From: Pseudanabaena cinerea FACHB-1277
Lineage (GTDB): Bacteria; Cyanobacteriota; Cyanobacteriia; Pseudanabaenales; Pseudanabaenaceae
Length of the DNA: 57,004 bases
Direction: 5' to 3'
Assembly: GCF_014696345.1 (NCBI RefSeq)
Contig: NZ_JACJPY010000019.1
Coordinates: forward strand, 1-57,004
Below, in pieces: positions 1 through 57,004 of the stretch. The notes under the pieces were generated by a model that saw only the letters and a program-made list of their open reading frames with translations, was not told the DNA's origin and did no database searches. The first letter of the stretch is position 1. Every line of letters begins with the position of its first letter. Position numbers and translations under genes: made by a program.

Positions 1-2
1 TT

Positions 3-143
3 GTTCGTCCATTTCGCGGTATCCATAAAAAGTATCTGTATCTCTATGTAGCCATGTTTGAGTGGGCTTACAATTTACGTTGGATTGATTTTGACTTCCT
101 CCGCCGTCTTCTTGTCCCTCCTTTCACCTATTTACCCACATGA
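3..143 (+). pseudogene. IS1595 (ISXO2-like) transposase, C-terminal end only
   Basis: An open frame enters from the window edge and encodes 46 residues, stopping at TGA 141-143. It contains PFRGIHKKYLYLYVAMFEWA, typical of the C-terminal tail of ISXO2-type DDE transposases (G-H-x-K-Y-L followed by F-x-x-A-x-N). The stop codon lies inside the terminal inverted repeat at 122-148. The upstream part of the gene is outside the window, so whether this copy is intact cannot be judged. The start of a related transposase frame appears at the other end of the window. Confidence 0.75.
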
Positions 144-148
144 GCGAA
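122..148 (+). repeat. Right terminal inverted repeat of the IS1595-family element
   Basis: This 27-bp sequence is the exact reverse complement of 56893-56919. Outside these 27 bp the two sites differ, which fixes the element boundary. Reading inward, the repeat starts TTCGCTCATGTGGG. The 8 bp beyond it (149-156, TTTCTTTT) would be one half of the target duplication if the usual 8-bp ISXO2 duplication applies. Confidence 0.85.
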
Positions 149-530
149 TTTCTTTTGTCTTAGCAACAAAGGCGGCTGTACCAGGTTCAAAAATAGCGCC
201 CGATTGTACTAGGGCAGTAACTTTGCCAGCATCTCTAGCCTCTTCAACAATGGTTTTGGTGGTTCCAGAAAGGGATGTGATGGGTAAATTCCCTTTTTCA
301 TAACCAAAGGATTCTGCATAAACCTTAGCGCCTGTGGCATGGGTGACAGCGCCACCATTTGATGTGCCGCCTAGCTGGGTTTCCATGTGACCGAGGTATA
401 CACCAGCATTGGACATTTTGTCCCAATTCAAACGTCCATCGGGACCTTTATCTACAAATCTTGCAAACGCATAATGAGATGGACTAGTACCATCTGGATG
501 CATAAAAATTACATGATTACCAGTTGTCAT
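132..530 (-). pseudogene. Alkaline phosphatase (PhoA-superfamily), N-terminal fragment cut by the IS
   Basis: The 132-aa frame starts with GNHVIFMHPDGTSPSHYAFA, the metal-binding Asp region of the alkaline phosphatase superfamily. It continues to GTSNGGAVTHATG, which aligns with the nucleophile segment (D-S-A-A-S-A-T-A...TG in E. coli PhoA) and keeps the serine. Homology ends at FVAKT, about 380 bp in, where the IS inverted repeat begins; the last five residues (IRSCG) come from the IS. Most of the catalytic domain is therefore missing. No signal peptide precedes the start at 530, and an in-frame stop lies about 10 codons upstream, so the 5' end may also be altered. A functional enzyme is unlikely unless the rest lies beyond the IS and is expressed separately. 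Confidence 0.8.
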
Positions 531-752
531 ATAGCCTCTGAATAAATCAATGATGTATCAATATCTAAATTGAGTTAAACATTTATTTATTAAGAGATAT
601 GATGCTATTTGGTTAAACCAAGGTTATTTTTAGATTAAGCTTTTGCGATCGCTTTTTGATAGCAGGAGATGGCGATCGGTTAAAATTGCAAAGCAAATAG
701 TCCAAAACTATATTTCTCATCAATAGCTAAGTCAGAAATATTCAGAAATATC

Positions 753-1711
753 ATGTTTTACCAACGACTGCGCGGCGATCGCTACATCAATCCATTGACA
801 GACTTTGGTTTCAAGCGGCTATTTGGCACAGAGCCAAACAAAAACCTATTGATTGACTTTTTGAATGTCATCTTACCGCCCCAACATCAAGTCAAAGATC
901 TCACTTACCGCAGCACCGAAAATCTAGGTAATAGCCCCCTAGATCGCAAAGCCGTCTTTGACCTTTATTGCGAGAGCAAAAAAGGCGAAAAATTTATTGT
1001 CGAAATGCAAAAAACCAAACATAACTATTTCAAAGATCGCAGTATTTACTACGCATCCTTTCCTATTCAAGAACAGGCTGAAAAGGGAAATTGGAACTAT
1101 AAACTAGAGCCAATTTATACGATTGGGATTTTAGACTTTGTTTTTGAGGAAGATAAAAACGAAGATAGGCTATTGCATATTGTTGAACTTAAGGATCAAG
1201 ATTGCCAAGTTTTCTATAAAAAGCTGAAATTCATTTATTTAGAATTACCTAAATTCCAGAAAACCATTAATCAGCTAAGTAATCATTTCGACAAGTGGCT
1301 CTTTTTGCTGAAACATTTACCTGACTTAGAAGAGCCGCCTCTGCTGTTGCAAGAAAATGTATTTATGCAACTATTTGAAGTGGCAAGGATTACAAACTTT
1401 TCGCAAGCCGAAAGAGAGGCTTATGAAAGCAGCTTGAAGTATTATCGCGATATGAATGGTGTAATCGAGACTGCGCGAGAGGAGGGGATGACTCAGGGCA
1501 TTCAAGTGGTTATGGCTCAGGGTGTGCAAGAAGGCAAGCGATCGCTTTTATTAAAAAACTTTCTCGCAAGCTAGGAACCATATCCGATGATATTAAAATT
1601 CTATTGCAGCAGTTATCGCCAGATCGATTAGATGCCTTGAGTGAAGCTTTGTTTGACTTAGAAAATTTGGCGGATCTGCACAATTGGCTCAAGAATATTG
1701 ATGAGCAGTGA
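753..1711 (+). pseudogene. Rpn/PD-(D/E)XK family nuclease (transposase-like), frameshifted near the C terminus
   Basis: The first frame (753-1574, 273 aa) opens with RYINPLTDFGFKRLFG, the hallmark of the Rpn / PDDEXK_2 family of recombination-promoting nucleases. It carries the predicted catalytic set Asp70, Glu84 and Gln86 (VEMQ). The frame stops early at 1572-1574 after EGKRSLLLKNFLAS. Shifting by one base in the A6 run at 1553-1558 gives KKLSRKLGTISDDIKILLQQ and then the usual family ending (EALFDLENLADLHNWLKN) up to TGA 1709-1711. One missing A therefore separates the C-terminal ~50 residues. This could be a true mutation, phase-variable slippage in the A run, or a sequencing error. It stands alone with HIP1 sites on both sides. 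Confidence 0.8.
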
Positions 1712-1750
1712 GCGGCGATCGCGGGTTTTGGCGATCAGTAGCAAGGGAGT

Positions 1751-2608
1751 ATGATTAAAAAATTATTTATGGACAAGGCAATGGACGAATTAACAAATGT
1801 TCTCGCATTAGCCACCGACGAAGAGCTAAATCAACTTGCAAATATCTTATTTCGGCGTAAGTTTAACCCCCTCGACTACCTCACAACTCCGCCGATCCAA
1901 GAATTGCAAAGCTGGGATCGGGATGAATTGGTGGCTGCGATCGCCAAGCGCTTTAGTTTTTTGGCGGCAGATGGTCTAACAGTATTGCGCCGCAAGACAC
2001 AGGAAATGAGCTATCGCAATGTGCTAGAGCGCGTATGTCAGCACCTAGATGTGAAGTATTCTAAACACCAAACCGTTGAAGATATTGAGTCAGAGCTATT
2101 TTTAAACCTGGTTAGCAACTCTTGGAAAAAATTATCATCCCAAGAACGCGCCAATCTCGATGAATCGATGCAAGCCGCCCTGACAGAGGCAGATCTACAA
2201 AAATCTTTACCCCCCGATGCCCAGCGTAGTCCGATGAGTCTATTTGTTAAGGGTGGCAGTGCGATCGCGGTGAGTACGGTCGTGCGCTCGGCGGTGCTAA
2301 ATGCGATCGCTCGACAAATGGCATGGCACTTTGCCACCTATCAAGTGGGTTACGAAGTCCTCAAAGCTGGCGGCACGGCGATCGCCACAAGGATCAATGC
2401 CTATGTGAGTACGCATATTGCCAAACGGGGCATGGCGATCGCTGCCACGCAATACACCGCAGCTAGGGCAGTCTTTGCGGTGATTACACCTGCATTATGG
2501 GGCTTATTTTTTGCCGATCTTGGCTGGCGGGCGATCGCCACTAACTATGGACGCATCATTCCCGCCATTTTCATCATTGCCCAGATCAGGTTATTGAGAA
2601 TGCCATAG
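1751..2608 (+). CDS. YaaW-like (UPF0174 family) protein
   Basis: A protein of about 285 aa resembling E. coli YaaW. It has an N-terminal helical part (NVLALATDEELNQLANIL), a middle segment LERVCQHLDVKYSK...IESELFLNLVSNSWKKLS matching the family's conserved 'L..N.WKKM' block, and a C-terminal Ala/Ile-rich half (residues ~160-285) with probable membrane-associated or hydrophobic helices. The biochemical role of the family is not established. An SD-like AAGGGAG ends almost at the ATG, so alternative starts at 1769 or 1781 (MDELTN...) are equally reasonable. It lies 40 bp downstream of the Rpn gene in the same direction. Confidence 0.65.
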   Translation: MIKKLFMDKAMDELTNVLALATDEELNQLANILFRRKFNPLDYLTTPPIQELQSWDRDELVAAIAKRFSFLAADGLTVLRRKTQEMSYRNVLERVCQHLDVKYSKHQTVEDIESELFLNLVSNSWKKLSSQERANLDESMQAALTEADLQKSLPPDAQRSPMSLFVKGGSAIAVSTVVRSAVLNAIARQMAWHFATYQVGYEVLKAGGTAIATRINAYVSTHIAKRGMAIAATQYTAARAVFAVITPALWGLFFADLGWRAIATNYGRIIPAIFIIAQIRLLRMP

Positions 2609-2668
2609 TACAGGCAATGCCAATTTCTAGCTGCTATATTTACAACTTAGTTGCCTCAATCTAGTTTC

Positions 2669-4453
2669 ATGATTAATACCCATCCATCAGCAAGTTTTCC
2701 TGCGAATAGTCAAGTTAATGGTCAAACTAATAGCCAATTTTGCTACTACATTGCGATCCCAGAGCCTGAAAATCACCTGCTAGAGGTGGAACTAGCGATC
2801 GCTGATTGGCAAAACGAGACCCTCGACCTCAAATTGCCAGTTTGGACTCCTGGCTCCTATCTGGTGCGGGAATATGCCAAGCATTTACAGGATTTTGAGG
2901 CGATCGCAGCCGATGGAAAGGCTTTAAAATGGCAAAAGATTAGCAAAAATCATTGGCAAATTAACTGCGGCAGTAATCATGAAATTCGGGTGCGTTATCG
3001 GTTGTTTTGCAACGAATTGACGGTGCGGACTAATCACATTGATCGCAGCCATGCCTTTTTTACGGGGGCAGCCGTATTTATGTATGCGCCTGAATATTTG
3101 CCTGACCAGAGCGATCGCGGCTATCAGGTGCAGATTACCAAGATCCCTAACCATTGGCAGATTGCCACCGCCCTACCTGAAATTGCTAAGCATACTTTCT
3201 ATGCCAAGGACTTCGATACTTTAGTTGACAGCCCCTTTGAGATTGGCATCCAAGAGCGTCACGAATTTGAAGTACTCCACAAGCAACATCGCTTCATCGT
3301 TTGGGGAGAACATAACGCGAATATGGCAAGGGTGGTTAAAGATACTGCCGCGCTCATTAAAGTGGAAGCGGAGATGTTTGGCGGACTGCCCTACGATCAC
3401 TACGACTTTATTTTGCATACTAGCAATGGCTTTGGCGGCTTAGAACATCGCGACTGTACGGTATTACTATATAACCGCTTGGGCTTTCGCAAAGAAGAGA
3501 GCTATCTGCAATTTCTCAACCTCGTTGCCCATGAATTTTTCCATACATGGAATGTCAAAAGACTTCGCCCCAAAGGTTTGCAGCATTTCGACTATGACCA
3601 TGAGAACTATACAGGTTCCCTATGGTTTAGTGAAGGTACGACTAGCTATTATGACCAAATCTTTCCGCTTAGGGCAAAGATCTATACGCCACAACACTAC
3701 CTCAAGCTAATCAGCAAAAGCATTACCCGTCTCCAAAATACCTTCGGACGCAATGTGCAGTCCCTCCATGAGTCCAGTTTCGATACATGGATTAAGCTCT
3801 ATCGCCCCGATGCCAATACCCACAACAATCAGGTGTCTTACTATCTCAAGGGTGAGCTAGTCTCCATGCTTTTGGATTTATTAATCCGATCGCAAACTAA
3901 CAATCTGCGATCGCTGGATCGGGTAATGCAGATTATGTGGGAACGGTTTGGGAAAACAGAAGTTGGCTTTAGTGAAGCTGAACTCCATGAGGTGATTGAG
4001 TCGGTGGCGGGTGTAGATTTATCAGGATTTTGGCAAGACTATCTCTATGGCAAAAGAGAACTTGACTATAATTATTATTTGGAACCCTTTGGTTTAGAAT
4101 TACGCAGTTCGCGAACAAATGTACCATTTACAGGATTAACCCTAAAGTCTAAAAATGGCTTGGCGGAAGTGGAAAAAGTGGAATTTGACTCCCCTGCCCA
4201 AAAAGCAGGAATTAGCACAGGGGATCTGATTCTAGCGATCGCCGACATTCGGGTAAATGCGGATAACTTTAATGAAAGGCTGCAAGATTTTGAAACTGGC
4301 ACGACTATCCCGATCGCAATCTTCCAACAGGATTTATTACGCCATGTGCAGATGACTTTGCAAGAGCCAATCGCCACCCATTTTGAAGTAGTTCAAATTA
4401 GTCAGGCTTCTCCTAGTCAAGAAATGAACTTGCAACTTTGGCTGAATATTTAA
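2669..4453 (+). CDS. M61 family metallopeptidase with C-terminal PDZ domain (glycyl-aminopeptidase-like)
   Basis: A zinc peptidase of about 594 aa. The motif VAHEFFHTWNVKRLRP (near residue 290) gives HExxH, and WFSEGTTSYYDQ about 40 residues later supplies the third zinc ligand (Glu), as in family M61. The N-terminal ~190 residues form the beta-rich M61_N domain (WTPGSYLVREYAKHLQDFEA). Residues ~490-560 (GLAEVEKVEFDSPAQKAGIS) are a PDZ domain that probably binds substrate C termini. No signal peptide is apparent, so it is probably cytoplasmic. I chose ATG 2669 over a TTG 18 bp upstream. Length and domain order are normal for cyanobacterial M61 proteins. Confidence 0.88.
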   Translation: MINTHPSASFPANSQVNGQTNSQFCYYIAIPEPENHLLEVELAIADWQNETLDLKLPVWTPGSYLVREYAKHLQDFEAIAADGKALKWQKISKNHWQINCGSNHEIRVRYRLFCNELTVRTNHIDRSHAFFTGAAVFMYAPEYLPDQSDRGYQVQITKIPNHWQIATALPEIAKHTFYAKDFDTLVDSPFEIGIQERHEFEVLHKQHRFIVWGEHNANMARVVKDTAALIKVEAEMFGGLPYDHYDFILHTSNGFGGLEHRDCTVLLYNRLGFRKEESYLQFLNLVAHEFFHTWNVKRLRPKGLQHFDYDHENYTGSLWFSEGTTSYYDQIFPLRAKIYTPQHYLKLISKSITRLQNTFGRNVQSLHESSFDTWIKLYRPDANTHNNQVSYYLKGELVSMLLDLLIRSQTNNLRSLDRVMQIMWERFGKTEVGFSEAELHEVIESVAGVDLSGFWQDYLYGKRELDYNYYLEPFGLELRSSRTNVPFTGLTLKSKNGLAEVEKVEFDSPAQKAGISTGDLILAIADIRVNADNFNERLQDFETGTTIPIAIFQQDLLRHVQMTLQEPIATHFEVVQISQASPSQEMNLQLWLNI

Positions 4454-4586
4454 GTATGTCAGTCAAAGAAACCTGTTTAACCTACATTCAGCAGGTCAAA
4501 GGTCAAATATAATATTTAAACAATAAATCAATGGGGAAATCTAAGCTATTTTTCCTTGATTATTATGAATATATGCAACGCCCTAT

Positions 4587-4663
4587 AGGTTGTAAATTTG
4601 ACAGACAATTTTGGAGAATCATCGTAAAATTAATCCAAATTTCTGGGAGCTTTAAGGCTATGA
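4587..4663 (+). repeat. Direct repeat copy 1: leader of the pentapeptide gene, separated from its gene by an insertion
   Basis: This segment matches 7288-7362 closely (shared core GACAATTTTGGAGAATCATC and onward), including the GGCTATGA that contains the start codon. In copy 2 the leader runs straight into the ORF. Here it is interrupted at the ATG by the element at 4664-4876. The open frame that runs from 4531 through this repeat into the element looks incidental. Confidence 0.8.
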
Positions 4664-4876
4664 CGGCACTGGTTCCGCCCAGTGAGGAAGTAAAAGCCAA
4701 GCATAGCAAGGGTTATGGTTTTAATTAAAAGAATCTTGTATGGCAGTAACCTAACACAAAAACAGGGTGTACAGGCACTTTTTGCTCAAAAACCACGTTA
4801 ACCAGCTTTGACAACAGATTCCTACACTCCTTGCTGAATAAGACTTTCTGCTCCTCATTGGGCGGAACCAGTGCCG
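4664..4876. mobile_element. 213-bp MITE-like element with 25-bp terminal inverted repeats
   Basis: The ends are inverted repeats: 4664-4688 (CGGCACTGGTTCCGCCC...) and 4852-4876 are complementary at 24 of 25 positions. The flanks carry a direct repeat CTATGA (4658-4663 and 4877-4882; 7 bp if a shared G is counted). The paralogous leader at 7288-7362 is an empty site, which confirms a discrete insertion. Nothing inside looks like a transposase, so this is a non-autonomous element whose parental IS family I cannot name. It landed on the start codon of the following gene, and the target duplication recreates ATGACC at 4879. Confidence 0.85.
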
Positions 4877-4878
4877 CT

Positions 4879-6063
4879 ATGACCTCTACGGCGAAAAACT
4901 ATGCTGGTCAAAATTTGCGGGGTAAGTCATTTAAGGGGCAAGATCTCTCAGAAGCAGACTTTAGCGGCGCGGATCTGAGAGGTGCAGATTTTACGGATGC
5001 AATTTTAAGAGGAGCGAATTTCTCAAAGGCTGAGACTGGCTTGCAGAAGCGATGGTTCATATTTCAGTTAGTTATTGCCTTCTTTTTGTCAGTATTTTCA
5101 GGACTTTTTACTGCCTATACGGGTGTAGTGACGACCTTATTTCCTGCCCCTTACAATATCGAAATCCTTAGGATCGTACCCAGTCTGGTAATAATCATTA
5201 TCTTCTGTGTTGCTATCATTCGACAAGGGTTTACAGCAACAGCTTTCGTCATGATTGCAGGAGCATTAGCATTATTAACATTTGTCTTTGCTTTGTTAGG
5301 TACTGTTGCATTGCCAATATTATTCGGAGGAGTCGTAGTAGCATTGGCATTATTAATATTGTCATGGACATTTGCCTTGTCAGGAACCATAGCATTTATT
5401 GGAGCATTGGCAGGGTCATGTTACGGGGCATTAGCCTCGTTATTTGTGGAATGGTTCGGTGCAGGCTCAGTCTCATCGGCGCTGACAGGGGCAGTAATAT
5501 TGGCATCGGGGACCGTGTTACTAAGTGTTTATGCTGCTAGGCGAGCTTTCAAAGGCGATCGCAAGTTCGATAGATTGTTGAAGTTTATTATTGGCTTTAC
5601 TAGCATCGGCGGAACGAGTTTTCGTGGTGCAGATTTAACTAAAGCTAACTTTACGAAGGCATATCTCAAAAGTAGTGATTTTCGCAATTCTCGCAAACAG
5701 GCTACTAACTTGACCCGTACCATTTGGAATCAAGCGGAAAAGCTAGACCGATCGCGATTAGGGACATCAATCTTATCTAACCCCGAAGTACGCAAACTAC
5801 TAGTCACTGGCAAACCTAACCAAAGCAAATCCTACGAAGGCTTAAATCTACGCGGCGCAAATCTTGACGGTGTTTATTTAGAAGGGGTCAATTTCAAACG
5901 AGCTATCCTCAGCGAAGCTAGTTTCTGTAACGCAAATCTCGAAGCAGTAAACTTCACCGAAGCTCAAGCGATCGGTACAGACTTTACTGGCGCACAAGTG
6001 ACAGGTGCTTGTCTAGAAGGTTGGAGCTATAATCACAGCACTAAACTCGATGATGTCGAATGA
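4879..6063 (+). CDS. Pentapeptide-membrane-pentapeptide protein, C-terminally truncated paralogue
   Basis: A protein of about 394 aa in three parts. Pentapeptide repeats of the A(D/N)LxG type occupy residues ~8-48 (SGADLRGADFTDAILRGANF). A hydrophobic block at ~60-225 is rich in Ala, Val and Ile and probably spans the membrane several times. Two more pentapeptide blocks follow at ~245-275 and ~325-390. It is strongly similar to the protein at 7359-9407 but ends at TKLDDVE, exactly where the longer protein continues into DVDCRF. It therefore lacks the ~290-residue tail. Start 4879 is the ancestral start, recreated by the target duplication of the inserted element. An upstream start at 4831 inside the element would add 16 residues. 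Function is unknown; it may be a decaying duplicate or a tail-less partner of the paralogue. Confidence 0.75.
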   Translation: MTSTAKNYAGQNLRGKSFKGQDLSEADFSGADLRGADFTDAILRGANFSKAETGLQKRWFIFQLVIAFFLSVFSGLFTAYTGVVTTLFPAPYNIEILRIVPSLVIIIIFCVAIIRQGFTATAFVMIAGALALLTFVFALLGTVALPILFGGVVVALALLILSWTFALSGTIAFIGALAGSCYGALASLFVEWFGAGSVSSALTGAVILASGTVLLSVYAARRAFKGDRKFDRLLKFIIGFTSIGGTSFRGADLTKANFTKAYLKSSDFRNSRKQATNLTRTIWNQAEKLDRSRLGTSILSNPEVRKLLVTGKPNQSKSYEGLNLRGANLDGVYLEGVNFKRAILSEASFCNANLEAVNFTEAQAIGTDFTGAQVTGACLEGWSYNHSTKLDDVE

Positions 6064-6160
6064 AGAGTTGACGGCTTAAGGATTTCAACAATTTCAGGGG
6101 AGCGAAATCGCTATAATTTAAATATTCCATTGCTACCAGTGCGATCGCATTGTTTGAGCT

Positions 6161-6967
6161 ATGACACCAATTATTGCCCCAGCAATTGAGTTTATTCCCC
6201 AAATTCAAGAGATACCCAAAGAAATACCTAAAGAAATATTTTATCCTTCTGAGGATGGTGAACCCTTGGCTGAGACTTCTGTTCATGCTGATGCAATTAT
6301 TGCAACGGTAGCTGTTTTACGAAACTATTTAGCAGAAAAGTTTGCAGAGCGATCGCCTGTTGTTCTTGCTGATCAATTTTTGTATTATGCACAGGGCTTT
6401 TCTAGATTGCGAGTTGCGCCTGATGTGATGGTGATTTTTGATATTCCGCAGCAGCCCTACGACAATTACAAAATTTGGGAAACAGGGCAAATCCCCAGTG
6501 TTATTTTTGAGATGACTTCTGCGAGTACTCAAGCCCATGACCAAGCTAAAAAAAGAGAGCTTTACGAAAGCATTGGGGTTTTGGAATATTGGCTATTCGA
6601 TCCAAAAGGTGAATGGATTCCTGAAAAATTACGCGGCTATCGTCGTCAAGCTAATCTGCCCAAAAATGATGAAGAGTCTTTGGTTTATGAAGCGATCGCT
6701 GATGGCTTAAGCCAAGTTTTAGGATTGCGCCTCGAAGTCGAAGGTTCTCTAATCGGTTTCTATCGTCAGGACAACAGTGAAAAATTACTGATTCCCAGTG
6801 AGCTATTTGCAGCATGGCAAGAAGAAATCCAACGGGCTGAGTCTGCGGAAGAACGGGCTGAGTCTGCGGAAGAACGGGCTGAGTTGGCAGAAGAACGGGC
6901 TAGAGTCGCAGAACTGGAGGCTAAAAAATTGCGCGATCACCTAGCTGCATTGGGCATCGAGACATAG
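6161..6967 (+). CDS. Uma2 family (DUF820) putative endonuclease
   Basis: A 268-aa member of the Uma2/DUF820 family, which has a PD-(D/E)XK-like nuclease fold and is greatly expanded in cyanobacteria. Visible family motifs are APDVMVIFDIPQQPYDNYKI with its Asp, PSVIFEMTSAST with its Glu, and DQAKKRELYESIGVLEYWLFD. The C terminus (~220-268) carries AESAEERA-type heptads forming a charged coiled coil, then the common DHLAALGIE ending. The actual substrate of the family is not known. It lies between the duplicated pentapeptide genes, so it was either inserted there or carried along. Confidence 0.8.
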   Translation: MTPIIAPAIEFIPQIQEIPKEIPKEIFYPSEDGEPLAETSVHADAIIATVAVLRNYLAEKFAERSPVVLADQFLYYAQGFSRLRVAPDVMVIFDIPQQPYDNYKIWETGQIPSVIFEMTSASTQAHDQAKKRELYESIGVLEYWLFDPKGEWIPEKLRGYRRQANLPKNDEESLVYEAIADGLSQVLGLRLEVEGSLIGFYRQDNSEKLLIPSELFAAWQEEIQRAESAEERAESAEERAELAEERARVAELEAKKLRDHLAALGIET

Positions 6968-6978
6968 AACTATTGATT

Positions 6979-7230
6979 TTAGGTTTTTAGATTTGTGGAT
7001 GGGTAGCTTGTTGGTTGACGGATTGCATTCCAATCATCGTTTGTCATAGGGGTTGGCTCTCCTGAAGCGATGCCTTCGAGAATGAGGGGTTCGAGGTATT
7101 GTTTACGCGATCGATCTTGCTGAATTAAGGTTTGAATGTAGTCATTGGCGTTGGTGTAATATCCTGATGCTATTTGCTCTTGCAGGTAGAGGGTCAAGGC
7201 TTCTGGAAGGGTGACAGTTAGGATTGTCAT
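6979..7230 (-). CDS. ParD-like ribbon-helix-helix antitoxin, no adjacent toxin
   Basis: An 83-aa protein starting MTILTVTLPEALTLYLQEQI, with the beta-strand plus helix of ParD-type antitoxins (VTLPE...L..Y...QI.SGYYTNANDYIQTLIQQD). I chose the ATG at 7230; a 31-residue upstream extension has no family similarity and runs into the duplicated leader. ParD normally pairs with a downstream ParE toxin. Here the reading direction leads into the 3' end of the Uma2 gene, 11 bp away, so no toxin is present and this is an orphan antitoxin. Confidence 0.75.
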   Translation of the reverse strand: MTILTVTLPEALTLYLQEQIASGYYTNANDYIQTLIQQDRSRKQYLEPLILEGIASGEPTPMTNDDWNAIRQPTSYPSTNLKT

Positions 7231-7287
7231 CGTTAAATCTGATGTAACTATATTTTTTGAGTATAGGTCATTTATTTGGTGAGCTAC

Positions 7288-7362
7288 AGGTTGTAAATTT
7301 AACTGACAATTTTGGAGAATCATCGTAAAATTAATCCAAATTTCTGGGAATTACGGCTATGA
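7288..7362 (+). repeat. Direct repeat copy 2: intact leader of the long pentapeptide gene
   Basis: This is the uninterrupted counterpart of 4587-4663. It contains GACAATTTTGGAGAATCATC and CTGGGA shortly before the start codon at 7359, where the G-rich stretch could act as ribosome binding site. The two copies show that leader and gene were duplicated together in direct orientation, about 2.7 kb apart. Confidence 0.8.
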
Positions 7363-9407
7363 CCTCTACGGCGAAAAACTTTGCTGGTCAAAATTTGCGA
7401 GGGCGATCGTTTAAGGGGCAACACCTCTCAGGGGCAGACTTTAGTGGTGCAGATCTGAGAGGCGCAGATTTTACAGATGCAATTTTAAGAGGGGCAAACT
7501 TCTCAAGAGTTAGAGCAGGTGTGCAGAAGCGTTGGCTTATGTTGCAGCTAATATTGTCTTGGATCTTGTCGGCATTGGCTGGCTTTATGTCAGCCTATGC
7601 AGGTTTGTTTGTAGCTGTTTTTCTCACCCCCACTAATATCAAAGCATATACGTTTGCCCCTGGAACTGCCGCAATTTTTATAATAGTTGCCATATTTATA
7701 GCAATTATTCAACAAGGATTTACTGCAAAATCTTTTGGTTTTGTTTCCGTTGCTGCTACTTTTTCTGTGGCAATAGTTGCTGTTTTCTCTGGTACTCTGG
7801 CTATAGTTGGTTCTGCGACTGTAGCTATTGCTGGTGTTATAGCTGTCTCTGCTGCTGGTGTTCTGGTAAGTTCTGTTGCTGTCGCTGGCACTGTGGCTAC
7901 AACTTTAGCCATTGTTGGATCTATGACTAGTGCTATAGCTGGCATTGTAGCTATGGTTGTGGCTGAGCAAAGAGCTGAAGCTTCTGTTGGTGCTATAGTC
8001 GGTGCTGTTGTCACCTTGCTAATCAGTGTTTATGTTACAAGGCGTACTTTAAAATATGATTCTAAATTCGATGTCTTGCTAAAATTCGGCATTGCATTTG
8101 CTGCTATTGGTGGTACAAGCTTTCGAGGTGCAGAGTTAAGCAAAGCTAATTTTAGAGAAGCTAGTTTAAAAAGCACCAATTTTCAAAATTCTCAGCAAAA
8201 AATCACTAATTTGCATCGTATTCTTTGGCAACAAGCCCAAAAATTAGAACTCGCTCTTTTAGGAACATCAATCTTAGCCAACCGAGAAGTACGCGAACTA
8301 TTAGTCACAGGCAAACCCAACTTAAGCAAATCCTACGAAGGCTTAAACCTGCGTGGTGCAAACCTTGACGGTGTTTATTTAGAAGGTGTCAACTTCAAAC
8401 GCGCCATCCTCAGCGAAGCAAGTTTCCGTAATGCAAATCTCCAATGGGTAAACCTCACCGAAGCTCAGGCGATTGGTACAGACTTCACAGGCGCACAAAT
8501 GACAGGCGTTTGCTTAGAAGGTTGGAGCTATGACCACACCACCAAACTCAATGATGTCGATTGTCGCTTTGTCTTTGAGCTAGAGCATCCCAACAACAAA
8601 GGTAGTCGCGAACGCCGTCCCCACGATCCAGAGAAAGAGTTTGAACAAGGTGACTTTACTAAACGCTACAGCGAAACTCTCAACGTCGTGCAGTTACTTA
8701 TGCGCAACGGCATCAACCGCGAAGCCTTCATCGCCGCATGGGAAAAGCTTACAAAAGAATATCCAGATATAAATCCTGACGACATTCAAGAAATCAAGAA
8801 AAAAGGGCAAGATGTCGAATTAACGATCGCCGTGCCAGAGGATACGGATAAAGGTCGAGTTGAACATATTTTTGATAGTAATTACGAAACCCAACTCAAG
8901 GAAATTGAATCGAAACATCAAGCTCGGTTATTAGAGGAGAAAGATCGAACTATTGAGACTATGAAAGATATGTACTTTGCCTTAGCTGAGGCAAAGAAAG
9001 GTGATGTTACAGTAATTACACAAACAGAGGCAAAAAGCATGGCAGAACAGAATCCCGTCACTTTCACAGCAAGAGATATCACTAACAGCGTAGTTAATCT
9101 CGGCAAAATCAAAGGCAATGTTACCAATGCGATTAATCAAATCCCAAACAAAGAAGACAGTGGCGACATCAAAACCCTCTTAACCCAACTGCAAGAAGCA
9201 ATTAGTGCTGATAAAGATCTTGCCGATGAAGACAAAGCCGATGCTCTCGAACAAGTCGAAAATCTTGCCAAAATCGCCCTTCACGACAAACCCGCAGAAA
9301 AACCAACCCTTGCCAGCAAAGCACTAAGAGCCTTAAAACGCATTATTGACAACATTCCCGCGATCGCCAAAATAGTCGAAACCGTGGGCAAAGCTTTCGG
9401 TGCATGA
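7359..9407 (+). CDS. Pentapeptide-membrane-pentapeptide protein with long C-terminal tail
   Basis: A 682-aa protein. Order: pentapeptide repeats (~8-48), a multi-pass hydrophobic region (~60-220) of Ala/Val/Ile/Gly, pentapeptide repeats (~245-275 and ~325-390), then a soluble tail. The tail has a charged helical part (~400-545, coiled-coil prone: YETQLKEIESKHQARLLEEK), a short VTFTARDITNSVVNLGKIKG motif, a helix-rich LLTQLQEAISADKDLADEDK segment, and a hydrophobic C-terminal helix (IIDNIPAIAKIVETVGKAFG). Tails of this kind recur in cyanobacterial multidomain proteins, which suggests an adaptor or oligomerisation module (inference). The paralogue at 4879-6063 lacks it. Start 7359 is supported by the duplicated leader. 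Confidence 0.8.
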   Translation: MTSTAKNFAGQNLRGRSFKGQHLSGADFSGADLRGADFTDAILRGANFSRVRAGVQKRWLMLQLILSWILSALAGFMSAYAGLFVAVFLTPTNIKAYTFAPGTAAIFIIVAIFIAIIQQGFTAKSFGFVSVAATFSVAIVAVFSGTLAIVGSATVAIAGVIAVSAAGVLVSSVAVAGTVATTLAIVGSMTSAIAGIVAMVVAEQRAEASVGAIVGAVVTLLISVYVTRRTLKYDSKFDVLLKFGIAFAAIGGTSFRGAELSKANFREASLKSTNFQNSQQKITNLHRILWQQAQKLELALLGTSILANREVRELLVTGKPNLSKSYEGLNLRGANLDGVYLEGVNFKRAILSEASFRNANLQWVNLTEAQAIGTDFTGAQMTGVCLEGWSYDHTTKLNDVDCRFVFELEHPNNKGSRERRPHDPEKEFEQGDFTKRYSETLNVVQLLMRNGINREAFIAAWEKLTKEYPDINPDDIQEIKKKGQDVELTIAVPEDTDKGRVEHIFDSNYETQLKEIESKHQARLLEEKDRTIETMKDMYFALAEAKKGDVTVITQTEAKSMAEQNPVTFTARDITNSVVNLGKIKGNVTNAINQIPNKEDSGDIKTLLTQLQEAISADKDLADEDKADALEQVENLAKIALHDKPAEKPTLASKALRALKRIIDNIPAIAKIVETVGKAFGA

Positions 9408-9445
9408 TGAAAGCATTAGGTATTTTAACTTTTGTGAATCTATTT

Positions 9446-10678
9446 CTAATCGCTGACATTGCCGACCAGCTTTTCGCCGATCGCGATCGCCCCTCCTGTT
9501 GCTAAAAAAGCGATCGCTGCGCCAAAAATTACTTGATCAATGGAAAGGACTGATGACTTCGGCACGAGATAGCCAAAAATAGCGATCGCCCCTGATAGTC
9601 CTGCAAAAAAAGTACCGACCGTTAAGCCGCCTAAACCCTTGGGAACCATCGTCAAAGCAAAGGCAACCATGCCATTATTGACGGCGCTGAGACAGGCGAT
9701 GAGAAAAATCAGAATCGGGATCAGGGCGATCGCGCTTAATCCTAGGGATAGTAACCAGATACCAACGGCTAAACCACCAAGGGCAACAATCATAATATGG
9801 GTATTGGCGAACTGCTTGGCAAGCTGTCCCATTGCGATCGCCATCCCTGCTTGCAAAATTAAGGCTATACCCAATAATGCTTCCCTAGTTAGACCTGTAA
9901 AACTGACGAGACTGGCGGTAAAGGTGCGGGGCATTACATCTCCCATCAGCAACCTTGATCCTAAGCCAATGCCAGCGCCAACCATTATCACGATCGCTAA
10001 ATTACGCCAAAAACCGAGAATCGGTAAATTTTCTTGATCGGGATTAAGCTGCTTGGGAATATAGGTCATGGCAAGCCGTAAACTGGCTACCCCTGCTAAT
10101 AGGCTAATGGAGGCGATCGTAAACGTTAGCGGTGCGCCCAACCCAAGGATAAATTGACTAGCAAGGGGACGGAGTGACCCAACTAAACCACCCACTAGGG
10201 TTAAAACACTGCCAGCTAATGCCAATTTTGTCGCCCCTGCAAAACTTCCTAAAAGGCAGATCACGGGACTGCGAAAGGTGGACATGATCAATGCCCATAG
10301 CACTGCCAACCAAGGCAATATCAACCTAACAACTTCATTAGCGCCACCAAAAATGACGATCGCAGGTAAACCCATAAATACCACCGTTGCGGCGATCGCC
10401 CCTGCAATCACCATTGGCATCCGTGAGCTATACCAACGCTGCCAGCGATCGGACAAAGCGCCAAATAGTGGCTCAATAATCACGGCGATCGCGCTTTCAA
10501 TTATCAATAGCAAAGATGCAAATTGTTGAGCTTGGTTGGGGGGATAGCTAAATACCTGCTCAATAAACTTGGGCAAGTAAGCACCATAGGCAATCCAAGT
10601 TAGGGAGATTGATCCCTGTACCGCCGCCAAGCTCCATACTTGCAGCCAACGCACCTGATTTGATGTGGCGATCGCCAT
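9446..10678 (-). CDS. Major facilitator superfamily transporter
   Basis: A 410-aa very hydrophobic protein with about 12 predicted membrane helices. The sequence IIEPLFGALSDRWQRWYSSR after the second helix is the MFS motif A (G-x-x-S-D-R-x-x-R/W-x-x-R). Substrate cannot be inferred. It faces leftwards and ends 38 bp after the stop of the convergent pentapeptide gene. Its start at 10678 lies 20 bp from the stop of the exported pentapeptide gene upstream on the same strand, so the two may be cotranscribed. Confidence 0.8.
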   Translation of the reverse strand: MAIATSNQVRWLQVWSLAAVQGSISLTWIAYGAYLPKFIEQVFSYPPNQAQQFASLLLIIESAIAVIIEPLFGALSDRWQRWYSSRMPMVIAGAIAATVVFMGLPAIVIFGGANEVVRLILPWLAVLWALIMSTFRSPVICLLGSFAGATKLALAGSVLTLVGGLVGSLRPLASQFILGLGAPLTFTIASISLLAGVASLRLAMTYIPKQLNPDQENLPILGFWRNLAIVIMVGAGIGLGSRLLMGDVMPRTFTASLVSFTGLTREALLGIALILQAGMAIAMGQLAKQFANTHIMIVALGGLAVGIWLLSLGLSAIALIPILIFLIACLSAVNNGMVAFALTMVPKGLGGLTVGTFFAGLSGAIAIFGYLVPKSSVLSIDQVIFGAAIAFLATGGAIAIGEKLVGNVSD

Positions 10679-10698
10679 TTATGACCTCAAGTAAAAAT

Positions 10699-11373
10699 TT
10701 AACGACAGCCTTGCAGCGACATTTTGCCATCGGGCATGGTCGCCCGACAGAGATTAGTTTGGCTCAAATCGACATTGGTGAGATTTGCCCCTGTCAAGTC
10801 GGCACGATAGAGATCTGCACCTCGCAAATTTGCACCCGTCAGATCCGCACCATAGAGACTAGCATGACGCAAAAAGGTATTGCTCAAATCTGCGCCTTTT
10901 AAGTTGGCATATACCAGTTCAATGTCAATTAAATTTGCACCTTTTAAATTTGCCTCCGTCAAATCCGCATATTTCCAACGACTATTGCGAGCATTTGCCC
11001 CCGACAAGTTCGCCTTAATCAGATCACCATTGATCAAAAATGTATTGCGTAAATCTGACTCACTGAGATCGGCTTCGCGAAAATCGGCATAGTACATCGT
11101 ACTAAAAGCTAAAATTGCTCCGACAAAAGAGCTTTTCTGCAAATTCGCCACATCCAAAAAAGACTCTCTGAGGTTTGCCCCATTAGCTTGCACACCACTT
11201 AGCTCACAACGCTGACAGGTGCGATGCTCTAAAAGGCTTTGGAAATGGGCAGCATTTTGAGCTTGGCTACTAGCAACATTAATCGTGGCGATCGCCGTAG
11301 CAACAGAGGCTAGAGCCATTGTAAAGGCAACTAAATTCTTCCGAAAACCTGTCCGAAACCTTATAAAATTCAT
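10699..11373 (-). CDS. Exported pentapeptide repeat protein
   Basis: A 224-aa protein. Residues 1-~38 form a signal peptide (basic FRTGFRKN, then a hydrophobic VAFTMALASVATAIATI and SSQAQNA as possible cleavage region). The mature part starts with SLLEHRTCQRCELSGVQANG, a Cys-x-x-Cys cap seen on many secreted cyanobacterial pentapeptide proteins, followed by about 25 A(D/N)Lxx repeats that should fold as a right-handed beta-helix. A last CRATMPDGKMSLQGC segment adds two cysteines. Periplasm or thylakoid lumen is the likely location. I chose ATG 11373 over a GTG 9 bp upstream. No enzymatic activity is expected. Confidence 0.8.
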   Translation of the reverse strand: MNFIRFRTGFRKNLVAFTMALASVATAIATINVASSQAQNAAHFQSLLEHRTCQRCELSGVQANGANLRESFLDVANLQKSSFVGAILAFSTMYYADFREADLSESDLRNTFLINGDLIKANLSGANARNSRWKYADLTEANLKGANLIDIELVYANLKGADLSNTFLRHASLYGADLTGANLRGADLYRADLTGANLTNVDLSQTNLCRATMPDGKMSLQGCR

Positions 11374-11574
11374 GCAAAGCACCTCAATAACACTTAAATT
11401 TGGCAGTTCTAAATTTGGCAGTCATTCGCACCCACTTACCTAATTGTTACCATACAGAACCGCCCCACAACACAGCAGAATGTCAGAAAAAGAATGATCA
11501 ACCACAAATGAGCTTCTAAATTCTTTAGCAACTGTTTAAAAAGTCTTGACCTTCGCTAACAATGCTGATTGCTA

Positions 11575-11580
11575 TATAAT
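11575..11580 (+). promoter_or_regulatory. Candidate -10 box of terC
   Basis: A perfect TATAAT lies 39 bp before the terC ATG. The nearest TTGACC (11546-11551) is 23 bp away, too far for a standard -35, so only the -10 element is proposed. No yybP-ykoY-like manganese riboswitch could be recognised in 11383-11619. Confidence 0.35.
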
Positions 11581-11619
11581 CAGAGTGTTTTGTTAATTTT
11601 TCCCAATGGATCGCCCTGC

Positions 11620-12312
11620 ATGATCGAACAGCTTTTAGAAACTAATGTCCCCTATTTTCGGATTGAAGTTATCCCCATATTGGTGGTGTTAATTCTGCTA
11701 GAAGCAATTCTGTCTGCCGATAATGCGATCGCCCTTGCGGCGATCGTCCGCAGTTTGCCAGACCCCAAACAAGAGGAATGGGCTTTGCGCTATGGTCTAA
11801 TCGGGGCATTTGTGCTGCGGGTGATCCTAATATTTACAGCAACTTGGGTAATTAAATATTGGCAATTTGAACTAGCGGGATCGCTATACTTGCTATGGCT
11901 TTCAGGAAAGTTTTTCTTGGAAAAATCACAGGAAAATCATGACACCCAACATCCTGTACGCATGGCAGATAAACTATGGCAGGTAGTCGCTTTAGTTTCC
12001 TTAACAGATTTAGCATTTTCCCTTGATAGCGTCACTGCTGCCGTAGCGGTCGCTGAAGAAACATGGCTAGTGCTTATCGGTGGGGTCGCAGGAATTATTA
12101 CATTACGATTTTTAGCAGGGCTATTTATCAAGTGGCTTGCCGAATTTACCCATTTAGAATCCGCAGGGTATTTGATCGTAGTTTTGGTAGGTTTACGCCT
12201 ATTTATTAAAGTGGTTGCCGATAGCCTAGTGCCGCCTGAATGGTTGATGCTTTCTTGCATTGGACTCGTATTTTTATGGGGATTTTCTAAACGCGAACCT
12301 AAAGTTGAATAA
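11620..12312 (+). CDS. TerC family integral membrane protein
   Basis: A 230-aa protein with about seven membrane helices. The diagnostic TerC motif LEAILSADNAIALAAIV appears in the first helix and is echoed by SLTDLAFSLDSVTAAVAVAE in the second half; the acidic residues in these helices are the conserved metal-site candidates. TerC proteins in several bacteria act in manganese efflux or metal loading of exported proteins; the substrate here is inferred only by family. I chose ATG 11620, because an upstream TTG would place the start before the -10 box. A terminator-like hairpin follows directly. Confidence 0.85.
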   Translation: MIEQLLETNVPYFRIEVIPILVVLILLEAILSADNAIALAAIVRSLPDPKQEEWALRYGLIGAFVLRVILIFTATWVIKYWQFELAGSLYLLWLSGKFFLEKSQENHDTQHPVRMADKLWQVVALVSLTDLAFSLDSVTAAVAVAEETWLVLIGGVAGIITLRFLAGLFIKWLAEFTHLESAGYLIVVLVGLRLFIKVVADSLVPPEWLMLSCIGLVFLWGFSKREPKVE

Positions 12313-12354
12313 AAAATTTAAAAGCATTGCTTAGCAACACTTTCAAATTTTTTT
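12313..12354 (+). terminator. Hairpin after terC, member of a small repeat family
   Basis: AAAATTT...AAAGCATTGC, loop TTA, then GCAACACTTTCAAATTTTTT. It is an imperfect stem with three mismatches, ending in a T run, immediately after the terC stop. The core on the opposite strand (TTTGAAAGTGTTGCTAAGCA) resembles the hairpins at 42111 and 52716. Confidence 0.6.
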
Positions 12355-12442
12355 GTTATGAAATTTTTGTTGTGAATTGTTTGCTCGATAGTTACTGTAA
12401 TGTAAGTTAGATAATGCACAGCTAGATAGCAAGGACAGCTTG

Positions 12443-12829
12443 ATGTTTGAATATCCTGAAGACCTTAAATATACAAATTCCCACGAATATATCCGCTTAG
12501 ATGGCGATGTTGCCACTGTCGGGATCACTGCCTTTGCGATCGATCAATTGGGCGATATTGTATTTTTGGATTTGCCAGAGATTGGTACGACGATCGAGAA
12601 GGGGCAGCCATTCGGCACAATTGAATCTGTAAAGGCAGTGGAGGATATCTATGCACCTGTCACGGGGACAGTGTTGGAGGCAAATACTGATTTGATCGAT
12701 GCCCCAGAAACCATAGGCGAAGATCCCTACGGCAAGTCTTGGTTGTTGAAGGTGAGCATTACCGATGCAACGGAGCTTGATGGGGCAATGACATCGGCGG
12801 TATATCAACAAAAGGTGGAAGGCAATTAA
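12443..12829 (+). CDS. gcvH: Glycine cleavage system H protein
   Basis: A 128-aa lipoyl carrier that shuttles the aminomethyl group between the P, T and L proteins of glycine cleavage (photorespiratory glycine decarboxylation in cyanobacteria). The motif [20 protein letters not shown] contains the lipoylated lysine. The N terminus [19 protein letters not shown] and the middle [20 protein letters not shown] are typical, and length is normal. Start: ATG 12443, preceded by AAGGACAGCT; a TTG directly upstream is less likely. gcvT, gcvP and a glycine riboswitch are not seen nearby. A strong terminator follows, so the gene is probably monocistronic. Confidence 0.97.
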
Positions 12830-12866
12830 CAACAAAGGCAGTGCTTAGCACTGCCTTTGTTGTTTA
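12830..12866 (+). terminator. Rho-independent terminator of gcvH
   Basis: A perfect 15-bp stem (CAACAAAGGCAGTGC / GCACTGCCTTTGTTG) with a TTA loop starts one base after the gcvH stop and is followed by TTT. It is the clearest terminator in this part of the window. Confidence 0.9.
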
Positions 12867-12884
12867 AACTGCATTACAAGCAAC

Positions 12885-12970
12885 GGAGAGAGGGAGATTC
12901 GAACTCCCGTTAGGTGTGACCCTAAATCTGATTTCGAGTCAGACGCATTCAACCACTCTGCCATCTCTCC
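12885..12970 (-). tRNA. tRNA-Ser (anticodon CGA)
   Basis: The reverse strand reads GGAGAGATGGCAGAGTGG at the 5' side and closes with CTCTCTCC. The anticodon arm is TCTGA-CTCGAAA-TCAGA, giving CGA. The long variable arm between the anticodon and T arms (TTTAGGGTCACACCTAACGG region) and the GTTCGAATC T-loop fit a class II serine tRNA of 86 nt. The CCA end is not encoded. Confidence 0.93.
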
Positions 12971-13296
12971 ATAACAAAGCAAAGACTAAGATATCACATA
13001 GCCATTGGCGATCGCAAGTTCTGATAAATCGAAAAAATAGCCATACCACTGATTGATTAGGCAATAACATGGTGATAATAGGCTAAATAATTACTAAAAA
13101 ACATAGTGCTAAGCAAGGGGCGATCGCAGAATTTGAGCAAAAGTTACAAAATTTTAAGGTTTTAGGGATATCCAAAAAGAGTATATCTCTCCCTAAATAT
13201 AGATGACGATCCCATCGGGTAAACCTAGTGTGAGTTAGCGATAAGTTAAAAGCTTCAAGCTAAACCCATTAAAAAAGTAGAATTCAAGTGTTACCC
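12971..13296. other. Intergenic region without a recognised gene
   Basis: About 325 bp between tRNA-Ser and a small ORF. It contains one HIP1-like GCGATCGC and AT-rich stretches, but I see no convincing ORF, structured RNA or terminator. The promoter of the leftward tRNA-Ser must lie here. Confidence 0.5.
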
Positions 13297-13479
13297 ATGA
13301 TTCATCAATTAGCAGTGCGCTTAGGTGTATCGTGTATGTTGCTCGCCACTCTGCCCCTTGCCACTGACGAGCTCGTTAGATACACGCAAGCCCCCCATAT
13401 TTTCTCAGGGATCGGGGCGATCGCCTCATGTATAGGAGCCTGCATCCCCGTATTAAGCCTACTCCGCAACTCCGATTAG
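13297..13479 (+). CDS. Small hypothetical membrane protein
   Basis: A 60-aa frame with two hydrophobic stretches (LGVSCMLLATLPLA and IFSGIGAIASCIGACIPVLS) and three cysteines. It could be a small two-helix membrane protein. No family is recognised. An upstream GTG at 13288 is an alternative start. Heptamer repeats begin five bases after the stop. Coding status is uncertain. Confidence 0.4.
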   Translation: MIHQLAVRLGVSCMLLATLPLATDELVRYTQAPHIFSGIGAIASCIGACIPVLSLLRNSD

Positions 13480-13483
13480 TTAT

Positions 13484-13574
13484 TTAGCTGTTAGCTGTTA
13501 GTTGTTAGTTGTTAGTTGTTAGCTGTTAGCTGTTAGCTGTTAGCTTTTTCCTTTTTCCTTTTTCCTTTTTCCTT
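13484..13574. repeat. Tandem heptanucleotide repeats
   Basis: Eight consecutive copies of TTAG(C/T)TG (13484-13539) run into four copies of TTTTTCC (13545-13572). Both motifs have a period of 7 bp although their sequences differ. Short tandemly repeated repetitive heptamers of this kind are known in filamentous cyanobacteria. The array lies just downstream of ycf35, whose stop codon is near 13578. Confidence 0.9.
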
Positions 13575-13577
13575 AAA

Positions 13578-13952
13578 TTACCCCCACCGTCCCACCACAA
13601 TTCTGATCGTGCCATCTTCCAAAACTTCCTGTTGTTCGATGGCAAACCCCTGTTGACTAGCACTTTGCAATACTATTTTGGTCGCATATTGTTGATTAAC
13701 CGCCGCCACAAATTCTTCAACATTCAGTGCCACGCCGTACAAATCCGTAATCATTTCATAGCGATCGCCCACCTGCCGAAAACCGATATCATAGCCATTG
13801 GGCATGGGGATCACATATTCTGCAATGGTCGTACTGCCCAAATATCCCCGCGCTAGGGTATTTTCCTGAACGGGATAGCCTAGCTCTTTGAGGGCTTGCT
13901 TGAGTAAGTCACCATTTTTAATTTCAATGGCGATCGTGGTGAAGTGAGACAT
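13578..13952 (-). CDS. ycf35: Ycf35 family protein (DUF1257)
   Basis: A 124-aa protein starting MSHFTTIAIEIKNGDLLKQA, matching Ycf35, which is conserved in cyanobacteria and red-lineage plastids. No catalytic motif is visible and its biochemical role is unclear. It lies 35 bp downstream of ycf46 on the same strand, and this pairing suggests a shared function. The end of the gene abuts the heptamer array. Confidence 0.9.
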   Translation of the reverse strand: MSHFTTIAIEIKNGDLLKQALKELGYPVQENTLARGYLGSTTIAEYVIPMPNGYDIGFRQVGDRYEMITDLYGVALNVEEFVAAVNQQYATKIVLQSASQQGFAIEQQEVLEDGTIRIVVGRWG

Positions 13953-13987
13953 AATTTTTAGAATGATGGCAAAGCGGGGCTTTTATA

Positions 13988-15607
13988 TCATTCTAAGTTA
14001 ATTGCAAATTTACGCAATTCTTGCAGTAACTGCTCATCGTTAGAGGCAGTACGTGCGCCAGACTCTGCCGCCCATTGCTTAAGCGATGCGATCTGTTGGG
14101 AGGCGATCGCGGCGAGAGGTACAGTCTCCTCAATGGCGCTGATGATATCTTCGCTGGTGAAGTCTTCGCGGTTGCCAACTGTGCCACGCCCAAAGGCGCG
14201 ATGGATGCCATCAATGATTACTTGTTCGATTTCTGCACCGCTAAAATTTTTGGTGTGACGAGCGAGGAGCGCCAAATCGAATTCACGGATACGGCTAGGG
14301 CGCAGTTTTTGCAGATGCACTTTAAAAATTTCTTGACGTTCCGATTCTGTGGGCAGATTCAAAAAGAAGATTTCATCAAAGCGCCCCTTTCGCAATAGCT
14401 CCGCAGGTAAAATCTGCACATTATTGGCAGTGGCGACAATGAAGACGGGGGCGGTCTTTTCCTGCATCCAGGTGATCAATGTGCCGAAAACGCGCCGACT
14501 TGCGCCAGAGTCACCATCACTCGCCATATTCGGATTGCCAAAGGCTTTGTCAATTTCATCGATCCACAACACACAGGGGGCAGTTGCCTCCGCAAGTTGG
14601 ATCATTTGCCGCATTCGACTTTCGCTCTCACCCACATAACTGCCAAACATGCGCCCGATGTCTAGGCGCAACAGGGGTAAACGCCATTCATGGGCGATCG
14701 TTTTTGCCGATAGAGATTTGCCCGTGCCTTGGATGCCCACGAGCAGCACCCCTTTAGGGGTGGGGATGCCATAGCGTTTTGCCTCTTCGGTAAAGGCATC
14801 GCGGCGAATTCGCACCCATTGTTTGAGGTTGTCGAGTCCGCCCACATTTTTTAAGGATTCATTGACCGTAAAAAATTCTAAAATGCCTGTTTGCCTAATC
14901 GCCTGTTGCTTTTCCGCCAGCACCGCATCAATATCTCCGTCATTGACCTGCTCTTTTTCGGCGATCGCTTTGGCTAAGACGCGCTGAATACGGGTACGAC
15001 TCAAGCCCTGACAGGCACGTACCAACTGCTCCCAAGCCAGCTCCGAGAGGTTGAGTTTATTGGGGGCGATTTTTTGTTGGATTAGATAGCTAATTTCAGC
15101 GATCGCGGGCAATGGAAAATCGATCGCCGTAATCTCTTCGGTGAGTTCGGGCGGAATTTCTAAAACATGGCTCGTGAGGATAATCGTGCGGCGATCGCGC
15201 TTGAGATCCCTTGCTAAGTTTTTGAGTTCGCGAATGATGGCAATGTGGCGATCGTGGTCGGGATATTTGAGGATCGGATGCAAGTCGCGCAAGACATAAA
15301 TAGCATTGTCATTATCTTGGACTGCCTTATCACGCTGCCCAATGCGCGACAGTGCCGCCATCAATGAGCCTTTGTCTGCACCATTATCCGTCCAACCCCG
15401 CGCCATATCCCAGAATAAAATCCGCCGACTGGGACTAGATTGCAGTGCTACCTCGATCAAAATCTCTTCAACAGGTTCTTCTTCGGCAGTCACCACATAA
15501 ATAATCGGATATTTGGCACGCAAAAGCAGATCAAACTGAGCTATTAGGGTTTGATATACTTTGATTTTGCTATGGTTAATAGCGGCTAAAGGCGGATTTG
15601 GCGACAT
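13988..15607 (-). CDS. ycf46: Ycf46, AAA-family ATPase
   Basis: A 539-aa protein with an N-terminal domain (~1-200: a region like the ATPase core but without its P-loop) and a C-terminal AAA module. The Walker A is GVLLVGIQGTGKS near residue 290, Walker B is CVLWIDEIDKAF near 345, and sensor and arginine-finger regions follow (SRRVFGTLITW, RKGRFDEIFFL). Ycf46 is conserved in cyanobacteria and red-algal plastids and has been linked to inorganic-carbon use in Synechocystis. I chose ATG 15607 (MSPNPPLAAI); an in-frame start at 15769 adds 54 residues that look like upstream DNA and include a repeated intergenic motif. Ycf35 follows in the same operon. Confidence 0.9.
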   Translation of the reverse strand: MSPNPPLAAINHSKIKVYQTLIAQFDLLLRAKYPIIYVVTAEEEPVEEILIEVALQSSPSRRILFWDMARGWTDNGADKGSLMAALSRIGQRDKAVQDNDNAIYVLRDLHPILKYPDHDRHIAIIRELKNLARDLKRDRRTIILTSHVLEIPPELTEEITAIDFPLPAIAEISYLIQQKIAPNKLNLSELAWEQLVRACQGLSRTRIQRVLAKAIAEKEQVNDGDIDAVLAEKQQAIRQTGILEFFTVNESLKNVGGLDNLKQWVRIRRDAFTEEAKRYGIPTPKGVLLVGIQGTGKSLSAKTIAHEWRLPLLRLDIGRMFGSYVGESESRMRQMIQLAEATAPCVLWIDEIDKAFGNPNMASDGDSGASRRVFGTLITWMQEKTAPVFIVATANNVQILPAELLRKGRFDEIFFLNLPTESERQEIFKVHLQKLRPSRIREFDLALLARHTKNFSGAEIEQVIIDGIHRAFGRGTVGNREDFTSEDIISAIEETVPLAAIASQQIASLKQWAAESGARTASNDEQLLQELRKFAINLE

Positions 15608-15872
15608 ACCTATCGAAGCTTTGAGCAGTACAGAGGAGTTTGTGAAAACGTTGCGGTGGGCTGCTTTTAAAAAATTCTCTGGTTTTAAATCAGCGCAAAG
15701 GGCTGCAACCGCAGTATAGCATTGGTGATTGACTGACAAGTCTCCCTCAAAAGCAGACAAGATGCCCACGCTACAGGGATTTTAAATTTGCAATTTTGAC
15801 AGGGTTGATCGTGATTAGCTTTTTCTCTGCTTCAACGATGCAGGCTTTAACCAGTGTTGTCGGCAATAGGGC

Positions 15873-16271
15873 TTGAATGGGGCTTTATTAGATAAAATTC
15901 GTTTACCTGTAAGCATTTTTCCAGTCTCAATGATTGCGGCGGCGGAATTGCAAGATTATCGATTTGTGCCTGTCAAGGGGCTATCTTCAGGTATGGTGGC
16001 AAGATTAGGCTTTGCGATCGCCACGGATATTCAACCAGAAATATTAATTCTTGATGAGGTATTATCAGTGGGGGACGAAAGCTTTAGGCATAAGTGTCAA
16101 CGCCGTATTGATCAATTCTGGGATTCCCACGTCACAATTTTAGTGGTATCTCATTCCATGGATTTTATTCAAAGCTCCTGTGATCAGGCAATTTGGCTCA
16201 GTAAAGGCAATCTTAAATTAGCAGGCAACTCAAAGGAAGTTGTAAAATCCTATTTAGAAAGTGTTACTTGA
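15873..16271 (+). pseudogene. Wzt-type ABC transporter ATPase, C-terminal remnant
   Basis: The frame keeps the ABC signature (KGLSSGMVARLGFAIATDIQ), Walker B (EILILDEVLSVGD) and H-loop (ILVVSHSMDFIQ) of a polysaccharide-export ATPase and ends normally. The Walker A half is missing: similarity starts near residue 29 of the frame (ELQDYRFVPVKGLSSG), preceded by unrelated sequence. It cannot bind ATP productively. It lacks the extra cargo-binding domain of the intact Wzt at 20551. It looks like debris of an earlier export cluster at this locus. Confidence 0.8.
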
Positions 16272-16283
16272 GGCTAGTCATTC

Positions 16284-17036
16284 ATGTATCAACCAATTCA
16301 TCCGCGATCGCCCCTTGAGACAATGCCCACGATGTACGATTTACCCAGCGAGTTGGTAGGAGAGTCTGGTTTGCCCGATGAATTTCATTGTATCCAAGCA
16401 GATTTACTCACCGAGACTTGTAAACCTGTTGGCTATTTGCCAGAAGAAATTTTACTGGCAAGCGATCTCAATCTTTATTACGATCCTCGTCATACGCAAT
16501 GGTACAAGCGTCCCGACTGGTATATGGTTTTGGGCGTACCAAGGGCAAATCAACAGGAAGAATTAAGGCTAAGTTATTTAATTTGGCAAGAAGGGGTAAC
16601 GCCTTTTTTGATCGTGGAGTTATTGTCTCCTGGCACTGAAAATGATGACTTAGGGCAAAGGCTTAGAGAGATTAATCAGCCACCAACTAAGTGGGAGGTT
16701 TACGAGCGAATTTTACGAGTTCCTTACTATGTCGTCTACGATCGCTACGAAAATAATCTACGCGCTTTTAAAATTTCTGGTCTGCGTTATGAGGCGATCA
16801 AGATCGCTGAAAATCGCTTTTGGCTAAATGAGATTGATTTGGGTTTAGGGCTATGGCAAGGAGTTTATCAAGGCACTGAAGGGCTATGGCTTCGGTGGTA
16901 TGACCACAATGGCTGGATTCCAACTTCAGCAGAGAGGGCAGAGGCTGCAAGCCAAAGGGCAGAGGCTGCAAGCCAAAGGGCAGAAAAGTTGGCGGCTTAT
17001 TTGCGATCGCAAGGCATTGATCCTGATAATTTATAA
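16284..17036 (+). CDS. Uma2 family (DUF820) putative endonuclease, copy A
   Basis: A 250-aa member of the longer Uma2 subgroup with YYDPRHTQWYKRPDWYMVLG (predicted catalytic Asp), PFLIVELLSPGTENDDLG (Glu) and the ending AAYLRSQGIDPDNL. The C terminus repeats AEAASQR twice. It is nearly identical through residue ~150 to copy B at 17555-18292; both begin MYQPIHPRSPLETMPTMYDL. The two flank an aspartic protease gene, so the locus arose by tandem duplication. Molecular role unknown. Confidence 0.8.
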   Translation: MYQPIHPRSPLETMPTMYDLPSELVGESGLPDEFHCIQADLLTETCKPVGYLPEEILLASDLNLYYDPRHTQWYKRPDWYMVLGVPRANQQEELRLSYLIWQEGVTPFLIVELLSPGTENDDLGQRLREINQPPTKWEVYERILRVPYYVVYDRYENNLRAFKISGLRYEAIKIAENRFWLNEIDLGLGLWQGVYQGTEGLWLRWYDHNGWIPTSAERAEAASQRAEAASQRAEKLAAYLRSQGIDPDNL

Positions 17037-17055
17037 AATTTGATCGTGGAGGTAT

Positions 17056-17511
17056 ATGTTTATGACTTCGATCTTGAATTTGCACAAGAATATGGGCAAG
17101 GTTTACACAGATTTAACAATTACTAATCGCGGTGATCAGTTTTTGGCTAAACGCGGCTTGATTAATGATAGAGAGGTGCGATCGCTGACGCTGAAAAGGG
17201 TATTGGTTGATACGGGTGCGACTACTCTTTGCTTGCCTGAGGATGTGATTGAGACATTAGGTTTAGAGGTTTTGAAGGAGGTTGATGTGGTGACGGCAAT
17301 GGGTTTGGGTAAAGCTAAAATTTTTCAAGATGCCAAAATTTCTTTGCATGGCAGAGAGGGGACTTTTGAATGTTTAGGGTTGCCAAAGGGCTGTGATGCT
17401 CTGCTGGGAGTAATCCCTTTAGAAATGCTGGGCTTGGAGCCAGATTTACAAAATCAAACCCTGCGAGCTTTACCATCGGAGACGGTGGATACCTATTTGA
17501 CAATTCTTTAA
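17056..17511 (+). CDS. Retropepsin-like (clan AA) aspartic protease
   Basis: A 151-aa protein with KRVLVDTGATTLCLPEDVIE: the D-T-G-A active-site motif of single-domain, dimeric clan AA proteases, followed by the usual L-x-L-P. A later GCDALLGVIPLEMLGL block matches the family's second conserved segment (LLG...L). Such proteins are common in cyanobacteria; substrates are unknown. GGAGG lies 4 bp before ATG 17056; a later ATG at 17092 (MGKVYTDLT) would match family lengths equally well. It sits 20 bp after Uma2 copy A and 43 bp before copy B. Confidence 0.8.
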   Translation: MFMTSILNLHKNMGKVYTDLTITNRGDQFLAKRGLINDREVRSLTLKRVLVDTGATTLCLPEDVIETLGLEVLKEVDVVTAMGLGKAKIFQDAKISLHGREGTFECLGLPKGCDALLGVIPLEMLGLEPDLQNQTLRALPSETVDTYLTIL

Positions 17512-17554
17512 GTGTCGTAGGCTCTTATTTAGATATCGTTAACCGAGGCTAGTT

Positions 17555-18292
17555 ATGTATCAGCCAATTCATCCGCGATCGCCCCTTGAGACGATGCCCA
17601 CGATGTACGATTTGCCCAGTGAGTTGGTAGGAGAGTCTGGTTTGCCTGACGAGTTTCATTGCATTCAAGCAGATTTACTGACTGAGACTTGTAAACCTGT
17701 GGGTTATTTGCCAGAAGAAATTTTACTGGCAAGCGATCTCAATCTTTATTACGACCCTAGACATACGCAGTGGTACAAGCGACCTGACTGGTACATGGTT
17801 TTGGGTGTGCCAAAAGCAAATCAACTAGAAGAGCTAAGGCTGAGTTATTTAATTTGGCAAGAGGGCGTTACGCCTTTTTTGATCGTGGAGTTATTGTCCC
17901 CTGGTACTGAGGATGAAGATTTAGGGCAGAGGTTGAGAGAAATTAATCAGCCACCAACTAAGTGGGAAGTCTATGAGCGCATTTTGCGAGTCCCTTACTA
18001 TGTTGTTTACGATCGCTACGAAAATAATCTGCGTGCCTTTGAAATTTCGGGTATGCGTTATAAGCCAATTGCGATCAATGAAAATCGATTCTGGCTAAAT
18101 GAGATTAATTTGGGTTTAGGGCTATGGCAAGGAGTTTATCAAGGCACTAAAGGGCTGTGGTTGCGTTGGTATGACCAAGCTGGTTGGATTTTAACTTCAG
18201 CAGAATGTGCTGAGGCTGAAAGGCAGAGGGCGGATAGGTTGGCGGCTTATTTGCGATCGCAGGGTATCGATCCTGATAATTTACCCATTTAA
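17555..18292 (+). CDS. Uma2 family (DUF820) putative endonuclease, copy B
   Basis: A 245-aa paralogue of the gene at 16284-17036, almost identical in the N-terminal 150 residues and diverging mainly in the C-terminal coiled tail, where the AEAASQR repeat is replaced by AECAEAERQRADRL. Catalytic candidates (RPDW Asp, VELLSPGTEDEDLG Glu) are kept. Retention of both copies intact suggests recent duplication or selection. Confidence 0.8.
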   Translation: MYQPIHPRSPLETMPTMYDLPSELVGESGLPDEFHCIQADLLTETCKPVGYLPEEILLASDLNLYYDPRHTQWYKRPDWYMVLGVPKANQLEELRLSYLIWQEGVTPFLIVELLSPGTEDEDLGQRLREINQPPTKWEVYERILRVPYYVVYDRYENNLRAFEISGMRYKPIAINENRFWLNEINLGLGLWQGVYQGTKGLWLRWYDQAGWILTSAECAEAERQRADRLAAYLRSQGIDPDNLPI

Positions 18293-18316
18293 ATTTTCTT
18301 CTCCTAGATTAAATTT

Positions 18317-18511
18317 ATGACTAGAAACAAGGATAATCGCAAAAAATTGGAGGGACAATATAGGGCTTTAGAGGAGCATTTACAGAAGATTGCCCACGAA
18401 AAAAGTAAGCCTATGGAGATGATCGATCAGGGTTTGATAGCCCACTGGGAAAAAACCGTTGCTAATTGTCGTCAAAATATTGCCAAATTAGAAAGGAGAT
18501 TAAGTCAATGA
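18317..18511 (+). CDS. Small coiled-coil protein of unknown function
   Basis: A 64-aa highly charged, helical protein (KKLEGQYRALEEHLQKIAHE). It overlaps the next gene by 4 bp (ATGA), a strong sign of translational coupling and of real coding. The pair could be a toxin-antitoxin-like module, but no family is recognised and this is speculation. Confidence 0.6.
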   Translation: MTRNKDNRKKLEGQYRALEEHLQKIAHEKSKPMEMIDQGLIAHWEKTVANCRQNIAKLERRLSQ

Positions 18512-18741
18512 TTTCTGTTTACAAACATCCGTATGAGCGGTTAGATATATTTTTGAATGAGTATCAATCTAGGTTGGAACAAGCGCTTGCGGCGATTGAG
18601 GTAATTAAAAAATCTGACTTGGCTTCGGATGAGTTTTCTCAGGCTCTTGCTGACCTTCATGTTTGCGCGACTGTGATTGAGCCTTATTCGGAGGGTTTGG
18701 TGGAGGCGATCGATCAATTTAGCGAGGATAGTCCTGAATAA
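18508..18741 (+). CDS. Small hypothetical protein coupled to the preceding gene
   Basis: A 77-aa acidic helical protein (YERLDIFLNEYQSRLEQALA). Its ATG overlaps the upstream stop as ATGA, and AAAGGAGA lies just before it as ribosome binding site. No recognised domain. The two genes form a tight operon inside the accessory patch. Confidence 0.6.
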   Translation: MISVYKHPYERLDIFLNEYQSRLEQALAAIEVIKKSDLASDEFSQALADLHVCATVIEPYSEGLVEAIDQFSEDSPE

Positions 18742-18806
18742 TATCCACGATAAGAGTGGAGAAAATCGCAGAGTATTGATACTGATAATTTACCTGTGTG
18801 GGTTTT

Positions 18807-19430
18807 ATGAGGTTAGTTGCTGAACCTTATGCTCAAAAGCGTAAGCAATTTATTAATTTGGTGATCAAATATGTCAAGAAAGGCTCTGGCAGCAGCTTAG
18901 AATTTTTAAACAGTCGGAGTTGGACTTATCCTGTGGCAAATCTTAACGAGATTATTAAACAGGCTAATTTTGTGGTGGTTGGGGATGTGGCGACTAGACT
19001 ATATATGCCTGAAAGAATGACGCTTGATTTAGATATTTTGGTGAAAGCTGAAGATGCTAAATTGGTATATGAAGATTTGGAGAATGCGAAGGGACAGAAA
19101 GTTGGGGATTTGAGTATTGCTAGTACTCAATGGCGGTTAGGGGACGGTAAGGCTTTGGTTGTGTGGGCGTTTGATGGGGATTGGGTGGTGGAGGCAGTTA
19201 ATAGTCCGAATTATGCTCCCGATGGTTTGCCAGTGATCGATCTGCCCTATTTGGTGCTAATGAAGTTAATTGCGGGGCGCAGTCAAGATATTGCGGATAT
19301 TAGTCGGATGTTGGGTGTGGCGGAAGATTGGCAGTTGGGGCGGGTAAGGATGGCGATCGGTCGGTATTTGCCTAGCGCCTTGGAGGATTTGGATAGTTTG
19401 GTGGTTTTGGGTAGGCTGGAGCAGGGTTGA
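18807..19430 (+). CDS. Putative nucleotidyltransferase-fold protein (AbiEii/MNT-like)
   Basis: A 207-aa protein. The segment NFVVVGDVATRLYMPERMTL followed by DLDILVKAED resembles the nucleotidyltransferase-fold pattern 'LVGG.A...hG..R.T.DhDhhV', in which the D-x-D aspartates bind metal; here the first glycine pair reads V-G-D. Similar proteins act as antitoxins or toxins in AbiE- or MNT/HEPN-type systems, but no obvious partner is adjacent. A GTG 9 bp upstream is an alternative start. Codon use is G/T-rich like the small genes before it. Family assignment is tentative. Confidence 0.5.
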   Translation: MRLVAEPYAQKRKQFINLVIKYVKKGSGSSLEFLNSRSWTYPVANLNEIIKQANFVVVGDVATRLYMPERMTLDLDILVKAEDAKLVYEDLENAKGQKVGDLSIASTQWRLGDGKALVVWAFDGDWVVEAVNSPNYAPDGLPVIDLPYLVLMKLIAGRSQDIADISRMLGVAEDWQLGRVRMAIGRYLPSALEDLDSLVVLGRLEQG

Positions 19431-19620
19431 GGGATTTGGGGACTACTGGTTTGATGTGGCGATCAGGGGATGGAGTTTAACAGTTGTGAAAGAGGCTATG
19501 GGAATGGGGTTGGACAAGAATGAGATTTTTATGATCGAGAAAGAATGAATTTTTGGGTGTTTGGATTTGCCGAGAAGTTGTGACGTAGTGTCAGATGTGA
19601 TATAGTTTAAAGCACCTGAT

Positions 19621-20505
19621 TTGACAGAAAATGGTTGGAGTCATCAATTGTTGAGATCGATGCGCGTGGTTTTAGGCAAGAGTAAAAAACTAAAAAGGTT
19701 TGTTCCTGTTAGCAATCAGCAGTGGGCTAAGTTTGATCTACTCCGAACTTTAGTTTGGCGAGATTTGGAGGCACGTTATAAAGGTTCAGTTCTGGGAAAC
19801 TTATGGCCATTGGTTAACCAATTGTCCCAGTTATTGATTTATACCTACGTCTTCGCGATCGTGCTTAAGGTGAAGATCAGTTTGCAGGGTGTACCAGACA
19901 ATAATTTTACTTTTGGGCTATGGCTATTTGCAGGACTGCTGCCTTGGATTTCATTTACAGGTGGACTGACGCAGGCTTCTAATTCAGTCATTGTTCAGCC
20001 GAACTTAGTCAAAAAAGTAGTATTTCCCCTAGCCTTGTTGCCACTTGTACCAGTCTTATCGACATTTATTGAAAGTGCTTTTGGGCTAATAGTGTTAATC
20101 TTTTTTGTAGCTTTAACTACCCATACTTTGCATATTACTTTAGCGCTGCTACCGTTGGTTTGGTTCACACAGTTGCTGTTAACGACGGGCTTAGGTTATC
20201 TCACCGCAGGCTTAACAGTTTTTTTGCGTGATATCCCACAAACTCTCGGATTGATTTTAAATATTTGGTTTTATATGACACCGATTATTTATCCTGCCTC
20301 AGCAATCCCTGAGACTTTTCGCAGTTGGATATTTTGGCTAAACCCAATAGCCTCCATCTCTGCTATATATCGAGATATCATCCTAGTTGGTGAAATAAAA
20401 CATAGTGCTGAGTGGTGTGTAGCCACTTTAGTTTCTGCACTTATAATGTGGTTTGGATTATCTGTATATCAACGCCTACGACCGTCATTTGCTGATGTTT
20501 TATAG
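19621..20505 (+). CDS. ABC-2 type polysaccharide export permease (Wzm/TagG-like)
   Basis: A 294-aa inner-membrane permease with about six helices. LVWRDLEARYKGSVLGNLWP is the conserved N-terminal amphipathic segment of Wzm/TagG permeases, and FYMTPIIYPASAIPE precedes the last helices, as in the family. It should form the channel for an undecaprenyl-linked glycan together with the ATPase encoded 45 bp downstream. The best in-frame start is TTG 19621; ATG 19660 would shorten the N terminus by 13 residues. Confidence 0.9.
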   Translation: MTENGWSHQLLRSMRVVLGKSKKLKRFVPVSNQQWAKFDLLRTLVWRDLEARYKGSVLGNLWPLVNQLSQLLIYTYVFAIVLKVKISLQGVPDNNFTFGLWLFAGLLPWISFTGGLTQASNSVIVQPNLVKKVVFPLALLPLVPVLSTFIESAFGLIVLIFFVALTTHTLHITLALLPLVWFTQLLLTTGLGYLTAGLTVFLRDIPQTLGLILNIWFYMTPIIYPASAIPETFRSWIFWLNPIASISAIYRDIILVGEIKHSAEWCVATLVSALIMWFGLSVYQRLRPSFADVL

Positions 20506-20550
20506 GTGTTTAGGTTTGATATATGTATTTTTAAATTTTATGAGACAGAT

Positions 20551-21885
20551 ATGGAAGAACAAATAGCAATCACACTAAATAATGTCTCAAAATGCTTTAA
20601 GCGCTATGCAAAACCTGCTGATAGATTGAAAGAGATTTTGCTGCCAAACAAAGATTATTCAGAAAGATTTTGGGCTTTACAAGATATTAGTCTGGAAATC
20701 CATAAAGGACAAACTATAGGGATCATAGGGCGCAATGGTTCAGGGAAGAGTACATTGTTGCAAATAATTGCTGGAACATTGACGGCAACAACTGGTAATG
20801 TAAATGTCAATGGAAGAGTATCCGCTTTATTAGAATTAGGAAGTGGGTTTAATCCAGACTTTACTGGGCGACAAAATGTATTTTTTAATGCTCGTTTATT
20901 AGGTCTAAGTCAACAAGAGATTGAAAATAAGTTTGATGAAATTGTGGGATTCGCAGATATTGGAGATTTTATCGATCAACCAGTCAAAACTTATTCTAGT
21001 GGAATGTTTGTTCGCTTGGCGTTTGCAGTTGCGGTGAATGTCGAGCCTGAGATTCTAATTATAGATGAGGCTTTGGCTGTTGGGGATATATATTTTCAGC
21101 AAAAATGTTTTGACAAATTGGCTTATCTCCGAGAAAAGCAAACAACTCTTTTATTCGTATCCCATGATATGAATGCAGTTCATAGATTATGCGATCGCGC
21201 CATTCTGTTGGACTCAGGAAGAGTATCTTTATGGTCAGAGGCTAGACAAGTTATTGATTTATATGAAGTTAATTTGATTAAACACATTACTCAGCTATCT
21301 AAGATTGAATCAATGGAGCAATCTGATAATTCAAATAGTGGGTTCACTTCAAATGCAGTATCACAAGATCAAGATATAGATGCTGAGATAGTTGGATCTA
21401 AGTCGAAATCTTTTGATTCGGGAAAGGCTAAAGTAGTGTTTGCCAAACTACTGAATATTAGCGATCAGCAAGTTAGAGTCATAATCAGTGAGCAATTAAT
21501 TAAATTACAGATCGGCATCTTATTTTTACAATCGTTTGACGACCCGTTAATCGGATTTCAAATGCGTGATCGCACTGGATTAATGATTTTTCAAACCAAT
21601 ACTTTTATGATGAATAAGGTTATAGGATCAGTAAGTAAAAACACCTTGGTTGAAGTTATTTTTGAATTTAAGCTCCCCTTATTTGAGGGAGAATATACAA
21701 TTACAGTTGGTGCAGCTAATAAAGGCAAAGGGCAATGGAGTTTTGAAGAAGGGCTACTTCAAGTTTATGATTCATGTCTTTTAAAGGTCTCAAAAAACCA
21801 AGAATCAATAATCTGGTTCGGCTTGGTGAATCTCTCTCCATCTGTTCGCATACAAAAATATGACAATGAATTATTAAAAAGATGA
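20551..21885 (+). CDS. ABC polysaccharide exporter ATPase with C-terminal cargo-binding domain (Wzt-like)
   Basis: A 444-aa protein. The nucleotide-binding domain (residues ~5-250) has Walker A IGIIGRNGSGKST, signature TYSSGMFVRLAFAVAV, Walker B EILIIDEALAVGD and switch LLFVSHDM. After a linker (~255-300) a beta-rich domain (~305-440: KVVFAKLLNISDQQVRVIIS, GFQMRDRTGLMIFQTNTF) matches the Wzt C-terminal carbohydrate-binding module. In E. coli O8/O9a-type systems this module recognises the modified non-reducing end of the finished glycan before export. I chose ATG 20551; a 15-residue upstream extension has no similarity. It pairs with the permease upstream. Confidence 0.92.
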   Translation: MEEQIAITLNNVSKCFKRYAKPADRLKEILLPNKDYSERFWALQDISLEIHKGQTIGIIGRNGSGKSTLLQIIAGTLTATTGNVNVNGRVSALLELGSGFNPDFTGRQNVFFNARLLGLSQQEIENKFDEIVGFADIGDFIDQPVKTYSSGMFVRLAFAVAVNVEPEILIIDEALAVGDIYFQQKCFDKLAYLREKQTTLLFVSHDMNAVHRLCDRAILLDSGRVSLWSEARQVIDLYEVNLIKHITQLSKIESMEQSDNSNSGFTSNAVSQDQDIDAEIVGSKSKSFDSGKAKVVFAKLLNISDQQVRVIISEQLIKLQIGILFLQSFDDPLIGFQMRDRTGLMIFQTNTFMMNKVIGSVSKNTLVEVIFEFKLPLFEGEYTITVGAANKGKGQWSFEEGLLQVYDSCLLKVSKNQESIIWFGLVNLSPSVRIQKYDNELLKR

Positions 21886-22168
21886 CTTATTCTTTTATAA
21901 TTGCGTTTAAGTTACTGCAATATCAAAAATAGTTTTCGATTTTTAAGTCTCAAAAAAATTAGAATAATCTTGATCTTACTAAATGTCATTTTAAGCTTAG
22001 GTAAACTGGATGGAATTAAGGGGCAAGCGAATAAATAAAGTACCTTTTCGGATTTTAGAGAATTGGTTGGGCGGCTTACTCCACCAATTCTGGTTTTATA
22101 TCTGATGCTTTATTAAATCGCACAGCCCTAAACATCTTCAATTCGTTAGTGATTATCTTTAAAAAATA

Positions 22169-22876
22169 ATGTTACAGACTGATCAACTCATACAGCAAGT
22201 TCATGACTACACTTTATGTAGTCCAAGAAAATTAACTAATCTCACAAGAATTTGTCAATATCTTAATCAGTCCAAAATTGAGGGTGATTTTGTCGAATGT
22301 GGTACTGCTAAAGGTGGATCTGCGGCGGTAATCTCCAAATTCTTAAATCAACAGAGACATCTTTGGCTCTATGACAGTTATGCAGGTATGCCTAAAACAA
22401 CTGAAAAAGATGGAGAAGAAGCCAAAAAATGGATTGGTAAATGTGTCGCTTCGGTTGAAGATGTTAGAGAAGTGATGGATCTAGTCTCAACCAATAGCAA
22501 TGAATACACAATTAAGAAAGGTTGGTTTGATCAAACTTTTTTAGAACCTCTGCCAAAAAAAATTGCACTTTTACATTGTGACGCAGATTGGTACGAATCA
22601 GTTTCCCTAGTACTAGAAACTTTCTATCCATTGATTCCAGATGGTGGTTGCATTGTTTTAGATGATTTTGGCTATTGGGAAGGTTGCAGGGAAGCATTTT
22701 ATGATTTTTGTTTTAAGAATAATGAAAAACCACTTTTAGAAAGAATTGAACTCGATCAAACTTATTGGGTTAAAGGCAAGTCTCATAATCGGCCACAAAC
22801 CGTCTTGACAGCAGGAATTATAAAAAGCCCTATTGAGCGGTTTCTCGAAGAAGAGTTTCAGCAGCAATACATCTAA
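22169..22876 (+). CDS. TylF/MycF-type O-methyltransferase
   Basis: A 235-aa SAM-dependent methyltransferase. EGDFVECGTAKGGSAAVISK is motif I of the TylF/macrocin O-methyltransferase family. LLHCDADWYESVSLVLETFY and CIVLDDFGYWEGCREA contain the metal-binding aspartates of this Mg-dependent family. These enzymes methylate sugar hydroxyls. In an export cluster the likely target is a glycan residue (inference). The 283 bp upstream hold no gene. Confidence 0.85.
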   Translation: MLQTDQLIQQVHDYTLCSPRKLTNLTRICQYLNQSKIEGDFVECGTAKGGSAAVISKFLNQQRHLWLYDSYAGMPKTTEKDGEEAKKWIGKCVASVEDVREVMDLVSTNSNEYTIKKGWFDQTFLEPLPKKIALLHCDADWYESVSLVLETFYPLIPDGGCIVLDDFGYWEGCREAFYDFCFKNNEKPLLERIELDQTYWVKGKSHNRPQTVLTAGIIKSPIERFLEEEFQQQYI

Positions 22877-22961
22877 ATTTCATCCTTGGAACTTGTTGAC
22901 ATATCGCGTTATTCTAGAAATAGAATAATTATCAAAAAGCTAGCATTATCAACCTAAGTTA

Positions 22962-23957
22962 ATGAATAAAAACCTAATTCCAAATAAAGGTCTCAATCTA
23001 TCAACACTAGGAATGTTGACATTACAAGAAAGACAGTATCTTTATGAATATACTAAACAAGAATATTCTGGCAATGGAGAAATTGTAGATCTAGGGTGTT
23101 GGCTCGGCTCATCTACCATCCCGCTAGCCATGGGCTTGGTAGAAAACGCAAATCCACAAACCCAAAGCAGAAAAATTCATGCTTATGATATTTTTATCTG
23201 GGAAGCTTGGATGGATCAACTCAGTTGTGTAATTGGCACCCAGTTAGAGGGCAAATTTCAACCTGGCGATAGTTTTTTTGAAGAATGTCAGAGACAAACG
23301 TCTTCTTGGGAAAAGCAAATATGCTATCACCCTGGTGATTTAACTCAATTAGGATGGCAAGGTGGTGAAATTGAGTTTTTATTTATTGATGCCATGAAAA
23401 GTTGGGAGTTAGCCAATAGCATCATTCATGATTTTTTCCCCTCACTAATCCCAGGTCGATCAACTATTGTTCATCAAGACTTTGTACATTACTACACCTA
23501 CTGGATACATTTAACTATGTATCGATTCAGAGAGTATTTTGATGTTGTTTACGATATTCCTTACTCTTCTAGCTTGGTTTATAAGTATAAGAAAGCAATA
23601 CCAGAAGAGCTACTCAAAAATGTCTATTCGGTCGATGATTTTTCCGTAGATGAAATCAACTTGGCTCTGAACCATTCCAGCAATCTTGTTTCTAAAGGAA
23701 AACGACCAATTGTTTTGGCAGGCAAAATCAAAGCATTTTCAGAATCTAAAAACGAACAACAATCCGACCTTGTTGACAAAGGACTAGCAGATCTGTATAC
23801 TATGCAAGCAGAGTTAAACTATCTTTACACTTCATTATCTCATCCAATACAGTGTGTTGAAGATGTTTCCGTTGAGTCTCCTGTAACTGAAAAACACTTC
23901 ATAGGTGCCTTGGTTCAGAAAAGCAAGAAATTAATTGGGTTTTTAACAAAAAGATAG
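22962..23957 (+). CDS. SAM methyltransferase-like protein, tandem family copy 1
   Basis: A 331-aa protein. GEIVDLGCWLGSSTIPLAMG resembles SAM-binding motif I. Family-specific blocks follow: HAYDIFIWEAWMDQL, IEFLFIDAMKSWELANSII and STIVHQDFVHYYTYWIHLTM. The acidic residues in IDAMKSW and the HQDF motif could form a metal or substrate site as in TylF-like enzymes (inference). The C-terminal ~90 residues are variable. Two further genes of the same family follow directly; copy 2 is separated by only 2 bp. The target is probably a sugar in the exported glycan, but no biochemical assignment is possible. Confidence 0.7.
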   Translation: MNKNLIPNKGLNLSTLGMLTLQERQYLYEYTKQEYSGNGEIVDLGCWLGSSTIPLAMGLVENANPQTQSRKIHAYDIFIWEAWMDQLSCVIGTQLEGKFQPGDSFFEECQRQTSSWEKQICYHPGDLTQLGWQGGEIEFLFIDAMKSWELANSIIHDFFPSLIPGRSTIVHQDFVHYYTYWIHLTMYRFREYFDVVYDIPYSSSLVYKYKKAIPEELLKNVYSVDDFSVDEINLALNHSSNLVSKGKRPIVLAGKIKAFSESKNEQQSDLVDKGLADLYTMQAELNYLYTSLSHPIQCVEDVSVESPVTEKHFIGALVQKSKKLIGFLTKR

Positions 23958-23959
23958 CC

Positions 23960-24898
23960 ATGAATTTAGTCGTCCCAAGTATGCTAACCTCTGCCGAGAA
24001 AGAATATATCTATAGGTATGCTAAGAATGAATTCAAGGCTGTGGGAGAAATTGTTGACCTAGGTTGTTGGCTAGGCTCGTCTACAGTCCCGTTAGCCGCA
24101 GGAATTCGAGAAAATTCGGATCCGAAAACCAAGAATCATTTCATTCATGCTTATGATATTTTTATCTGGGAAGCATGGATGGATCAACTTAGTTGTGTTG
24201 TGGGGACATCATTAGAAGGAAAATTTAAACCAGGGGATAGCTTTTACGAAGAATGCCTAACTCAAACCTATCCTTGGCGCAAGCAAATTAAGTTTAATCA
24301 AGTTGATTTGACCAAAACAACATGGGAAAGTGGGGCTATTGAAATGTTATTTATTGATGCGATGAAAAGCTGGGAATTAGCTAACAGCATCATTCAAAAT
24401 TTCTTCCCTTCTCTAATTCCAGGTCACTCCATCGTTGTTCATCAAGATTTCACTCACTACTACACCTATTGGATACATTTGACGATGTATAGATTTAGGG
24501 AATATTTTGATGTAGTTTATGATATTCCATACTCTGCAAGTCTGGTCTTCAAGTATAAAAAGCAAATTCCCCAAGAAGAACTTCAAAAATTTTATTCTGT
24601 GGAATCTTTTGATGTCGATGAAATTAATGCAGCTTTTGACTACTCTGCAAGCTTAGTTTCTCCAGAAAAACGCCCAGTTATTTTGGCAGGTAAAATCAAG
24701 GCATTCACTGATCTTGGTACCGATTGGCAACCATATAGAATCGATGCTGCATTAGCAGATTTACATGAAGAATTATCAAAATTTCAAGGTCTGATCCTAG
24801 TTAAACAAGAAGGATGGGCTTATTATCGCAAGAAAGTCTTATTAAAGTTAAAACAGATTGTCAAGCATACGATCTGGAAGTCTCGTAGCGATAGCTAA
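23960..24898 (+). CDS. SAM methyltransferase-like protein, tandem family copy 2
   Basis: A 312-aa paralogue of the preceding gene with the same blocks: GEIVDLGCWLGSSTVPLAAG, HAYDIFIWEAWMDQLSCVVG, IEMLFIDAMKSWELANSII and VVHQDFTHYYTYWIHLTMYR. It begins 2 bp after the copy 1 stop, so the two are surely cotranscribed. Its short C-terminal tail (LHEELSKFQGLILVKQEGWA) differs from copy 1. The core is much more conserved than the tails, which points to selection on the catalytic or binding core. Confidence 0.7.
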   Translation: MNLVVPSMLTSAEKEYIYRYAKNEFKAVGEIVDLGCWLGSSTVPLAAGIRENSDPKTKNHFIHAYDIFIWEAWMDQLSCVVGTSLEGKFKPGDSFYEECLTQTYPWRKQIKFNQVDLTKTTWESGAIEMLFIDAMKSWELANSIIQNFFPSLIPGHSIVVHQDFTHYYTYWIHLTMYRFREYFDVVYDIPYSASLVFKYKKQIPQEELQKFYSVESFDVDEINAAFDYSASLVSPEKRPVILAGKIKAFTDLGTDWQPYRIDAALADLHEELSKFQGLILVKQEGWAYYRKKVLLKLKQIVKHTIWKSRSDS

Positions 24899-24972
24899 GG
24901 CTAAATATACAAATTGAATTTGCCGTCTGATTGATGAGATTTTTGAAAGCCGACACTGAAAACTAGAACTAT

Positions 24973-26913
24973 ATGACTGAAATGGATACATCAATTTTAG
25001 GAATGCTGTCAATGGAAGAAAGACAGTATCTCTATAAGTACGCACAAAATGAGTATTGTGCAATTGGTGAAATAGTCGATCTCGGGTGTTGGCTTGGTAG
25101 TTCAGTCGTTTCTTTAGTAACCGGCTTACAAAAAAACCTCAATTTACCCGCTAGGGATAAGATTATTCATGCCTACGATCTGTTCGTTTGGGAATCATGG
25201 ATGGATCAATTTGTTGATGGTACTCCCTTAAGTGGACGGTATCAATCTGGGGACAGTTTTTTGCCAGAGTGTTCAAAACTGATTCAGCCTTGGGAAAAAC
25301 AAATTAAGCTATACCCTGGAGATTTAAGTCAGATAGGTTGGCATGGCGATCCTATAGAATTTCTATTTGTTGATGCAATGAAGTCTTGGTCTCTAGCCAA
25401 TAGCATCTTACGAAATTTCATCCCTTCTCTGATTCCTAACCACTCAGTTATCGTCCATCAGGACTTTGCTCACTTTGGTACTTATTGGATCCACCTAATA
25501 ATGTATCGCTTACGGTCTTATTTTGAGCCGATTTATGACATTCCAAATTCTTGGGGTTTGGTATTTAAATATAAACAAGCAATTCCTAATTCACTATTAA
25601 TGGAGTCCTATGCCCTAGCTAGTTTTGATCGAGCTGAAATTGATGCTGCTTTTGAATACTCAATAGCGATGGTTGCTTCCCAGAAACGATCTCAAATTGT
25701 TGGAGCAAAGGTCATAGCTTTGCTGGAGTTAGGAGATCTTGAGCAAGCAGAACTAACGCTAGATCGAGCAATCTCGGATGGATTTTCTCAAGCAGATATT
25801 CATCCTCCACTAGGTTTAGGTTTTCCTTCACTAATCTTTAAATATATTCCAGTTTCAAACACAAATCATAGTTCTTATAAAGAATTACTTAACAGTCAAA
25901 GCACTCCTATGGATATTACAGTATCCCAGAAAAAACAGATACATCAAAACAATTCAGATGACACGATATATACTGGGGAAAGGCATATGGAGGATCAGTT
26001 AGGCGTTGGATTAAACCTAAGTCATATCGATCATATGGTTAGGTATGCATTTACATCTAATTTTGTAAAAGGTAAAAGAGTCCTAGACATCACTTGTGGG
26101 AGTGGCTATGGTTCTCAGTTTATGGCAGTGCAAGGAGCAGAGAAAGTCGTTGGAGTTGATATTGATGTTAACTCAATTAAACATGCTCGTAAGTATTATC
26201 AACACCCTAATGTTAGTTATATTGAGTCAGATGCTCACCATGTCTCTGAACTTGAAGATGAGTCATTTGACGTTATTATATCTTTTGAAACAATTGAGCA
26301 TTTGCAATTTCCAAGAGATTTTTTGTTAGAATTGCGTCGTCTGTTAAAACCAGATGGGCAACTTATTATTTCCTGTCCGAATGATTATCGAAGTTCTCCT
26401 TGGATTAGTCAATATCATATACATAAGTTCCGTTTTACAGAATTCCGAGACATTATCTTAAACGTCTTTGGAGAAGCATCTTTCCTTTTACAATACAACA
26501 CTATTACAAGCAGCTTGATCAGACCTACAGGCATTGAAGAACATAATTCACGATTTCAAAACTACCTCTCTCCCTTACCTGAAGGATTTTGGGGCAATCA
26601 ATATTTAGATAGTATACTTACGGTTGATAATGCCCTTGGTTATTTAGCAGTAGTGGGTATTGCAACAGATCAAATTGTTCATCAATCAAGTATATCGCAC
26701 TCAGCTTTTCAGGAAGTTATTGACACCTTGAAGTATCAGATGGAGGAAGCTCATAAAAAATCTTATGAATTGCAGCAGGTTTCCTCTGAATTGCAGAAAA
26801 AATGTTCTGAATTAAACCAATTACAGAGTATAATTAACAATGAAACGAGCTGTGGCAGGCTTTCTCATATCAAGATAGCTCTTAGACACTTAAAAAAAGC
26901 TGTTTCACTCTAG
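24973..26913 (+). CDS. Two-domain methyltransferase: tandem family copy 3 fused to a UbiE-like methyltransferase
   Basis: A 646-aa protein. Residues ~1-290 are the third copy of the family in the two preceding genes (GEIVDLGCWLGSSVVSLVTG, IEFLFVDAMKSWSLANSILR, IVHQDFAHFGTYWIHLIMYR). Residues ~330-560 are a separate class I methyltransferase: GKRVLDITCGSGYGSQFMAV (motif I), KVVGVDIDVNSIKHARKYYQ (motif II) and DVIISFETIEHLQFPRDFLL. The last ~75 residues (LQQVSSELQKKCSELNQLQS) form a coiled coil that could mediate oligomerisation. The fusion suggests that two modifications are made by one protein or on neighbouring positions of one substrate (inference). Confidence 0.75.
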   Translation: MTEMDTSILGMLSMEERQYLYKYAQNEYCAIGEIVDLGCWLGSSVVSLVTGLQKNLNLPARDKIIHAYDLFVWESWMDQFVDGTPLSGRYQSGDSFLPECSKLIQPWEKQIKLYPGDLSQIGWHGDPIEFLFVDAMKSWSLANSILRNFIPSLIPNHSVIVHQDFAHFGTYWIHLIMYRLRSYFEPIYDIPNSWGLVFKYKQAIPNSLLMESYALASFDRAEIDAAFEYSIAMVASQKRSQIVGAKVIALLELGDLEQAELTLDRAISDGFSQADIHPPLGLGFPSLIFKYIPVSNTNHSSYKELLNSQSTPMDITVSQKKQIHQNNSDDTIYTGERHMEDQLGVGLNLSHIDHMVRYAFTSNFVKGKRVLDITCGSGYGSQFMAVQGAEKVVGVDIDVNSIKHARKYYQHPNVSYIESDAHHVSELEDESFDVIISFETIEHLQFPRDFLLELRRLLKPDGQLIISCPNDYRSSPWISQYHIHKFRFTEFRDIILNVFGEASFLLQYNTITSSLIRPTGIEEHNSRFQNYLSPLPEGFWGNQYLDSILTVDNALGYLAVVGIATDQIVHQSSISHSAFQEVIDTLKYQMEEAHKKSYELQQVSSELQKKCSELNQLQSIINNETSCGRLSHIKIALRHLKKAVSL

Positions 26914-27007
26914 TTATTTACTATTGATGTGCAAAAATCAGCAATTTAATTGCGTGTTTTGTCCAAATTATAGTCGTAGCCACAAAATCTTAGGATAAAA
27001 TCAAGAG

Positions 27008-27817
27008 ATGGGTATTTTTTCTAGTCCACTTGTTTGGCCAAGCTTAGAACAAGAATTGGCTCCTTATCGTAAATACTGTCGTGGGATAGTCTTGAATGCA
27101 GGCTCTGGTTCAAGGTCAATTCAATTGGGACAAAGAGATTTAAACATTGACATAGTTCCTGCTAATCAACCTGATGTTTTGGCTGACTTGCATACAATAC
27201 CCTTGCGTGATTTATCTGTTGATACTATCGTAAGCATTGCTGTACTTGAGCATACCCGATATCCATGGATAGTAGCCCAAGAATTTTATCGAGTGCTTCG
27301 TAATGGTGGTTATGGAATTATTGCGGTTCCTTTTCTCCAACCTCAACATGCCTGTCCCCACGATTATGTGAGATTTACGGAGCAGGGTTTAGTTGAAGTG
27401 ATGAAATATGTCGGCTTTGAAGTTGTTGAAACTGGACATGTTCATCACTTTGGTCAAACAATGGCATGGTTACTCTGGGAATATCTCAAAGGAAGTAATA
27501 CAAAAAAATGGATGCTTCCTTTGTGGGGTATTCTAATAAACCAATTATCTAAGGGAAATTTGTTCAAGGGTGATAGCCCAAACACCCATAATACTCACTA
27601 TGTAGTCGTTCAAAAGCTAGGTGATTCGCCAAACTTTAACGAACTTGGAGCAGATGTAATTAGCGACTTAGATTCAAAAACTTGGTTTTATCCTTTGCTT
27701 GCATGTCCTTCTACCAAAAAGCCTCTTAAATTTGTGGATAACAAATTAATTTCTCAAGATGATCGATTTGTCTATAATGTTGAAAATAATATTCCTTGTC
27801 TGCTTCCAAAAAATTAG
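27008..27817 (+). CDS. Class I methyltransferase with C-terminal Trm112/UPF0434-like domain
   Basis: A 269-aa protein. Residues ~25-170 are a Methyltransf_11-type fold: RGIVLNAGSGSRSIQLG (motif I) and VDTIVSIAVLEHTRYPWIVA (motif IV and after), with PHDYVRFTEQGLVEVMKYVG typical of glycan-cluster methyltransferases. Residues ~225-269 (FYPLLACPSTKKPLKFVDNK, then NNIPCLLP) resemble Trm112/UPF0434, small domains that elsewhere activate methyltransferases in trans. Only one clear Cys remains at the CPxT site and one near the end, so zinc binding is doubtful. Here the putative activator is fused in cis. Confidence 0.75.
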   Translation: MGIFSSPLVWPSLEQELAPYRKYCRGIVLNAGSGSRSIQLGQRDLNIDIVPANQPDVLADLHTIPLRDLSVDTIVSIAVLEHTRYPWIVAQEFYRVLRNGGYGIIAVPFLQPQHACPHDYVRFTEQGLVEVMKYVGFEVVETGHVHHFGQTMAWLLWEYLKGSNTKKWMLPLWGILINQLSKGNLFKGDSPNTHNTHYVVVQKLGDSPNFNELGADVISDLDSKTWFYPLLACPSTKKPLKFVDNKLISQDDRFVYNVENNIPCLLPKN

Positions 27818-27838
27818 TAATCTTTTAAACTTATAACT

Positions 27839-30130
27839 ATGATAGAAAGTATTGGTCAGGAAAGCATTCAAGTTGATTTTAAGACGCACATAGCAAAAAC
27901 ATTTCCTAGCAAAGTAGATAAAATTGCACTATTAGTTTCTTCGGAGTACGAAGGATACTATAAAAACGGTGGTATTGGCACATACTATAGGGCGCTTAGT
28001 GAGCAATTGTTTGAAGATGGATGGTACGTAATTTTACTTCTGTGTGCGACTGAAGAACACTTTCAAGGCAAATCAAAAGTTCCATTTCTTAATCAAGTTT
28101 TTTCAGTGACGGAGTGTGAGGAAATCCTGAGTTTACAGCCAATCCACCGAGCAATTTTAGATGACGCAAGATCAAGTTATTACGAATACCAGAGCTTTAA
28201 TATTTTGTTTTTTACTCAGGCACTTGTAGCTTGCTGTGCAAACGCAAAAGTCTATATTGAGTTTCCTGAGATGTGTGGTTTTGGTTACAGAACTATACAA
28301 GCAAAGCGTGTCGGTTTACTCCCAAAATGTGTTACTTCAGTAACTTTACACAGTGGTCATGAATGGGTATATGAAGCTAATGAAAGGTTTAACGTCACAT
28401 ATGCACACAATTTTTGGCAGATTTGTCATTACGAACAAAATTCCTTTGAAAACGCTGATTTAAGCTTCCACCCTTCTAACTTTATTCTCTCTAAGGTGAA
28501 AAGCTATGGTTGGAATGTTAGCGCCGCTATTAGGTTGCCATATTTTATCCCATTAATTAATCTTTCTTGTATCGAAACACCTTTAATTGAATCCTTAAAA
28601 AATCGAATAGCAGAAAATAAAATTCCGATCATATTCTTTGCTAGGTTAGAAGAAAGGAAAGGATTATGTACGTTTATACAAGCTATTAAAAGATTAGAAT
28701 CGTCTTCAGCTAATTCTTGCCACTTTATTTTTGTTGGTAAAATTGTGCAACTGAATTCACATCATCTACGACATTTAGATAGTGACCAGTATATTCGTCA
28801 GGAATTAACTAATACTTACAGTTATGACATATGTGATGGTCTTTTCAGTGAAGAAGCACTGAATTTAATTAATAGTTTCAATAGAGCTATTGTATGCCTA
28901 ACAAGTCCTCAAGATAATTTCCCGAATAGCGCGTTGGAAGTAGGGCAATTACCAGTTAGTATTGTGGCTGCTGATACTGGGGGATTTAGAGAAACGCTAG
29001 GTTTGTTGAATCGCGACTCTTGCGTGTATTGGTTTCAACCTCAAAGTGTACAATCACTGACTCAAGTTCTTTCTAAATCAATTGAGAATTATAATGAGCT
29101 TCCAAATGTTCCCAAGATAGATTTATTGCAGGATACAAATGTCAGTCTTTTGCAAAAAAGGATAGAATACATAGATAATAAGTTTGAATTTGGACGTAAG
29201 GAAACTCAAACCTATCCCTTGGTTATCGTAACTATTGTTGTTAAGGATGGAGATTTAAATTTACTAGATTGTTTGGGTAGTCTTTATGCACAGGTTTATC
29301 AAAATTTCCAAGTTATAGTATTGGATTTGGCAGTGGAAAATGAAGAAACTCAAAAAGTCTTAAGAAATTCGCAAACTAAGTTTCCAAGTATTAAGGTGGT
29401 TCACTGTAGCCATGCTTCAGACTTAACTAGTTTACAAGAATGGATAGATTTAATTCAGCAATCTTCTTGGCTGCTTTTCTGGAATGCTAATAATCTTTCA
29501 TCTGTAAATATGCTAGATACTTTAGTAAATTCGGCTATAAGTGCTGATGCACTAGTATCATTATGTCCAGCATTAGTAAACTCACAAAATTTACTAGTCC
29601 AAAATATGAGATTGGGATATGTATCTCAGTTATTGACTTCAGGATTGAGTAACGTCAATATGTTGCTCAGTACTAAGCTAATGTTTGAACATATGAATTG
29701 GCCGATAGGTTTTGAAGTAGGTAGTTTGGCAAAGTATTTACTAGCTACTGTAATTACTACTGGAGAAAAAATTGCCTATTTCCCCTATCCGCTTTATCTA
29801 GATATTAGTAAGAATACTAATTTAGACAAAGAAGTTTTACTGAAGGATTCTTTTCAGATGCGTCAGTATATAGCTTCTATTGAGCCATTGGCTTGGAATG
29901 AACGTCAAATTTATATGTTACTATCGGGATTACAGCAAATTGAATTTCAATCTGGTTTTGTTCAATCATTTAAGAACTTGGCTGGTTACGATATCAAGAC
30001 TCTTTTTAATGCTCTTGCTTGGAAAGTCATTAGAATAATACAGAGTCGAATTTCTAAATATGAAAACATGAAACTTATATCATTTGTAAGAATTCGTTTA
30101 ATTAAATTCTTCTCTGGCAGTAAAATCTGA
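27839..30130 (+). CDS. Two-domain glycosyltransferase: GT4-like plus degenerate GT2-like
   Basis: A 763-aa protein. The N-terminal ~440 residues are GT-B fold, GT4-like: YKNGGIGTYYRALSEQLFED is the glycine-rich acceptor loop, IPIIFFARLEERKGLCTFIQ starts the donor domain, and SPQDNFPNSALEVGQLPVSI contains the E-x7-E-like donor site. Residues ~460-700 resemble a GT2 domain (PLVIVTIVVKDGDLNLLDCL, ...QNFQVIVLDLAVENEE), but the position of the metal-binding D-x-D reads WLLFWNANNLSSVNM with no aspartate. The second domain may therefore be inactive and serve binding or scaffolding. Probably assembles the exported glycan. Confidence 0.75.
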   Translation: MIESIGQESIQVDFKTHIAKTFPSKVDKIALLVSSEYEGYYKNGGIGTYYRALSEQLFEDGWYVILLLCATEEHFQGKSKVPFLNQVFSVTECEEILSLQPIHRAILDDARSSYYEYQSFNILFFTQALVACCANAKVYIEFPEMCGFGYRTIQAKRVGLLPKCVTSVTLHSGHEWVYEANERFNVTYAHNFWQICHYEQNSFENADLSFHPSNFILSKVKSYGWNVSAAIRLPYFIPLINLSCIETPLIESLKNRIAENKIPIIFFARLEERKGLCTFIQAIKRLESSSANSCHFIFVGKIVQLNSHHLRHLDSDQYIRQELTNTYSYDICDGLFSEEALNLINSFNRAIVCLTSPQDNFPNSALEVGQLPVSIVAADTGGFRETLGLLNRDSCVYWFQPQSVQSLTQVLSKSIENYNELPNVPKIDLLQDTNVSLLQKRIEYIDNKFEFGRKETQTYPLVIVTIVVKDGDLNLLDCLGSLYAQVYQNFQVIVLDLAVENEETQKVLRNSQTKFPSIKVVHCSHASDLTSLQEWIDLIQQSSWLLFWNANNLSSVNMLDTLVNSAISADALVSLCPALVNSQNLLVQNMRLGYVSQLLTSGLSNVNMLLSTKLMFEHMNWPIGFEVGSLAKYLLATVITTGEKIAYFPYPLYLDISKNTNLDKEVLLKDSFQMRQYIASIEPLAWNERQIYMLLSGLQQIEFQSGFVQSFKNLAGYDIKTLFNALAWKVIRIIQSRISKYENMKLISFVRIRLIKFFSGSKI

Positions 30131-30317
30131 ATTTATTTTTATTATGAAATATGAAATGGTTTTAGTTGTTTTATTAGTTTTGAAATTTTAATAAGTTTTT
30201 TAATACAATACTAAGCGTATTTATACTCTTACAAATTCTTGCAGATTAATGTTAATTAGCATTTAAGTAGCCTTTTGAAAATTCAAATTAATATAAAGAA
30301 TCAGGTGAACTATAAAA

Positions 30318-31469
30318 GTGATAAACGAAAGTAAACAAACTCTCCGAGTACTACAGATTATTGATGATGCAAGCATTGGTGGCGGTCAAATTCATGTTTT
30401 GTTGTTATCTAAGTATTTACTAAGTATGGATATTAAAGTGACGATCGCCACTGCATCGGTTGGGTGGTTAGTTGAACAGGCAAATATTTTAGATATACCT
30501 GTCTGCCCGATTGATATATCGAACAAAATTACATGGCGTGCTTTTGAAAGTATTCATCGTCTATTAAAGATTCAAGATTTTGATGTAATTCATACTCATG
30601 GCGGCACAGCAGGATTTTGGGGTAGATTAGTGGCTAAAATATTGCAGCATAAATCTAAAATTATCCATTCGTATCATGGGTTGCATTACCTCAACATTTT
30701 TCAGAATAGGCAAATGAGACAGAGATTAAAGAATATACTGTTTAAAACAATAGACCAATTAACTTTAAATGTTACTGATCATATAATTTGTGTATGCCTT
30801 TCTGATTATGAGAAAGCGATCACTGCCAATGTAGCATCTCCATCAAAAACATCAATTGTTAATTACGGCATTGATATAGTTAAATTTTCGCAGCCGATTA
30901 ACAAAGAAATATCTCGGAAAATATTTGATATTGCCCCAACCGAATTTATATTCGGTAATGTGGGCAGACTCCATGAACAAAAAGGACATCAATATCTGTT
31001 AAAAGCCTTTGCCAAAGTCAGCGATCGCGCCAGATTGCTAATTATTGGTGATGGCGACCTCAAAGATGAATTAATCAAACTTGCTGATGATTTACAAATT
31101 AGCGATCGCATTACCTTTTTAGGTGCGCGTTCTGATGTTCACGAATTTTTATCAGCGATCGATGTTTTTGTAATGCCCTCACTTTGGGAAGGTCAACCGA
31201 TTGCCTTGTTAGAAGCTTTAGCAATGGGTAAGCCCTGTATTGTTAGCGATGTTGATGGGATTTCTGAAGTTATTACCAACAATGTTAATGGTTATCTCGT
31301 CAAGCCCAAAGATATCGCAGGACTAACTCAAGCAATGAACCAATCGATCGACAATCCAGAGGTTCTTAAGCAACTTGCCAATTCTGGGGTTAATACAATT
31401 ACCGAAAAGTTTTTAGCTCAAAATATGGCAAAGGCGATCGCCGATATTTACTTGACTCAGATAATTTAG
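30318..31469 (+). CDS. GT4 family glycosyltransferase
   Basis: A 383-aa retaining GT-B glycosyltransferase. The N-terminal domain has IDDASIGGGQIHVLLLSKYL (acceptor side). The C-terminal domain has FGNVGRLHEQKGHQYLLKAF, then VMPSLWEGQPIALLEALAMG with the two glutamates that contact the nucleotide sugar. Start is GTG 30318, preceded by AGGTGAAC. The 187 bp upstream are AT-rich and may contain a promoter. HIP1 density rises again within this gene, marking the right border of the AT-rich cluster. Confidence 0.88.
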   Translation: MINESKQTLRVLQIIDDASIGGGQIHVLLLSKYLLSMDIKVTIATASVGWLVEQANILDIPVCPIDISNKITWRAFESIHRLLKIQDFDVIHTHGGTAGFWGRLVAKILQHKSKIIHSYHGLHYLNIFQNRQMRQRLKNILFKTIDQLTLNVTDHIICVCLSDYEKAITANVASPSKTSIVNYGIDIVKFSQPINKEISRKIFDIAPTEFIFGNVGRLHEQKGHQYLLKAFAKVSDRARLLIIGDGDLKDELIKLADDLQISDRITFLGARSDVHEFLSAIDVFVMPSLWEGQPIALLEALAMGKPCIVSDVDGISEVITNNVNGYLVKPKDIAGLTQAMNQSIDNPEVLKQLANSGVNTITEKFLAQNMAKAIADIYLTQII

Positions 31470-31499
31470 AAAAGCAGTAATGACAATATCGTAGGTATT

Positions 31500-32012
31500 T
31501 TGGTAATAAATATACTAATAGCAAAGTGTCACGCCAGAACCTATCAAACCTATGGTTGTGCAAATAACCACAACCGCATTATTCGCAATTTTAGTAGATT
31601 GCTAGAATCGCCAGCCTATGAAGTTTTTATTAGTGACTTACGCTTGTGGATTCCTGCTTACAACGAATATACCTATCCAGATATTTTATTAATTCAAGGC
31701 GAGCCAAGTTTCCAAGAAAACCGTACAGATACGGTGATTAATCCCAGTATCATTATCGAAGTTTTATCTAAATCCACTAGCAACCGCGATCGCGGTGACA
31801 GATTTGCATTTTACCGTTCGCTTAACACATTTCAAGAATATATTTTAGTTGATCAATATCGAGTTCACATCGAACAGTTTCGCAAAAATGACGATGGTAA
31901 CTGGTTACTGAGAGAATCTGATGATCAAAATGGAATTCTGAGTTTAGCAAATGGGCTTTACCAGATTGCTCACCGTGACATCTACGCAAAAGTCAAATTT
32001 GATCAGGTATAA
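31500..32012 (+). pseudogene. Uma2 family gene, 5'-truncated
   Basis: 170 residues that join the Uma2 family at NNHNRIIRNFSRLLESPAYE and continue through TYPDILLIQGEP (catalytic Asp), NPSIIIEVLSKSTSNRDRGD (Glu) and FQEYILVDQYRVHIEQF to a normal end. The usual ~40-50 N-terminal residues are missing; the preceding codons match nothing and the only start available is a TTG. Probably a remnant, though the predicted catalytic residues remain. Confidence 0.65.
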
Positions 32013-32147
32013 AAGTTTTTAACTCAAATTATGGCAAAGGAGGCGGTTTTCGCCTTGTCCGTACCAATGGGAAAACCGAAGATAAAAATAGACCTGTTGG
32101 GAAATGAAAATAAAGCACAGGGCGATTTTTACTGTTTCCATCCATTT

Positions 32148-32261
32148 TTATGCAGAATCTAAATAGAAGTTCCATAAACCAGCAGCATTCAACATAAGAC
32201 GATCATCAAAATTATTTATACGATTGCGATAAACTGCTGTTACGGAATTATATCGTTTCAT
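32148..32261 (-). pseudogene. C-terminal fragment of a DDE-type transposase
   Basis: The reverse strand encodes MKRYNSVTAVYRNRINNFDD, then RLMLNAAGLWNFYL and a stop. Similarity-like sequence extends 5' without a stop for at least 15 codons (SPKKLIVPG). This reads like the tail of a bacterial transposase, but I cannot name the family with confidence. No ends or target duplication were recognised. Confidence 0.45.
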
Positions 32262-32402
32262 CCCAGGGACGATCAGTTTTTTGGGTGAGGGGTGATCGTT
32301 TGTTGATTTTTATGATCGCGGTAAGGTCTAAATCTGGTTGTAAAAAAAACTGTAAATGCCCATATCCTCCAATACTGCTTGGTTAAGCCTAAAAAATAAT
32401 TA

Positions 32403-32482
32403 CACGTTAGGTTGAGTTGAGAAACGAGAACCAACATTATCGAGATTTTGTTGGGTTTCGCTGTCGCTCAACCCAACCTACA
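32403..32482. repeat. Intergenic inverted-repeat element
   Basis: GTTGGGTT (32450-32457) and AACCCAAC (32470-32477) form an 8-bp stem around TCGCTGTCGCTC, and a related TTAGGTTGAGTTGAG lies just upstream. The combination GTTGGGTTTCGCTGTCGCTC is a common type of cyanobacterial intergenic repeat. Confidence 0.6.
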
Positions 32483-32624
32483 TTTCTAAAGTATTTGTAG
32501 AATTTTCCTGTGGCTGAACTATATAATAAACAGTGCGATCGCGTATCTTGTAGGGTGCGTTATTGAAATGTAATGCACCTTAGCAAAGATATATATTCCC
32601 AAGTTAGTATTAGTTTTAACATAG

Positions 32625-33410
32625 CTATAGAAATGGCAAAATCAACATCTCCGAAATTCTGGCAACCTTTAAAGTACCTTGATATTCTGCAAGCCCGATC
32701 TGCATATCCTGCTGTCCTGCTGCCGCATTAGCGCGATAGGTTCTAAATAAATAGTCCCACCAAGATAGGCTAAAGCCATAATTACTGTTGGTTTCTTGAG
32801 GAATGACGGAATGATGGACGCGGTGCATATCAGGAGTGACAAGCAGATAGCGCAACCAACGATCGCCTGATTTGGGAATATGCACATTGCCATGATTGAA
32901 CAAGGCGGTACTATTGAGAATGGTTTCAAAGATCAAAACCGCGATCGCTGGCGTTCCCAATAGCAGAATGGCGATAATTTTAATGAGCATTGAGAGCAGG
33001 ATTTCTAAGGGATGGAAGCGCAAGCCTGTCGTCACATCAAAATCGAGATCGGCGTGATGCACTTTATGCAAGCGCCAGAATATTGGCAGGGTATGGAACA
33101 TGAGATGTTGACCATAGATGATTAAATCTAAAAGCAGCACCGATAGAAATATTTCGAGACCGTCGTTAAGGTCAATCAGATTAAATAAGCCCCAACCCTG
33201 CTGTTTGGCGATCGCCGCCACCCCCACCGCCGCCATCGGCAGCACTGCCCTCAAGATCAAGGTATTGAGAACCACTAAACTCAGGTTGTTGATCCAACGC
33301 AGGGGCTTAGAAATTATCAGCATTCTTCTAGGGGCGATCGCTTCCCATATCGCCATAATCACAAAAGTACCACAGAAAAAACTTAATCGAATTAGCGCTT
33401 CATTATTCAT
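32625..33410 (-). CDS. Sterol desaturase / fatty acid hydroxylase superfamily protein
   Basis: A 261-aa integral membrane protein with the histidine clusters of the di-iron hydroxylase superfamily: GQHLMFHTLP, WRLHKVHHADLD, and later NHGNVHIP and MHRVHHSVIPQE. Four or so hydrophobic helices surround them. The substrate is unknown. It is the last gene after arsM on the same strand (49 bp apart), so a link to arsenolipid or other lipid metabolism is possible but only inferred. Confidence 0.85.
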   Translation of the reverse strand: MNNEALIRLSFFCGTFVIMAIWEAIAPRRMLIISKPLRWINNLSLVVLNTLILRAVLPMAAVGVAAIAKQQGWGLFNLIDLNDGLEIFLSVLLLDLIIYGQHLMFHTLPIFWRLHKVHHADLDFDVTTGLRFHPLEILLSMLIKIIAILLLGTPAIAVLIFETILNSTALFNHGNVHIPKSGDRWLRYLLVTPDMHRVHHSVIPQETNSNYGFSLSWWDYLFRTYRANAAAGQQDMQIGLAEYQGTLKVARISEMLILPFL

Positions 33411-33459
33411 AGTTTTTCATTTTCTCGGTTTTGGCTGTGTCATCGGCACAACCAAAACC

Positions 33460-34428
33460 TTAACAACAGCCGCCGCCGTTATAATGCCAAGTTGGATCGG
33501 TGATGATCACATCTTGAGGGAATTGGGCAGCAAGAGTTTTGGCGGTTTTATCACAAACTGCCACAGGATTACCTCGCAGTAACATATGTCCTGCGCGATC
33601 GTCGAGCATTTCTTCATTGCCATTATAAATCGCAGTTCTGCCTGTAAAAATGCAAGCGCCATCCTTGGGAATGGGAACCTTAAAAGAGACAGAATCTAAG
33701 CTCTCCAATAATAGGGGTGCGTCTAAATTGAAGGTTTGCGTATCGAGCAGTCGATAGGGGCGACGGGCGCGAATTTCCACCTGTCCAAAGCCTGCATCGA
33801 TCAACTGCTGCGTATATTCAGCATAGGTCATCGCCCCAGAGAGACACATAGCGCGAAGGCGTTCATCCCTTTGCAAATGGCTAGGAATTGGACGGGTGGC
33901 GATGGGATCGCTCATGATCAAGCGTCCTTTGGGTTTGAGAACGCGGTAAACTTCTTTTAGAGCGCGGCGCAAATCATCGGGTTCAAAAATATTAAATAGA
34001 CAGTTTTGAGCAACCACATCCACGGAGGCATCGGCAACGGGCAGGGCGAAAGCATCACCATCAAGGATTTTCACAAATTCAGGCTGAAACCATGAATTTT
34101 CTTGGGCGGCTATTTGCAAATTGCGGGTGGCGGCTTCACGCATGGCGGCTACGGGATCAACGGCAATCACGGCGCTAGGTCGGCGGCAGAAATAGGCAAA
34201 TTGCAAAGCTTCCAATCCGCCACCCACGCCGATATACAAGACCGTTGGCGCACCCGTTAGCTCGGTCGGATGAATGGTTGTGCCACAGCCATAGTTCATC
34301 TGTTGGATGATTTCAGGAATTTTGAGATCGGGATATTGCAAAGGTGGGGTGCTGATGCAGCATAGCCCCACTTGAGGCGTGGCGGCAGCCTCGGCATAAA
34401 ATTTGGCAGTAGTTTCGAGATAGGTCAT
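33460..34428 (-). CDS. arsM: Arsenite methyltransferase, ArsM-like (arsenosugar type)
   Basis: A 322-aa class I SAM methyltransferase. VLYIGVGGGLEALQFAYFCR is motif I and AVIAVDPVAAMREAATRNLQ motif II. Cysteines suited to bind trivalent arsenic occur at GLCCIS, NYGCGT and QNCLFNIF, and the protein ends in a conserved-looking Gly-Gly-Gly-Cys-Cys. This form, longer than typical ArsM and with a C-terminal Cys pair, is the one associated with arsenosugar synthesis in cyanobacteria (family knowledge). The radical-SAM partner ArsS is not in the window. The neighbouring flavin disulfide reductase could handle thiol or metalloid redox chemistry. Confidence 0.85.
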   Translation of the reverse strand: MTYLETTAKFYAEAAATPQVGLCCISTPPLQYPDLKIPEIIQQMNYGCGTTIHPTELTGAPTVLYIGVGGGLEALQFAYFCRRPSAVIAVDPVAAMREAATRNLQIAAQENSWFQPEFVKILDGDAFALPVADASVDVVAQNCLFNIFEPDDLRRALKEVYRVLKPKGRLIMSDPIATRPIPSHLQRDERLRAMCLSGAMTYAEYTQQLIDAGFGQVEIRARRPYRLLDTQTFNLDAPLLLESLDSVSFKVPIPKDGACIFTGRTAIYNGNEEMLDDRAGHMLLRGNPVAVCDKTAKTLAAQFPQDVIITDPTWHYNGGGCC

Positions 34429-34447
34429 TTTTTTGATATTACAAGAC

Positions 34448-34480
34448 TAGGATGTGCGGCGCGAAGCGCCGCACATCCTA
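34448..34480 (-). terminator. Strong hairpin between the mercuric-reductase-like gene and arsM
   Basis: A perfect 15-bp GC-rich stem (TAGGATGTGCGGCGC / GCGCCGCACATCCTA) with a GAA loop. It lies just past the stop of the reductase gene (34485), reading leftwards, and 19 bp before the arsM start. It may end reductase transcription or attenuate read-through into arsM. Confidence 0.75.
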
Positions 34481-34484
34481 GAAA

Positions 34485-36074
34485 TTAGAACAGTGACAAC
34501 TTGGATAATAACTTTAAAAACGATTGGGTGCGTGGGGTTAGTAAGGTTTTGCGGTAGGCATCGGCGGCTTTTTTGATGGCATCGGCTTGGGTGGGATAGC
34601 TATGAATCACCGAAGATAAAGTGCTTAAGCCCTGCTTAGCCACGATCGCCAAACTAATTTCGCTAATCATTTCGCCAGCATGACGCGCCACGATCGTTGC
34701 CCCTAAAATGCGATCAATGCCCTTTTGATGCAAAATTTTCACAAAGCCATCGGTTTCACCATCAAAAATAGCGCGATCAACCGCCCTAAAATCAATCTTG
34801 ATCTCATTGGTTTCTAGCCCCTTTGCCTTAGCTTCCGCCGCATACATCCCCACATGGGCAATTTCAGGATCGGTAAAAGTTACCCAAGGCATTACCAAAT
34901 TGCTCAGTTTGCTTTTGCCCAGCCCAAAGGGGGCAAATAGGGCGTTTTTGATCACAATTCGCGCCGCCGCGTCCGCCGCATGGGTAAATTTCCAATCCAT
35001 GCAAATGTCACCCGCCGCGAAAATATGGGGATTGCTAGTTTGCAAATAATCATTGACGATCACGCCGCGCCGCCGATCATACTCAACTGCCGCCGCCTCT
35101 AGGTTCAAGCCTTCTACATTAGGCGATCGCCCCGCACCCAATAAAATTTCGTCAACAGTAATACTGCCACTACCCCCCTTTTGAATGCCATTTTGAATAC
35201 CATTTTGTTGATAATGGAGAACCTTACCCGTTTCTCCCTGCTCCACCCGTTCTAACTGCACATTCAGCAAGAGATTAACGCCATCCTGCTGTAACTGCTG
35301 CTGAATAATCGCCGCCGCCTCAGCATCTTCCCGATCCAAAAGATGATCATTTTTATGAATTAACGTAACAGCACAGCCCAAACGCTGAAAGGCTTGCGCC
35401 AACTCACAGCCGATCGGTCCACCACCAATCACGGCTAACCTTTGCGGACACTCTGTCAAAGAAAATACGGTTTCATTGGTCAGATATCCTACCGCCTCTA
35501 AGCCCTGTAGCTGCGGACGCGCCGCCCTTGCACCCGTGGCGATCGCCGCCCGCTTAAACCGCAAGCACTTACCATTCACCATCACCTTTTGGCGATCCAC
35601 AAACTGCGCTGCCCCTAAAAATACATCCACACCCAAATTGCGAAACCGCGCTGCCGAGTCATGATGGCTAATGCCTGCACGGATACGCCGCATTCTTGCC
35701 ATCACCGCCGCAAAGTCAATGGCGATCGGCTCAGGGGCATGAATGCCAAAGTCTGCCGCCCCGTGCATATCCGCCACCACCCGCGCCGAACGGATCACAG
35801 ATTTAGAAGGCACACAGCCCACGTTCAGGCAATCGCCCCCCATGAGGTTTTTTTCAATCAATGCCACCTTTAAACCTAGCCCCAACCCCGCCGCTCCTGC
35901 GGCAATCACTAGCCCTGCGGTTCCTGCCCCAATTACCACCAGGTCATAGCATGGCGCAGGTTCAGGATCTACCCAATCTAAAGGATGCACATGAGCCAGC
36001 AGGGACTGGTTATATTCATCCATCGGTTGCAGCATTGCTGCATACTCATGGGAATCAGATGGGGCGTTATTCAT
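34485..36074 (-). CDS. Mercuric-reductase-like FAD disulfide oxidoreductase
   Basis: A 529-aa class I pyridine nucleotide-disulfide reductase. YDLVVIGAGTAGLVIAAG binds FAD, GGDCLNVGCVPSKSVIRSA holds the redox-active C-x4-C, RLAVIGGGPIGCELAQAFQR binds NAD(P)H, and HIFAAGDICMDWKFTHAADA is the second FAD contact. Near the C terminus HSYPTQADAI replaces the catalytic H-P-x-x-x-E-type pair with His and Asp. There is no N-terminal HMA domain, nor the C-terminal Cys pair of true MerA, so real mercury reduction is unlikely. The ~45-residue N-terminal lead is usual for cyanobacterial homologues. Its position before arsM suggests a metalloid or thiol redox role. Confidence 0.82.
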   Translation of the reverse strand: MNNAPSDSHEYAAMLQPMDEYNQSLLAHVHPLDWVDPEPAPCYDLVVIGAGTAGLVIAAGAAGLGLGLKVALIEKNLMGGDCLNVGCVPSKSVIRSARVVADMHGAADFGIHAPEPIAIDFAAVMARMRRIRAGISHHDSAARFRNLGVDVFLGAAQFVDRQKVMVNGKCLRFKRAAIATGARAARPQLQGLEAVGYLTNETVFSLTECPQRLAVIGGGPIGCELAQAFQRLGCAVTLIHKNDHLLDREDAEAAAIIQQQLQQDGVNLLLNVQLERVEQGETGKVLHYQQNGIQNGIQKGGSGSITVDEILLGAGRSPNVEGLNLEAAAVEYDRRRGVIVNDYLQTSNPHIFAAGDICMDWKFTHAADAAARIVIKNALFAPFGLGKSKLSNLVMPWVTFTDPEIAHVGMYAAEAKAKGLETNEIKIDFRAVDRAIFDGETDGFVKILHQKGIDRILGATIVARHAGEMISEISLAIVAKQGLSTLSSVIHSYPTQADAIKKAADAYRKTLLTPRTQSFLKLLSKLSLF

Positions 36075-36336
36075 GGCAGTTATTACTTTGCAGAAGGCTG
36101 GGAAGAATTAATTGCTATGGCTTTCCCCATTGCCTTTTATTCTATAGCAAGTACGAATCCAGCAAACCAACAGCAACTTAAATGTGATCGAATGTGATTG
36201 CGATCGCATCAAACTAGCGATATGACACCACCCTCACCCTGATAACAATCACCTTCTAGACAGACAGCTATCACCACTCTCAGTCTTCAGTAAGAAGACA
36301 CTATTAGCTGTAGATATTTGTGGAAATGAAACAATC

Positions 36337-36594
36337 ATGAGCCGTCAAAGTGTAATCAGGGATTTAGTCAACCGTGCCTTAATCATCAAGAGCCTTACCC
36401 CAGAGCTAGAAGGTATGATCAATAGCCAATTGTCGGCACAGGGCTATATCAGCGATAATGATTATGAGGCATTGGAATATTTGATGCAGGCGGTCGATCA
36501 AGGCAAGGTGCGTCAAACTGCTTCAAGCCATTTGCAAGCGAGTGAGCCTCAAGAACTTGTGTACAGTTATTTACCGATCAATGAGAAAGACTAA
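36337..36594 (+). CDS. Small conserved cyanobacterial protein
   Basis: An 85-aa acidic helical protein with SLTPELEGMINSQLSAQGYI and SDNDYEALEYLMQAVDQGKV, a pattern I recognise as common in small cyanobacterial proteins of unknown function. It is intact and has its own upstream region (36075-36336), where the leftward reductase promoter must also lie. Confidence 0.65.
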   Translation: MSRQSVIRDLVNRALIIKSLTPELEGMINSQLSAQGYISDNDYEALEYLMQAVDQGKVRQTASSHLQASEPQELVYSYLPINEKD

Positions 36595-36636
36595 GTAACT
36601 AAATACTGTGTAATAAATTACGAAGCTCAAAGCTTA

Positions 36637-36714
36637 AACCCGTTTCAACGGGTTGATTGTAGAAGTGTTTCAGTATGCTTTAGCTTTCAGCCAAGAATTT
36701 TAGTTCTTGGCTGA
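36637..36714. repeat. Paired intergenic hairpins
   Basis: Two hairpins lie 32 bp apart: AACCCGTT-TC-AACGGGTT (36637-36654) and TCAGCCAAGAA-TTTTAG-TTCTTGGCTGA (36687-36714). Such doublets resemble subterminal hairpins of IS200/IS605-type elements or their short derivatives, but no tnpA or tnpB is present. They may also act as terminator of the small gene at 36337. Confidence 0.55.
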
Positions 36715-36867
36715 TTTGCGTAACTCCTAAGATATAAACATTGGCATCTTCTTGAAAATAGCTATCCAAGGGTACAAATATTTTTGCTATATCAGCTACA
36801 GTCATGTGTTCAGCGATCGCTGAAAATATAAGCTTAATGTCCTAATCAATGAATTAACGATCAGCCA

Positions 36868-38562
36868 ATGAAACCCCGCATAATCGTCTGTGGTCTAGAC
36901 CGAACGGGTTTTAAGATCTTGAGCCTGCTCAGACAGCAAGGCTGTTTGGTAGTGGGTATTCATGATCGCCCAATTCATCAAGACAAGGTGGAGATTATCA
37001 TTGGTGACTTGGGCGCAGCCGAGACTTTAATTGCCGCAGGGATTAGGGATGCTCAAACCTTGATATTAGCGGGGGCAGACGAAGCGCGGAATTTGACGAT
37101 CTTGATGCAGGCGCGGGTATTAAATCCCCATGTCAGAATTATTAATCGGTTGTTTAACTCCAGTTTGGGCATAAGGCTAGATCTAACCTTGCCGAATCAC
37201 TTGACAATGAGTGTGGCGGCATTGGCGGCTCCTGTGTTTGCTTTTAGTGCTATGGGTAGTCAGGCGATCGGGCAGTTGCGCCTATTTAATCAAACTTGGC
37301 CTATCCACGAAGAATATATTGATGATCATCATCCTTGGTTTGGTAAGTCCCTATCGGATTTTTGGGAAGATCGCTCAAGAATGTTGATCTATTACCTGCC
37401 CTACGATGAGAGCCACGTGGATCTAGTCAGTGCCGTACTAGATGGACGTAAATTGCAAAGGGGCGATCGCCTATTACTTGGCACACAGCCTAGTATCCGT
37501 ACCGCTTCGCGCCCCATTTTCCAAAAAATCTCCAAGCTATTTATGGGATTTCGCCATTTCCATGTCCATGGGAGATCGGTACTATTCACTTCGATCGCCT
37601 TATTGTCAACCATATTTTCGGCAACGGTTGTCTATACTAGCCTCCAAAAAAACATATCCCTCACCGATGCGCTCTATTTTGCAGTGGGAATGATTACGGG
37701 GGCAGGGGGCAATGAGCAGGTAGTTGAGCATTCTTCCAACAGTATTAAATTGTTCACAATTGTGATGATGCTGATCGGTACGGCTGTGATTGGCATTTTT
37801 TATGCGATTTTGAATGATTTTATTTTGGGTTCGCGATTACGCAATTTTTGGGACGCGGCGCGAGTGCCTCAACGTAATCATATTATTGTCTGCGGTTTGG
37901 GCAGTATTGGCGTGCAGACAGCTTTACAACTGGTGAGCTATGGCTATGAGGTGCTAGTGATTGAACGGGATGCGGATAATCGCTTTTTGGAAACCGTGCG
38001 ATCGCAAAATATCCCTGTACTACATGGTGATGCCAGCCTGCCCACCACCCTCAAAGCCGCCAATATTGAGAAGGCGGAATGTCTATTGGCATTGACTAGC
38101 AATGACACTGCTAATTTAGAAATTGCCCTCAATGCTAAGGGAATTGCACCACGCTGTCGGGTAATCGTGCGCTATGACGATCCTTACTATGCGACGATGG
38201 CACAAGAGGTCTTTGATTTTGAGGCAGTGCTAAGTCCTCCCGAAATTGCCGCCCCTGCCTTTGCCTCTTCTGCCCTCGGCGGTAGGATTTTGGGCAATGG
38301 TATTGTTGCTGATAGTCTATGGGTAGCGATCGCCACAATGATTACCCCCAATCATCCCTTTTGCGGTAAGCCTGTCAGCGAAGCTTCTAAAAGTGCAGAC
38401 TTTGTGCCGCTTTATATTGAGACTGCCAGTCAAACCATTCATGGCTGGAATCTGCTAGAAGCGTCCTTAAGTGCGGGGGATATTTTGTATTTAACGATGC
38501 CTGCGAGTAAGTTAGAGCAGTTATGGCGGGTCGCGCCTTTTCAGGTGGCGATCCCAAGTTAA
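36868..38562 (+). CDS. TrkA/RCK-type channel-like protein with two NAD-binding domains
   Basis: A 564-aa protein. It starts with a TrkA-N-like Rossmann fold (RIIVCGLDRTGFKILSLLRQ), has a central two-helix membrane unit (~230-310: SIALLSTIFSATVVYTSL...IVMMLIGTAVIGIFYAILND) with a P-loop-like FAVGMITGAGGNEQ, and then a second, canonical Rossmann/RCK domain (HIIVCGLGSIGVQTALQLVS) plus C-terminal regulatory part. This order is typical of potassium channel-like TrkA proteins in cyanobacteria. The selectivity-filter position lacks the T-x-G-Y-G signature, and the first Rossmann loop deviates from G-x-G-x-x-G, so potassium selectivity is uncertain. Confidence 0.78.
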   Translation: MKPRIIVCGLDRTGFKILSLLRQQGCLVVGIHDRPIHQDKVEIIIGDLGAAETLIAAGIRDAQTLILAGADEARNLTILMQARVLNPHVRIINRLFNSSLGIRLDLTLPNHLTMSVAALAAPVFAFSAMGSQAIGQLRLFNQTWPIHEEYIDDHHPWFGKSLSDFWEDRSRMLIYYLPYDESHVDLVSAVLDGRKLQRGDRLLLGTQPSIRTASRPIFQKISKLFMGFRHFHVHGRSVLFTSIALLSTIFSATVVYTSLQKNISLTDALYFAVGMITGAGGNEQVVEHSSNSIKLFTIVMMLIGTAVIGIFYAILNDFILGSRLRNFWDAARVPQRNHIIVCGLGSIGVQTALQLVSYGYEVLVIERDADNRFLETVRSQNIPVLHGDASLPTTLKAANIEKAECLLALTSNDTANLEIALNAKGIAPRCRVIVRYDDPYYATMAQEVFDFEAVLSPPEIAAPAFASSALGGRILGNGIVADSLWVAIATMITPNHPFCGKPVSEASKSADFVPLYIETASQTIHGWNLLEASLSAGDILYLTMPASKLEQLWRVAPFQVAIPS

Positions 38563-38600
38563 GATAGGGTTAGTTGCTGATGATGGAAAAGGGTAAGAAT

Positions 38601-40937
38601 TTACGCCAATTGGCTCAGCCGAGTTAGCCATTTTTGCAAGTGGCTGGGAACAGTGGTGAAGTGTATATAAATTTTCTGGTCAGTTTTACCTAAGCCCTCG
38701 GTCGCAACCTCTAAGTTGTTGAACAGTTGCTGATTATTGAGAACCTTGGCATAAATGTCACCTTCCCGATCGCCTTCTTGATTGCCTTCTTGATTATCTG
38801 CTAGAGATGCAGACTGCCAATAGTGAGCGGGAACTTGAAAATGCACTTTCAGATTCATCAGCGATGTTATGGGTTGGGATACTGACATTTCTGCACCATG
38901 CAATGACAGCCGCCAGATTTCACCGTTGAGAATATCAGTACCAAGGTGTTTTTCTTCTAGAATGCGATAGGTGACAGGAATCGGCACTTCTAAATTGGTT
39001 AAGGATTCACCGATCGCTGGCAGTTCTAAATCATAATTACCGCCGATGCCATAGATGTCGTAAATCGAAATTGGTTGGGATACGCCCTTTGGTTCCACTT
39101 CCATTGAGCCATTGGTTTTGGCGATATCGGCAATTTCGGCATAGGTGCTTTCCGAAATGAGAATTTGTCCGCCGACGGTGTAGGACTCGATGCGAGCAGT
39201 GAGATTGACATGGTTGCCAACGACAGCATACTTAGCGCGAGATTGAGAACCAATATTGCCTGCAACGACTTCCCCTGTGTTGATGCCAATGCCCATAGCG
39301 ATCTCAGGCAGCCCCATTTGCCCTAATTTCTGATTGACCGCTCGCATCGATAATTGCATGGCGATCGCGCTGGCGACAGCCCTTGCCGCATCATCTGCAC
39401 GGTAAATTGGCGCACCAAATAGAACTAAAATCGCATCGCCGATAAATTCATCGATTGTGCCTTCATAGGGGGCGATCGCTTCGGTCATTGTTCCGAGAAA
39501 TACATTGAGAATATCGACCACCTTTTCGGGCGGCATCTTCTCAGATATTGTCGAAAAGCCGCGCAGGTCACACATGAGGATCGTCACTTTGCGCCGATCG
39601 CCCCCTAATTGCAAACCTTCGGGCGTTTCCAATAGGCTCTTAACCACGGCATCGGTGAGATAGCGACTGAAATAGGTACGGATTTGGGCGGCGGTAATGG
39701 CGAGATAGCTAGTGACGATCGCCCCGCCCCCAATGAAAGCGATCGCGGCAGGGACAAAGGGCAACCACCAGCCATAATGCAAAGCTATCAAGCAAGTGAC
39801 AAATAGCCCACTGCCCAAGAGCAATGCACTCAGAGATCGTAGCAATAGTACTAATAACTCGCGATCCTTAGTTTGGACATTGCGCCATTGCCAAATCAAA
39901 ATCGCACCCACCAAAGACCAGCTAAAAATCCATAACCATTCCCAAGGCTCTTGCCATGTTTGAATTGTGGGGCGATCGTCAATCGTGCTACTGAGGATAT
40001 GGCTAATAATTTGCGAATGTACTTCCACCCCCGCCGTAAAAATCCGAGTACTGCCCAGACCGCTATCGAGGGGCGTAAAAAACCAATCCCGCAAACTCAC
40101 CGCCGTCACGCCGATCATCACAATGCGATCGCGAAATAAGTCAGGGGCAACCTTACCCATCAGCACATCCGCCATGCGTACTGTGCGATAACCACTAGGC
40201 GATCGGCGATAATTGATGATGAACTGATGTCCTCCTGCATCAACTTGACTATAGCCGCCAGCATGGGGCTGTAACCTTGGTGGATTTAATGCCTGTTCAT
40301 TTTTGAGGATTTTTTCACCATCCAGATACAGCAGAGCTAACTGCAAGCCAAAACTTAAATAGCTGTCGCCATTGGGCTGTCTAATTGACAGAAAGCCACG
40401 TCTAACCCGCCCATCGGCATCAAGGGGTAGATTTACTGCGCCCACCTGTCCTAACTCCGCGAGGGCAGGTGGCGACTTAATGTTAGAACTGGCGATGGCA
40501 AAGTTAGAATCCACTAAATCTGCTGTTTTGGTTGCGCCGATCAAATTGGGCGTAGTTTTAAATAATTGGGTTAACTGAGCATTGCCTTTACCCATTGGTT
40601 GATCGCGCACTAGGTCTAAGCCGATCGCCCTTGGTTCTTGCTGCTTGACCCGTTGCAAAAGGTTAGCCAACAACGCATCGTCAATGGGCCAAGTATATTG
40701 CCGAATATCAGCCTCATCAACGCCGATAATCACGATGCGGTTGTCCTCTGGCTCAGGCGATCGCCACCGAAAAAACTGATCGAGCATTGCTAGTTCCCAA
40801 GACTCCAGCCCTCCCACCAATCGCAACCCAATTACTACAATTGAGATAGTTGGCGCAGCGATCGCGATGCCGCGCCATTTCCAGAGGGCAGTTTTTAAAT
40901 ATTTGGCATATTTTGATGGTGACATCTGGCAGTCCAT
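38601..40937 (-). CDS. CHASE2-domain class III nucleotide cyclase with C-terminal PilZ-like domain
   Basis: A 778-aa membrane receptor cyclase. A first helix (~20-45) precedes an extracytoplasmic CHASE2 domain (~45-350: IVIIGVDEADIRQYTWPIDD, GKGNAQLTQLFKTTPNLIGA). Three helices follow (~350-430), then the cyclase domain (~445-640) with metal aspartates in MCDLRGFSTIS and DEFIGDAILVLFG and the transition-state Asn/Arg in GNHVNLTARIES. The substrate-selecting Lys of adenylate cyclases is Glu here (IDEFIGD), and the second selecting position is Ala (KYAVVGN). The tail (~650-778: GEIWRLSLHGAEMSVSQPIT) resembles a PilZ-type fold. It lies 76 bp downstream of the DUF928 gene on the same strand. Confidence 0.85.
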   Translation of the reverse strand: MDCQMSPSKYAKYLKTALWKWRGIAIAAPTISIVVIGLRLVGGLESWELAMLDQFFRWRSPEPEDNRIVIIGVDEADIRQYTWPIDDALLANLLQRVKQQEPRAIGLDLVRDQPMGKGNAQLTQLFKTTPNLIGATKTADLVDSNFAIASSNIKSPPALAELGQVGAVNLPLDADGRVRRGFLSIRQPNGDSYLSFGLQLALLYLDGEKILKNEQALNPPRLQPHAGGYSQVDAGGHQFIINYRRSPSGYRTVRMADVLMGKVAPDLFRDRIVMIGVTAVSLRDWFFTPLDSGLGSTRIFTAGVEVHSQIISHILSSTIDDRPTIQTWQEPWEWLWIFSWSLVGAILIWQWRNVQTKDRELLVLLLRSLSALLLGSGLFVTCLIALHYGWWLPFVPAAIAFIGGGAIVTSYLAITAAQIRTYFSRYLTDAVVKSLLETPEGLQLGGDRRKVTILMCDLRGFSTISEKMPPEKVVDILNVFLGTMTEAIAPYEGTIDEFIGDAILVLFGAPIYRADDAARAVASAIAMQLSMRAVNQKLGQMGLPEIAMGIGINTGEVVAGNIGSQSRAKYAVVGNHVNLTARIESYTVGGQILISESTYAEIADIAKTNGSMEVEPKGVSQPISIYDIYGIGGNYDLELPAIGESLTNLEVPIPVTYRILEEKHLGTDILNGEIWRLSLHGAEMSVSQPITSLMNLKVHFQVPAHYWQSASLADNQEGNQEGDREGDIYAKVLNNQQLFNNLEVATEGLGKTDQKIYIHFTTVPSHLQKWLTRLSQLA

Positions 40938-41013
40938 ATAACTTTAGCGAAGCTACCCAATTCCCAATGAAAAGCTAGGCATTGGAAAAGGCGACTTTTA
41001 AGTCTTGTGGGTT

Positions 41014-41796
41014 CTAATATGTGTCTAGTTTATTGGTGGGAAGAGGCGAGTTCTGTGGGGGAGTTTCTCTAATTTGTGAAACAAAGGTAAAGGGTAGTAC
41101 CCGATCAAGACTAGCGGCTTTTAAGAGTTCTTGCCACTCACTCAAAACCTCAGCATTTTGCGGTAAAGCCACCTGTGCCTCTGCCAAGGTTTGCACAGCC
41201 TCAAACCAAATGCCTGATGATGCCAAGAGTGCTGCTCGATCTAGCGGATGAGACATAGTGGCTAACTTAGCTGTCACCTTGCTGTCTAGCGCGACCCTCT
41301 GAAATGATCCATACACAGACTGACTGCCATAACCAATTGGCACACTAAATTGCCATGAATATTTTTTATTGAGTTCTAGTTTGGGAGCATCGTCAGGCAA
41401 CCTAAAAGCAATCAAGCCTGCATCATTGCTAATTTTAAATTTAGTTTTATAAATGCGTTTGCGCTGAATAGCAGTGCCATTGTCTTCGTCAAGGCTAAAA
41501 TAGGCAAAGCCACTAGTCTTCGGTACTAGGAAGTATATTGTGGGACGCTCTGCCAAGGACTGAGGCAGTGGGGCATCTTGCACCTTTAGGTTTGGCAAGA
41601 GCGCAATTAAGCAACTACCAGGCGCATCACAAGCACTGCGGGTCGCTCCTGGTACTGATACTTTTGGGGCATCCAAATTGCTCGGTGGGATATATCTGAC
41701 CCTGCGCCCTTGGGCTAGGGCAGATTGTGCGGTGATTAGCGGTAAAGCAATGAGGGCGCTAATCGTAAGCTGCATAAATCTTTTTTGAGAAACCAT
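41014..41796 (-). CDS. DUF928 family exported protein
   Basis: A 260-aa protein with a signal peptide (MVSQKRFMQLTISALIALPL...QSALA). The mature part contains the DUF928 blocks RPTIYFLVPKTSGFAYFSLD and KYSWQFSVPIGYGSQSVYGS. The family is common in cyanobacteria and often sits beside CHASE2 sensors, suggesting an extracytoplasmic accessory to the sensor (inference). I chose ATG 41796, because the longer form from 41850 has a hydrophilic lead that does not fit a signal peptide. A helical tail carries a TPR-like segment (IWFEAVQTLAEAQVALPQNA). Confidence 0.8.
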   Translation of the reverse strand: MVSQKRFMQLTISALIALPLITAQSALAQGRRVRYIPPSNLDAPKVSVPGATRSACDAPGSCLIALLPNLKVQDAPLPQSLAERPTIYFLVPKTSGFAYFSLDEDNGTAIQRKRIYKTKFKISNDAGLIAFRLPDDAPKLELNKKYSWQFSVPIGYGSQSVYGSFQRVALDSKVTAKLATMSHPLDRAALLASSGIWFEAVQTLAEAQVALPQNAEVLSEWQELLKAASLDRVLPFTFVSQIRETPPQNSPLPTNKLDTY

Positions 41797-42289
41797 AGGG
41801 CGATCGCCTCCAGTAAATTTAGTTGAAAACATAGGATCTAGAAAAAACAAAAAAACTAGAAAACACTAGAAAACCCCAACAATAGCTCCTTGAACTATAT
41901 GAAGATACAGGGGCTGAGATCCCCGACTATTTGAATATTGAGAGAATTTACTGACTTAGTTGACTGTCTCGGCATATGTATTATTGATTCTCTATCATAA
42001 GAATGCTGTACTTTAGAAAAAGTTTCTACCGACATAACACTTAGACATAACCCTTAATTGATATTCGCTAATTACCGAAATTGCTATGAGTGATCAGAGG
42101 TAAGGAGTACAGAAGTATTTTTGAAAGTGTCGCGAAGCAATGCTTTCAAAAATACTTCTAGGCTTGTAATCAGCGCAAAGGGCTGTAATTTGCAAATTCA
42201 CCTCAAAAGTCGGGGATCTTAACCTTGATATAGAGCGATATAATTTTGCATAAATGTATAAATCTCTAAATCGCAATCAATTAAAAACT
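41797..42289. other. Intergenic region between the DUF928 gene and petN
   Basis: About 490 bp. It holds divergent promoters, the hairpin at 42111-42159 and, directly after it, an 18-bp motif (AATCAGCGCAAAGGGCTG, 42168-42185) that also occurs at 15688-15705. No ORF looks real. The petN promoter is expected in the last 100 bp. Confidence 0.6.
42111..42159. repeat. Extragenic palindrome
   Basis: A perfect 17-bp stem (AGAAGTATTTTTGAAAG / CTTTCAAAAATACTTCT) around TGTCGCGAAGCAATG. The core TTTGAAAGTGTCGC is shared with the hairpin after terC and partly with that at 52716-52758, so the three form a small family. Confidence 0.8.
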
Positions 42290-42379
42290 ATGGATATCCT
42301 TTCACTCGGTTGGTTTGGCTTGTTGGGAATGTTTACCCTGTCGATCGCTTTTGTCGTATGGGGACGCAACGGTTTATAA
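42290..42379 (+). CDS. petN: Cytochrome b6-f complex subunit PetN
   Basis: A 29-aa single-helix protein, [20 protein letters not shown] followed by FVVWGRNGL. The MDIL start and VVWGRNG(L/F) end are diagnostic of PetN, a small subunit needed for stability of the thylakoid cytochrome b6-f complex in photosynthetic electron transport. Length is exactly the family's. A strong terminator follows 7 bp after the stop. Confidence 0.95.
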
Positions 42380-42386
42380 GCTCAAG

Positions 42387-42435
42387 CTAACACCAAAACC
42401 AGACATAGCAATGCTGTCGCTGGTTTTGGTGTTAG
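42387..42435 (+). terminator. Terminator of petN
   Basis: A perfect 16-bp stem (CTAACACCAAAACCAG / CTGGTTTTGGTGTTAG) encloses a smaller GACATAGCAATGCTGTC hairpin-like loop. It begins 7 bp after the petN stop. No long T run follows, so part of its role may be transcript stability. Confidence 0.75.
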
Positions 42436-42456
42436 ACCGCAACCATCACAAAAATC

Positions 42457-42585
42457 ATGTCAGAAGCAATTATTTTTAATACTTTTTTCTGGTTAGCCAT
42501 CGTCCTCATGGCGATCGCCACTAGCGGCATCGGCTATCTCACTTACTTGGAATGGCAAGATCGTCGGCGGCGAGGAAAAAGTTAA
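42457..42585 (+). CDS. 42-aa single-helix membrane protein
   Basis: The frame encodes [40 protein letters not shown] and KS. It has one hydrophobic helix followed by an acidic-basic tail, the size and layout of small thylakoid-complex subunits. I cannot name it. It lies between petN and ribBA, 22 bp after the petN terminator. Its last 47 bp overlap the 3' end of ribBA on the opposite strand. Confidence 0.65.
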
Positions 42586-44230
42586 ACCATTCATACAGGC
42601 GATCTCTTAGCCAAGGTTGATGCCAAGCTAGCCCCAGATTAATGGTGTTATTTCCATCACCCGCAGCCGCGATCAATGCGGGTGAGAGAGCCTCTGCCGT
42701 GGCTACAAAAAATTTAAAATTTTTCACCGCTTGCCATTGCTTTAGCTCCTTGAATAAGCGCACAATCGCTTGGCGATAGGGATGATTGGGCTGAGCATAC
42801 CAGTCTTGTGAGCTCTCATTGGAGCGATCAAACCCCAGATGTACAACCGTAAGATGGGGCAGTAGTTCTGGCAGTTGCGGCGTGAATAAATTGTTGAGGT
42901 TGGTTGTCGATTCCTCTTGAAGCAAGAGATCATTGGCAGAAGCGATCGCTCTAAGTTGATCGACCACCTCAGGACTACAAGGCTCTTGCCAAAAAACCCC
43001 TAGGGTAATCAGTTTAGTTTGTAATAGCAAATGTCCTAATTTTTCGGCTTTGGTTTCCAAATAGCGTAGATTATGCTCATTGGTTTCGATCAATAAAGGC
43101 AAGCGTCCTACAATCTCAATATCAAAACCTTTCAAACCTGCTAACTTGCGCGGATTATTGGTAATTAAGCGCATTTTTTTAATCCCTAAATCATGGAGAA
43201 TTTGCGCCCCCACCCCATAGGTACGCAGATCCGCGCCAAAGCCTAGTTTTTCGTTCGCCTCAACCGTATCCAAGCCCTGATCTTGGAGACAATAGGCTTT
43301 GATTTTATTAACTAAACCAATGCCACGCCCTTCTTGTCGCAAATAAATCACTACACCCCAATTGGCAAACTCGATCATTTTCAGAGCGCTTTGCAATTGT
43401 CCGCGACAGTCACAGCGCAAAGAGCCAAGGGCATCACCAGTGAGACATTCTGAATGAACGCGCACTAGTACTTCATTGTCGGTGAATTCTTGAAGATCAC
43501 CTTTAACGATCGCTAAATGCTCAGTACCATCAAGGGTATTGCGGTAGGCGTAGACTTTGAACTCCCCGAATAGAGAAGGTAAATTGGCGATCGCCTCTCG
43601 TTTCACAAAGCGATCATGACTTAGGCGATAGCTAATTAGGTCGGCAATACTAATTAATTTAAGGTTATGCAATTTGGCATATTCAACTAATTCAGGCAGC
43701 CGCGCCATCGAGCCGTCATCATTTTGAATTTCGCAAATTACGCCCGCAGGGTACAGCCCCGACATTTGCGCTAGATCCACAGCCGCCTCAGTATGTCCCG
43801 CCCGTTTAAGCACGCCCCCATCCTTAGCCCGAAGTGGGAAAATATGTCCTGGGCGGCGCAGATCGTTGGGTTTTGTCAGAGGGTTAATTGCCGCTTGAAT
43901 AGTACGTGATCGATCTTCCGCCGATATGCCTGTGCTTGTGCCTTCAACAGCATCTATGCTGACTGTAAAAGCGGTCTGCTGACTGTCGGTATTGCGATCA
44001 ACCATCAAGGGCAAGTCAAGATCATCAAGGCGATCGCCCGTCATCGCTAGGCAAATCAGTCCCCTTGCCTTCACTGCCATAAAGTTGATCATTTCGGGGG
44101 TAGCAAATTGAGCCGCGCCGATGAGATCGCCTTCGTTTTCGCGATTTTCGTCATCAACAACAACAATTAAACGACCAGATTTGAGGTCATTTAGGGCATC
44201 GGGAATAGAGTCAAACTGAAACTTGGTCAA
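42539..44230 (-). CDS. ribBA: Bifunctional 3,4-dihydroxy-2-butanone 4-phosphate synthase / GTP cyclohydrolase II
   Basis: A 563-aa riboflavin-synthesis enzyme. Residues 1-~200 are RibB ([50 protein letters not shown]), making dihydroxybutanone phosphate from ribulose 5-phosphate. Residues ~205-405 are RibA ([20 protein letters not shown] with the three zinc cysteines, [24 protein letters not shown]), opening GTP. A ~155-residue C-terminal extension, known from cyanobacterial and plant homologues, has no clear catalytic motif. The 3' end overlaps the convergent 42-aa gene by 47 bp. Confidence 0.96.
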
Positions 44231-44418
44231 GGCTTAATGACATGAGAGAAACTATTTACTAATTATAGCTTTCGCCCTTAGGATTACAGCACTTTGCCCT
44301 AAGTAGCTATGGCAATTCTGAATTATTTGCAAAAAACTTCACATATTCCCACAAAGGGCTAGTACAACAAAACACCGTAGTTGATATACTATTTTTCTAC
44401 TGAAATAACGCCGATGCC

Positions 44419-45918
44419 ATGATTTTCCCTGACTATGCCGACTTTACCAAGCTTGCGACAGAGGGCAACTTTATACCTATATATATGGAGTTAGTTGCCG
44501 ATCTTGATACTCCCGTATCCGCTTGGTATCGTGTTTGTCAAGGGCAACCCTACAGTTTTTTATTAGAATCAGTCGAAGGCGGCGAAAGAATTGGACGCTA
44601 CAGCCTCTTGGGATGCGATCCGCTCTGGGTATTAGAGGCAAGGGGCGATCGCACCACACAGACCTTTCGTGATGGCAGTACTAAGACATTCACAGGCAAC
44701 CCCTTTCAACATTTGCGCGATTGCCTTGCCCCGATTCATCCCGTACATCTGCCCCAGTTACCCCCCAGCTTAGGCGGTTTATTTGGCTATTGGGGCTATG
44801 AACTAATTAATTGGATTGAGCCAAGAGTGCCGATTTATCCTTGTCAAGAGGGCGATGTCCCCGATGGCGTATGGATGCAGGTGGATAGCCTTTTGGTATT
44901 CGATCAGGTCAAACGGAAGATTTGGGCGATCGCCTATGCCGATCTCAGCCAAGGTACAGCCATTGATGTTGCTTATCAATCTGCCTGCGATCGCCTGAAT
45001 GTGTTGGTGGATAAACTACGATCGCCCCTTGACCGTCAAAAAACAGCGATCGCTTGGACAAACCCCAAACTTCAGCCCCCAGTTAGCTATAGCAGCAACA
45101 TCTCCCGCGAAAAATTCTGCGAATCCGTGGAAAAGGGCAAGGCGCATATCAAGGCGGGTGATATTTTTCAGGTGGTGCTGTCCCAGCGATTAACCACCGA
45201 GTTTAAAGGCGAACCCTTTAGCCTCTACCGCTCGTTGCGCGTGGTCAACCCTTCGCCCTATATGGCATTTTTCAACTTTCAGGATTGGCAGCTCATTGGC
45301 TCCAGTCCCGAAATCATGGTTAAAGCTGAAGTCATCGATGGAGTCAGCCGCACTGTCCTCCGCCCGATCGCTGGCACAAGACCAAGGGGCGCAACCGCCG
45401 CCGAAGATGCCGCCCTTGCCAAGGATCTACTGGCCGATCCCAAAGAGGTCGCCGAGCATATCATGCTGGTGGATCTGGGGCGCAATGACTTGGGACGGGT
45501 CTGCAAAAGCGGCACGGTGAAAGTTGATGAGCTAATGTCCATTGAGCTTTATTCCCATGTGATGCACATCGTCAGCAATGTCATTGGTGAAATGCGTTCT
45601 GACAAATCCGCATGGGATCTGCTGCAAGCCTGTTTCCCCGCAGGTACGGTAAGCGGTGCGCCCAAAATTCGGGCAATGGAAATTATTCACGATCTTGAAG
45701 GCGATCGGCGCGGCACTTATGCAGGAGCCTATGGCTACTACGATTTTGAAGGACAACTAAATACAGCGATCACCATTCGCACCATGGTAATGAAGGATGG
45801 TAAAGCCAGCGTACAGGCTGGCGCGGGCATAGTGGCAGACTCCGATCCTGAAAAAGAGTATCAAGAAACCCTCAATAAAGCTAAAGGGATGTTGGAATCA
45901 TTGCGCTGCTTAGGTTAG
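44419..45918 (+). CDS. trpE: Anthranilate synthase component I
   Basis: A 499-aa enzyme making anthranilate from chorismate with a glutamine amidotransferase partner, first step of tryptophan synthesis. SFLLESVEGGERIGRYSLLG contains the L-L-E-S feedback element for tryptophan. Active-site blocks are RPIAGTRPRGATAAEDAALA, DLGRNDLGRV, FPAGTVSGAPKIRAMEII and VQAGAGIVADSDPEKEYQET. trpG is not adjacent. A perfect terminator follows, so the gene stands alone. No leader peptide or attenuator was recognised in 44231-44418. Confidence 0.95.
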   Translation: MIFPDYADFTKLATEGNFIPIYMELVADLDTPVSAWYRVCQGQPYSFLLESVEGGERIGRYSLLGCDPLWVLEARGDRTTQTFRDGSTKTFTGNPFQHLRDCLAPIHPVHLPQLPPSLGGLFGYWGYELINWIEPRVPIYPCQEGDVPDGVWMQVDSLLVFDQVKRKIWAIAYADLSQGTAIDVAYQSACDRLNVLVDKLRSPLDRQKTAIAWTNPKLQPPVSYSSNISREKFCESVEKGKAHIKAGDIFQVVLSQRLTTEFKGEPFSLYRSLRVVNPSPYMAFFNFQDWQLIGSSPEIMVKAEVIDGVSRTVLRPIAGTRPRGATAAEDAALAKDLLADPKEVAEHIMLVDLGRNDLGRVCKSGTVKVDELMSIELYSHVMHIVSNVIGEMRSDKSAWDLLQACFPAGTVSGAPKIRAMEIIHDLEGDRRGTYAGAYGYYDFEGQLNTAITIRTMVMKDGKASVQAGAGIVADSDPEKEYQETLNKAKGMLESLRCLG

Positions 45919-45935
45919 CCCTATGCGCTGTCTTC

Positions 45936-45966
45936 AAAAAAAGAGTCGCGCTGCGACTCTTTTTTT
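45936..45966 (+). terminator. Terminator of trpE
   Basis: AAAAAAAGAGTCGC, loop GCT, GCGACTCTTTTTTT: a perfect 14-bp stem ending in seven T, 17 bp after the stop. The A and T runs also make it usable from the other strand. Confidence 0.92.
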
Positions 45967-46062
45967 GATTGCTAAAATTCTTTTTTATTTTTTGTCCAAC
46001 TAAGGCTACACTATTGGACTAAATTAGCTTTTTACTAAACTACCTAGAGTTGCAGCATTGGT

Positions 46063-47478
46063 ATGTCGCTATCATTGCCACCTAGAAACAGATCCCTACC
46101 GCCGCAGCTAGATGTTGACAATACATCGGTCATGGTGATGAAGGATCTCAAGGATCTGCTCAGACGGATGAGTCAAGATCAAAATAAAATCCATGAGCTG
46201 CTTAGCTTTTTGGGTTACGCTCTCCGTAGCTTTAGCAATCTTAATCAGTTTTTAGAATTAATTCCCCTCATCGCTAGCCGTGTGACTGATTCCGATGGGG
46301 GAGCGCTAATTTTATTTAAGGCAAGTGGTCAGATCCGCTTAGAGTCGTTGCATTGCCCAGAGCGCAATCAGGGCGGTATGAAGGCACAGCAGGTCAGGAC
46401 AGCGATCGAACGCGCAATTCAACAGGTTTTAACAGGCAGTCCAACGGCGCTAGATGAGATGGTAAGCCGCTACCTCGGCGCAGATGTGCATTTATTTGGT
46501 ACATCGGTATTAGTCAAAAATGCAGTGCGGGGCAGGCTCTATATATTCAGCCGCAAGCCCGATTATGTATGGACAGACAATAAACGCACATTGATGCGCT
46601 TAGTTGCTGATCAAACCTCTGTGGGACTAGAAAATCATGAACTGACGACGGAGTTAATTAAAAAAGAGCGCCAAGATCGCGAGATGGAGATCGGCGCGGA
46701 AATTCAGAGGCAGTTATTACCACGCACCTGCCCAAAAATCCAAGGTATCGAAATTGCTGCCCGATGCTCCACTGCCAGTCGAGTTGGTGGCGATTATTAT
46801 GATTTTATCCCTGTGCAGAAGGGCGATCGCTGGAGTGTTGTCGTTGGCGATGTCATGGGCAAGGGTGTTCCCGCAGGGCTAATTATGACCATGACTAGGG
46901 GAATGTTACGCGCTGAAGTCTTAAACAACCATTCACCCAGCCAGATTTTGGAGCATCTCAATGAAGTGATGTATGAGGACCTCGAAAAATCCCATCGCTT
47001 TGTGACCATGTTTTATTCTGAGTATGATCCTGCAACGCAGCTACTGACCTTTAGCAATGCCGCCCATACACCCGCTCTGCATTGGCGATCGCAAACCCGC
47101 ACCGTCCATGCCCTCGATACGATGGGAGCATTAATTGGTCTAGAGGCTGGCTCTAAATATGAAGAGCGTAGTACCAAGCTCAACACTGGCGATGTGGTGA
47201 TCTATTACACCGATGGCTTTACCGAAGCGGCAAGTCCTGAAGGCGATCGCTTTGACGAAGAAAATCTCCGCAAAGCCTTAGATTGGGCTTGCAATCATTG
47301 CTTCCCCTTATCCGAAGATGTGACGCGCCCTCAGATGATTCTTGACTACATTTTCCAAGAAGTACAAAACTTCATCGGAGAAGGGCATACTCATACTGAT
47401 GACATGACTCTTGTAGTTTTGTTAATAAGCGATCCTTTCAATCTCAGCTCTAAATCATCACAAAGTAAAAGAATCTAA
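46063..47478 (+). CDS. GAF-domain PP2C (SpoIIE/RsbU-type) serine phosphatase
   Basis: A 471-aa soluble signalling protein. Residues ~55-195 are GAF-like (QFLELIPLIASRVTDSDGGA, LMRLVADQTSVGLENHELTT). A short helix with EMEIGAEIQRQLLPRTCPKI leads into the PP2C domain (~235-460), whose metal ligands sit in SRVGGDYYDFIPV, VVVGDVMGKGVPAGLIMTMT, YYTDGFTEA and the final HTDDMTLVV. Such phosphatases act in partner-switching pathways on anti-anti-sigma factors; no kinase or STAS gene is adjacent. A small gene starts 5 bp after the stop and may be cotranscribed. Confidence 0.88.
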   Translation: MSLSLPPRNRSLPPQLDVDNTSVMVMKDLKDLLRRMSQDQNKIHELLSFLGYALRSFSNLNQFLELIPLIASRVTDSDGGALILFKASGQIRLESLHCPERNQGGMKAQQVRTAIERAIQQVLTGSPTALDEMVSRYLGADVHLFGTSVLVKNAVRGRLYIFSRKPDYVWTDNKRTLMRLVADQTSVGLENHELTTELIKKERQDREMEIGAEIQRQLLPRTCPKIQGIEIAARCSTASRVGGDYYDFIPVQKGDRWSVVVGDVMGKGVPAGLIMTMTRGMLRAEVLNNHSPSQILEHLNEVMYEDLEKSHRFVTMFYSEYDPATQLLTFSNAAHTPALHWRSQTRTVHALDTMGALIGLEAGSKYEERSTKLNTGDVVIYYTDGFTEAASPEGDRFDEENLRKALDWACNHCFPLSEDVTRPQMILDYIFQEVQNFIGEGHTHTDDMTLVVLLISDPFNLSSKSSQSKRI

Positions 47479-47483
47479 AAACT

Positions 47484-47792
47484 ATGCTAGATACTGCACA
47501 TCATTTACTGACAAGTACTCATTTACTTGGCTCATCTTACCTATCCCTGCCCGATCCATTGGTAATTAGCACCTTAAATTCGCAAATGGTGGATATGCAA
47601 ACAACTTGGTACAACAATTTGCATCTAACCCTGCATATGGATTTACTAGCTCAGCAGACAAAGGAGTTTAACCAAGATGTTATGGGTGACATTGGTAAAG
47701 GATGGAACAATTTTGTAAAATCTGGACAATTGACAGCTATGGCAATCGGATTGGTTGTTGGCTATATGTTTAGAAGCATAACTAATCGCTAA
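47484..47792 (+). CDS. Hypothetical protein with C-terminal membrane helix
   Basis: A 102-aa protein with a His/Leu-rich N-terminal half (LTSTHLLGSSYLSLPDPLVI), a middle amphipathic part (LLAQQTKEFNQDVMGDIGKG) and a C-terminal hydrophobic helix (LTAMAIGLVVGYMFRSIT). It looks like a tail-anchored membrane protein. It starts 5 bp after the phosphatase gene and is closed by a good terminator, so it is probably the operon's second gene. Confidence 0.6.
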   Translation: MLDTAHHLLTSTHLLGSSYLSLPDPLVISTLNSQMVDMQTTWYNNLHLTLHMDLLAQQTKEFNQDVMGDIGKGWNNFVKSGQLTAMAIGLVVGYMFRSITNR

Positions 47793-47810
47793 CACAAAAA
47801 ACTCCTGCTA

Positions 47811-47849
47811 AAATAAAAAGCGCCCCATTTGCAGAGGCGCTTTTTATTT
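47811..47849 (+). terminator. Terminator of the phosphatase operon
   Basis: AAATAAAAAGCGCC and GGCGCTTTTTATTT form a 14-bp stem around CCATTTGCAGA, 18 bp after the stop. It may also serve the leftward initiator tRNA. Confidence 0.88.
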
Positions 47850-47876
47850 GACTTGATTTTGTTTGATTCGATGGAA

Positions 47877-47950
<74 letters not shown>

Positions 47951-48110
47951 TTGTTCACTAAATTAATATAACATACTTTAATTTAATTGCAAGCATTTTG
48001 ATCAAATTTTTGTTTGAACGTAGCGCGATTGTCACGTCAAGCACTGGGCTACAGTCTAGGGGAATGTTTGAAATTGTTGCTCTGTCACAGTTTTAAAGAA
48101 TTTATTTGAG

Positions 48111-49172
48111 TTGGGTTTGAGAGCAGAACATTGTATTGTCTTAGTCAAAAGTCAAGATAGCTTTATGCAATTTATTTGTACCTCACAAGGGGCGATCGAT
48201 TTACAAATCAACGGAGCGCTGGGTGTTGCCTTTAATAACTTACAAGGCGATCACGCCGAGAAACTGCCTGAAATTTGCCGTTTTCTATATCAACAAGGAC
48301 TAGATGGGTTTATGCCCACCCTAGTCACAGCACCTATGGAGCAACTGCGGCGATCGCTCTTTTATTTGGCACAGGCGATCGCCCAACAAAAACAAAACCC
48401 ACAACCCCGTGAAGCCCAAATCTTAGGCATACATCTTGAGGGTCCTTTTTTACATCCTGACAAGCGTGGCGCTCATCCTTTACCGCATCTACTGCCCCTC
48501 GACCTTGAACGATTGCAACAAACTTTAGATGGCTATATCGACATTATTAAAATAGTCACCCTTGCTCCCGAGCTCGATCCCTCTGGTACAACCATCAAAT
48601 ATCTACGCGATCACCAAATTATTGTCAGTGCTGCCCATTCCACCGCGACTGCTGCCCAAATGCAAACGGCGATCGCCCAAGGCATAACCATGATCACCCA
48701 TGCCTTTAACGCGATGCCTAGTCTGCACCATCGCGATGTTGGTCTATTGGGAGCAGCAATTTTAAGCGATCAGGTCTGGTGTGGTTTAATCGCCGATGGG
48801 GTTCATGTATCGGCACAAATGGTCAAATTGCTCTACAGAATGACCAACAAAATCTTCCTAGTTAGCGATGCCCTTGCGCCGCTAGGCTTAGCCGATGGTA
48901 ATTACCCTTGGGACGATCGCTCCATCACTATCAAAAATGGCACAGCCCGCCTCCCCGATGGCACACTCTCAGGCACAACAGTACCGCTACTAGATATGGT
49001 AAATAATCTATACCAATGGCAAATCTGTTCGGCTGAGCAGGCGATTAATTTGGCGATCGTTGCTCCCCGTATGGCAATGAATATGCCATCAACATCACAC
49101 CGCTTAGCATGGTATCAAGCTATGACAGGGGATATTGTTTGGAAAAATTTGCCCCCAGAACATAGCAAGTAG
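48111..49172 (+). CDS. nagA: N-acetylglucosamine-6-phosphate deacetylase
   Basis: A 353-aa amidohydrolase that removes acetate from GlcNAc-6-phosphate in amino-sugar recycling. Metal and catalytic positions are visible: GIHLEGPFLHPDKRGAHP (Glu), AAHSTATAAQM and THAFNAM (His ligands) and LVSDALAPLG (catalytic Asp). The motif GAIDLQINGALGVAFNNL lies only ~27 residues from the start, whereas typical NagA has ~50 residues before it, so the N-terminal beta-sandwich strands are short. The start is uncertain: TTG 48111 or ATG 48165; a stop lies about 16 codons upstream. Confidence 0.85.
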   Translation: MGLRAEHCIVLVKSQDSFMQFICTSQGAIDLQINGALGVAFNNLQGDHAEKLPEICRFLYQQGLDGFMPTLVTAPMEQLRRSLFYLAQAIAQQKQNPQPREAQILGIHLEGPFLHPDKRGAHPLPHLLPLDLERLQQTLDGYIDIIKIVTLAPELDPSGTTIKYLRDHQIIVSAAHSTATAAQMQTAIAQGITMITHAFNAMPSLHHRDVGLLGAAILSDQVWCGLIADGVHVSAQMVKLLYRMTNKIFLVSDALAPLGLADGNYPWDDRSITIKNGTARLPDGTLSGTTVPLLDMVNNLYQWQICSAEQAINLAIVAPRMAMNMPSTSHRLAWYQAMTGDIVWKNLPPEHSK

Positions 49173-49494
49173 ATATAGCAACATATACAAATTAGTAATC
49201 GTTGCGTTGCTAATGTATAGCACCTCACAAATGAATTAGGATTGCTATATATTATTAGCTATATTTAAATTTAAAGATATCTATGCCATAGGGCTTAGAT
49301 CCAACATTGCTTAATAATTTTTTAATGTTTTTAGGAAGTATAAATACTTACTAGCAATCCACTGGTTTAGGTTGAAACCTTTGCTATGTAAAGACTCTAG
49401 CTTTTAAGGATTTTATAACAACCCAAACGTAAAGATGTGTTAAGCTATTTTCAAATCCATATAAATACACCTAGTTAAATCAGGATTTAAGAAC
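49173..49494 (+). promoter_or_regulatory. Upstream region of psbD
   Basis: About 320 bp, strongly AT-rich, without a gene. It must contain the psbD promoter and leader. Several TATAAT-like stretches exist (for example near 49281 and 49462), but I cannot choose one from sequence alone. No HIP1 site occurs here, in contrast to the surroundings. Confidence 0.45.
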
Positions 49495-50562
49495 ATGACC
49501 ATTGCAATGGGCAGGTCGCAGCAAGTCGAAAGAGGATGGTTCGACATCCTTGACGACTGGCTAAAGCGCGACAGATTTGTATTCATTGGCTGGAGCGGCT
49601 TACTACTATTCCCCACAGCATTTCTATCAATTGGTGGCTGGTTCACAGGCATCACTTTCGTATCTTCTTGGTACACCCATGGTCTAGCATCTAGCTTCCT
49701 TGAAGGCTGCAACATCTTGACCGTAGCCGTATCCTCCCCTGCATTGAGCGTTGGTCATTCCTTGCTCTTGCTTTGGGGACCTGAAGCACAGGGCGACTTT
49801 ACACGCTGGTGTCAAATCGGCGGATTGTGGACATTCCTCGCTCTACATGGCGCTTTCGCTTTGATCGGCTTCATGCTACGTCAATTTGAAATCGCTCGTC
49901 TAGTCGGTATCCGTCCTTACAATGCGATCGCTTTCTCTGGTCCTATCGCCGTATTCGTATCAGTATTTTTGATGTACCCCTTGGGTCAATCTGGTTGGTT
50001 CTTCGGACCTACCTTTGGCGTAGCTGGTATCTTCCGTTTCATCTTGTTCTTGCAAGGTTTCCACAACTGGACTCTGAACCCCTTCCACATGATGGGCGTA
50101 GCAGGTATCCTCGGTGGCGCACTGCTCTGTGCAATTCACGGAGCAACCGTTGAAAACACCTTGTTTGAAGATGGCGAGAATGGTAGCTCCAACACCTTCA
50201 AAGCATTCAACCCCACCCAAGCTGAAGAAACCTACTCTATGGTTACAGCAAACCGTTTCTGGAGCCAAATCTTCGGTATTGCTTTCTCCAACAAGCGTTG
50301 GTTGCACTTCTTCATGCTATTTGTACCCGTAACTGGACTATGGTTCAGCAGCGTTGGTATCGTTGGTTTAGCATTGAACTTGCGTGCCTATGACTTCGTA
50401 TCTCAAGAAGTCCGTGCCGCAGAAGATCCTGAATTTGAAACCTTCTACACCAAGAACTTGCTCTTAAATGAAGGTATTCGTGCATGGATGGCTCCTCAAG
50501 ACCAACCAGCCGAAAGATTCATCTTCCCTGAGGAAGTACTTCCTCGCGGTAACGCATTGTAA
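49495..50562 (+). CDS. psbD: Photosystem II D2 protein
   Basis: A 355-aa thylakoid protein that with D1 forms the photosystem II reaction centre. [20 protein letters not shown] is the N terminus. [20 protein letters not shown] carries the redox tyrosine, [20 protein letters not shown] the chlorophyll- and iron-binding histidines, and [20 protein letters not shown] the conserved C-terminal part. It is two or three residues longer than usual and differs at several normally very conserved places, such as [16 protein letters not shown], where most D2 proteins have STPADSLGHSLLFLWG, and [14 protein letters not shown]. It does not overlap psbC. Confidence 0.97.
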
Positions 50563-50766
50563 TTTCTCGCAAGAATTTTTGGGGCGTAACCGTCACAATA
50601 GATTTGCCAAATTTAGCTATTAGATATCAGTACGGATAGACTAGTTTTTAGATTATGATGGATTTCATCAAACTTCTAGATGTTAGCAGCTACTAAACTG
50701 GTATCTGATAGCTAAAAAATTATTTGCACTATAAACCTATAAACAGTTTTCTGGAGATCCCTTCTC

Positions 50767-52158
50767 GTGACAACGACCATTAACTTAAATAATTTGGGAG
50801 TGGGTGGACGTACACAGGATACATCAGGCTTTGCTTGGTGGTCTGGTAATGCACGTCTCATCAACCTTTCTGGCAAACTGCTGGGCGCTCACGTTGCTCA
50901 CGCTGGTTTGATCGTATTCTGGGCTGGCGCAATGACTTTGTTTGAAGTTGCCCACTTTGTGCCTGAAAAGCCAATGTACGAACAGGGCTTTATTTTGCTA
51001 CCTCACTTGGCGACCCAAGGTTGGGGCGTTGGTGCTGGTGGTGAAGTTGTAGATATCTTCCCCTACTTTGTAGTTGGCGTACTTCACCTCATTTCTTCAG
51101 CAGTGCTTGGGTTTGGTGGTATCTACCACGCTCTCCGTGGTCCTGAAGTTCTTGAAAATTACTCCTCTTTCTTCGGATACGACTGGAAAGACAAGAATCA
51201 AATGACCAATATTATTGGTTATCACTTGATCCTGTTGGGTATTGGCGCTCTATTGCTAGTATTCAAGGCGATGTTCTTCGGTGGGCTATACGACACATGG
51301 GCTCCTGGTGGCGGCGATGTGCGTGTGATTACTAACCCAACCCTCAATCCAGTAGTAATTTTCGGTTACTTACTGAATTCGCCCTTTGGTGGTGAAGGCA
51401 ACATCGTTGGTGTTGATAATCTTGAAGATGTAGTCGGTGGACATATCTGGATTGGCTTGATCTGTATCGGTGGCGGCATTTGGCATATTCTTACCAAGCC
51501 TTTTGGTTGGGCAAGACGCGCCCTTGTTTGGTCTGGTGAAGCATATCTTTCCTACAGCCTCGGCGCATTGAGCTTCATGGCTTTCATCGCTACTTGCTTT
51601 GTCTGGTACAACAATACTGTTTACCCTAGTGAGTTCTTTGGTCCTACTGCTGCCGAAGCATCTCAGTCTCAAGCGTTCACTTATCTTGTACGTGACCAAA
51701 AGTTGGGTGCAAATATTGCCACCTCTCAAGGACCAACTGGTCTAGGTAAGTACCTAATGCGTTCTCCTTCGGGCGAAATCATTTTTGGTGGTGAAACCAT
51801 GCGTTTCTGGGATTTCCGTGGACCTTGGTTAGAGCCTCTCCGTGGTCCTAGCGGATTGGACATTGACAAACTAAAAAATGATGTTCAGCCTTGGCAAGTA
51901 CGTCGTGCTGCTGAGTATATGACCCATGCACCTTTGGGATCTCTAAACTCCGTTGGTGGTGTTATTACCGAAATCAACGCAGTTAACTTTGTATCGCCTC
52001 GCTCTTGGCTGTCTACCTCTCACTTTGTCCTATCCTTCATGTTCTTGGTTGGTCACTTGTGGCATGCTGGTCGTGCGCGTGCGGCTGTTGCTGGCTTTGA
52101 AAAGGGCATTGATCGTAAGACTGAAGCTGTACTATCTATGCCTGATCTAGATAAGTAA
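50767..52158 (+). CDS. psbC: Photosystem II CP43 chlorophyll protein
   Basis: A 463-aa inner antenna protein of photosystem II with six helices and a large lumenal loop. [20 protein letters not shown] binds chlorophyll. [20 protein letters not shown] precedes [10 protein letters not shown], with the Glu and Arg that contact the oxygen-evolving cluster. The start is GTG 50767 with GGAGATC upstream, the usual start codon for psbC. Unlike the common arrangement, where psbC begins inside psbD, 204 bp separate the genes here. A terminator lies 69 bp after the stop. Confidence 0.97.
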
Positions 52159-52227
52159 TTCTAAGTTCTAAAAATTGCTATGCAGTTTTAGGTTTACATA
52201 TCTGTAGTCACGGCAAAATCCCCTAAA

Positions 52228-52270
52228 AATAAAAAGAGCATTGGCACAAACCACCATTGCTCTTTTTATT
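52228..52270 (+). terminator. Terminator of psbC
   Basis: AATAAAAAGAGCA (52228-52240) and TGCTCTTTTTATT (52258-52270) form a 13-bp stem, extended inward by short pairing (TGG/CCA), followed by AGGG. It lies between the convergent psbC and PSRP-3 genes. Confidence 0.85.
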
Positions 52271-52287
52271 AGGGTGATCAATCAGTT

Positions 52288-52324
52288 AAACAAAAATGGG
52301 ACGCATTGCGTCCCATTTTTGTTT
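52288..52324 (-). terminator. Terminator at the 3' end of the PSRP-3 gene
   Basis: A perfect 17-bp stem AAACAAAAATGGGACGC / GCGTCCCATTTTTGTTT with an ATT loop. It overlaps the stop region of the leftward PSRP-3 gene, so the stem begins inside the last codons. Confidence 0.88.
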
Positions 52325-52622
52325 AGTTGCTGCCCGTGAATATAACATCGGGAAATTTGCCTTGAGCTTCAGTCATCGGGCGATTTTTGCCCTCCTGTTG
52401 CCAGTAATTAATTACTTCGGTTGCTTTGTTCAAAATTTCAATGCGATCTTGATCGGCAATCCAAGGCTTGCTTTCCATTTCTGATTTAAGTTGATCCCAT
52501 GCGTCATCACGAGGCCAAAAGAAATACTTGGTAAGAGGACTAAACCCTTTACCAACAACCTGATCAACGGCAAGAGCTACATTATTCTCCAACCATAAGA
52601 TTTTTAGTATAAATTGAGACAA
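52323..52622 (-). CDS. ycf65: Plastid-specific ribosomal protein PSRP-3 (Ycf65) family
   Basis: A 99-aa small-subunit ribosome-associated protein conserved in cyanobacteria and plastids. [40 protein letters not shown] and [20 protein letters not shown] match the whole family length up to KFPDVIF near the end. It converges with psbC, and its terminator overlaps its stop. Confidence 0.93.
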
Positions 52623-52715
52623 TGCTACCTACCTCCGACAAAATTTAAATTACATATTAAAGTAGCGATCTTTCATTATATCACAGTTATATGGCGCTCT
52701 AGGATGACTTAAAAA

Positions 52716-52758
52716 CCAGAAACATTTTTGAAAGTGACGCATTTAAAAATGTTTCTGG
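52716..52758. repeat. Extragenic palindrome
   Basis: CCAGAAACATTTTT and AAAAATGTTTCTGG form a 14-bp perfect stem around GAAAGTGACGCATTT. The inner TTTTTGAAAGTG matches the palindrome at 42111-42159, which suggests a mobile or recurrent intergenic unit. It lies between PSRP-3 and the HAD gene. Confidence 0.7.
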
Positions 52759-52815
52759 GACGAGATTGATTAAAGTATTAATGTTTAGGAATTTCCATGT
52801 GGGAGAAAATGGGCG

Positions 52816-53571
52816 ATGAATGTTTTTATTTTTGATATTGACGGGGTAATTCGTGATGTGTCGGGTTCCTATCGGCGGGCTTTGGCGGATACGGTTGAGC
52901 ATTTTGTGTTGCATCTGACGGGCGATCGCTATCGTCCTAGCTCAGAAGATATTGATGATCTCAAGGCGGAGGGGACTTGGAATAATGATTGGGAGGCTTC
53001 GCAAGAGTTGATTTTGCGCTATCTCAAGGGGCGATCGCTTACAGTTAGCTATGAGGAGATTGTGGCATTCTTTCAGGGGCGCTATCGCGGTAAGCGATCG
53101 GATTGGACAGATGGTTATATCGCCTCTGAGCCGTTGATTGCTAACAAAGAATATTTTGTGAATTTGACTGCATCGGGAGTGGGTTGGGGTTTTTTTAGTG
53201 GTGCAACTAGGGCTTCGGCTGGTTATGTGTTGGGAAGGTTGGAGATTGCTAATCCTGTGCTGGTGGCGATGGAGGATGCCCCAGGCAAGCCCGATCCAAC
53301 GGGACTTTTGGTGGCGGTTCGGCAGATTGCGGCGATGGGCAAGGATGAGATCGAGCAGGTGGTGTATGTGGGGGATACGGTGGCGGATATGCTGACGGTG
53401 GTTAAGGCGCGTGATTATGAACCGAATTATCAATATGTTGCGGTGGGGGTAATTCCGCCCCACGTGAGGGATCGTGATCGTTATGCAGATTTATTAAGGG
53501 CTAATGGTGCGGATCTCGTTTTAAATAATGTTTTGGAGTTAGAGACAAGTTTCCAATCAAGAAACGGCTAA
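52816..53571 (+). CDS. HAD-superfamily phosphatase (TIGR01548-like)
   Basis: A 251-aa HAD subfamily IA hydrolase. FIFDIDGVIRDVSGSYRRAL holds the nucleophile Asp and acid/base Asp (D-x-D-G-V), GWGFFSGATRASAGYVL the motif II Ser/Thr, AMEDAPGKPDPTGL the Lys, and VVYVGDTVADMLTVVKA the motif IV Asp. The family is widespread in cyanobacteria and plants; some members are annotated as histidinol-phosphate phosphatase-like, but the substrate is unproven. Confidence 0.85.
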   Translation: MNVFIFDIDGVIRDVSGSYRRALADTVEHFVLHLTGDRYRPSSEDIDDLKAEGTWNNDWEASQELILRYLKGRSLTVSYEEIVAFFQGRYRGKRSDWTDGYIASEPLIANKEYFVNLTASGVGWGFFSGATRASAGYVLGRLEIANPVLVAMEDAPGKPDPTGLLVAVRQIAAMGKDEIEQVVYVGDTVADMLTVVKARDYEPNYQYVAVGVIPPHVRDRDRYADLLRANGADLVLNNVLELETSFQSRNG

Positions 53572-53632
53572 TCTATAAAAATCACAAAAAAATTACAAAC
53601 GGCGCATTGCGCCGCTTATGATTTTTCGGGTT

Positions 53633-54904
53633 TTAAGGTAACTTTTTCGATTCTTGATCGAGGAGATCCTGTTCGGTGGTGTATGCCAGATTATTTTGAT
53701 CAATTACTTCTTGCTTGGTGGCAAATTTACGCGCAAAGGCTAACTTTTGGCGTAGGTTGGGGGATGCGGCGGCTAGTTGTTCGGCACGGGCGGCACGTTT
53801 GGCATTGCGATCGCTGATTCCTTGATTTAAAAATTGCAAAACCAAGTAACGGACTAGGGGTGTTGATAAAAACAACACTGCATAGGTAATCAAAAAGCCA
53901 TAGGATGCTTTGATAAAACCAAGGAAGCCCACAAGAGATTTTGCCAATCGGGGATCGCCCAATAAACTACCTAAGTAAAGCGCAGCGACTAGATAAAAAA
54001 CACCTAAGCCGATCGCTAGGGCAATTTTGCCAGCAGGGGCTTGGCTAAATTTCCAGAGCTTTTCTTGGAGATAATTGCCAGAGGTGGTAGCTAGGCGCTT
54101 CGAGGCGACTTTTTGTAGTTCAGGAAATTTATAGGCGATCGTGCCTGCTTCGCTGACTTCGGGGAAGCCGTTAAATTTGGCTAAAACAGGGATGACAAAA
54201 TATTCATCTCCCTCTAGACGGCTAGTTTCATCCAGATAAGGAGCGATTTGTTCGGCAATGACCACACCATTATTGCTACGGATCATCGCTGCAATTTCGC
54301 GCCAACGCCGTTCTTCGAGGTCAGCATTGGGGTTGCCGTCACCAAACAAAAATGAGAACACACTTTCTAAAAAGCCCATTTCATTGGGATCGCGTTGGCG
54401 GATCTGTTCGGGCTCGTAGTAGTAGGGGTCAAACATGATGAAGGGGTTGCCAAAGGGATTGCCCCATCCGCCTAGCCAGATAAAGCCACCACCACCGCGA
54501 TCGCTGCGACGGTCATCCCGATCGTTGTCGTTGCGGTTTTGACTTTGCAATGCGATCGTGGCGGCGATGATCCCTAAAACCACGATCACAATCGAAACAA
54601 TCAATAAAATCCCAAAGGAGGCTCGGATCGCCCAAAAAAGCCATTTCCAAACCCCTTTCAGCCATTCTTGGACTTGAAGTTTAAAAGAACGGCTAATTAA
54701 AATATTCCGAAAGTCTGGGGCAAACTTATAGGCAATTTCCCCCGACTCAGCAACTTGGAGGTTGCCCCCTGTTTCTGAGGCAAGGGCTAAGACTTCACGC
54801 TGGGCGGTATTGAGATCTAGTCCAGATTGCGCCGCTACATCACCGATGGTGACACGATAATTAAGTTTTTCGACGGCTTCCATCACTGCGGTACGAGATG
54901 TCAT
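53633..54904 (-). CDS. Conserved cyanobacterial membrane protein with duplicated N-terminal-type domain
   Basis: A 423-aa protein. Residues ~1-75 (NYRVTIGDVAAQSGLDLNTA, GNLQVAESGEIAYKFAPDFR) form a small winged-helix-like unit, and ~240-300 (NNGVVIAEQIAPYLDE, GFPEVSEAGTIAYKFPELQK) repeat it, each ending with GxIAYKFP/A. Hydrophobic helices follow each unit (~95-120, ~315-375). A Gly/Asn/Asp-rich insert (RNDNDRDDRRSDRGGGGFIW) lies between. I recognise it as a broadly conserved cyanobacterial type of unknown function. A single gene, leftward, converging with the HAD gene. Confidence 0.7.
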   Translation of the reverse strand: MTSRTAVMEAVEKLNYRVTIGDVAAQSGLDLNTAQREVLALASETGGNLQVAESGEIAYKFAPDFRNILISRSFKLQVQEWLKGVWKWLFWAIRASFGILLIVSIVIVVLGIIAATIALQSQNRNDNDRDDRRSDRGGGGFIWLGGWGNPFGNPFIMFDPYYYEPEQIRQRDPNEMGFLESVFSFLFGDGNPNADLEERRWREIAAMIRSNNGVVIAEQIAPYLDETSRLEGDEYFVIPVLAKFNGFPEVSEAGTIAYKFPELQKVASKRLATTSGNYLQEKLWKFSQAPAGKIALAIGLGVFYLVAALYLGSLLGDPRLAKSLVGFLGFIKASYGFLITYAVLFLSTPLVRYLVLQFLNQGISDRNAKRAARAEQLAAASPNLRQKLAFARKFATKQEVIDQNNLAYTTEQDLLDQESKKLP

Positions 54905-55090
54905 AGGCTTTTACTGATTTAACGGCTAATACCAATTCTATGACATCCACCTCCTTGATTAACGCAATGGGAATTTCAAAGACGACTTAAATCTATCGTC
55001 AACTTGGTAGTGTTTTAGATTTGTTGGACAAGGGAATCTAATAAAAGATGCGATCGCCCCTAATCTCACAATGTCATAAATCATCGCGAA

Positions 55091-55165
55091 TATTAGCTAA
55101 AATGTTGTGGTGCTAAAATTGATTGGCGATCGCTCAAGTTAACCAGCGCAAACGATTATGTTACA
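55091..55165 (+). repeat. Toxin-antitoxin cassette left flank, copy 1
   Basis: 75 bp that recur at 56117-56191 with 5 differences (70/75). They contain AGCTAAAATGTTGT, a HIP1 site (GGCGATCGCT) and AAGTTAACCAGCGCAAAC, and run into the first codons of the next gene (ATGTTACA). They probably contain the promoter of the cassette. Confidence 0.85.
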
Positions 55166-55391
55166 GACAATCCAAGGAATATATCGGAACGGTAAGATCG
55201 AGTTAGCAGAAATCCCTCAAGACATTACGGAGAGCCAAGTTTTTGTGACTTTCTTTAAGCCTGAGTCAGTTAGTCTCGCTAGTCAGTTTATGTCGTTTGG
55301 GATGTTTTCAGGTTCTCAACAATCGACTGAAGCTGATTTTAAAGATGGTGATTTAGAGTACAATCATATTGAAATCGTAAAAACATACTAA
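55158..55391 (+). CDS. DUF104-like antitoxin-type protein
   Basis: A 77-aa protein starting MLQTIQGIYRNGKIELAEIP, the beta-hairpin start of AF2212/DUF104-type antitoxins that normally precede a PIN toxin. No PIN gene follows; instead an antitoxin-toxin pair of another type begins 16 bp later. The start codon lies inside the repeated left flank. Confidence 0.6.
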   Translation: MLQTIQGIYRNGKIELAEIPQDITESQVFVTFFKPESVSLASQFMSFGMFSGSQQSTEADFKDGDLEYNHIEIVKTY

Positions 55392-55407
55392 TTTAGATCG
55401 TGAGTAT

Positions 55408-55635
55408 ATGAACATTAAGTTAGATTTACCCAATCTATTAGAGCAAGAGTTATCTTTGGAAGCTACAAGGCTAAACGTATCTCTTTCTGATTATATTCTC
55501 AAGATTTTGACGCTGAGACGTGATTGGTTAGAGGAAGTGGAAGATGCTGAAGATCTTGCCGATGCGAGTATTGCTTTACTGGAAGATGGCTTTATCCCTT
55601 TGATGGATGTAAAAAGGGAATTAGGAATTAGTTAG
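55408..55635 (+). CDS. Antitoxin of a RelE/ParE-type pair
   Basis: A 75-aa protein with an N-terminal ribbon-helix-helix-like part (INIKLDLP-type strand, LEQELSLEATRLNVSLSDYI) and an acidic tail (EDAEDLADASIALLEDGFIP). Its stop TAG is directly followed by the toxin ATG, which indicates a coupled operon. It should neutralise the toxin by binding with its tail and repress the promoter. Confidence 0.75.
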   Translation: MNIKLDLPNLLEQELSLEATRLNVSLSDYILKILTLRRDWLEEVEDAEDLADASIALLEDGFIPLMDVKRELGIS

Positions 55636-55896
55636 ATGTCATACGAAGTTGGGTTTAAGCCTTCTGCTTTGCGAGAAGTTCGCAAGTTGGATGAGGTTAC
55701 ACGCAAGGCTATTATTTCAGAAGTTGAGTTGCTTGCGGATAATCCTCGTCCTGATGGTTGCAAGAAGTTAAAGGGAGAAAGTAATTTATATAGAATTCGG
55801 ATTTTGGGTAATTATCGTGTTGTCTATGAAATACAGGATCGGCGGTTGATTGTGACTGTTGTTAAGGTTGGTCATCGACGTGATGTATATCAATAG
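55636..55896 (+). CDS. RelE/ParE superfamily toxin
   Basis: An 86-aa toxin. VGFKPSALREVRKLDEVTRK, GCKKLKGESNLYRIRILGNY and RVVYEIQDRRLIVTVVKVGH with the final RRDVYQ are the RelE fold blocks. Basic residues (R in YRIR and RVVY, H-R-R near the end) fit the ribosome-dependent mRNA-cleaving RelE type. The stop codon touches the HIP1 site that starts the recD2 fragment. Confidence 0.88.
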   Translation: MSYEVGFKPSALREVRKLDEVTRKAIISEVELLADNPRPDGCKKLKGESNLYRIRILGNYRVVYEIQDRRLIVTVVKVGHRRDVYQ

Positions 55897-56117
55897 CGAT
55901 CGCCATGTGCCTTCTAGAGCGAGAGTCTGTCCTGCTTGATTGGCAAAGTTACCGACTACGGTGATTAGGTCTTGAGCCTTGGGTACTTTTAGCCGCGCTA
56001 CGGTATAGCCTGTCTCTTCGGAGTGAAAGGTGAGGCGTTCGATGATGCCTTGGAGATAGTCGGTGTTGTCAGGCATAAGCCATAAGGACGGATAAATGTA
56101 GCGATCGCTTTACCATT
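55896..56117 (-). pseudogene. 5' fragment of a recD2-like helicase gene, copy 1
   Basis: On the reverse strand a frame starting at 56076 encodes ~60 residues: LQGIIERLTFHSEETGYTVA, RLKVPKAQDLITVVGNFA and QTLALEGTW. This is the N-terminal OB-like part of RecD2-type DNA helicases. It is bounded by GCGATCGC on the coding side (55896-55903) and has another at the upstream side (56101-56108). Nothing after GTWRS is helicase-like. It lacks one codon (Ile) present in copy 2. It cannot make a helicase. Confidence 0.8.
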
Positions 56118-56191
56118 ATTAGCTAAAATGTTGTAGTGCTACAATTGATTGGCGATTGCTCAAGTTAACCAGCGCAAACAATTATTTTACA
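56117..56191 (+). repeat. Toxin-antitoxin cassette left flank, copy 2
   Basis: Matches 55091-55165 at 70 of 75 positions. The HIP1 site is mutated (GGCGATTGCT), and the codon equivalent to the ATG of the first gene is ATT here. The flank therefore no longer starts a DUF104-like gene but precedes a different cassette. Confidence 0.85.
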
Positions 56192-56206
56192 TAGAAATCT
56201 AAAACG

Positions 56207-56404
56207 ATGACTATTCAACAAATTGAGTCGGCTATATTAGAACTTCCTCCTAGCGAATTTCGCAAAGTTATTGATTGGCTATTGGATTTAGATTATCAAC
56301 GTTGGGATGAGGAGTTAGAGAGTGATATTGAGTCTGGGAAGTTAGATTTTCTAGCACAGGAAGCGATTGAGGATTTTGAAAATGGATTTTGCAAGCAAAT
56401 CTAA
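56207..56404 (+). CDS. Small acidic antitoxin
   Basis: A 65-aa acidic protein (MTIQQIESAILELPPSEFRK, ELESDIESGKLDFLAQEAIE). This layout is common for antitoxins paired with ParE/RelE-type toxins in cyanobacteria. Its stop TAA shares one base with the next ATG (TAATG), so the two are translationally coupled. Confidence 0.75.
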   Translation: MTIQQIESAILELPPSEFRKVIDWLLDLDYQRWDEELESDIESGKLDFLAQEAIEDFENGFCKQI

Positions 56405-56658
56405 TGCACTTCACAACCAGACGATTTTGGGGATATTACAAGGCTTTACCTGAAACTATTCAGGAGATTGCTGATCAAAGTTATGAGTTACTAAAAACCA
56501 ATCCATCACATCCATCTTTGCACTTAAAGAGAGTTGGGAAGTATTGGTCAGTCAGAATTAGTAAGGAATATCGGGCAGTGGGAATTGAGGTTGAGAAGGG
56601 TATTTCTTGGTTTTGGATTGGTACGCACGCTGAGTATGAACGTCTCATTGGGAAGTGA
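56404..56658 (+). CDS. ParE/RelE-like toxin
   Basis: An 84-aa protein with RRFWGYYKALPETIQEIADQ, HPSLHLKRVGKYWSVRISKE and YRAVGIEVEKGISWFWIGTH followed by AEYERLI. This is the compact RelE-like fold in which VRISKEYRA replaces the RIR-x-YR block. It is a different type from the toxin of the first cassette. Start ATG 56404 overlaps the antitoxin stop; an earlier in-frame start would run into the antitoxin gene. Confidence 0.82.
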   Translation: MHFTTRRFWGYYKALPETIQEIADQSYELLKTNPSHPSLHLKRVGKYWSVRISKEYRAVGIEVEKGISWFWIGTHAEYERLIGK

Positions 56659-56668
56659 TAATATTTGG

Positions 56669-56893
56669 GCGATCGCCATGTGCCTTCTAGGGCGAGTGTC
56701 TGTCCTGCTTGGATATTGGCAAAGTTACCGACTACGGTGATTAGGTCTTGAGCCTTGGGTACTTTTAGCCGCGCTACGGTATAACCTGTCTCTTCGGAGT
56801 GGAAGGTGAGGCGTTCGATGATGCCTTGGAGGTAGTCGGTGTTGTCAGGCATAAGCCATAAGGACGGATAAGTTTAGCGATCGCTTTACCATT
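56669..56893 (-). pseudogene. 5' fragment of a recD2-like helicase gene, copy 2
   Basis: Near-identical to 55896-56117 on the same strand, with start at 56852 and the same cut after GTWRS at a GCGATCGC site (56669-56676). It retains the extra Ile codon (GNFANIQAGQTL), so it is the less altered copy. Its upstream side ends exactly at the IS inverted repeat, which shows that the IS inserted into the leader of this fragment. Confidence 0.82.
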
Positions 56894-56919
56894 TCGCTCA
56901 TGTGGGTAAATAGGTGAAA
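56893..56919 (+). repeat. Left terminal inverted repeat of the IS1595-family element
   Basis: 27 bp identical to the reverse complement of 122-148. The flanking TTACCATT on the left belongs to the target. Just inside, GAAATGGTAAA happens to pair with TTTACCATTTC at the junction, giving a larger palindrome at 56886-56924 that is partly target sequence. Confidence 0.85.
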
Positions 56920-56963
56920 TGGTAAAATAGGAAAAAAGTTTTGACGCAACAACAGACATAAAC

Positions 56964-57004
56964 ATGATCAAGTTTCCCCTAACTGAACTGTTAGACGATC
57001 AAGC
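56964..57004 (+). CDS. IS1595-family transposase, first 13 codons
   Basis: MIKFPLTELLDDQ, then the window ends. The pattern 'F-P-h-x-x-L-h-D-(D/E)' is the usual start of ISXO2-type transposases. It begins 45 bp inside the left inverted repeat and has the same orientation as the transposase end at position 3. The rest of the gene is not in the window. Confidence 0.65.
   Translation, partial: MIKFPLTELLDDQ

Follow-up and report, generated by a model that had tools for sequence, protein, structure and literature searches.

The window analysed here, a 57,004-nucleotide stretch of the Pseudanabaena cinerea FACHB-1277 genome, carries three adjacent genes sharing one methyltransferase-like domain, hereafter F, in the company of genes for an ABC exporter, further methyltransferases and glycosyltransferases:

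19621..20505, + strand: Wzm-type ABC-2 permease (PF01061, E 3.3e-22)
20506..21885, + strand: Wzt-type ATPase with C-terminal Wzt_C (PF14524, E 8.6e-21, 74.9 bits)
22169..22876, + strand: O-methyltransferase of the TylF family, related to NovP, SpnH and the mycinamicin O-methyltransferases (E 8.3e-34)
22962..23957, + strand: F1, stand-alone F-family methyltransferase (331 aa ORF; Methyltransf_24 E 0.0027, below cut-off)
23960..24898, + strand: F2, stand-alone F-family methyltransferase and sister of F1 (312 aa ORF), the copy used for the structure model
24973..26913, + strand: F3 protein (646 aa ORF)
24973..25779, + strand: F3, the N-terminal F domain of the 646-aa protein (from the ORF, shared blocks and tree)
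25945..26751, + strand: MT11, second methyltransferase module fused to F3 (Methyltransf_11, E 9.6e-23)
26665..26913, + strand: long predicted helix 565-623 and second helix 629-645 at the F3 protein C-terminus (model, mean pLDDT 64)
27008..27817, + strand: further methyltransferase (Methyltransf_11, E 1.2e-9; weak C-terminal Trm112p-like match, below cut-off)
27839..30130, + strand: glycosyltransferase (Pfam matches to GT4 lobes and a weak GT2-like part), with relatives fused to F in other loci
30318..31469, + strand: GT4 glycosyltransferase (PF00534, E 1.8e-44)

F1 and F2 are separated by 2 bases and F2 and F3 by 74 bases, all on the + strand. As judged by BLASTP (E 8e-101 or lower for every pair), F1 and F2 are 66.5% identical over 269 aa, F1 and F3 52.0% over 277 aa, and F2 and F3 51.9% over 268 aa, and the blocks VDLGCW-G-S, AYD-F-WE-WMDQ, DAMKSW and HQDF-H are common to all three, which bears out the claim of the first-pass annotation that three adjacent genes share a domain. 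Its description of the locus as a triplication is partly supported: F1 and F2 are sisters in the tree (100/100), but F3 pairs with L042 (94/89), the only F gene in a second cyanobacterial genome carrying the wzm-wzt-tylF set, and the data mildly reject a tree constrained to unite F1, F2 and F3 (p-AU 0.0395).

The family is spread over Cyanobacteriota, Planctomycetota, Acidobacteriota, Bacteroidota, Verrucomicrobiota and Pseudomonadota; one very long branch, L051, is a doubtful member that is counted among the 36 outside loci and the 11 cyanobacterial genomes. A search of the window's own assembly returned three F matches, all at the F1–F3 locus, and no fourth copy elsewhere in it. Among 37 genomes or records, two clear copies lie on different contigs of G386, which also has a weak third match, G401 has one copy and a weak second match, and the remaining 34 have one match each. 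The initial search for relatives considered no more than 6 or 10 candidates in each genome and could have missed a further copy there. Among the 37, adjacent copies, three side by side, were seen only in the window's genome, as might be expected if one or more of them were inactive, either as redundant duplicates or as non-catalytic glycan-binding domains; we regard this as extremely unlikely, given that the SAM motif and the D-x-x-K and Q-D residues are kept in F1, F2 and F3 and that all frames are open.

F belongs to the class I SAM methyltransferases and lies on the margin of Methyltransf_24 (PF13578), the only Pfam family that matches the F domains of F1–F3 at E<0.1. The three window copies score 19.0, 25.8 and 21.4 bits, under the curated cut-off of 26.3; two relatives exceed it (L038, 37.5 bits; L043, 27.3 bits), and 18 of 25 F members match at E<=0.01. 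F1–F3 have no NCBIfam match and, in the Pfam scan, no TylF (PF05711) match at E<=1. A profile search detected no PDB sequence relative of F at E<=1, and a single-sequence PDB search yielded two chance matches only (E 0.22). In PHROGs, F1 and F2 have weak matches, the best of them (E 0.018) to a family of DNA methyltransferases, and most matches of the F3 protein are to its second methyltransferase. By hhalign, F aligned with nine TylF sequences at a probability of 81% (E 1.2e-5), HQDF pairing with DDF, and with the window's single TylF at only 0.6%; the value for an alignment of other Methyltransf_24 neighbours (L004, L013 and L016, themselves poorly alike) was 76%. By sequence comparison, TylF is a remote relative of F. 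The earlier suggestion of a methyltransferase-like family, most likely sugar-modifying, stands: F has neither a Pfam or NCBIfam model of its own nor a PDB sequence relative, and none of the libraries searched (Pfam, NCBIfam, PHROGs, PDB) assigns the blocks to a characterised family, the result that the first-pass annotation had named as its refutation. We found no description of F in the literature searched, which is not proof of its absence from print. A viral origin was considered and rejected: a scan of viral contigs gave 12 pattern-matching stretches, none confirmed as a relative, and a tblastn search of phages with F2 found nothing.

Structure prediction, which the first-pass annotation had suggested alongside a family search, produced an F2 model with a pLDDT of 90. 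In the fold search with this model all 1000 aligned chains have Z >= 5, the best reaching 18.7, and most of the best 50 entries carry methyltransferase names. Among the matches listed, the best VIA match is MeT1 (6g80, 6g7d; Z 18.7, 3.1 Å, 190 aligned), and SpnH (Z 18.0, 2.3 Å, 168 aligned), MycF (Z 17.8, 2.4 Å, 168 aligned) and NovP (Z 17.4, 2.5 Å, 179 aligned) also score highly; all of these best fold matches are sugar O-methyltransferases. Entries of the TylF family fall at Z 16.9-18.0, its acceptors being sugars, as we propose for F, and a true TylF gene adjoins F1. COMT entries match at Z 15.6-16.1. The same fold is also found in catechol, flavonoid and tRNA enzymes among the matches, and a shared fold, here a predicted one, does not by itself show a reaction. 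MeT1, the 1-O-methyltransferase of the mycobacterial methylmannose polysaccharide, acts on oligosaccharide precursors and was assayed with Mg2+ (PMC9883506). It differs from F in sequence (18% identity in the structural alignment and no sequence-search match) and in context: the four-gene cluster as described in that source has no exporter, unlike the F locus.

An alignment of 39 F sequences places the proposed catalytic residues in the following stretches:

23388..23480, + strand: F1 proposed catalytic stretch, Asp143-x-x-Lys146 ... Gln172-Asp173
24356-24448, + strand: F2 proposed catalytic stretch, Asp133-x-x-Lys136 ... Gln162-Asp163
25372-25464, + strand: F3 proposed catalytic stretch

The tryptophan-rich blocks, in which the first-pass annotation saw signs of a specific substrate pocket, are not supported as the hallmark of the family, since they vary in deeper members; invariant in all 39 sequences are instead Lys146, Asp173 and glycines 45, 49 and 58. 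In the D-x-x-K / (Q/N)-D pattern the first Asp is kept in 38/39, Lys in 39/39, Gln in 36/39 (Asn in three) and the last Asp in 39/39. SAM motif I has G45 and G49 in 39/39 each and D43 in 34/39 (Glu in the other five), and the acidic residue after strand 2, D76, is present in 35/39 (Glu in the other four). Eight further members covering both blocks have the first Asp in 8/8, Lys in 7/8 (one Arg) and Q-D in 8/8; this count leaves out L069 (DADH, second block missing) and the partial L062. The F sequence of L059 has an in-frame stop.

In COMT the metal is held by Asp141, Asp169 and Asn170 and the proton is taken by Lys144 (PMC3466255); for the MycE relative ThnM1 the residues given are Asp275, His278 and Asp304 (PMC9275233). 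As mapped from sequence patterns and predicted secondary structure, D-x-x-K and (Q/N)-D of F resemble the residues that bind the metal and act as base in COMT, except that acid and amide have changed places: COMT shares D-x-x-K with F and has D-N in place of (Q/N)-D, whereas TylF has D-x-D and D-D. Compared with COMT, a different acceptor is expected for F. F carries Gln where TylF and COMT have one acidic ligand. This Asp-to-Gln change could mark an acceptor other than a hydroxyl, for example the carboxyl of a uronic acid, a phosphate (giving methylphosphate) or the amine of an aminosugar on the glycan, and methylphosphate does terminate some ABC-exported O antigens (PMC11231755). We consider such an acceptor very unlikely, since the closest fold neighbours with a titled reaction are sugar O-methyltransferases and no Pfam kinase domain was found in the nine window proteins scanned.

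The third copy had been described as fused to another methyltransferase and a coiled coil. The methyltransferase is confirmed by a Methyltransf_11 match at residues 371-466 (E 9.6e-23), and in L042 and L045 MT11 is a gene of its own; the fused module is 54% and 51% identical to these genes, residues 325-593 of the F3 protein aligning to the separate MT11 of L042. The coiled coil is a predicted helix of 59 residues (565-623; block mean pLDDT 57-82, in a whole-protein model of low confidence at 64) that looks coiled-coil-like by eye, and homologues vary in the length of their tails. The F3 protein may resemble WbdD-type chain terminators of ABC-exported O antigens (PMC11231755; PMC3482155) as a methyltransferase with a tail of coiled-coil-like appearance beside wzm/wzt with Wzt_C, the domain present in F3's partner exporter (PF14524, 74.9 bits); it differs from them in having two methyltransferase domains, no kinase and a tail that is predicted only. 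When tail amphipathicity was compared with 500 shuffles, the value for F1 exceeded most of them, being reached by 17/500, and the values for F2 (132/500), F3 (75/500), GT763 (279/500), TylF (359/500) and MT27 (153/500) did not rise above the shuffles. Because the test favoured F1 alone of the six proteins, we claim no membrane anchor for the tails.

The gene context fits glycan methylation. L042 has the set wzm-wzt-tylF-F-MT11, and L045 contains these genes too. In 11 of the 36 outside loci F forms a fusion with modules from a relative of the glycosyltransferase that the window encodes at 27839..30130; the F gene itself was located in 33 of these loci, longer overlapping ORFs hiding it in some. 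In 8 of 37 genomes or records, counting the window's own, Wzt_C is no more than 12 kb away from F, where random placement would give 0.25; this count admits G389, where the two are 8.0 kb apart, and omits G399, where they are on different contigs. The other 29 have no Wzt_C within 12 kb, many contigs being short. Proximity of F to an exporter is therefore frequent but not constant, and the earlier idea that family members might always sit in export clusters does not hold. Of 30 F neighbours scanned in 18 loci, six belong to unrelated families and six to no family, and no glycan gene was found among those scanned at L008, L010, L014 and L017. Exporter proximity could reflect no more than the clustering of sugar genes, with F methylating a nucleotide sugar or a small glycosylated metabolite: its fold neighbours include CalS11, acting by title on TDP-rhamnose, as well as SpnH and MycF, acting on antibiotics, and AMP-binding genes lie close to the plasmid relatives L038 and L040, joined in L040 by a carrier-protein gene. 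Against this, the recurrence of the exporter-methyltransferase set and the fusions to glycosyltransferase lobes make a small-molecule substrate distinctly unlikely.

We therefore favour, with a probability of about 0.72, the reading that F1–F3 are sugar O-methyltransferases that depend on SAM and a metal, belong to a little-described branch of the TylF/MeT1/COMT-like fold and serve an ABC-exported glycan. Family, fold, conserved residues and gene context are observed; the metal, the base, the sugar substrate, the capping and the order of action are inferred from them. SAM would be seated on VDLGCWLG and on the aspartate of AYD; Asp143 and Gln172/Asp173 (F1 numbers) would hold a divalent metal that positions the sugar hydroxyl, Lys146 would accept its proton, and the methyl would pass from SAM to the oxygen. 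The three would work in the cytoplasm on a glycan made by the neighbouring glycosyltransferases and exported by Wzm/Wzt. The F3 protein, with its second methyltransferase and coiled-coil-like tail, probably methylates the growing glycan end, and Wzt_C may read the methyl mark left by F3, as for O antigens capped by methylated sugars; the Wzt_C of Aquifex binds 3-O-methylmannose and not mannose (PMC9445017). A bolder version, which we offer tentatively and think unlikely, would make F a separate sugar O-methyltransferase family with an acid/amide-swapped metal site and the F3 protein a new chain terminator, in which one coiled coil carries both methyltransferase modules and the doubly methylated cap that they make is recognised by Wzt_C, with F1 and F2 setting further methyl positions.

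The enzyme class of F is known; its branch is little-described, shows an unusual active-site pattern and most likely methylates sugars of a surface polysaccharide ahead of export. If the favoured reading is true, a family scattered over six phyla would gain a testable role, sugar O-methylation of cyanobacterial surface glycans would be tied to the cap-and-export logic of O antigens, and the swapped metal site would pose a direct question for mutagenesis.

The three adjacent ORFs share one domain, designated F, with pairwise identities of 66.5%, 52.0% and 51.9%:

22962-23957, + strand, F1 ORF, carries the F domain
23960-24898, + strand, F2 ORF, carries the F domain
24973-26913, + strand, F3-MT11 ORF, F domain followed by a Pfam Methyltransf_11 domain (MT11)

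A search of the window's genome assembly found no F copy besides these three. The surrounding gene order – wzm, wzt (with the C-terminal domain Wzt_C), tylF, F1, F2, F3-MT11, a methyltransferase, GT4/GT2-like, GT4 – with 0–283 bases between neighbouring genes, is the layout of an ABC-exported-glycan cluster. GC content is 34–38% in 20001-32000, the F gene region, and 40–51% in the rest of the window. As judged by eye, the 132-aa ORF at 15873-16271 resembles the C-terminal portion of an ATPase domain of Wzt type and is perhaps a remnant of another exporter. The ORFs at 16284-17036 and 17555-18292, with another ORF in between, have a Uma2-type appearance and both begin MYQPIHPRSPLETMP; their near-identity suggests a recent local duplication. 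The ORFs at 49495-52158 we take, by eye, to be photosystem II-like, which indicates a cyanobacterium.

The sole Pfam match of the three F domains at E<0.1 is Methyltransf_24, with scores (19.0, 25.8 and 21.4 bits for F1, F2 and F3, respectively) all under the 26.3-bit cut-off; of 25 F family members compared with this model, 18 reach E<=0.01. The NCBIfam search yielded no match for F1 and F2, and for the F3 protein the 25 listed of 65 matching families all fall on the second domain. With hits up to 1 Z apart counted as tied, the F2 structure model (mean pLDDT 90) is best matched by MeT1 (Z 18.7, rmsd 3.1, 190 aligned), SpnH (18.0, 2.3, 168), MycF (17.8, 2.4, 168) and NovP (17.4, 2.5, 179). Further cation-dependent O-methyltransferases come next, with COMT entries at Z 15.6–16.1. 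While comparison of the F profile with the single window TylF gave no match, nine TylF proteins together did (probability 81%, E 1.2e-5), with HQDF aligned onto DDF.

Across 39 sequences (three from the window, 36 from outside), K146, D173 and glycines 45, 49 and 58 (F1 numbering) are conserved throughout, D143 in 38 and Q172 in 36, with Asn in the other three; near-invariant positions include E23, I137 and E138 (38/39 each). The W-rich AYD-F-WE-WM block is mostly restricted to closer relatives, most alphaproteobacterial members diverging. Eight additional members covering both blocks have the D and the QD in 8/8 and the K in 7/8. COMT has metal ligands Asp141, Asp169 and Asn170, with Lys144 taking the proton (PMC3466255), and Asp275, His278 and Asp304 are named for the MycE relative ThnM1 (PMC9275233). 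F and COMT share D-x-x-K, whereas COMT has Asp-Asn where F has Gln/Asn-Asp; judging from sequence, these F residues form a putative metal site.

F is a scattered family. At E<=1e-5, 11/386 genomes from the phylum to which the window belongs have a match; at E<=1e-8, so do 6/246 genomes of Planctomycetota (the phylum of locus L016) and 6/247 of Acidobacteriota (that of L010). Three other genomes of the window's genus gave no match. A wider-profile search of 37 genomes or records returned the three adjacent copies in the window's genome, one match each in 34, two clear copies on separate contigs plus a weak third match in G386, and one copy plus a weak second match in G401. In G386, the genome of L004 (contigs C214 and C115), the second clear F gene (E 5e-86) lies at the other contig's start, with a weak TylF match directly behind.

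In 8/37 genomes or records (G000, the window's own, G091, G185, G338, G389, G397, G401 and W01) Wzt_C and F share a contig and are no more than 12 kb apart; without the window's own the count is 7/36. Random placement predicts 0.25 (Poisson p 3.5e-10, a calculation that leaves gene clustering out of account). The G401 Wzt_C (29.8 bits) is slightly below the 30.4 Pfam cut-off, but a Wzt match (E 3e-66) backs it. G116 has F and Wzt_C on one contig at a distance of 25 kb. TylF is within 12 kb in 3/37 (G000, G091, G185), G386 being a weak fourth. Among 30 neighbours selected from 18 loci for a Pfam scan were nine glycosyltransferases (one with a Stealth domain), six methyltransferases, a NeuB, a sulfotransferase, a sulfatase, six members of other families and six without a family at E<=1e-6. 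Distant F relatives adjoin sugar-polymer genes at L049:9998-12199 (Stealth/GT8) and L051:10854-11927 (NeuB).

In the tree, F1 and F2 are sisters (support 100/100) and F3 pairs with the copy from outside locus L042 (94/89); forcing F1–F3 into one clade costs 9.8 log units (p-AU 0.0395). F and MT11 are separate genes in L042 (wzm-wzt-tylF-F-MT11), and L045 reads wzm-wzt-F-tylF-GT-MT11; compared with their counterparts in L042 and L045, wzm, wzt, TylF and MT11 of the window show 51–69% identity. Likely, an ancestral F beside MT11 became fused in the window, and a second, separate F lineage duplicated.

Fusions of F with parts of a relative of the glycosyltransferase encoded at window 27839-30130 occur in 11/36 loci: with both lobes in L005, L009, L038, L039, L040, L043, L044 and L047, and with just the N-terminal one in L006, L011 and L046. 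An acceptor-binding lobe may be a module serving methyltransferases. In L046:7468-11710, L011:7227-10541 and L006:5479-8840 the N-terminal lobe stands alone or is fused to F or another methyltransferase, a separate gene encoding the C-terminal lobe.

The 646-aa F3 protein ends, in a low-confidence model, in a predicted 59-residue helix and a short last helix; the C-terminal tails of the MT11 proteins encoded close to F in L006, L015, L042 and L045 vary in length. Published work reports that Aquifex Wzt_C binds 3-O-methylmannose and not mannose, the O antigen cap being methylated sugars (PMC9445017); that Klebsiella ABC systems carry the terminator within a protein bearing a coiled-coil ruler, one such protein being mentioned as having cyanobacterial orthologues (PMC11231755); and, in a review's cyanobacterial section, 3- or 4-O-methyl hexose for an LPS (PMC4515613). 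Methyl-sugar binding by Wzt_C, coiled-coil terminators and the MT11 tails together make the F3-MT11-tail protein a candidate terminator. F is a real and little-described branch, most likely one of the known sugar O-methyltransferases; its active-site pattern is odd, its fusion suggestive and its reaction a prediction.
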